Of a DNA stretch of 26,390 bases, positions 1-26,390 are shown piece after piece (position 1 is the stretch's first letter; every line of letters begins with the position of its first letter). This DNA comes from Vairimorpha apis BRL 01. Taxonomy: Eukaryota > Microsporidia > Nosematidae. The position numbers and the translations under genes were made by a program. The DNA lies in contig KE647289.1 in NCBI GenBank assembly GCA_000447185.1, positions 12,840 through 39,229 of the forward strand, given 5' to 3'. Under the pieces are notes generated by a model. The model ran no database searches. It saw only the letters and a list, made by a program, of their open reading frames with translations, and was not told the origin of the DNA.

Positions 1-2
1 TA

Positions 3-203
3 AGTTTTGTTTGTGCACTTGTTATAGCACTTAAAACACTTAGTCGATTTACACGTGACTTTATGTTAGATGCAGTTCCATATTCATCTGTAAGCATACG
101 TGATATACGATGGATTTGGTCTTTTGGTGGGATTATTAGTGATATCATTGATGTTCCGTTACCTGTTGAATGTTTTAAATATTTTAAGAGTTTTTTAGTT
201 TAA
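3..203 (+). CDS. 3' end of an unidentified gene (partial)
   Basis: An open frame enters the window in phase at base 3 and ends at the TAA at 201-203, giving 66 codons. The peptide is ordinary globular sequence with mixed hydrophobic residues (for example [20 protein letters not shown]) and ends KYFKSFLV. It contrasts with the low-complexity proteins elsewhere in the window, so I read it as the C-terminus of a conserved protein. I do not recognise the family. No signal peptide or start can be judged because the 5' part lies outside the window. The gene converges on the deubiquitinase gene (tail to tail, 1.2 kb apart). The strand becomes C-free 20 bases after the stop. Confidence 0.6.
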
Positions 204-223
204 ATATTTTTATATCGTCTTGC

Positions 224-615
224 ATTTTATTATTTTTGAGGGGGTGTTTTAATTTGATGTGTGGATATTATTTTATGTTATAATATTGTTATTATTTAAT
301 GTTATAGTGTGATTATTATTGTATGTGGTTATATTGTTGTATTGTATTATATGATGTATTGTATAGTGTAATTATTATTGTGGTAATGTAGTTATATTGT
401 ATTATGTATTTATATTGTTGTATTGTATTAATATATATTGTTAATGTATTTATATTGTATAGTGTTATTTTTAATGTGGTTATATTTTTAATGTAGTTAT
501 TATTATATGTTGGAGTGTGGATGTATAATTATTTGGGAGTGTTGTATTATATGTGAGTGTAGATAATTATTGTATTGTGTAATTATTATTGTTAATGTAA
601 TTGTATTGTGGAAAT
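224..615 (+). other. 392-bp tract with no cytosine on the + strand
   Basis: Reading every base from 224 to 615, I find no C. In 241-600 I count 72 G and 0 C. The tract is made of loosely repeated T/G/A words such as tattgttaatgta. It continues with only three further C (616, 665, 828) to about 909. It starts just after the stop of the upstream gene. It does not look like a simple microsatellite, and no known element is recognised. Confidence 0.9.
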
Positions 616-676
616 CTATATTGTAGTTTTAATTGTATTGTTAATGTAATTGTATTGTGGAAATCTATATTGTAGT
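588..676. repeat. Tandem duplication, 49-bp unit
   Basis: The segment from about 588 is repeated from about 637, including the distinctive words attgtattgtgg and aaatctatattgtag. The offset is 49 bp and the second copy is incomplete. The unit lies in the C-poor tract and contains two of its three C residues, at equivalent positions. Confidence 0.8.
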
Positions 677-1040
677 AATGTAATTATATAGGAATGTAAA
701 TTGTTATTGAATAAGAATTAAATATAAATGGAATATAGTTATATTGTATTTTGTAATTATTATTGTTAATGTAGTTATATGTGTGTATTGATTGTTATTA
801 TAATTTAATGTAGATGGTGTGTTGTATCGTATAAATATATGTAGTATATGTATATTATAAGATTTTTATTGTATATTATAATAGTAGTAATTAATATATT
901 ATATATAAACATCTTATAGTAAAGTGCTATTCTTTATTCTTTATACATCGTTTTTAATCTACCGTTATTTAATAAAATGAACTGAATAAGAATTTATGAT
1001 GTATTATATTAATAATAGGTACAGAAATCTATTATGATAC

Positions 1041-1191
1041 TTATAAATATAATAAAAATTGTTATTATAGTATATAAATATAATAAAAATTGTTGTTATA
1101 GTGTATAAATACTAGTATTATACTACTATAGTATATAAATATAATAAAAATTGTTATTATAGTATATAAAGATTAATATTATACTACTATA
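1041..1191. repeat. Degenerate tandem repeat of about 60 bp
   Basis: The word tataaatataataaaaattg occurs three times from about 1042, 1073 and 1133, each followed by ttattatag or a one-base variant. The last two form part of a unit of about 60 bp that also carries a second half (tattatactactatag) at about 1117 and 1178. It is a non-coding minisatellite-like array just before the deubiquitinase 3' end. Confidence 0.75.
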
Positions 1192-1437
1192 GTATTAAAT
1201 ATAGTATACATTAATACAATACAAATATATAAAAATTTCATAAATTAAAATATACACATAATATATTAATACTTTACAAAGTAAATTATATACATTAATA
1301 CTATAGTATATATATACAACATTATACCAACAATATAAATACATTATATATAACACATTATATAAATACATATATAATCAAATATAATAAATAACTATAA
1401 TAATATAAAAATACATATATAATCAAATAATAATACT

Positions 1438-3873
1438 TTAATGATAACACAAAATATAAGACTGATCAAAATAATCAACACTCTCTTCACTAATCTTCTT
1501 ATCATTAATTAACCATACTTTACCTATATTACTATTATTATTACCTATATTACCACTATTCTTACTATCATAATCTTTACCACTACTAACACTCTCCCTT
1601 ACCAACCACATATAATGCCCACTATCCATATTCATCCCACTATGAACAACAGCCCCACAAACATTATAAACTCCACAACTCCGATTCATTTTCTTATATT
1701 CATCAATAACATTCCCACAATCACTAAAAGATTCCTTATCATGTAAACTTAATCTAATCTCATCTTCATTATAATTTTTCTTAAGTTCATCAACAAAATA
1801 TTGTGCCAATTTAGGTGCTTTAATAAATTTAGTTAAATTAATTTCATCTACAGTTAAACTTGAACTAATTTTAATAAACATATTATTTTCGTATCTACAT
1901 CTATTTACAGTTATAAGAAGATATAAAGGTAAATTTAGTATCTTGTTTGATATTATTTTGTCGTATGTACAGTCACATTTTGTTATCGTATCTTTGAAAT
2001 ATGAAGATAGACAGTCTGTTATTGTGTTATTGAATGAAGTGAATAAAAGAGTTATGTCGTCTGTTGTTTGTGTTTTTGTTTTACAGTTGTCACAATATAC
2101 TGTATTTTCTATTTTGAATGTAAAGAGGTTTGTGATTGATGGGAATTTGTTTAAGAATTCTGCTTCTTTAAGGAGTTGGATGAAGATTATTAAGAATTCT
2201 GTTGCGTCGTGTTGGACGTTTTTTTCGAACATTGGGTATTCTTTCCATATTAATTTGAGGAAGTCTATAATTGATATTGGGTTTTTATTATTTGTGGTGT
2301 TGGTATTGTTAGTAGATGAAGGGAAATTTGAAGATGTGTTATTATTTGTGAAATTATTAGTGGAGGATGAAGATGTTGTTATTGTATTCTCTTCATAAAC
2401 ATTCTTATTATCTACAGTATTATTAATATTATCTATAGTACTACTATTATTATCTATACTAGTTTTTTCAACACTTTTCTTATCATCTCCACAACTTCCA
2501 CTCTTCACATTATCTCCATTCTTTTCATTATTACAATTATTATTATCTATACTAGTTTTTTCAAGACTATTACTTTCACCATTTACATTATCTCTACTCT
2601 TCTTACCACTAATATTACCATCTCCATTCTTCTTACCATCTACACAATCACTACACTTCTTACCACTAATATTACCATCTCCACTCTTCACACTAGTTTC
2701 ACCACTATTATTCTTACCATATCTACTTTCACCCCCTATTATTCCATTTTTACACCTTCTCATCTCATTAAATATCCTACACACTTGACAATAAACACAC
2801 AAAAACGGATTAACTTGATCACAAACACGAAAATGCATATCCCACTCAATATTCTCTTTATTCCCTATAAACCCTATTAACTGCAACACACTAGACATAA
2901 AACACGTATTCCCAGCATTTTTAATTCCTAAAAACGGACTACAATTAATTACCTCTTCATCGTCTTTATATTGTACATCTATATACGAATTACCTTGTTT
3001 ACTAAAATCAGTACATTTAATTTTAGTTTCACAGAACGGGTTTTTAATAAAATCTTCACATTTGTAACAGAAAGTGTCACACGTATATTCTGGTGTTATT
3101 GAGTTTGTTAATACGAAAATTGGATGATTTTGTTGTTTATAATGGTGTAAAGCGTGACCGTTGCCTTCTATACCATATTGGACACGTCCACAACCTAAGA
3201 ATCCACATGTGAAACATATGTAGAGGTGGTTCTTGATGTCACATTCTGTACATTTGAGTACTTTGTGTGATGGTATTTTTAGTTGTGGAGCTAGTGGTAT
3301 GTGGAGAATGTGATCGCATTCTTGTTCAGTGTCTTTGAAAATTATTTTTTCGTTGAAGTTGGTGCATTTTTGGATTAAATTTATTTGTGTTTTGAGTGTT
3401 TCTATTTCTGGTGGAGATAAGATTTTGCTTGTTATGTTTAGAGATTTGGTGCCTTTAACGTGGAATATATTTGTGTGGGTTAATGAAGTTGTGTTGTTTG
3501 TTTTTAAAGATGTACAAATTTTAGATTTACAATTATTATTTTTGCAGTTAGTAGATTCTTCATTATTATTTTTGCAGTTAGTAGATTCTTCATGACATTT
3601 ACATTCTCCTCTATTATTACATTCACATTCTTTATCATCATTACATTTATTACACTCTAATCCATTATCACATTCACACTCCACTTCATTCACATTTCCA
3701 CACTCTTTTTCATTTCCACACACTCCTCCTTCATTTTTACTGGTCTTACTCAAATGCAATCCAATATGATCATCACATAAAGATAATTGACATGTACATA
3801 CATTCAATCCATCTTCAATATTCTTGTAACAATAGCAACATTTATCTCTGAATTTTAGTATTTCAAATTTCAT
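1438..3873 (-). CDS. Ubiquitin carboxyl-terminal hydrolase, Ubp14/USP5 (isopeptidase T) type
   Basis: This 811-residue cysteine protease should cleave ubiquitin chains; Ubp14/USP5 enzymes disassemble unanchored polyubiquitin in cytosol and nucleus. What is seen: an N-terminal Cys-rich variant zinc finger (about 11-40); Cys-rich low-complexity sequence (50-120); a ZnF-UBP domain (about 186-272; C186, H188, C208, C211, C220, C223, C228, H240, H250, with CGRVQYG and GNGHALHH); the catalytic Cys box KNAGNTCFMSSVLQ (C324); the QHDATEF box (554-560); a zinc ribbon (C594, C597, C633, C635); and the His box SGHYMWLVRE (H753) followed by LIND (790-791). A Ser/Asn/Lys/Gly-rich insertion (about 376-530) sits where USP5 carries UBA domains; I recognise none here. 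Length is close to the family norm of roughly 800. The ATG is supported by CCC 11 nt upstream. Codon choice toggles between blocks inside the ORF (see findings). All core catalytic motifs look intact. Confidence 0.93.
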   Translation of the reverse strand: MKFEILKFRDKCCYCYKNIEDGLNVCTCQLSLCDDHIGLHLSKTSKNEGGVCGNEKECGNVNEVECECDNGLECNKCNDDKECECNNRGECKCHEESTNCKNNNEESTNCKNNNCKSKICTSLKTNNTTSLTHTNIFHVKGTKSLNITSKILSPPEIETLKTQINLIQKCTNFNEKIIFKDTEQECDHILHIPLAPQLKIPSHKVLKCTECDIKNHLYICFTCGFLGCGRVQYGIEGNGHALHHYKQQNHPIFVLTNSITPEYTCDTFCYKCEDFIKNPFCETKIKCTDFSKQGNSYIDVQYKDDEEVINCSPFLGIKNAGNTCFMSSVLQLIGFIGNKENIEWDMHFRVCDQVNPFLCVYCQVCRIFNEMRRCKNGIIGGESRYGKNNSGETSVKSGDGNISGKKCSDCVDGKKNGDGNISGKKSRDNVNGESNSLEKTSIDNNNCNNEKNGDNVKSGSCGDDKKSVEKTSIDNNSSTIDNINNTVDNKNVYEENTITTSSSSTNNFTNNNTSSNFPSSTNNTNTTNNKNPISIIDFLKLIWKEYPMFEKNVQHDATEFLIIFIQLLKEAEFLNKFPSITNLFTFKIENTVYCDNCKTKTQTTDDITLLFTSFNNTITDCLSSYFKDTITKCDCTYDKIISNKILNLPLYLLITVNRCRYENNMFIKISSSLTVDEINLTKFIKAPKLAQYFVDELKKNYNEDEIRLSLHDKESFSDCGNVIDEYKKMNRSCGVYNVCGAVVHSGMNMDSGHYMWLVRESVSSGKDYDSKNSGNIGNNNSNIGKVWLINDKKISEESVDYFDQSYILCYH
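3533..3592 (-). repeat. Perfect 30-bp tandem duplication inside the deubiquitinase gene
   Basis: Two identical 30-bp units (3533-3562 and 3563-3592) encode the decapeptide EESTNCKNNN twice, in the Cys-rich linker before the ZnF-UBP domain. The frame is kept. Being identical, the duplication is recent or has been homogenised. Confidence 0.95.
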
Positions 3874-3884
3874 ATATTTTTTTA

Positions 3885-3887
3885 GGG
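3885..3887 (-). promoter_or_regulatory. CCC start signal of the deubiquitinase gene
   Basis: On the coding strand CCC lies 11 nt before the ATG within an A/T-only surrounding (aaaccctaaaaaa). Microsporidian genes commonly carry CCC-like motifs close to the start codon, marking a very short 5' UTR. Confidence 0.6.
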
Positions 3888-4369
3888 TTTGAATTTTATT
3901 TTTGTTATGAAACTTATTTCAGGTTTGTTTTAGGAAAGGGGAAGTGTTATAGGAGAGTGTGTATGTTATAATATATATATATTATATATTATATATGTAC
4001 AATGTATTGTATATTAGATATATTGAATTAATATAGTATATATGTATTATTAATATATTTATTATATATGTGTATTATTATTAATATATTTATTATATAC
4101 CATAATATATTTATTATTATATATGTATGTATAGATTTAATATATATATATGTATTGTATTTTAGATATATTGAATTACAAAAATTAAGATATGAAAAGG
4201 ATATCAAAATTTAGATGGTTATTAAATAGATATGGATAAAATAGATTATTGGAAATAATTAATAGAAAGAAATATTTATATATGAAAATATAAATACACA
4301 TTATAGAAATATAAATAATAAATGTATGTGATAGAAAAAGTTTTATTAACTTTGCAAATATACAATATT

Positions 4370-4446
4370 ATATATTTTTTAATATTAGAATATTTTTTAT
4401 ATTAGAATATTTTTTATATTAGAATATTTTTTATATTAGAATATTC
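4370..4446. repeat. Tandem array, 17-bp unit, about four copies
   Basis: The unit agaatattttttatatt is repeated head to tail about four times (first copy slightly diverged), ending before attcatttaaa. It lies in non-coding DNA. Confidence 0.85.
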
Positions 4447-4642
4447 ATTTAAATAAACATTTTATAAAATATTTAAATAAAATAAATTTAAATTTTGTTA
4501 AAAATATAAGGTTTCTGAAATATGTAGTTTTTAAAAAATAAATTAATGTTTAAAGTAATTTAAATAAACTGTTTTATATATTTTATATTTTTTAATTTAA
4601 GTTAAATTATGAAATTAAATTTAGTAAAAAATAATATAATAA

Positions 4643-4770
4643 TATAACTTTATTAACTTGATAAAAACTATCTTATTTATTATTTAATTCGATCTAAATA
4701 TTTAAATATCAATTTAACCTAAAACTTTATTTATTAAAAACTATCTTACTTATTATTTAATTCGAACTAA
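4643..4770. repeat. Imperfect tandem duplication, offset about 75 bp
   Basis: The words aaaaactatctta and tattatttaattcga occur in the same order at about 4664-4692 and 4737-4765, with a few substitutions between copies. Non-coding. Confidence 0.65.
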
Positions 4771-4832
4771 ATTCGGAATAGATAATAATTTTAGACACTT
4801 TAAAAACCATTCAATAATATTCTAAAATATAA

Positions 4833-5029
4833 TTTTACACACTTAAAAAATTATTTAATATATTCTAACAATTTAATTAAAAAATCTTCACAGACTTTTA
4901 ACTAAATAAAAATATTCACAAAATATTCTAACATTATAAATTTACACACTTTAAAAATTATTTAATATATTCTAACAATTTAATTAAAAAATCTTCACAG
5001 ACTTTTAACTAAATAAAAATATTCATAAA
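4833..5029. repeat. Direct duplication of about 90 bp at 107-bp offset
   Basis: The segment tattctaacaatttaatt at 4861 recurs at 4968. Similarity extends from about 4833-4922 to about 4940-5029, including the shared words atcttcacagactttt and aactaaataaaaatattca. Near-identical, so fairly recent. Confidence 0.85.
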
Positions 5030-5099
5030 ATAGTAACTAATTTATAAATTACGAAAATTTTTAACATAAATAAAATATTAACTAATTATTTATTCATTT

Positions 5100-5218
5100 A
5101 ACTAAATTAAACAAACACCATTAACTTTTAATTATTTACCAAATTAAAATAAATAAAATATTAACTAATTTTTTAATTATTTAACTAAATTAAACAAACA
5201 CCATTAACTTTTAATTAA
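5100..5218. repeat. Direct duplication, offset about 83 bp
   Basis: The segment beginning aactaaattaaacaaacacc and running on through ttttaatta occurs at about 5100-5134 and again at about 5183-5217. Related degenerate words continue to about 5480, just behind the stop of copy A. Confidence 0.8.
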
Positions 5219-5832
5219 TAACACTTTACTTTATTAACTAAATTAAATAATTCTATTAAAACTTTTAATAAATTCCTCAATTATCCAACACATTAAACAA
5301 AAACATTAATGTTTTAATTAATAACACTTTACTTTAAAAACCAAATTAAAATAAATAAATCTTTTAATTATCCAACAAATTAAATTAAAAAATAAACTTA
5401 ACTTTAATAACACTTTATTTTATTAATCAAATTAAAATAAATAAAACTTTTAATAAATTTTTTAATTATCCAACAAATTAAACAACTCATCTCTACATTC
5501 CCGTATAAGAACCCTCAACTCTTTCTTTAAATAATTTTTTGATCTATCAACAAAATTAATAATTTCTTTACGTACATTTTTATGTTTCTTTAAATTAATA
5601 CTTCTTTTTATTTTTTTTTAAATAATTTATTAGTTTTTACAACGTAATTTGATAATGAATTTTTATATTTTTGTAGTGCTTTATTGATATTAATTTTTGT
5701 ATTTTGTATAAGTTTTTGGAGTTCTTTGGTACTAAATGATAGAAGTTCTTTGTTTTTTGTGTTTATTTCTTTGAAAAAGATGGTGTTTGAATTGGTTGGG
5801 TTTTTGTTTTTTATTGATTTGTCTTTGATTAG

Positions 5833-5964
5833 TTTATCTTTACTTAAATTATTATCATTTATTAATTTATCTTTTGTTAAATTATTATCATTTATTAATT
5901 TATCTTTACTTAAATTCTTATCATTTATTAATTTATCTTTACTTAAATTATTATCATTTTCTAA
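5833..5964 (-). repeat. 33-bp tandem repeat, four copies, in copy A
   Basis: Four head-to-tail 33-bp units encode an 11-residue repeat of the type LINDNNLSKDK. The unit is a multiple of three, so the array preserves the local frame. Confidence 0.9.
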
Positions 5965-7478
5965 TTTATTTTTATTATCATTTATAAATTTAATTTTTGT
6001 TAATCTATCTTTATTTTCTTTAATTAGTTTATTTTCTTTTTTATTAATTTTTCTTTATTTGTTAACTTATTATTTTTGTGCCTTATTGATTTAGATTGGA
6101 TATCATTTATTAATTTAGATTCCATATCGTAAATAGATTCATATTCTTTATCTGTTATTAGATTATTATTTTCATTTGTATTTAAATTACTGTTTAATAA
6201 TTTGGATTCCATATCATATATAGATTCAAATTCTTCGTCTGTTATTATATTATTAGATTCATTGATTCTTAATTGATTTAGAGTCGTTTATGGATTTAGA
6301 TTCTTTCATTGATTTAGAGTCGTTTATGGATTTTTGTTCTTCATCATTTATAATATTAGAATCGTTTATAGATCTACGTTTTTCATCATTTATAATATTA
6401 GAATCGTTTATAGATTCTCCATCATTTAAAATATTAAATTCCCCATCATTCAAAAAATTAAATTCATTTTCACTAAATCTACGTTCTTCCTCACTTATAA
6501 CTTCATATTCACCATCCACTTGTGTGCCCAAATTTTTAATAATCATATCAACAATACTTTTACTCCCTTTCCTATTAATCTTACCATCATCACAAAATTT
6601 TAAATACAAACACTTCTTACTAACAATATTCTCATACAAAAACCTAATAACAGCATTCTTATATAAATTAAATTCAGAAAAATTTAATACAACACTTTTT
6701 TCTAAATTTAATTTACTTTTACTTACAGAATTATTAGTGTTTTGTACTAAATATTTTTCAATAAAAGATTTACCATCAAGTTCAATTTTTACTAAATTGA
6801 AATTTATTACAGCGTAATTTAATATACAACTTTTTAATATGCATTTATAATTGTGTGGGGTGTTAAGTAATCTTTTCATTTTTAGGTTGAGTTTAGCTAA
6901 TATTTTAGTTATTTCATTTTTTAGAAATGGTGGGATTTTTTGTTTGTGTTTTGATTTTTTTAATGATAAGATTTTATTGAAAGAAGTGGTTAAGTTTGTT
7001 GAATTAGTGTTATAAATGTTTTTTAATATATTATTATTTGAAGTTGATATATTGTTGTTTGAAGTTAAGTTTGTTGAAGTGGTAGTTAATGTATTATTAA
7101 TATTTGGATCTTTTTTATCTGATTCTAATATATTGTTGTTTGAAGTTAAGTTTGTTGAGTTGGTTTTAATTTTTTTTTATTTGGATCTTTTTTATTTAAA
7201 TTTAGTATATTGTTGTTTGAAGTTAAGTTTGTTGAAGTGGTTTTAATTTTTTTTTATTTAAATCCTTTTTATTTGAAGTTAATATATTGTTGTTTGAAGA
7301 ATTAGTAAAATTAATGTTTAAATCTTTTTTATTTGAAGTTGATATATTGTTGTTTAAAGAATTGGTAAAATTAATGTTAAGAACTCTTTTATTCAACTTT
7401 TTATTAAAGGTAAATGTAAAATTTTGTGATAAATCTGAATTATTAATATTTTGATTAACGGAATTCTTATTTGAATCT

Positions 7479-7805
7479 AATATATTGTGGTTTGTTGAGT
7501 TAGTATTATAAATATCTTTTAATATATTATGGTTTGAAGAATTTGTATTATTAATATCTTTTAATATATTGTGGTTTGAGGCAGATGTATAATTTTGTAC
7601 ATCTTGAACTGTTTTTAATAAATCTGTATTACTAATATCTTTTAATATATTATGGTTTGAGGTAGATGTATAATTTTGTACATCTTTAACTGTTTTTAAT
7701 AAATCTGTATTATAAATATCTTTTAATATATTGTGGTTTGATGTAGATGTATAATTTTGTACATCTTGTACTGTTTTTAATAAATCTTTATTATAAATAT
7801 CTTTA
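7479..7805 (-). repeat. Nested 81-bp and 42-bp tandem repeats in copy A
   Basis: The anchor word aatatatt(g/a)tgg lies at 7479, 7521, 7563, 7644 and 7725. This gives two 42-bp units followed on the + strand by three 81-bp units. The long unit encodes 27 residues (KDIYNTDLLKTV.DVQNYTS.SNHNIL). The short unit is the same repeat with the middle 13 residues removed. All are in frame. Confidence 0.93.
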
Positions 7806-7952
7806 ATATTAGATCCATTTTTATTAGAAATTATATGATTAAAATTAGACGTAAAATTTTGTGACCCTTGAACTGTAGTTAATGTACTTATTAAACATAT
7901 CAATATAATAACAAATAAACTTATTATAAATGTCAATATTTTCATAGGATAA

Positions 7953-7955
7953 GGG
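7953..7955 (-). promoter_or_regulatory. CCC start signal of copy A
   Basis: The coding strand reads aaacccttatcct immediately before the ATG, with CCC 7 nt upstream. Copy B has the related aaacccatacctt at identical spacing, which supports 7945 as the true start. Confidence 0.65.
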
Positions 7956-8039
7956 TTTATGTCATTTTATATTAATTTAAATTAATTTTTAATTTATTGT
8001 AAATAAATTTATATTATTATTTTTTTATAAAATTTGTGA

Positions 8040-8620
8040 ATGAATTAAGAATATTGATAGTGATGTCAATTTTTTTATAAGTGTAATATAATTTTTAAAT
8101 ATTTAAATTAAATCTTTGAAAACTTATTTTAAAAATATTAAAATTGATGTCATTTTTTTAACAAAAATAATTTTTAAAGATTTAAATTAAAAATCTAAAA
8201 ACTTTTATTCTTAAAAATGTATAATTGTATCTAAAATTGATGTCATTTTTTATTTAAACAAAAATAATTTTTAAATATTTAAATTAAAAATTACAAAGTT
8301 ATATGTGTTTTTTTATAAAAAAATGTAAAACTTATTGTAAAAATATTGATATAATTTTTAATTATTACAAATTTTCAAAGATTTAAATTAAAATATAAAA
8401 TATTATATGTGTTTTTTTATAAAAAAATGTAAAACTTATTGTAAAAATATTGATATTTTCTTTTTATTAAAACAACTTTTAAATATTTAAATTAAAAATT
8501 ACAAAGTTATATGTGTTTTTTATTAAAATGTAAAACTCAATGTAAAAATATTGATATAATTTTTAATTATAACAAATTTTCAAAGATTTAAATTAAAAAT
8601 TTAAATTTTTTTTAAATTAG
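8040..8620. repeat. Degenerate tandem array, unit about 100-110 bp
   Basis: The word atgtaaaac with following tgtaaaaatattgata recurs at about 8323, 8428 and 8528. It is followed by caaagatttaaattaaaa or aaatatttaaattaaaaatt. More diverged copies extend back to about 8040. Spacing is about 105 and 100 bp. Confidence 0.8.
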
Positions 8621-8859
8621 AACAAAAAGTCACAAAATAACAAAAACAAAAAATTTTAAACTAAAAACAATTTACATAAGAAATGATAATAAAATTACTA
8701 GTTAAACTTTTATTTCTAATTTAAAAATTTTTCATTTAATATAAATTTTTATGTTAACATTTATTTAATTTTTTTAAGTTTTATAAAAATTTTCGATAAA
8801 CTTATATTTTGAATAAATTTAAAAATTTTTATATTTTTTTTATGTTATCTCATAAATTT

Positions 8860-9405
8860 TTTTGTTAATTTTAAGCAAAATTTATTATATTTTTTATGTT
8901 ATTACTTGGTTTTTTGTTTATTTGATACAAAATTTATTATATTTTTTTATGTTATCTCATAAATTTTTTTAGGTAAATTACAAAATTTTTTATATTTTAT
9001 TTATGTTATTTCATATTATTATAGGTAAATTACAAAATTTATTATATTTTTATGTTATTACTTGGTTTTTTTGTTTATTTGATACAAAATTTGAATATTT
9101 TACGTATATTATCTCAAAATTTTTTTTAGGTAAATTACAAAATTTAAATATTTTATTTATATTATCTCATAATTTATTTTAGGTAAATTACAAATTTTAT
9201 TATATTTTATTTATGTTATTTCATTATTTTTTTAGGTAAATTATAAATTTTATTATATTTTTTATGTTATTAATTGGTTTTTTGTTTATTTGATACAAAA
9301 TTTAAAAATTTTATTTATATTATTTCATTATTTTTTTAGGTAAATTTAAAAAATTTAAATATTTTATTTATATTATCTCATAAATTTTTTAAAGCTTCAA
9401 ATTCT
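8860..9405. repeat. Degenerate tandem array with higher-order structure
   Basis: A unit of roughly 50-60 bp (ttttaggtaaattacaaaatt followed by tatattttatttatgttatctcat) is repeated about nine times. A variant carrying ggttttttgtttatttgata appears near 8909, 9062 and 9276, giving a superimposed higher-order period of about 150-210 bp. Confidence 0.8.
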
Positions 9406-10595
9406 GAATTTTTTATTCAAAACGTATAATGTTTATAAGGTTCTATTTCTTATAGATTCATTCTCATTACATAAAAGATCCAAATAAATATATTCTAAAA
9501 ATTTATTAAAATTGTTTTCAATATTATTGATTAATTTGAATTTTCAGTTTTTAAAATACACATATGAATTTTACATTACAATTTCTTAGTATACATAAGA
9601 AATTATTATCTGATAGTTTAATGTATTTATTCTAATTAAATATCAAGAAAATCAAATTTAAAAACTTTATTATAAAGATTAATTCGAAATTTATATAAAT
9701 AATATTAATCTCAATAATAAATTTATTTGTTGTTTTATGTGTTCAGTTTATTTCTAATTATTTAAGATAAGTTTGATATTATTTAATGTATTTTATATAT
9801 TATCATTATGAAAAAACATAAATTTTAGAATAAGTGACACTTTATCTTAGTAATATTTTTTAATAGAAGTTGATTATATAATTAAACTTAACTTCTTGAA
9901 CTAAATAGCAATTTATATTATTAGTTCTTTATAAATTAAAGCAAAATTTAAAATAATAAAATCATTTTGTATTTTCATATATTATAAATCTAACATTTAG
10001 TTCTATTTTTGATAGCTAAAAGAAAAATATCATTTTTTATTAAAACAATAATGAAGACATTATATATTTTGTAAAAAGCAATACATTACTTTAAATATAA
10101 CATAATTTTTCTTTTTGTCAGATATGAAAATTTATAACTTTTAAAATTATTTATTAAGTTATATTAAATTATAGTAAAAATTAAGTTTTATATTATTTTA
10201 TTTACAACAAAACTTTTTTATTATAAGCTTAACTTTAATTATTATATTATATTTAAAATAATATTGTAGTAAACAATTGCTTGATTTATTTAGATTTTTA
10301 TTTATCAATTTAATATATCACTGTAATTTATCAGTTTTTTTATTTTTAAAATTCAAATGTTTTTAATTATATTGATCTAAAGACTTACATTAAAAGACAA
10401 TTAAGAATACTTTCTATTAATTGTCAGAACTATACTACAAAAATACTTAAGGATGTAAGGTTTTCCTTGGATTACGTCATATATATATTTTTATTTTAAA
10501 ATTTATTAAATCGTAGTTATAATATAAATATAATTTGTTTAGAATATTTTAAAAATAAATTTTGTTGATTTTTTTAAATTATGTACGTGTAAAAA

Positions 10596-10852
10596 TTAAC
10601 ACTAAACCTACCATGACCAGTCAAATGACCGTTTTAAATTTTATAAACACTATGTTATTAATTATTTTACCACCATAAAACTTCATGAAGTTTATTAAAA
10701 TATGTATACAATTGTTTTTTTAATCTTTAATATTTTTCTGATTATTTAATTTTTGAGAAAAGTATGTTGTCTGCTTTAACTAACATCACCGATCATATGA
10801 CTAGTGATATTAGGAATAGTTATACATGCAGTGTTGGTAGGTTTAGAGTTAA
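10596..10852. mobile_element. piggyBac-like MITE (non-autonomous, 257 bp)
   Basis: Both ends carry TTAA, the target site typical of piggyBac transposons (10596-10599 and 10849-10852). The termini are inverted repeats: TTAACACTAAACCTACCA at the left and, read inward, TTAACTCTAAACCTACCA at the right, 17 of 18 identical. The inside is AT-rich, non-coding and has a small stem (atcac/gtgat). No transposase is present. Superfamily assignment rests on TTAA plus the terminal repeats only. The right part of this element recurs at 16554-16700 beside copy C. Confidence 0.65.
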
Positions 10853-11123
10853 ACAAATTTATCTTACATTTTTTCTATTTACTCTTATTTAGACAAATAT
10901 ATTTTATATCTTTCATATAAATGTAGAAAATATATAAAACTGTTATTTTATAATAAAAATAATAAACACTTAAATATTTTATTATAACATACTAATAATT
11001 AAATTCTTTATAATAAAAATAATTAAAACTTAAATATATTATTCAACAAATATTTTTTAAATTCTTTGAAAAAATAAATAATCAATTTTTATAAAAAACA
11101 AAGATTAATTAACACTTAAAAAT
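10853..11123. other. 3' flank of copy B
   Basis: Bases 10853-10925 match the 3' flank of copy C in inverted orientation. The rest (about 10926-11100) is an AT-rich insertion absent from C, with an internal degenerate duplication (ataaaaataat.aa.acttaaatat at about 10963 and 11007). No gene is seen. Confidence 0.6.
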
Positions 11124-12379
11124 TTATTTTAACATATAATCAATTATATCCTTTTTATATTTCCTAAAATTTATTCTCAGTTCTTTTTTTATTTCAATCT
11201 CGACATCATTAACATATTTCGAAGCTTCTTTACGCTCTTTTTCGTGATTTGTAAAAAAGACACTTTCATTTATAAATTTTCTTAAACATACATTACTTTC
11301 AACAACATAATTTGACAACAAATTTTATATTCTTGCAAAGCATCTTGAATATTATTCATTACATAATTATAAACTCTCTGAAATTCATCTCGATAATTAG
11401 ATAAAAAATCTTTTTTTTCTGCAACATTTATTGAATTGCCTTCTTTTTGTGTGATTGATTTTATTTTTTCTTCACCTTCATTTGACATGACATTTTTCTT
11501 ATCATTTAACTTATTTTCTACTTCTGAGTTTACATAAAATTTTCCAATTTCAAACTCGCTAAAAAAATTTGTTTCTTTTCCTTTTTTAGCTTGTAAACTC
11601 TTGGAAACTTCTTCTTTTAAACTTTTTTTCTTTGAATCAAATTCTTCTAAGAACAATAAAATTACTGAAACCAAATTCAATTTATTTTTTTCCCAAATTT
11701 TTCCTGAGCTTTCCCATATAAAATTCAAGCCATTTAAGAATGATATTATATCATACATTTCTTTAAAAGAAATATAATCACATCTTACATTACTACTCAA
11801 AAATTCACCTACCTCTGTGCTATAACGGGTTTTAAATAAACTGTTTAAATCTTTTTTCATTTTAGTTATCGTTGTATCAACAATTGTTACACTATCAATA
11901 CTTTTATTTAAATTTGAATGTCTATTTAATAAAATAAGATTAAATTTAGAAGTCAGGTTTCGAGTTTTATGAATTTCTTTAGATATATTTTTATCATTAA
12001 TATTTTTAAGCCTTAAATCTTTACTTATAGAAGTATTATTAAAAGAAGTGTTCAACTCTTGTGAGTTATCAAATCTTTTAGAATTATTTGTATCAAGAAA
12101 ATCTTGAATAATTGAACGCTTATTTGGATTATTTTTTTTATCGGAAAAAATACAATTAGAGAAAAAATCAAAATCTTCTGGTTCCTTAATTAGTTTTTGC
12201 AAATTTCCATAAGGAATATCAAGATTACTTAAACGTTCATTTGGATCATGTTTTTTATTTGATATAACACGAATAAAAGATGTAGTCAAATTTTGTAATC
12301 CTTGAACTGTTTTAGACGTAGAAATTAAAAACAACGCAATAAAAATACATAAACTTACAATAGTAGCTAATACTTTCAT
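11124..12379 (-). pseudogene. Secreted-protein family copy B, one frameshift
   Basis: The first ORF (12379 to 11282, 365 codons) starts with a signal peptide (MKVLATIVSLCIFIALFLIS..KTVQG). It carries an Asn/Lys/Ser-rich middle, then a conserved block (SSNVRCDYISFKEMYD...GKIWEKNKLNL), and runs off its family frame at EYK. The continuing frame (SNYVVESNVCLRKFINESVFF...IKKELR) ends at 11124. The break is one missing A in the short A run at 11323-11326; copy C has five A there. Restored, the length would be about 418 codons, against about 415 for C, which confirms the join. An A8 run at 11411-11418 is in frame, so not every A-run is affected. The mature protein looks helical and charged, with no family I recognise. 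It could be a pseudogene, a homopolymer sequencing error, or a gene that depends on slippage. Confidence 0.85.
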
Positions 12380-13562
12380 AAGGTATGGGTTTAATTTTTT
12401 TAATATATGTTTTTTTTTTCTGATTTCATTGATTTTTAATTTTATGAAAACAAATTAAAAAAACTATTTTTTATATTAACACATGAAAGAAAAGAGAATT
12501 AATTTTTTTTAATTTAATTTAGTTTAATTTACTTTTTTGGCATAGTATTTAATTGATATATTAAATTAAAAGATACTATTTTATAATTTTAAATATATGA
12601 CTTTATGAATTTAATTTCAAATTTAAATAATAATTTTTTTATTTATTATAACTTCTTTTAATAAATTAAATAAAATTTGAATTTTCAAAATTAAAACTAC
12701 AAATTTTTTTAAGTATTAGTTTTAATTTAAAAGTTTTAAATAAAAGAAAAATAATTTTTAATATGTCAACTTTATTAAAATGTAATATTTTTTAATTATT
12801 TTATAAATATAATAATTGTAAAATAGTAAAACAAAATATATATTTTAATAAACATTTTTGTTTTTTTATCTTGATAATTAAAAAATTTGAATTTAATATA
12901 GTGATTCAATTAATTTATTTTAATATTTTATAAAAACCATGCTATTTTAATCAATTTTGAAAAAATTATTAGTATAATAAACAATTCATTCTAATTAATT
13001 TAAATCTATTATTATAACCGTTTTACTATTGAAAAAAAAAATTTAATGAATTAACATATGATTTTACACTTGTTTATAATTTATCTTTATAATATTTGTT
13101 TATGATTAATTTTCTGATTTAAGCTGCAACAAAAATAACAATTTTTTTATAATAAGTAATATTTAGCATATTATTTTAATATTGTGTTTGTCATCTTGTA
13201 CTAAAAAATTATTTTTTTAGCACACTTTACGAAAGTTACTTGGTAACAATTTTTTTGCTCAAAGAAAAATATTAAAAAAATTAAAACTGCTAAAATTAAA
13301 ATTTTGTCATGTGATAGCTTAAAGTATATCATTTAAAAATTAAAATTTTATTATCATATTATATATAATTAAATATTTTATTTTAATATATTATTAACCG
13401 ATAAAATTTAAAACATATACAAATTTTTATTCTACATGTTTATAAAATTTATACGTCATGTAAAACCAAAAAAATGTCATTTTTAAATTTTATAAAAATT
13501 ATATATGAGTAAGAAAATACTAAAAATATTTATTGAGTTATTTTACCTTGTCTATTCTTTAT
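12380..13562. other. AT-rich spacer between copy B and the retrotransposon fragment
   Basis: Bases 12380 to about 12520 are homologous to the upstream flank of copy C and should hold the promoter. The remainder is almost pure A/T with no ORF or repeat that I can support. Confidence 0.6.
12387..12389 (-). promoter_or_regulatory. CCC start signal of copy B
   Basis: The coding strand reads aaacccatacctt directly before the ATG, with CCC 7 nt upstream. The same 13 bases precede copy C except for one lost C. Confidence 0.65.
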
Positions 13563-14060
13563 TTAACTAGCCTCATGTTCAGGCACACTACTTATTATCT
13601 GGGAATTCTTTACCTCACCTGTATTACTACCTGTGAGATCTTCAGTGTTCAATATGTCACCCCGGTTAATGTTAATAGGGTCCATAGTTATCCCTTCCAC
13701 ATATTTAAAATTAGATTCTACTAACTTTTCCACTTGTCGCTCCACCTCTTCCTCTCCAGCATCACTCTGGTCATGTCCTCGTCTTCGTTCAAGAGAGATA
13801 CTCTCAAGCGTTTTCTTCAGCACTACTGACTGGATATATGCTTCTAAGGACGGTTGTATTCCTAGCTCTTTGATGTATCTTTTATGATATGTCGTTACTA
13901 CACCATCCCATGTCATTACATAAGGGATAATTTTTGTCTTAGATTTATAAATTAAACCTAGCTCATTAGCAAGAATGTCGTACTTTCTTAATTTTTCATT
14001 CTCAACAATAGTGAGAAGATCTTGGTTGGTTATACCGACTTCGACAATTAAATAGAGCAA
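13563..14060 (-). mobile_element. 3' fragment of a non-LTR retrotransposon (R2/R4-like, endonuclease end)
   Basis: An open frame of 166 codons without an ATG (its first codon in the similarity is TTG) ends at 13563. The peptide carries LIVEVGITNQD, NEKLRKYDILANELG and IIPYVMTWDGVVTTYHKRY, then AYIQSVVLKKTLESIS and RRRG. This pattern (a hydrophobic strand ending in an acidic residue, then E-K-x-x-K-Y and an IIP strand) is that of the C-terminal restriction-like endonuclease region of R2/R4-type elements. The reverse transcriptase and everything upstream are missing: the sequence turns to A/T immediately above 14060. Base composition is clearly richer in G+C than the surroundings, as expected for a recent insert. 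No poly-A tail or target duplication is evident. The tail after RRRG (Glu-rich, ending PEHEAS) is not recognised. Exact clade is uncertain. Confidence 0.72.
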
Positions 14061-15191
14061 TTTATATAGACTTAGTTTTATAAAAAAAATTTTTTGAACA
14101 TAAGACTAGTAAGATAAAAATAAAATCATAAAAGCTAATTTTATAATTTATTTTAAATTTAAATATTATTAAATTATTTTTAAAAGAAACAAAAAGCTAT
14201 ATATATACACGAAGTAAGTACTTGTTGATTGTAAGATTGTTGTAAAATATTGTTATTTTAACAAAAAATAATAAGTTAAAAACCTATTGTTTGTAATAAT
14301 GTTCAAAATAATATTTTTTTAACAAAAATAAAACTACCAAAAGTTAAATGATATTTGAAAATTATTATAAACAATTTATTTAAAATGCAAATTTTTTTAT
14401 TTCAAAAAAATTTTTTGTCAAAATATGAATACCTTAAAAATAATTACTTTTTAAAAAAATTTTTTTTATTTTAAAATGCAATTTCCATAAAAAATAAAAA
14501 ACAAATATAATATTTTAAGTTGAAAAAAATAATTTGACAACATCTCAAAAATAATTAAAAGATTAATTAAATTTTATTAATTTACGAGAAGAAGTAAAAT
14601 TTTTTATAAACAATGAAGAAAAATGAAAAAGTTCAAAAAAAAATATGTAATTTATTTTATTATTATTGTTAGTTAATATGAAAATTCAGTATTGATTAAA
14701 TTTATAAAACAATTATAAAATAAAGTTTGCATATTTTTGTAAATTTATTTTTAAAAAAACTAAAAAAATATTATTTTTTTCATAAAAATTCAATATTTCG
14801 TTAGTTTTATAATGAAATAATTTTCTCAAATCTTTTTACTTTTTTATAAAATAATAATTAATATTTACAAAAAAAAATTGAAAAATACGAAACGCATAAT
14901 TAAATAAATTGACAATAAATCAAAAAATGTTTTATAACAAAATAATGATAGCAAAATACATAAAATCTTTCATTTAAAATATAAAAATAATATATTATAT
15001 TTTAAATATTTAATTAAATATTATATTAAAATGTAATTAAAAAAATTATTAAATTAAAAAAAATTAAAAAATTTCTTTTCATATGTAAATATAAAAAAAC
15101 AGTCTTTTTATTATTTTAATAAAAAATAAATTACACTTTAAAAATAAATCAATCAAAAAAAAACATAAAAAGAAAATTTAAACCATACCTT
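14061..15191. other. AT-rich spacer between the retrotransposon fragment and copy C
   Basis: Almost pure A/T; no ORF, RNA gene or clear repeat. The last 130 bp (from about 15060) are homologous to the upstream flank of copy B, including catatgtaaatataaaaaa versus catgtgttaatataaaaaa. Confidence 0.6.
15183..15184 (+). promoter_or_regulatory. Start signal of copy C, reduced to CC
   Basis: The sequence before the ATG is aaaccatacctt, identical to copy B's aaacccatacctt except that one C of CCC is missing. The remaining second CC (15188-15189) is shared with B. The loss could weaken start-site choice if CCC is the true signal. Confidence 0.5.
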
Positions 15192-16437
15192 ATGAAATTA
15201 TTAGCTACTATTATAAGTTTATGTATTTTTATTGCGTTGTTTTTAATTTCTACGTCTAAAACAGTTCAAGGATCACAAAATTTGACTTCATCCATTAGTC
15301 GCGTTATGTCGAAAAAAAGAAAAGATCCACATGAAAGTTTAAATCTAAGTGTTGATGAAATTTTTTTTGGAGATATAGGGAAAATATATAGGGAAGCACA
15401 AGGTTATAATTCTACATTTAACTGTATTTCACAGGATAACAAAAATAGTTCGAGTAAACTTTCAATTGTTCAAAATAGTCATGATAAAAATAATTCGAAA
15501 ACTACTGATGAGTCACAAGACTTAATTTCTACCTTTAATAATACTTCTTCTATTCAAAGTTTAAGTGTTCAAAATGTTAATAATAAAAATATGTCTAAAG
15601 GAATTCTTAAAGCTCAAGAAATGACTTCTAAATTAAATCTTATTTTATTAAATAGAGAGTTAGATTCATGTAAAAATGATAAAATTCAAAATATTAGTAA
15701 TACAATACTAAACAAATTGAATAAAAATATGGACAGTTTGTTTGATGAACGTTATTATAAAGCGTCAGATGTTTATATGAGTAGTAATGTAAGAAGAGAT
15801 TATATTTATTTTGAAGAAATGTATGATAGAATACCATTTTTACATGGTTTGGAAATTATATATAAAGGTTCTATAAAAATTTGGGAGAAAAATAAATCAA
15901 ATTTAGAAGAAAAAATCATATTAGCATTAACAAAATTTGATTCAAAAAAAAATCGATAAGAGAGCAAATTTTAAAAAAATTACATGTTAAAAAAGGAAAA
16001 GATTTTAATTTATATAAGAAAATTGTTAGCGAAAAATTTAATGTAAACTCAGAAGAAGAAAATAAGTTAAATGATAAGAAAAATAAAGACGAAGAAATAA
16101 AATCAATTACTAAAAAAGAAAGTGATATTTTAACAGTTGCAGAAGATGAAGAAATTTTATCTATTGGTCGAGATAAACTTCAGATAGTTTATAATAATGT
16201 AATGAATATAATTCATGATGCTTTGCGAGAATATAAAAATTCGTTGTTAAATTATGTTGTTAAAGGTAGTGTATGTTTAAGAAAAACTATTGATGAAAGC
16301 ATTTTTTTTAAAAATCACTCAGACGAACGTAAAAAAGCTAAAAATTTTGTTACAGATACAAAAATTGCAGTAAAAAAGAATTAAGAGAAATTATTAAAGA
16401 ATGTAAAAAGGATTTGATTGATAATCTGTTAAAATAA
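15192..16437 (+). pseudogene. Secreted-protein family copy C, two frameshifts
   Basis: The first ORF (15192-15959) has a signal peptide almost identical to copy B's (MKLLATIISLCIFIALFLIS..KTVQG), an Asn/Ser-rich middle, and the conserved block SSNVRRDYIYFEEMYDRIPF. It then stops in DSKKNR after an A9 run at 15944-15952. The frame that follows (starting SIREQILKKLHVKKGK) stays open to 16384 and matches B. It is broken again at 16372-16377 in gtA-AAA-AAG; the last 17 codons (ELREIIKECKKDLIDNLLK) end at the TAA 16435-16437 in the third frame. Both breaks are one A short, and the joined length would be about 415 codons. The C-terminal 80 residues are a charged, probably helical domain shared by A, B and C. 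The short ORF at 16202-16384 is part of this gene, not a separate one. Function is unknown; secretion is inferred from the signal peptide. Confidence 0.85.
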
Positions 16438-16553
16438 AATATTTAAGCGTTAATTATTTTATTTATTTATTTATTTTTTCTACTTTTATATGAAATATAT
16501 AAAATGAAATTGTTTAAATAAGAGTAAATAGAAAAAATCTAAAATAAATTTAT

Positions 16554-16700
16554 TTAACACTAAACCTACGTGCATTGCATGTATGACTATTTATACCATC
16601 ACAGGTTAAATTGCCGGTGATGTTAGTTAAAGCAGACTACATACTTTTCTTAAAAATTAAATAATCGGAAAAATAGTAAAGATTAAAAATGTGATGACCA
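16554..16700. mobile_element. Truncated piggyBac-like element end beside copy C
   Basis: It starts with TTAACACTAAACCTAC, the same terminal sequence as the MITE at 10596-10852, and continues with homologous internal sequence (ccggtgatgttagttaaagc) until about 16700. No second terminal repeat is found downstream, so only one end is present. An internal stem (atcacagg / ccggtgat) is better paired than in the other copy. Confidence 0.6.
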
Positions 16701-16913
16701 TGCGGGACACAACCATTTTTAAATATACCTCTATGAGGCTTTTGTAATTTTTTTGTTTGTATAAGATTTATTACTATTTTTATTTAATTAATAATTGTAA
16801 TCATTCATTTTACGATCGCCGTATCCCTTTTTTTATAATAATTTATTTATACTTTAAAATTTCTAGAATTTCAATCAATAACAATAAACGTTATGAAGGT
16901 CATAACACTTAAT

Positions 16914-17052
16914 TACATTTAATGTATGTATATTGATAAAAACTTAGATTTAATAAATTATATTTTTTCAAATAATCAATGTAGTATTATTTTTTGTAAT
17001 ATTAGTACATAATTAATACTAAATTTTTATCAATATACATACATTTAATGTA
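16914..17052. repeat. Long inverted repeat (hairpin), arms of about 28 bp
   Basis: The left arm 16915-16942 and the right arm 17024-17051 are reverse complements at 27 of 28 positions. A weaker continuation of about 15 bp lies inside. The loop is about 50 bp and A/T-rich. The whole unit of about 138 bp resembles a small foldback or MITE-type element; no target duplication is convincing. Confidence 0.8.
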
Positions 17053-20000
17053 AAAATGGAATTTATATAATGAAAAGTTTTATTATATAAGTTGATTTGT
17101 TACATAATTTAAATACCTAATTTAATATATTTAAATATAATTTGTTTTGTGGTTAAATAAATTTTATTATATTTATTTCTAATTCTAATACGATCAATAT
17201 TAACATAATATATATACAAAAAAAATTGAATCATTTATAAATATATTTTATAATAGTTTTAAAGACACAAATAATAAATAAAAAATTATCAAATTTTATC
17301 ATTTTATATGTAAAATATAATAAAAACCCGTTAAATACTGATTTAGTTTAAATCTCTTTTATTTTATCTTTAAGAAAAAATTAAATAATTTTAGAACTAG
17401 ATTACGAATATACATAATTTTTTTGAAAATTAGAGTTGTGTTTTTTATTAAAAATTCTGTGGACGAAATTTTATGTTTTTAACAATTAATGATATTATTT
17501 AGGTATAAAATTCTAACTTTTAAAATATAAATAAAATCGTAACCTTTAGTGCTTAATCATAGATTGTTATGAAAAAAAAAGAAAATATTTTGACAGATTT
17601 AAAAAAGATTGTTTAAGAATAGATTTTTGTAATTTTTAATCTTAAATTATGAAGCATTGAATATGATAAAATAAAATTTTTATTATATCTAAATGAAATG
17701 CGGTAATGTTTATATCTGTAACCATAATTAAATGTTTTATAGATTGACTATAAAATTTAATGCATGTTTATACTACAACTTCTTTAAAAAGACTAAAAAA
17801 TTATAAAACATAATGTATTGAATTTAAATTTTTATCTTTATAAGAATTTTATTTATATGTGTTTTTAGTTTATTTCAAAATGAAGTTTTAAATTAAATAT
17901 TAAAAAAAATTTCAATTTTTTTCTTTTTACATATTATTTACAAAAAAATCAAAACTAATTTAGAGAGTTCAATGTGTTGTTCCGCTTTAATTAAACGTAA
18001 TTCCTTCATTTAGCTAGGTTTTATTTATTGTGTTATATTTTTTGTTTTTTAAGGTCGTTTTTTATTAATAACAAAAGTACTTTTGAAAAACGGCAATAAA
18101 TTAATGAAAATTTCATTTGCATCTAAACATAAATACATATAATATTTATTATTACTTGTAATTAGAGAATAATGTCATTTTTCGATTTAAATCTATAAAA
18201 AAACATATTATATCAAAATTTGATAGATCTTAATTTTTTGGAATAAAAGGAAGAACATTGTCTTTAAAAGAAACATCCACATTTAATATATTATTTAAAG
18301 CAAAAATATAAAAAAATATGGCTTTATTTTCTTGTTTTTGGGAAAGTTTTATTTAAAGGTGATTTTATATAGGATGGATTTAAAGAATTTTATTTATGCA
18401 TGAATTATTTTCAATTGTTACTTGTACTTATATTTAAGAATAAATCTAACAAAGAATTTTGCTTAATAAAGCTTTATTTTAATTTTTTCTAAAGCATTTT
18501 AAATATAAAATTTAATAATGTACGTATTTAATTAATTTTTAAAATATATACTTTATCAAATTTTATAAATTTGAAATTTTAATTGCTTTTATATAATTTA
18601 AAACTGTTTATTTAATAAATGTTGTTATAGATTAAATATTATCATATTTTAGTATTAAAAAATTTAAGTAAAATGATTTTTGGAAAAATAACATTATTAA
18701 ATATTGTAAGATTTATATTTGTTATCAATTTTAATCTTATTTAAAATTATTTCTTAGTAACACCCAATCTATTTTTTTAAAAGATTAATAAAATATAATT
18801 TATTAGATTATAATATTCACCTTATTCATTTGAGTTTAATTGACATTATCATATTTGACATTGTAATGAATTATCTGTTCATCACTATGTTCTCCTTTAT
18901 TTGTATTATATTGGGTCATTTTGTTTTATTTTAAATTAAAATATATTAAATATATACAAATAATTTAAATTTATATTTGTAATAAACAAAGAAATCATTT
19001 ATATTGTAATAATAAATAAAATGAAAAAAGATAGTAAAATAAAAAAAATACTGAAAAAAAAACAAATAGATTTAAAATAAAGATGTATATAAAAAAAATA
19101 ATAAAAATATTATATTTAAAACTTTTTTTTAATATTTTTTATAAAAACAAAAAAACAATAACATGAAATTCTTAATTTAAAAAATCTTTTTTTCCATAAC
19201 ATACTAAATTATGTATTTTGAATTTTAAAAAAATATAAAAATTCAACTTTTCCAAATCAAATTATTAAACTTATTTTATAAAATTTTTAAAAATGCTTAT
19301 AAATTTTCAGTTTGACCATTAAATTTAGAAGGTTTCTATTAATCTAATCTTTTGTTGTATCTAAGCTATTTGGTTTTAAATTATATATATCTTGTCATTA
19401 TTCTTGTGTATATTATTTGTAATTTATGTTAATAAAAAAATTTTAAAACCAAATATTTATATTTGTTGTATTTTTCAATTCTAAATATTTTACATATTTT
19501 CATTTTTATTCTTGCTTTAAAATTAAATGATTAAATTAAATAAAATTTTTTATAAGTTTCAGGTAAAAATATCATTTTTTTCTCAAATTTCATGACAGAA
19601 TCATGTAGCTTTAGGAAAACATATAAAAATTTATCAATTAACATACTAAAGTAATAAAAAAATACTGGTTATGATTGCATCTATATTTTTTAAAATCATG
19701 CATACGAATTAAAAGTAATTCTTTATGATTTACATCTTTTAATTATATATATGTGATAAAAAAATTAAAATCGTTTTATCTAATGAGTCTTAAATTATTA
19801 TATTTCTTACAGGGTTATACAACAAGATTATTAAAAATTTTTAAAGCATTTATTTTTTCAGAATAATATAATGCCTTAAAATAAAAGATTTCGAGTAATT
19901 TAGTTAATAAAATTGAATTAAATTAAATTAAATTTGTAAAATTATAGGCAAATATAATATAAATTTATACTAGAATAATTCATTTAAAGGCAACCTAGTG

Positions 20001-21192
20001 CTTATTTTTTTTCAAATTTAAATATTTTTGCTTATGTTAAAACAACAGGGTAAGTACTAGTTTTTTACTTAAAAAAATTCAATAACATTTATTTTTTTTA
20101 TTTTAAAAATTTAATTTGACTTAATTTTTAGATATTTAGAAATATTTCTTTTACAAATTCAAAACAATCAAATTAATATATCTTAAAAATAAAAAGAAAT
20201 TGGATATTTTTAATTAATTATATGTACAATATTTCCTAATTTTTGTATTTTACAAATTATTTTAATACTTACAATTAATTATTTAGTAAAATAATTTTTT
20301 TGACAACAAAATATGAAAAAATTATTATTATTATTTTATAAAACTTACTTTTTTACAAAATTTTAAAAATTAATTAATACAGTCAATAATTTAAAATTAA
20401 AAATTTTATGCAATATTTAAATAAAAAAAGAGTATCCTTATTTTTATTACAAATATTTTTTTATTCTTCTATTAATAAAATAATTTTATTTTATAATTAT
20501 TAAACAAAATATGCAATTTTAAAAAAAACATTATAGTTTTATATATGAATATATACAACAAAAATCAATTTTAAATAAACATTTAATTTAGATAAAAAAA
20601 ATTAAAATTACACATAGTTTGTAAATAAATTTTATTTAATTTATTAATTTTTATCAAATATTATATTTTTTTAATTTAAAAACAACACAAAGAAAAAAAT
20701 TTAGAATTAGACTAAAATATATTTCTTAAATATTAAAAGTTCTCAAAAAATCTAAGTTAAATTTAATTTAAAAGAAACTAAAAAAAATTATATTATTTTA
20801 AAAATTAAAATCTTTTAAAATTTCTAAAATGATAAATATAACAATTTATACTGTATATACTATTTTAAAATAAAATAAACATTGAATAAAAATGACACAC
20901 TAATAATCTAATTTTTAATTTATGCATAGAATTTTACTTATTTTTAAAATTTGTTTAATTTAAACATATAAAATATTTTTTTATATAAGTTTGTATTTTA
21001 ATTTTATTTTCTTTGTTTAATTAATTAATTATTAAAAATCAAAATAAAAAGAAAAGCAAAATTACATTTTTTTAAAAATTTATAACAATTATAAATTTTT
21101 TTAATGTTTATGTATTAATTAATTATCTTTTTTGTTTGATTTAATATATTTATCATTTTATTAAATTATAAATATAAATAATTTTTAATAAA

Positions 21193-21202
21193 CCCATTAC
21201 CC
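21193..21202 (+). promoter_or_regulatory. Double CCC start signal
   Basis: Two CCC triplets (21193-21195 and 21200-21202) precede the start codon; the second is directly joined to it (cccatg). In the surrounding pure A/T they support the start at 21203. Confidence 0.65.
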
Positions 21203-22402
21203 ATGAGTTCTAAAACATTATACACACTATTAGCGCTATTAAATACAACTTATGCAGCTCTTAATGCAGCAGGTAATTTATTAAATACTGCAAACAATTT
21301 AACTAACAAAACAGCACAAGGTGTAAACGACACTATAGATAAAATATTTGATCCTCGTGAAAATGTAGAAGATGCTAAAAATACAGCTAAAATAGGTGGC
21401 GCTGTTGATAATTTAGTAGGTACAGTCAAAGATACCCTTGATGATACTATTAATAATAAGGTTGATGGTAAATTAGGTGACGTGGTTAATAATGTAGTTG
21501 ATACAGTAAAAGATACGCTTGGTAATACTGTTAATGCTGCCTTAGACAATAAATTAGGTAATGCTGTTGATAATGTTGTAGGTACAGTTAGAGATACACT
21601 AGGGACCACTGCTAATACGTTTGATGATAAAATAGATAACGTCACTGCTAAACTTAATAACAGGCTAGATAGTGTTGAAACTACTTTAAAAGGTGTTAAC
21701 ACTAAATTAGATGGAGTAACAAATCAACTTAATGATGTAAAAAATTCGTTAAAAAATTCTACTAGTAATTCAACAAATAATAGTACCCAATCTAATAATA
21801 GTAACAATGGTCTTGACTCGTTAAATTTAAGTGATCGTATTGGAACTGATGAAAGTAATACAAGTGCAGGTCAAAATAATTCTAGTAATCAGAATAGTAG
21901 TAGTTCTAGTAACAATACTAGTAGCAGTTCTACCAATCAAAATAGTTCTAGTAGCAGTCAAAACAATCAAAATACTTCAAACGATAATACTAATAGTAGT
22001 TCTAATAACCAAAATAGTTCCAGCAATAGTAGTAGTTCTAATAATCAAAATAGCTCAAGTTCTAACAATAATCAAAATAATCAAGATAGTTCAAGTTCAA
22101 ACATAATCAGTAGTTCTCAGAATAATCAAAATAGCTCAAGTTCTAATAATCAGAATAATTCCAGTAGTTCTAGCAACCAGAATAATCAAGAAAACTCGAG
22201 TTCAAATAACCAAAATAATTCCAGTAGTTCTAGCAACCAAAATAATCAAGATAACTCAAGTTCAAATAACCAAAATAATAACAACCAAAATACTAACAGT
22301 GATGACAATAAAAACAAACGTGTAAAACTTTTATTTTCTTCATTCCGAACTGGAGTAAATTGTTTTGAATTTCCAAGACATGAAAGAAATGTTTTGTATT
22401 AA
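21203..22402 (+). CDS. Secreted protein with 27-residue repeats, coiled coil and Ser/Asn/Gln-rich region
   Basis: An intact 399-residue ORF. Residues 1 to about 18 (MSSKTLYTLLALLNTTYA) look like a signal peptide. Residues 67-146 are three repeats of 27 residues (type AVDN.VGTVKDTLGNTVN....DNKLGN), amphipathic and Lys/Asp-rich. Residues 144-183 form a near-perfect heptad coiled coil, with Val at a (158, 165, 172, 179) and Leu at d (155, 162, 169, 176, 183). Residues of roughly 186-372 are almost only Ser, Asn and Gln. The last 30 are basic and include one Cys (GVNCFEFPRHERN). No lipid anchor or transmembrane segment is seen at the end. The coding DNA is less A/T-rich than its flanks. I do not recognise the family; the layout (export signal, oligomerising coiled coil, flexible hydrophilic tract) would suit a spore-wall, polar-tube-associated or host-exposed protein, but that is inference. 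Confidence 0.85.
   Translation: MSSKTLYTLLALLNTTYAALNAAGNLLNTANNLTNKTAQGVNDTIDKIFDPRENVEDAKNTAKIGGAVDNLVGTVKDTLDDTINNKVDGKLGDVVNNVVDTVKDTLGNTVNAALDNKLGNAVDNVVGTVRDTLGTTANTFDDKIDNVTAKLNNRLDSVETTLKGVNTKLDGVTNQLNDVKNSLKNSTSNSTNNSTQSNNSNNGLDSLNLSDRIGTDESNTSAGQNNSSNQNSSSSSNNTSSSSTNQNSSSSSQNNQNTSNDNTNSSSNNQNSSSNSSSSNNQNSSSSNNNQNNQDSSSSNIISSSQNNQNSSSSNNQNNSSSSSNQNNQENSSSNNQNNSSSSSNQNNQDNSSSNNQNNNNQNTNSDDNKNKRVKLLFSSFRTGVNCFEFPRHERNVLY
21401..21640 (+). repeat. 81-bp tandem repeat, three copies, in the coiled-coil protein gene
   Basis: Units at 21401-21481, 21482-21562 and 21563-21640 (the last shorter by one codon) encode the 27-residue repeats. They are diverged at the DNA level but share words such as gttgataatgt and gt.agagata or gtaaaagata. 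Confidence 0.85.
22141..22290 (+). repeat. 60-bp tandem repeat in the Ser/Asn/Gln tract
   Basis: Bases 22141-22200 and 22201-22260 are two near-identical 60-bp units (both contain ccagtagttctagcaacca). A third partial copy starts at 22261. Each encodes 20 residues of Ser/Asn/Gln. Upstream, more degenerate words of the same kind extend back to about 21880. Confidence 0.92.
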
Positions 22403-22800
22403 ATTTGTGTACTTTTATTTCTTTTTTGTTTAATTATGAAATTTATTTTATAAATTTTTAAAAATATTTTTTTATTTTGATAATTTCTCATAAAATAATT
22501 TAAAAATAATGTGTTCTTTTATATTAAAAAAAATGATTAATATATTTACTTAAATTTTATATTTTTACTTATGTTACTTTTGTATAGCCAAAATAATTTT
22601 ATTTTTTATTAAATTAATTTTTTGAAGATATAAAATTTCAATTATTAAAATACAATTAATAAAAAAATAATTAAAAATATACACATATATTTAATAATAA
22701 GGTATAGGTTTATACAATATATATTTTTTTAATTATATTAAAAACATGTTTTTATAATTAATAATAACAATATATTTGAAATTATATATCATTTAAACAA
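22403..22800. other. AT-rich 3' flank of the coiled-coil protein gene
   Basis: A/T-rich sequence with no ORF, RNA gene or clear repeat. It ends where the retrotransposon remnant begins. Confidence 0.6.
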
Positions 22801-23060
22801 GCCTTGTTTGGTAAACTCAAAAAATATGATAAACTTGCAATGGATTGGGTTTGATACATAGATTTATACAAAAATATTTCGATTATTTGATATCATGAGA
22901 AGGTATAGTGAACGAAATTTACTAAAAACACAGAAATAAACTTGATATCACCATCTGAAATTGAAACGTACATTTAATCTGTAACTCTTAATAAGACACT
23001 TTAAAGCATTTCTATGAAGTACAGAAGAGAATATAGATCAGCAAACTAATGTTTGTTTAA
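22801..23060 (+). mobile_element. Decayed R2/R4-like retrotransposon 3' remnant
   Basis: This short patch is richer in G+C than its flanks. Reading across frames and stops, its translations follow the order of the better preserved fragment at 13563-14060: GKLKKYDKLAMDW (compare EKLRKYDILANEL), then I-E-T-Y-I-(stop)-S-V-T-L-N-K-T-L (compare LEAYIQSVVLKKTLESIS), then SISMKYRREYRSA (compare SISLERRRGHDQS). The spacing between these blocks also agrees roughly. At least two stops and frame changes interrupt it. It is opposite in orientation to the first fragment. Confidence 0.6.
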
Positions 23061-25005
23061 AGCCAATATTAGAATAAACAAATGAGATAATAAAATTAAC
23101 CTTTAAAGAAACAATTTATATTTATTTTGTGATTTGATACACTTCATTATATATTTTTTTAAAAATATTTTCTTTTTATTTTTATATACAAAGCCAACAA
23201 AATTTAATTTTTAATAAAATATTAAAAGTTTAAAATTTTAAATATATAAAAAAAATTTATTTTTAATAGAGTAAGATTTTTACATTAAAATAATATTTTT
23301 AAGAAAATATAGTATTTTAAAAAAATTTGAATAAAATGCAAGGATAAAAAAATAAAAATAAGTAAAAACTGAATAATTTGTAAAAAATTTTAAAAATTTT
23401 GAAAAATTAAAAAATAAATAAACAATGAAAAATATATGTTTTTAAAAAGAGACATATATAATGATAAAAATTAAAAAAAATTGTATCAAAAAAGACACAT
23501 TATAGTGTTTAAAATTGTATAAAAATTATTATTTTTAAAAATTTTATTTTTTTATAGTAAATAAAAGTAATTTGGAAAAGTTTGAAATAATTTTAATAAT
23601 TAGTTATATTTTAAAATGAAAACAATAATTTTACACAGAAAATTAAATAAGTTGTTCAACAAGTAAACAAATTAAATTTTGTATCAAAACAATATATTAT
23701 AGACATAATTCATATTTTTTTTATTTTTCGTAAATCATTGTGAAATATATTGTGATGCACTCATATTTAAAAATTTTCATTTTAATACCACAGAGGCTTC
23801 TTGTTTTTTTACATTTTTAGTTTCACCTCAAATGAAATATTATTACAAATTTCTCATAATCTTTTTTATCGCTAAATTAAATATTTAGTTTTATTTTCAA
23901 ATTTTTTTATTTATTTCAAAAATACTAATATAATGAAAATGTAGTACAAAAATTGCATCAAAATTTTATATTTTATAATATAAATATATATGTAATTTTT
24001 TTAATTTTTTTAATACTTAAAGTGTATTTTTAAGAGAATATTTCAATTTAAAAAAAATACCCTATTTTATATAATTAAAAAATTTATGAGATTTTTTTTA
24101 TCTTTTCATAAATAAAAATGTTGTTTATTAAATTTATAAATAAAAGTAACATTTTTATAGTATAAAACAAAAAATAGGTTTATAAAATTATAAATTACTA
24201 ACAGATATTTTTAAAATTTTTTTTTTGATTTATTGTTAAATTTTAGATTATTTAAAAAATTCGATCAGTAGGTTTAAATTTGTAAATAATTTATTATTAG
24301 AAATATAAAAAAAATTTAGGTTTATTAAATTACATAAATTTTATTGTTATTAACAAATTATTTGTTTAATATTATTAATGTTTTTTTATCATATTTAAAA
24401 ACAACAAATATACAAAAAATATTTAATATATAAAAATAACATGAATATAATCTATAAAAGTCTTAATAAATCTTAATATTAATAAACAATATTTAATTTA
24501 TAATGAAAATATGTTAAAATTTAAATAAAATTTATTAAATGCATTGAAATTAATAACTTTAATGCAAAAACAAAACATTTTTTATTTTTAAAAAAATAAT
24601 TTAGTAAAAAATGATATAAATTAGTAATTATATCAATATTTATATAAACAAAAACATAAACAAAAAATTATCAATTTATTTTTTTAAAAAAACATTTTAT
24701 AAATTTTTACTTAAAATAATTATTGATTGTTTTTTAAATTTTTTACAATAATTTTATTATTTTTATGTTTAAATATTACGTTATTGTTTTGTAATTAAAA
24801 TTAAAACAAAAAATTTTCTTTTAAATTATATTTTTTAAAGTTTTAAACGAAAATATATTTTTATAAGTATCTATATTGCAAACAAAAACAAAATTAATTT
24901 AATTATGAAAATTACTTATTTATATAAAATAAACAAAATTTAAATAATTAATTAATCAAAAAAATTTGATCTAAAAATCATAAAAAGAAAAAATAGGCAA
25001 AACCC
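23061..25005. other. AT-rich non-coding region upstream of the repeat-protein gene
   Basis: Almost pure A/T for about 1.9 kb. No ORF, RNA gene, terminal repeats or tandem array that I can support. The only notable feature is the CCC at its 3' edge. Confidence 0.6.
25003..25005 (+). promoter_or_regulatory. CCC start signal joined to the ATG
   Basis: The sequence ggcaaaacccatg has CCC immediately before the start codon at 25006 after hundreds of A/T-only bases, as at 21200-21202. Confidence 0.65.
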
Positions 25006-26390
25006 ATGTATCTAAAAATATTTTCTATTTGTAATATTTCATTAATTGTGGCAAATAGACTTGAACAAGAACAAATTGATTTAAAATCTTGCAAATATGA
25101 ATTAGATTTTGATAAAACTTTTAAAGCTAGTACAAAAGAGAATGTATATGTTGAAAAAATTAAGAATGAAAATAATTTTCATAATTCTAATGAAGAAAAT
25201 TCTTCAGAAATAGATGATAACAATATGTCTCAATTTAATAAAGATATTTCTTCAGAAAGTGATGAACACTCAACATTTGAATCTAATAAAATTAAAGCTC
25301 AAAATGAACTTCATATTAATAGAATAAATTTTAAATTTATAGAAGATAATAATCTAAGCCATGATAGTATAAAAATTAAACCTTATAATATTAAAAAAGA
25401 TACTGATTATTTTAAATATGAACAAGATGGAAAAATTAAAATTAAAAAATATCAAAAACCCAGTGCTGAGTTAGATAGTAATATATTTGGAAAAGATGTT
25501 ACTGATGCAGATAATGAGAATCAAGGAGGAAACACTGGTGAAGGTAACAATACGGCGGGAAATGATGGAAATAATACTGGAGATAACACTGGTAACAATG
25601 GTGGTGACAATACTGGAGATAATACTGGTAACAATGATGGAGATAATACAGGTAACAATGATGGAAATAATACTGGAGGTGATAATTCCGGTAACAACGA
25701 TGGAGATAATACAGGAGATAATACAGGTAACAATGATGGAGACAATGCGAGAGATAATACAGGTAACAATGATGGAAATAATACAGGAGATAATACAGGT
25801 AACAATGATGGAAATAATACTGGAGATAACACTGGTAACAACGATGGAAATAATACTGGTGGCAATGATGGAGACAATACAGGTAACAATGATGGAGACA
25901 ATGCGGGAGATAATACAGGTAACAATGATGGAAATAATACAGGAGGTGTATAATTCCGGTAACAATGATGGAGACAATGCGGGAGATAACACTGGTAACA
26001 ACGATGGAAATAATACTGTGGCAATGATGGAGACAATGCGGGAGATAACACTGGTAACAACGATGGAAATAATACTGGTGGCAATGATGGAGACAATGCG
26101 GGAGATAACACTGGTAACAACGATGGAAATAATACTGGTGGCAATGACGGAGACAATGCGGGAGATAACACTGGTAACAACGATGGAAATAATACTGGTG
26201 GCAATGACGGAGACAATACAGGAGGTAATGACGGAGACAATACAGGAGGTAATGACGGAGATAATACAGGAGGTAATGATGGAGATAATACGGGAGGTAA
26301 TGATGGAGATAATGCTGGAGATAACACTGGTAACAATGATGGAGATAATACTGGTGACAACTCAAATGAAAATATGATTACTCTAAAACT
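25006..26390 (+). CDS. Secreted Asn/Gly/Asp/Thr repeat protein (3' end outside window)
   Basis: The ORF starts at 25006 with a short hydrophobic N-terminus (MYLKIFSICNISLIVANR), plausibly a signal peptide. About 150 charged Asn/Lys/Glu/Ser-rich residues follow (to about 25500), then a long repeat domain built from NNDGDNTG, DNTGNNDGN and NNTGG-type units. The literal ORF stops at 25951-25953. That stop results from one extra base near 25949; a one-base deficit near 26018 brings the frame back, and the original frame then stays open to the end of the window (last residues NSNENMITLK). Over about 22 codons between the two sites the repeat peptide continues in the next frame. So it is either a gene with two compensating indels, two sequence errors in a repeat, or a truncated protein of 315 residues. 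The family is unknown; a surface or spore protein is inferred. The window cuts the gene, so its length is unknown. Confidence 0.78.
25528..26362 (+). repeat. Coding tandem array built from 9- to 36-bp units
   Basis: The array consists of gataatac(a/t)gg(t/a)-type and aacaatgatgga-type words combined into higher-order units. A 66-bp block (ggcaatgatggagacaatgc onward) is repeated four times between 26020 and about 26220 with nearly no change. A run of 24-bp units (ggaggtaatgacggagacaa type) follows at about 26220-26310. Such recent homogenisation makes the exact copy number and indels in the assembly doubtful. Confidence 0.9.

Follow-up and report, generated by a model that had tools for sequence, protein, structure and literature searches.

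The genome of Vairimorpha (Nosema) apis carries a strand-skew pattern that is real, local and alternating: in the window, the whole 26,390-nucleotide stretch of DNA analysed here, GC-skew blocks mostly 0.16-1 kb long succeed one another across an intact deubiquitinase ORF. What could have written such a pattern? We infer that double-strand breaks may have occurred at fixed points, with resection exposing strands, in the course of meiotic or otherwise recurrent recombination at unusually hot islands.

Extent and reality of the skew islands

All seven hand counts of G and C in the first-pass annotation proved exact (241-600, G72/C0; 1201-1440, G3/C24; 1441-1800, G10/C94; 1981-2340, G85/C24; 2401-2760, G6/C98; 3061-3420, G84/C41; 3601-3840, G9/C66). 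Blocks were called with a two-state HMM on GC only, with a fitted width for each switch; an HMM with three states that read all four bases was dropped, having picked up mainly coding GC content. A K block is G/T-rich on the + strand, an M block A/C-rich on the + strand. The span 224-3887, annotated earlier as skewed, is indeed so, but the true tract is larger, about 165-7597 by the GC-only HMM. This island 1 (window ~165-7600) is seen from the window start only and may extend further left. Its HMM blocks, with two of its switches, are as follows.

165-926, + strand: K block (G135 C8), intergenic, AT skew -0.25
927-1204: weak stretch, a 37-bp M block at 927-963 (G1 C8), then a weak K block at 964-1204 (G23 C9)
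1209-1908: M block (G21 C132), gene 3' end and downstream flank
1910-2384, + strand: K block (G109 C29), inside the ORF
2384-2389: sharp K-to-M switch, a direct flip of fitted width 0 bp, within a lineage-specific protein insert (DNA 2356-2745)
2389-3032: M block (G24 C167), inside the ORF
3034-3584, + strand: K region, comprising 3034-3163 (G29 C13), a 43-bp M blip at 3164-3206 (G4 C15) and 3209-3584 (G89 C27)
3584-3588: K-to-M switch, a direct flip of fitted width 94 bp, within a lineage-specific insert (DNA 3469-3669)
3588-3848: M block (G10 C71)
3850-4624, + strand: K block (G81 C18), the gene's upstream flank
4648-5643: M block (G18 C127), beginning between genes and passing into degenerate ORFs
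5644-5832, + strand: K block (G37 C6)
5838-6336: weak M block at 5838-6236 (G20 C37) and short K block at 6237-6336 (G18 C7)
6339-6830: M block (G22 C89), crossing ORF 6259-6879 (minus strand)
6841-7600, + strand: K block (G128 C24), the island's right end

Island 2 (L005:639-6985, that is, contig C182 at about 49.8-56.2 kb, by the GC-only HMM) lies about 29 kb further along the same contig. The sampled DNA, about 4% of the genome, holds these two islands, both on one contig, and the remainder of the window and the other pieces of C182 are unaffected by blocks. Direct flips number 14 within the islands, nine of them K-to-M and five M-to-K (window 3848/3850 and 5643/5644; L005:876, 2151 and 4245), and one in the 41 control loci (218 kb). 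An assembly artefact or contamination might be suspected in a draft of 223 contigs, but the ORFs are intact, the genes are of Nosema type, and the source lgn (3 contigs) carries the RPC5-like protein of island 2 at 99% identity (P0012), a match at the protein level and possibly from the same isolate; we regard this explanation as practically negligible.

Synonymous sites and the implied base changes

The gene that the blocks cross encodes a USP5/UBP14-type ubiquitin hydrolase whose homologues (P0002-P0008) are 543-561 aa long, and the whole protein matches a single place in the genome. Alignment A1 marks three inserts in it.

1438-3873, minus strand: USP5/UBP14-type ubiquitin hydrolase gene, 811 aa, Pfam zf-UBP and UCH, crossed by blocks
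2278-2745 (2278-2337 and 2356-2745), minus strand: low-complexity lineage-specific insert of the deubiquitinase, absent from the majority of seven relatives
3469-3738 (3469-3669 and 3679-3738), minus strand: low-complexity lineage-specific insert of the deubiquitinase
1525-1590, minus strand: third lineage-specific insert of the deubiquitinase, within an M block and without a switch

It had been claimed that synonymous sites switch state along this gene and that protein composition is insufficient to explain it, a claim borne out by a third-position skew that beats every shuffle with the protein fixed. The range of G minus C at third positions in 30-codon windows is 25, exceeded by none of 20,000 synonymous-codon shuffles (null mean 13.8, maximum 22), and synonymous skew in 30-codon bins has a variance of 36.5 vs 5.9 under the null (z 19; 0 of 300 shuffles). 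Skew at third positions thus persists at fixed amino-acid content, and the real block amplitude is larger than in codon-shuffled versions of the protein. The codon counts first read for residues 512-631 are correct (GAT 1/GAC 6; TTT 1/TTC 11), as are those for residues 692-811 (GAT 11/GAC 0, no TTC), except that the latter hold three TTT codons for Phe, not two. Heterogeneity reaches p<0.01 in six of the seven island ORFs (the exception being L005:1772-2353, p 0.26) and p<0.05 in two of 44 control ORFs of at least 150 codons from the fetched loci (0.030 and 0.043), the chance level. Ten controls were checked for domains, and the seven with a recognised one (two kinases, SMC hinge, RRM, chitin synthase, histone deacetylase and BRCT) lack heterogeneity (p 0.15-0.89).

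Could protein composition, codon selection or the expansion of low-complexity repeats nevertheless make the blocks? The inserts are of low complexity, the window is rich in tandem repeats, and a small share of the amino-acid contrast is common to relatives. However, the shuffles contradict this explanation for the deubiquitinase, and the blocks are present in noncoding DNA and in conserved parts of the deubiquitinase gene, making it very improbable. The K-minus-M amino-acid index is 0.40 for the deubiquitinase vs 0.06-0.18 in relatives (7/7 lower), 0.275 vs 0.007-0.177 for the RPC5-like protein (8/8 lower) and 0.41 vs 0.105 for the Nse3-like protein (1/1), a contrast that is partly circular: with blocks drawn on V. 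apis bases, lower scores are expected in relatives. Substitutions in conserved columns of the deubiquitinase, small in number, comprise nine amino-to-keto and nine keto-to-amino changes in K blocks, and four and ten, respectively, in M blocks.

Which base changes do the blocks imply? Island parts were assigned as G-rich or C-rich on the coding strand from codon positions 1 and 2, and fractions were taken at two-fold third positions. In control genes, C makes up 0.138 of C+T in pyrimidine-ending codons and G 0.126 of G+A in purine-ending ones; the corresponding values are 0.040 and 0.300 in G-rich island parts, and 0.500 and 0.056 in C-rich parts. As the G-rich parts are both low in C and high in G at purine sites, A-to-G accompanies C-to-T on the same strand. 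The idea of strand-coordinated C-to-T change in alternating patches therefore stands in its strand coordination and its alternation by block, but has to be widened to include A-to-G. On the keto strand of noncoding DNA, no strong neighbour context is seen: C is depleted in every context, to 3.5-9% of C+T vs 14-24% in controls, TpC is not singled out, and CpA stands slightly apart as the 3' context with the strongest reduction (about 5-fold vs controls, others 2-4-fold).

These data bear on two known sources of strand-coordinated change. Repeat-induced point mutation (RIP) makes C-to-T changes only, in CpA context and in duplicated sequence, and involves a methyltransferase of RID/DIM-2 type; the clusters left by AID/APOBEC enzymes are confined to C and favour a certain context, for example TpC. 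Both RIP and motif-bound deaminases are known to leave runs of strand-coordinated C-to-T change, and CpA is the most reduced context here. However, every C context is depleted, A-to-G is implied, the gene is found once in the genome, and the cytosine methyltransferase profile PF00145 has no match in the genome part searched. RIP was rejected on these grounds, and AID/APOBEC-type editing on the first two and on TpC not being singled out; we consider an origin in such processes extremely improbable.

Order and placement of the switches

The two kinds of switch differ in where they fall. In a post hoc test, devised on the same two islands that it scores and counting blocks from 100 bp upwards, 10 of 11 K-to-M switches have non-conserved sequence no more than 12 bp away, while 10 of 11 M-to-K switches fall in coding sequence that is conserved (Fisher 3.5e-4; circular shift 0.0018); the non-conserved share of the two stretches is 63% and 45%, so that the contrast matters and not the first figure alone. 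The counts become 9 and 10 of 11 at tolerances of 0 or 6 bp and 10 and 9 of 11 at 25 bp (shift p 0.0027-0.0040), and with all block sizes 11 of 13 K-to-M switches are at non-conserved sites and 11 of 13 M-to-K switches in conserved coding DNA. The count omits switches beyond window position 4650, where gene structure is uncertain, and treats three L005 ORFs without alignments as wholly conserved. The patches thus alternate by block as first described, but their placement is not random, being polarised around intergenic gaps and lineage-specific inserts. The intragenic K-to-M switches at 2386, 3586 and L005:4453 lie inside inserts absent from relatives, the second of them (3584-3588) where 30-bp units are duplicated in tandem (3522-3593); that at L005:6134 lies 12 bp outside an insert and is non-conserved only via the 12-bp tolerance. 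The K-to-M exceptions in sequence scored as conserved are window 3163 (a 43-bp block) and L005:1989. Fitted widths, in an equally post hoc comparison, are smaller for 15 K-to-M than for 16 M-to-K switches (one-sided p 0.033), with several exceptions, among them the broad K-to-M switches at L005:6150 (width 814) and window 4589 (width 565). Tandem repeats lie within 50 bp of 7/15 K-to-M and 1-2/16 M-to-K switches, an enrichment that is not significant against circular shifts (p 0.10 or 0.26, by filter).

Seen along the coding strand, 200-bp flanks are C-rich upstream of 7/7 island ORFs and G-rich downstream of 6/7. Third positions follow this trend in the first 50 codons of 6/7 and the last 50 of 5/7, the exceptions being the 5' third positions of the deubiquitinase and the 3' third positions of the Nse3-like gene and ORF 6259-6879. 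Pooled from upstream to downstream, the skews are -0.67, -0.41, +0.43 and +0.49 in the islands and -0.03, +0.18, +0.16 and +0.085 in controls. This order would suit a transcription-linked asymmetry, in which one strand is exposed in gene bodies, or by short transcripts, sense and antisense, that begin at the same open sites, and the coding strand runs from C-rich at its 5' end to G-rich at its 3' end, and the control flanks have a weak trend of the same sign. Usual transcription asymmetry, however, stems from mutation of the non-template strand, leaves the coding strand G/T-rich near the gene start and is general to transcribed genes: its sign at 5' ends is opposite to that of the seven C-rich upstream flanks, the seven domain-bearing control genes lack heterogeneity, and the flips at inserts within the deubiquitinase and the Nse3-like gene would require additional promoters. 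We judge this cause unlikely.

To the same degree unlikely is another short-range asymmetry, be it replication starting locally at many sites, gaps filled by error-prone synthesis or mismatch repair biased towards one strand in gene-conversion tracts. It would agree with the raised GC3 of island ORFs (0.14-0.26, vs 0.09-0.16 in 37/44 controls), and replication-type skews also combine C>T with A>G on one strand. Replication origins, however, produce a long-range skew with an M-to-K switch at the initiation point, not the K-to-M switches observed at abrupt intergenic points, and the spacing of about 1 kb is far below that of the origins known to us. They were set aside, the intergenic switches being mostly K-to-M and 0.4-1.3 kb apart, in agreement with the earlier dismissal of replication skew. 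Slightly less probable again is a past burst of strand-coordinated, kataegis-like hypermutation in one or a few events, for instance during break-induced replication. The limitation to two tracts, the lack of any C at 241-600 and the unaffected surroundings on C182 speak for it; yet a single dense event should damage all codon positions and the ORFs are intact, K-to-M switches are mostly at non-conserved sites, and there is no clear deaminase context.

Resected breaks as a candidate cause

The K-to-M order is that expected from resection at recurrent breaks, and opposite to that of replication origins. Double-strand breaks would recur at fixed points and their ends would be resected 5'-to-3', leaving the + strand single-stranded left of the break and the - strand single-stranded right of it. 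On the exposed strand, C would turn into T and A into G, through hydrolytic deamination or because the damaged strand is copied with errors, rendering the + strand G/T-rich on the left side and A/C-rich on the right. Break points about 0.4-1.3 kb apart would then yield alternating blocks, with an abrupt switch at each break point and a blurred one where the tracts of two breaks meet. Intergenic gaps and unconstrained inserts would be the break points, as expected if breaks favour open, nucleosome-poor DNA. That the blocks are the fossil footprint of such recurrent breaks at fixed points, repaired after resection, has in our view an even chance of being right; complementary changes do lie on either side of points that fall outside conserved coding DNA, with the amino-to-keto changes of the + strand on the left, as identified post hoc. 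Somewhat less probable is the further proposal that the two islands are extreme recombination hotspots, with C>T and A>G on the resected strand near saturation and a break map readable from one reference.

Counting against the break reading, AT skew is of unexpected sign in 5/15 noncoding pieces. Nor does that reading account for the restriction to these two islands (n=2): family searches found a uracil glycosylase, one match to a cytidine/dCMP-type deaminase family and pieces of a Y-family polymerase, none of which explains why two islands alone are affected. The Spo11 profiles PF04406 and PF21180 gave no match in the genome part searched and, among 14 control genomes, matched only archaea.

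The first-pass annotation knew of no described process with this pattern. As a fixed, near-saturated composition it is indeed not reported in the open-licence papers of our literature search, but mutation at resected breaks has the same layout in the relevant sections of two studies (PMC7615360, PMC6786661). The flanks of human meiotic break hotspots show C>N and A>N changes for the forward strand and complementary changes for the other, with forward-strand ssDNA at left (Hinch et al. 2023, PMC7615360). Complementary types across a point, the inclusion of A>G and C>T and a scale of 0.1-2 kb are shared with V. apis; there, however, the signal is a rare-variant excess summed over 25,440 autosomal hotspots, whereas in V. 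apis it is a fixed, near-saturated composition in single genes, with breaks that are putative and with transitions as the changes scored. Yeast clusters with a single switch predominantly run from mutated C to mutated G, left and right of the break, the order diagnostic of resection, and clusters with multiple switches occur; for cancers the same study saw no such order (PMC6786661). The yeast clusters are laboratory-induced, fall at C and G with a deaminase and span up to dozens of kb, whereas V. apis has A>G implied too, no clear motif and blocks of 0.2-1 kb formed over evolutionary time. A gerbil high-GC region likewise confines deviant composition to certain conserved genes, for which altered local recombination was proposed, but GC rises there on both strands, "GC skew" in that account meaning GC bias (PMC7403616). 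Among the open-licence matches listed for microsporidian skew, one bears on the subject, and an earlier description elsewhere is possible: chromosome ends of Encephalitozoon cuniculi have an excess of G and T on one strand and some intergenic skew inversions, but the skew spans chromosome ends and is read as replication plus transcription, with no within-gene alternation reported in the part concerned (PMC4704409). For N. apis itself, low but significant recombination is reported at PTP2 and RPB1, not PTP3 (PMC4699903), and a sexual cycle in microsporidia has been argued for in a paper whose main text lacks the term SPO11 (PMC12558613).

Should breaks turn out not to be involved, the mutational asymmetry, strong, local and polarised as it is, still needs a cause. 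If the break reading is true, break-driven change sets which codons and amino acids conserved genes use and may also have made inserts grow where breaks occur. Repair and not selection could then be the source of locally diverged protein segments and of low-complexity inserts, a warning for their interpretation. While strand-asymmetric break mutation elsewhere emerges, in the material cited above, from statistics summed across thousands of hotspots or from laboratory clusters, such a locus would resolve break sites, resection reach and the damaged strand gene by gene in an organism in which crosses are difficult. Microsporidia, whose sexuality has been under debate for a long time, would then possess extreme recombination hotspots in these islands, and recombination in the group would become testable through population sequencing.

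Extent of the alternating strand skew

A hidden Markov model using G and C only delimits two tracts, or islands, of alternating strand skew on contig C182 of Vairimorpha (Nosema) apis, on which the window occupies 12840-39229; the second lies about 29 kb past the first and is contained in locus L005:

Window 165-7597: first skewed tract
L005:639-6985 (C182 about 49.8-56.2 kb): second skewed tract

Within them, blocks rich in G and T on the + strand (K) alternate with blocks rich in A and C (M). Direct flips from a G-rich to a C-rich state or back number 14 in about 13.8 kb (6 and 8 per tract), nine running K-to-M and five M-to-K, and outside the islands only two were found: one at window 10848/10854 and one at control locus L023, the latter being the single direct flip among 41 control loci (218,429 readable bases) taken from the remainder of C182 and 34 further contigs (L050 and L051 overlap). 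The flip at 10848/10854, between K 10804-10848 and M 10854-11815, lies at the 3' end of ORF 11282-12379. Controls, window and L005 together sample about 4% of the genome (assembly of 5.96 Mb in 223 contigs), so that further islands may exist in the remainder; the sequence to the left of the window is masked as N, as are most of the 10 kb preceding L005.

The first-pass annotation had reported, from hand counts, skew flips through a single intact gene:

1438-3873, - strand: deubiquitinase ORF with Pfam zf-UBP and UCH domains

Its G and C counts for seven stretches between 241 and 3840 were all exact on recount, its Asp and Phe codon counts were borne out but for one further TTT, and the skew itself is confirmed, at an extent exceeding that reported. 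The closest solved structure to the encoded protein is USP5, and its nearest homologues include Vairimorpha and Nosema UBP14-type proteins; its 811 residues, as opposed to 543-561 in the homologues P0002-P0008, are due to low-complexity inserts, as seen in the homologue alignment.

The blocks exceed chance and are not a product of protein composition. With the deubiquitinase protein fixed and synonymous codons shuffled, third-position G minus C has a range of 25 over 30-codon windows, against 13.8 on average and at most 22 in 20,000 shuffles, and the bin variance of synonymous skew is 36.5 versus 5.9 in the null (z 19). The bin test gave p<0.01 for all but one of the seven island ORFs (L005:1772-2353 has p 0.26), and p<0.05 in 2 of 44 control ORFs, about the chance level. 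Ten control ORFs were screened for domains, and seven have one (two kinases, SMC hinge, RRM, chitin synthase, histone deacetylase, BRCT); all seven were unremarkable in this test, and thus conserved genes elsewhere need not show block skew.

Three further proteins of the window share a signal-like N-terminus ending TVQG(S/L)QN, with no Pfam family above cut-off:

7223-7945, - strand
11282-12379, - strand
15192-15959, + strand

Degenerate frames at about 5460-7200, inside the first island, may be remnants of a member of this family. A different kind of skew is found in one array, where repeats and amino-acid content would explain it:

25501-26100: tandem array, rich in purines, that encodes GDN/TGN repeats (GC skew +0.38 to +0.43, AT skew +0.36)

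Bases and residues that changed

Which substitutions produced the blocks can be read from third positions, once the codons of the seven island ORFs are classed by skew at positions 1 and 2 alone. In the controls, C makes up 0.138 of C+T at two-fold codons ending in a pyrimidine and G 0.126 of G+A at those ending in a purine, and classing alters these values little: the G-rich class has 0.137 and 0.107, the C-rich class 0.157 and 0.107. The corresponding island fractions are 0.040 and 0.300 for G-rich codons, and 0.500 and 0.056 for C-rich ones; a strand depleted of C has therefore also gained G from A. Both changes are accounted for by amino-to-keto transitions on one strand. The earlier proposal of patchwise, strand-coordinated C-to-T change was right in kind, while missing the A-to-G half, the polarity of the switches and the confinement to islands. 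On the keto strand of noncoding DNA, C accounts for 3.5-9% of C+T next to every base (14-24% in controls), neighbour context being weak and CpA somewhat the most depleted 3' context. AT skew agrees on average, but 5 of the 15 noncoding pieces carry the opposite sign.

Amino-acid content leans in the direction of the base skew. The K-minus-M index over aligned columns is 0.40 in the deubiquitinase versus 0.06-0.18 in all seven relatives, 0.275 in the RPC5-like protein versus 0.007-0.177 in all eight relatives (excluding the near-identical P0012, 0.271), and 0.41 in the Nse3-like protein versus 0.105 in its relative, a contrast with some circularity in it, since the block limits come from the bases of V. 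apis itself. A direct tally of changed conserved columns was too small to be decisive. The latter two proteins are encoded in the second island, together with a Bap31-type and an SHNi-TPR protein. The Nse3-like protein has a weak MAGE match (E 0.009, under the curated cut-off), and its V. necatrix homologue carries the name segregation and condensation protein B; the other, without a family match in the domain search, we take to be RPC5-like. The protein of L005:5334-6575 is 99% identical to P0012, a protein from another source, with three visible differences, and material for testing polymorphisms by strand may thus exist.

Order and placement of the switches

Each switch from a two-state segmentation was assigned either to the neighbourhood of non-conserved sequence or to the interior of conserved coding sequence, with conservation taken from homologue alignments of three genes, three other L005 ORFs treated as entirely conserved, and window switches right of 4650 omitted. 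When blocks of 100 bp or longer are taken and the tolerance is 12 bp, non-conserved sequence borders or holds 10 of 11 K-to-M switches, and conserved coding sequence encloses 10 of 11 M-to-K ones (Fisher 3.5e-4, circular shift 0.0018), p values that, like those below, are descriptive since the hypothesis was formed on the same two islands. With blocks of every size, the counts are 11 of 13 for either type; at tolerances of 0 and 6 bp they are 9 and 10 of 11, and at 25 bp 10 and 9 (shift p 0.0027-0.0040). Switches 2386, 3586 and L005:4453 sit within inserts absent from relatives, and L005:6134 lies 12 bp beyond the edge of such an insert. Fitted widths are smaller for K-to-M switches (p 0.033), with exceptions in both types.

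On the coding strand, the upstream 200 bp are C-rich in all seven island ORFs and the downstream 200 bp G-rich in six; third positions are in line with the flanks at six 5' ends and five 3' ends. The flanks of the 44 control ORFs have a weak polarity of the same sign (upstream -0.03, downstream +0.085), possibly a faint genome-wide version or merely terminator composition.

A possible origin in break resection

What could generate such an order? Double-strand breaks at gaps and inserts, followed by 5'-to-3' resection, would bare the + strand left of the break and the - strand right of it, and from the exposed strands a K block would then arise to the left and an M block to the right. Replication origins give the opposite order, as does non-template exposure from promoters in gaps. 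In the flanks of human hotspots, the forward strand carries C>N and A>N while its partner has the complementary changes (PMC7615360); the V. apis islands likewise imply complementary changes on two sides of a point, here a putative break. Yeast single-switch clusters from bidirectional resection have mutated C first and mutated G after (PMC6786661), the same order as at the K-to-M points, and for N. apis a low but significant level of recombination is reported at two of three loci (PMC4699903).

Against break resection count the several exceptions to each switch rule and the confinement, within the sequence sampled, to these two islands, which it does not account for. A Spo11 profile search of the readable assembly sequence gave no match, and tandem-repeat enrichment at switch points was not significant. 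Apart from this question, a Y-family polymerase domain at C203:30375-30991 (L050 and L051) falls into two separate matches, one containing two stops, for which an intron, a frameshift or an assembly error may be the reason. We give break resection about an even chance of being the origin of the blocks. Strand-asymmetric mutation beside breaks is a known principle; the open-access literature searched yielded no case in which it is near saturation and fixed in the base composition of a few genes.
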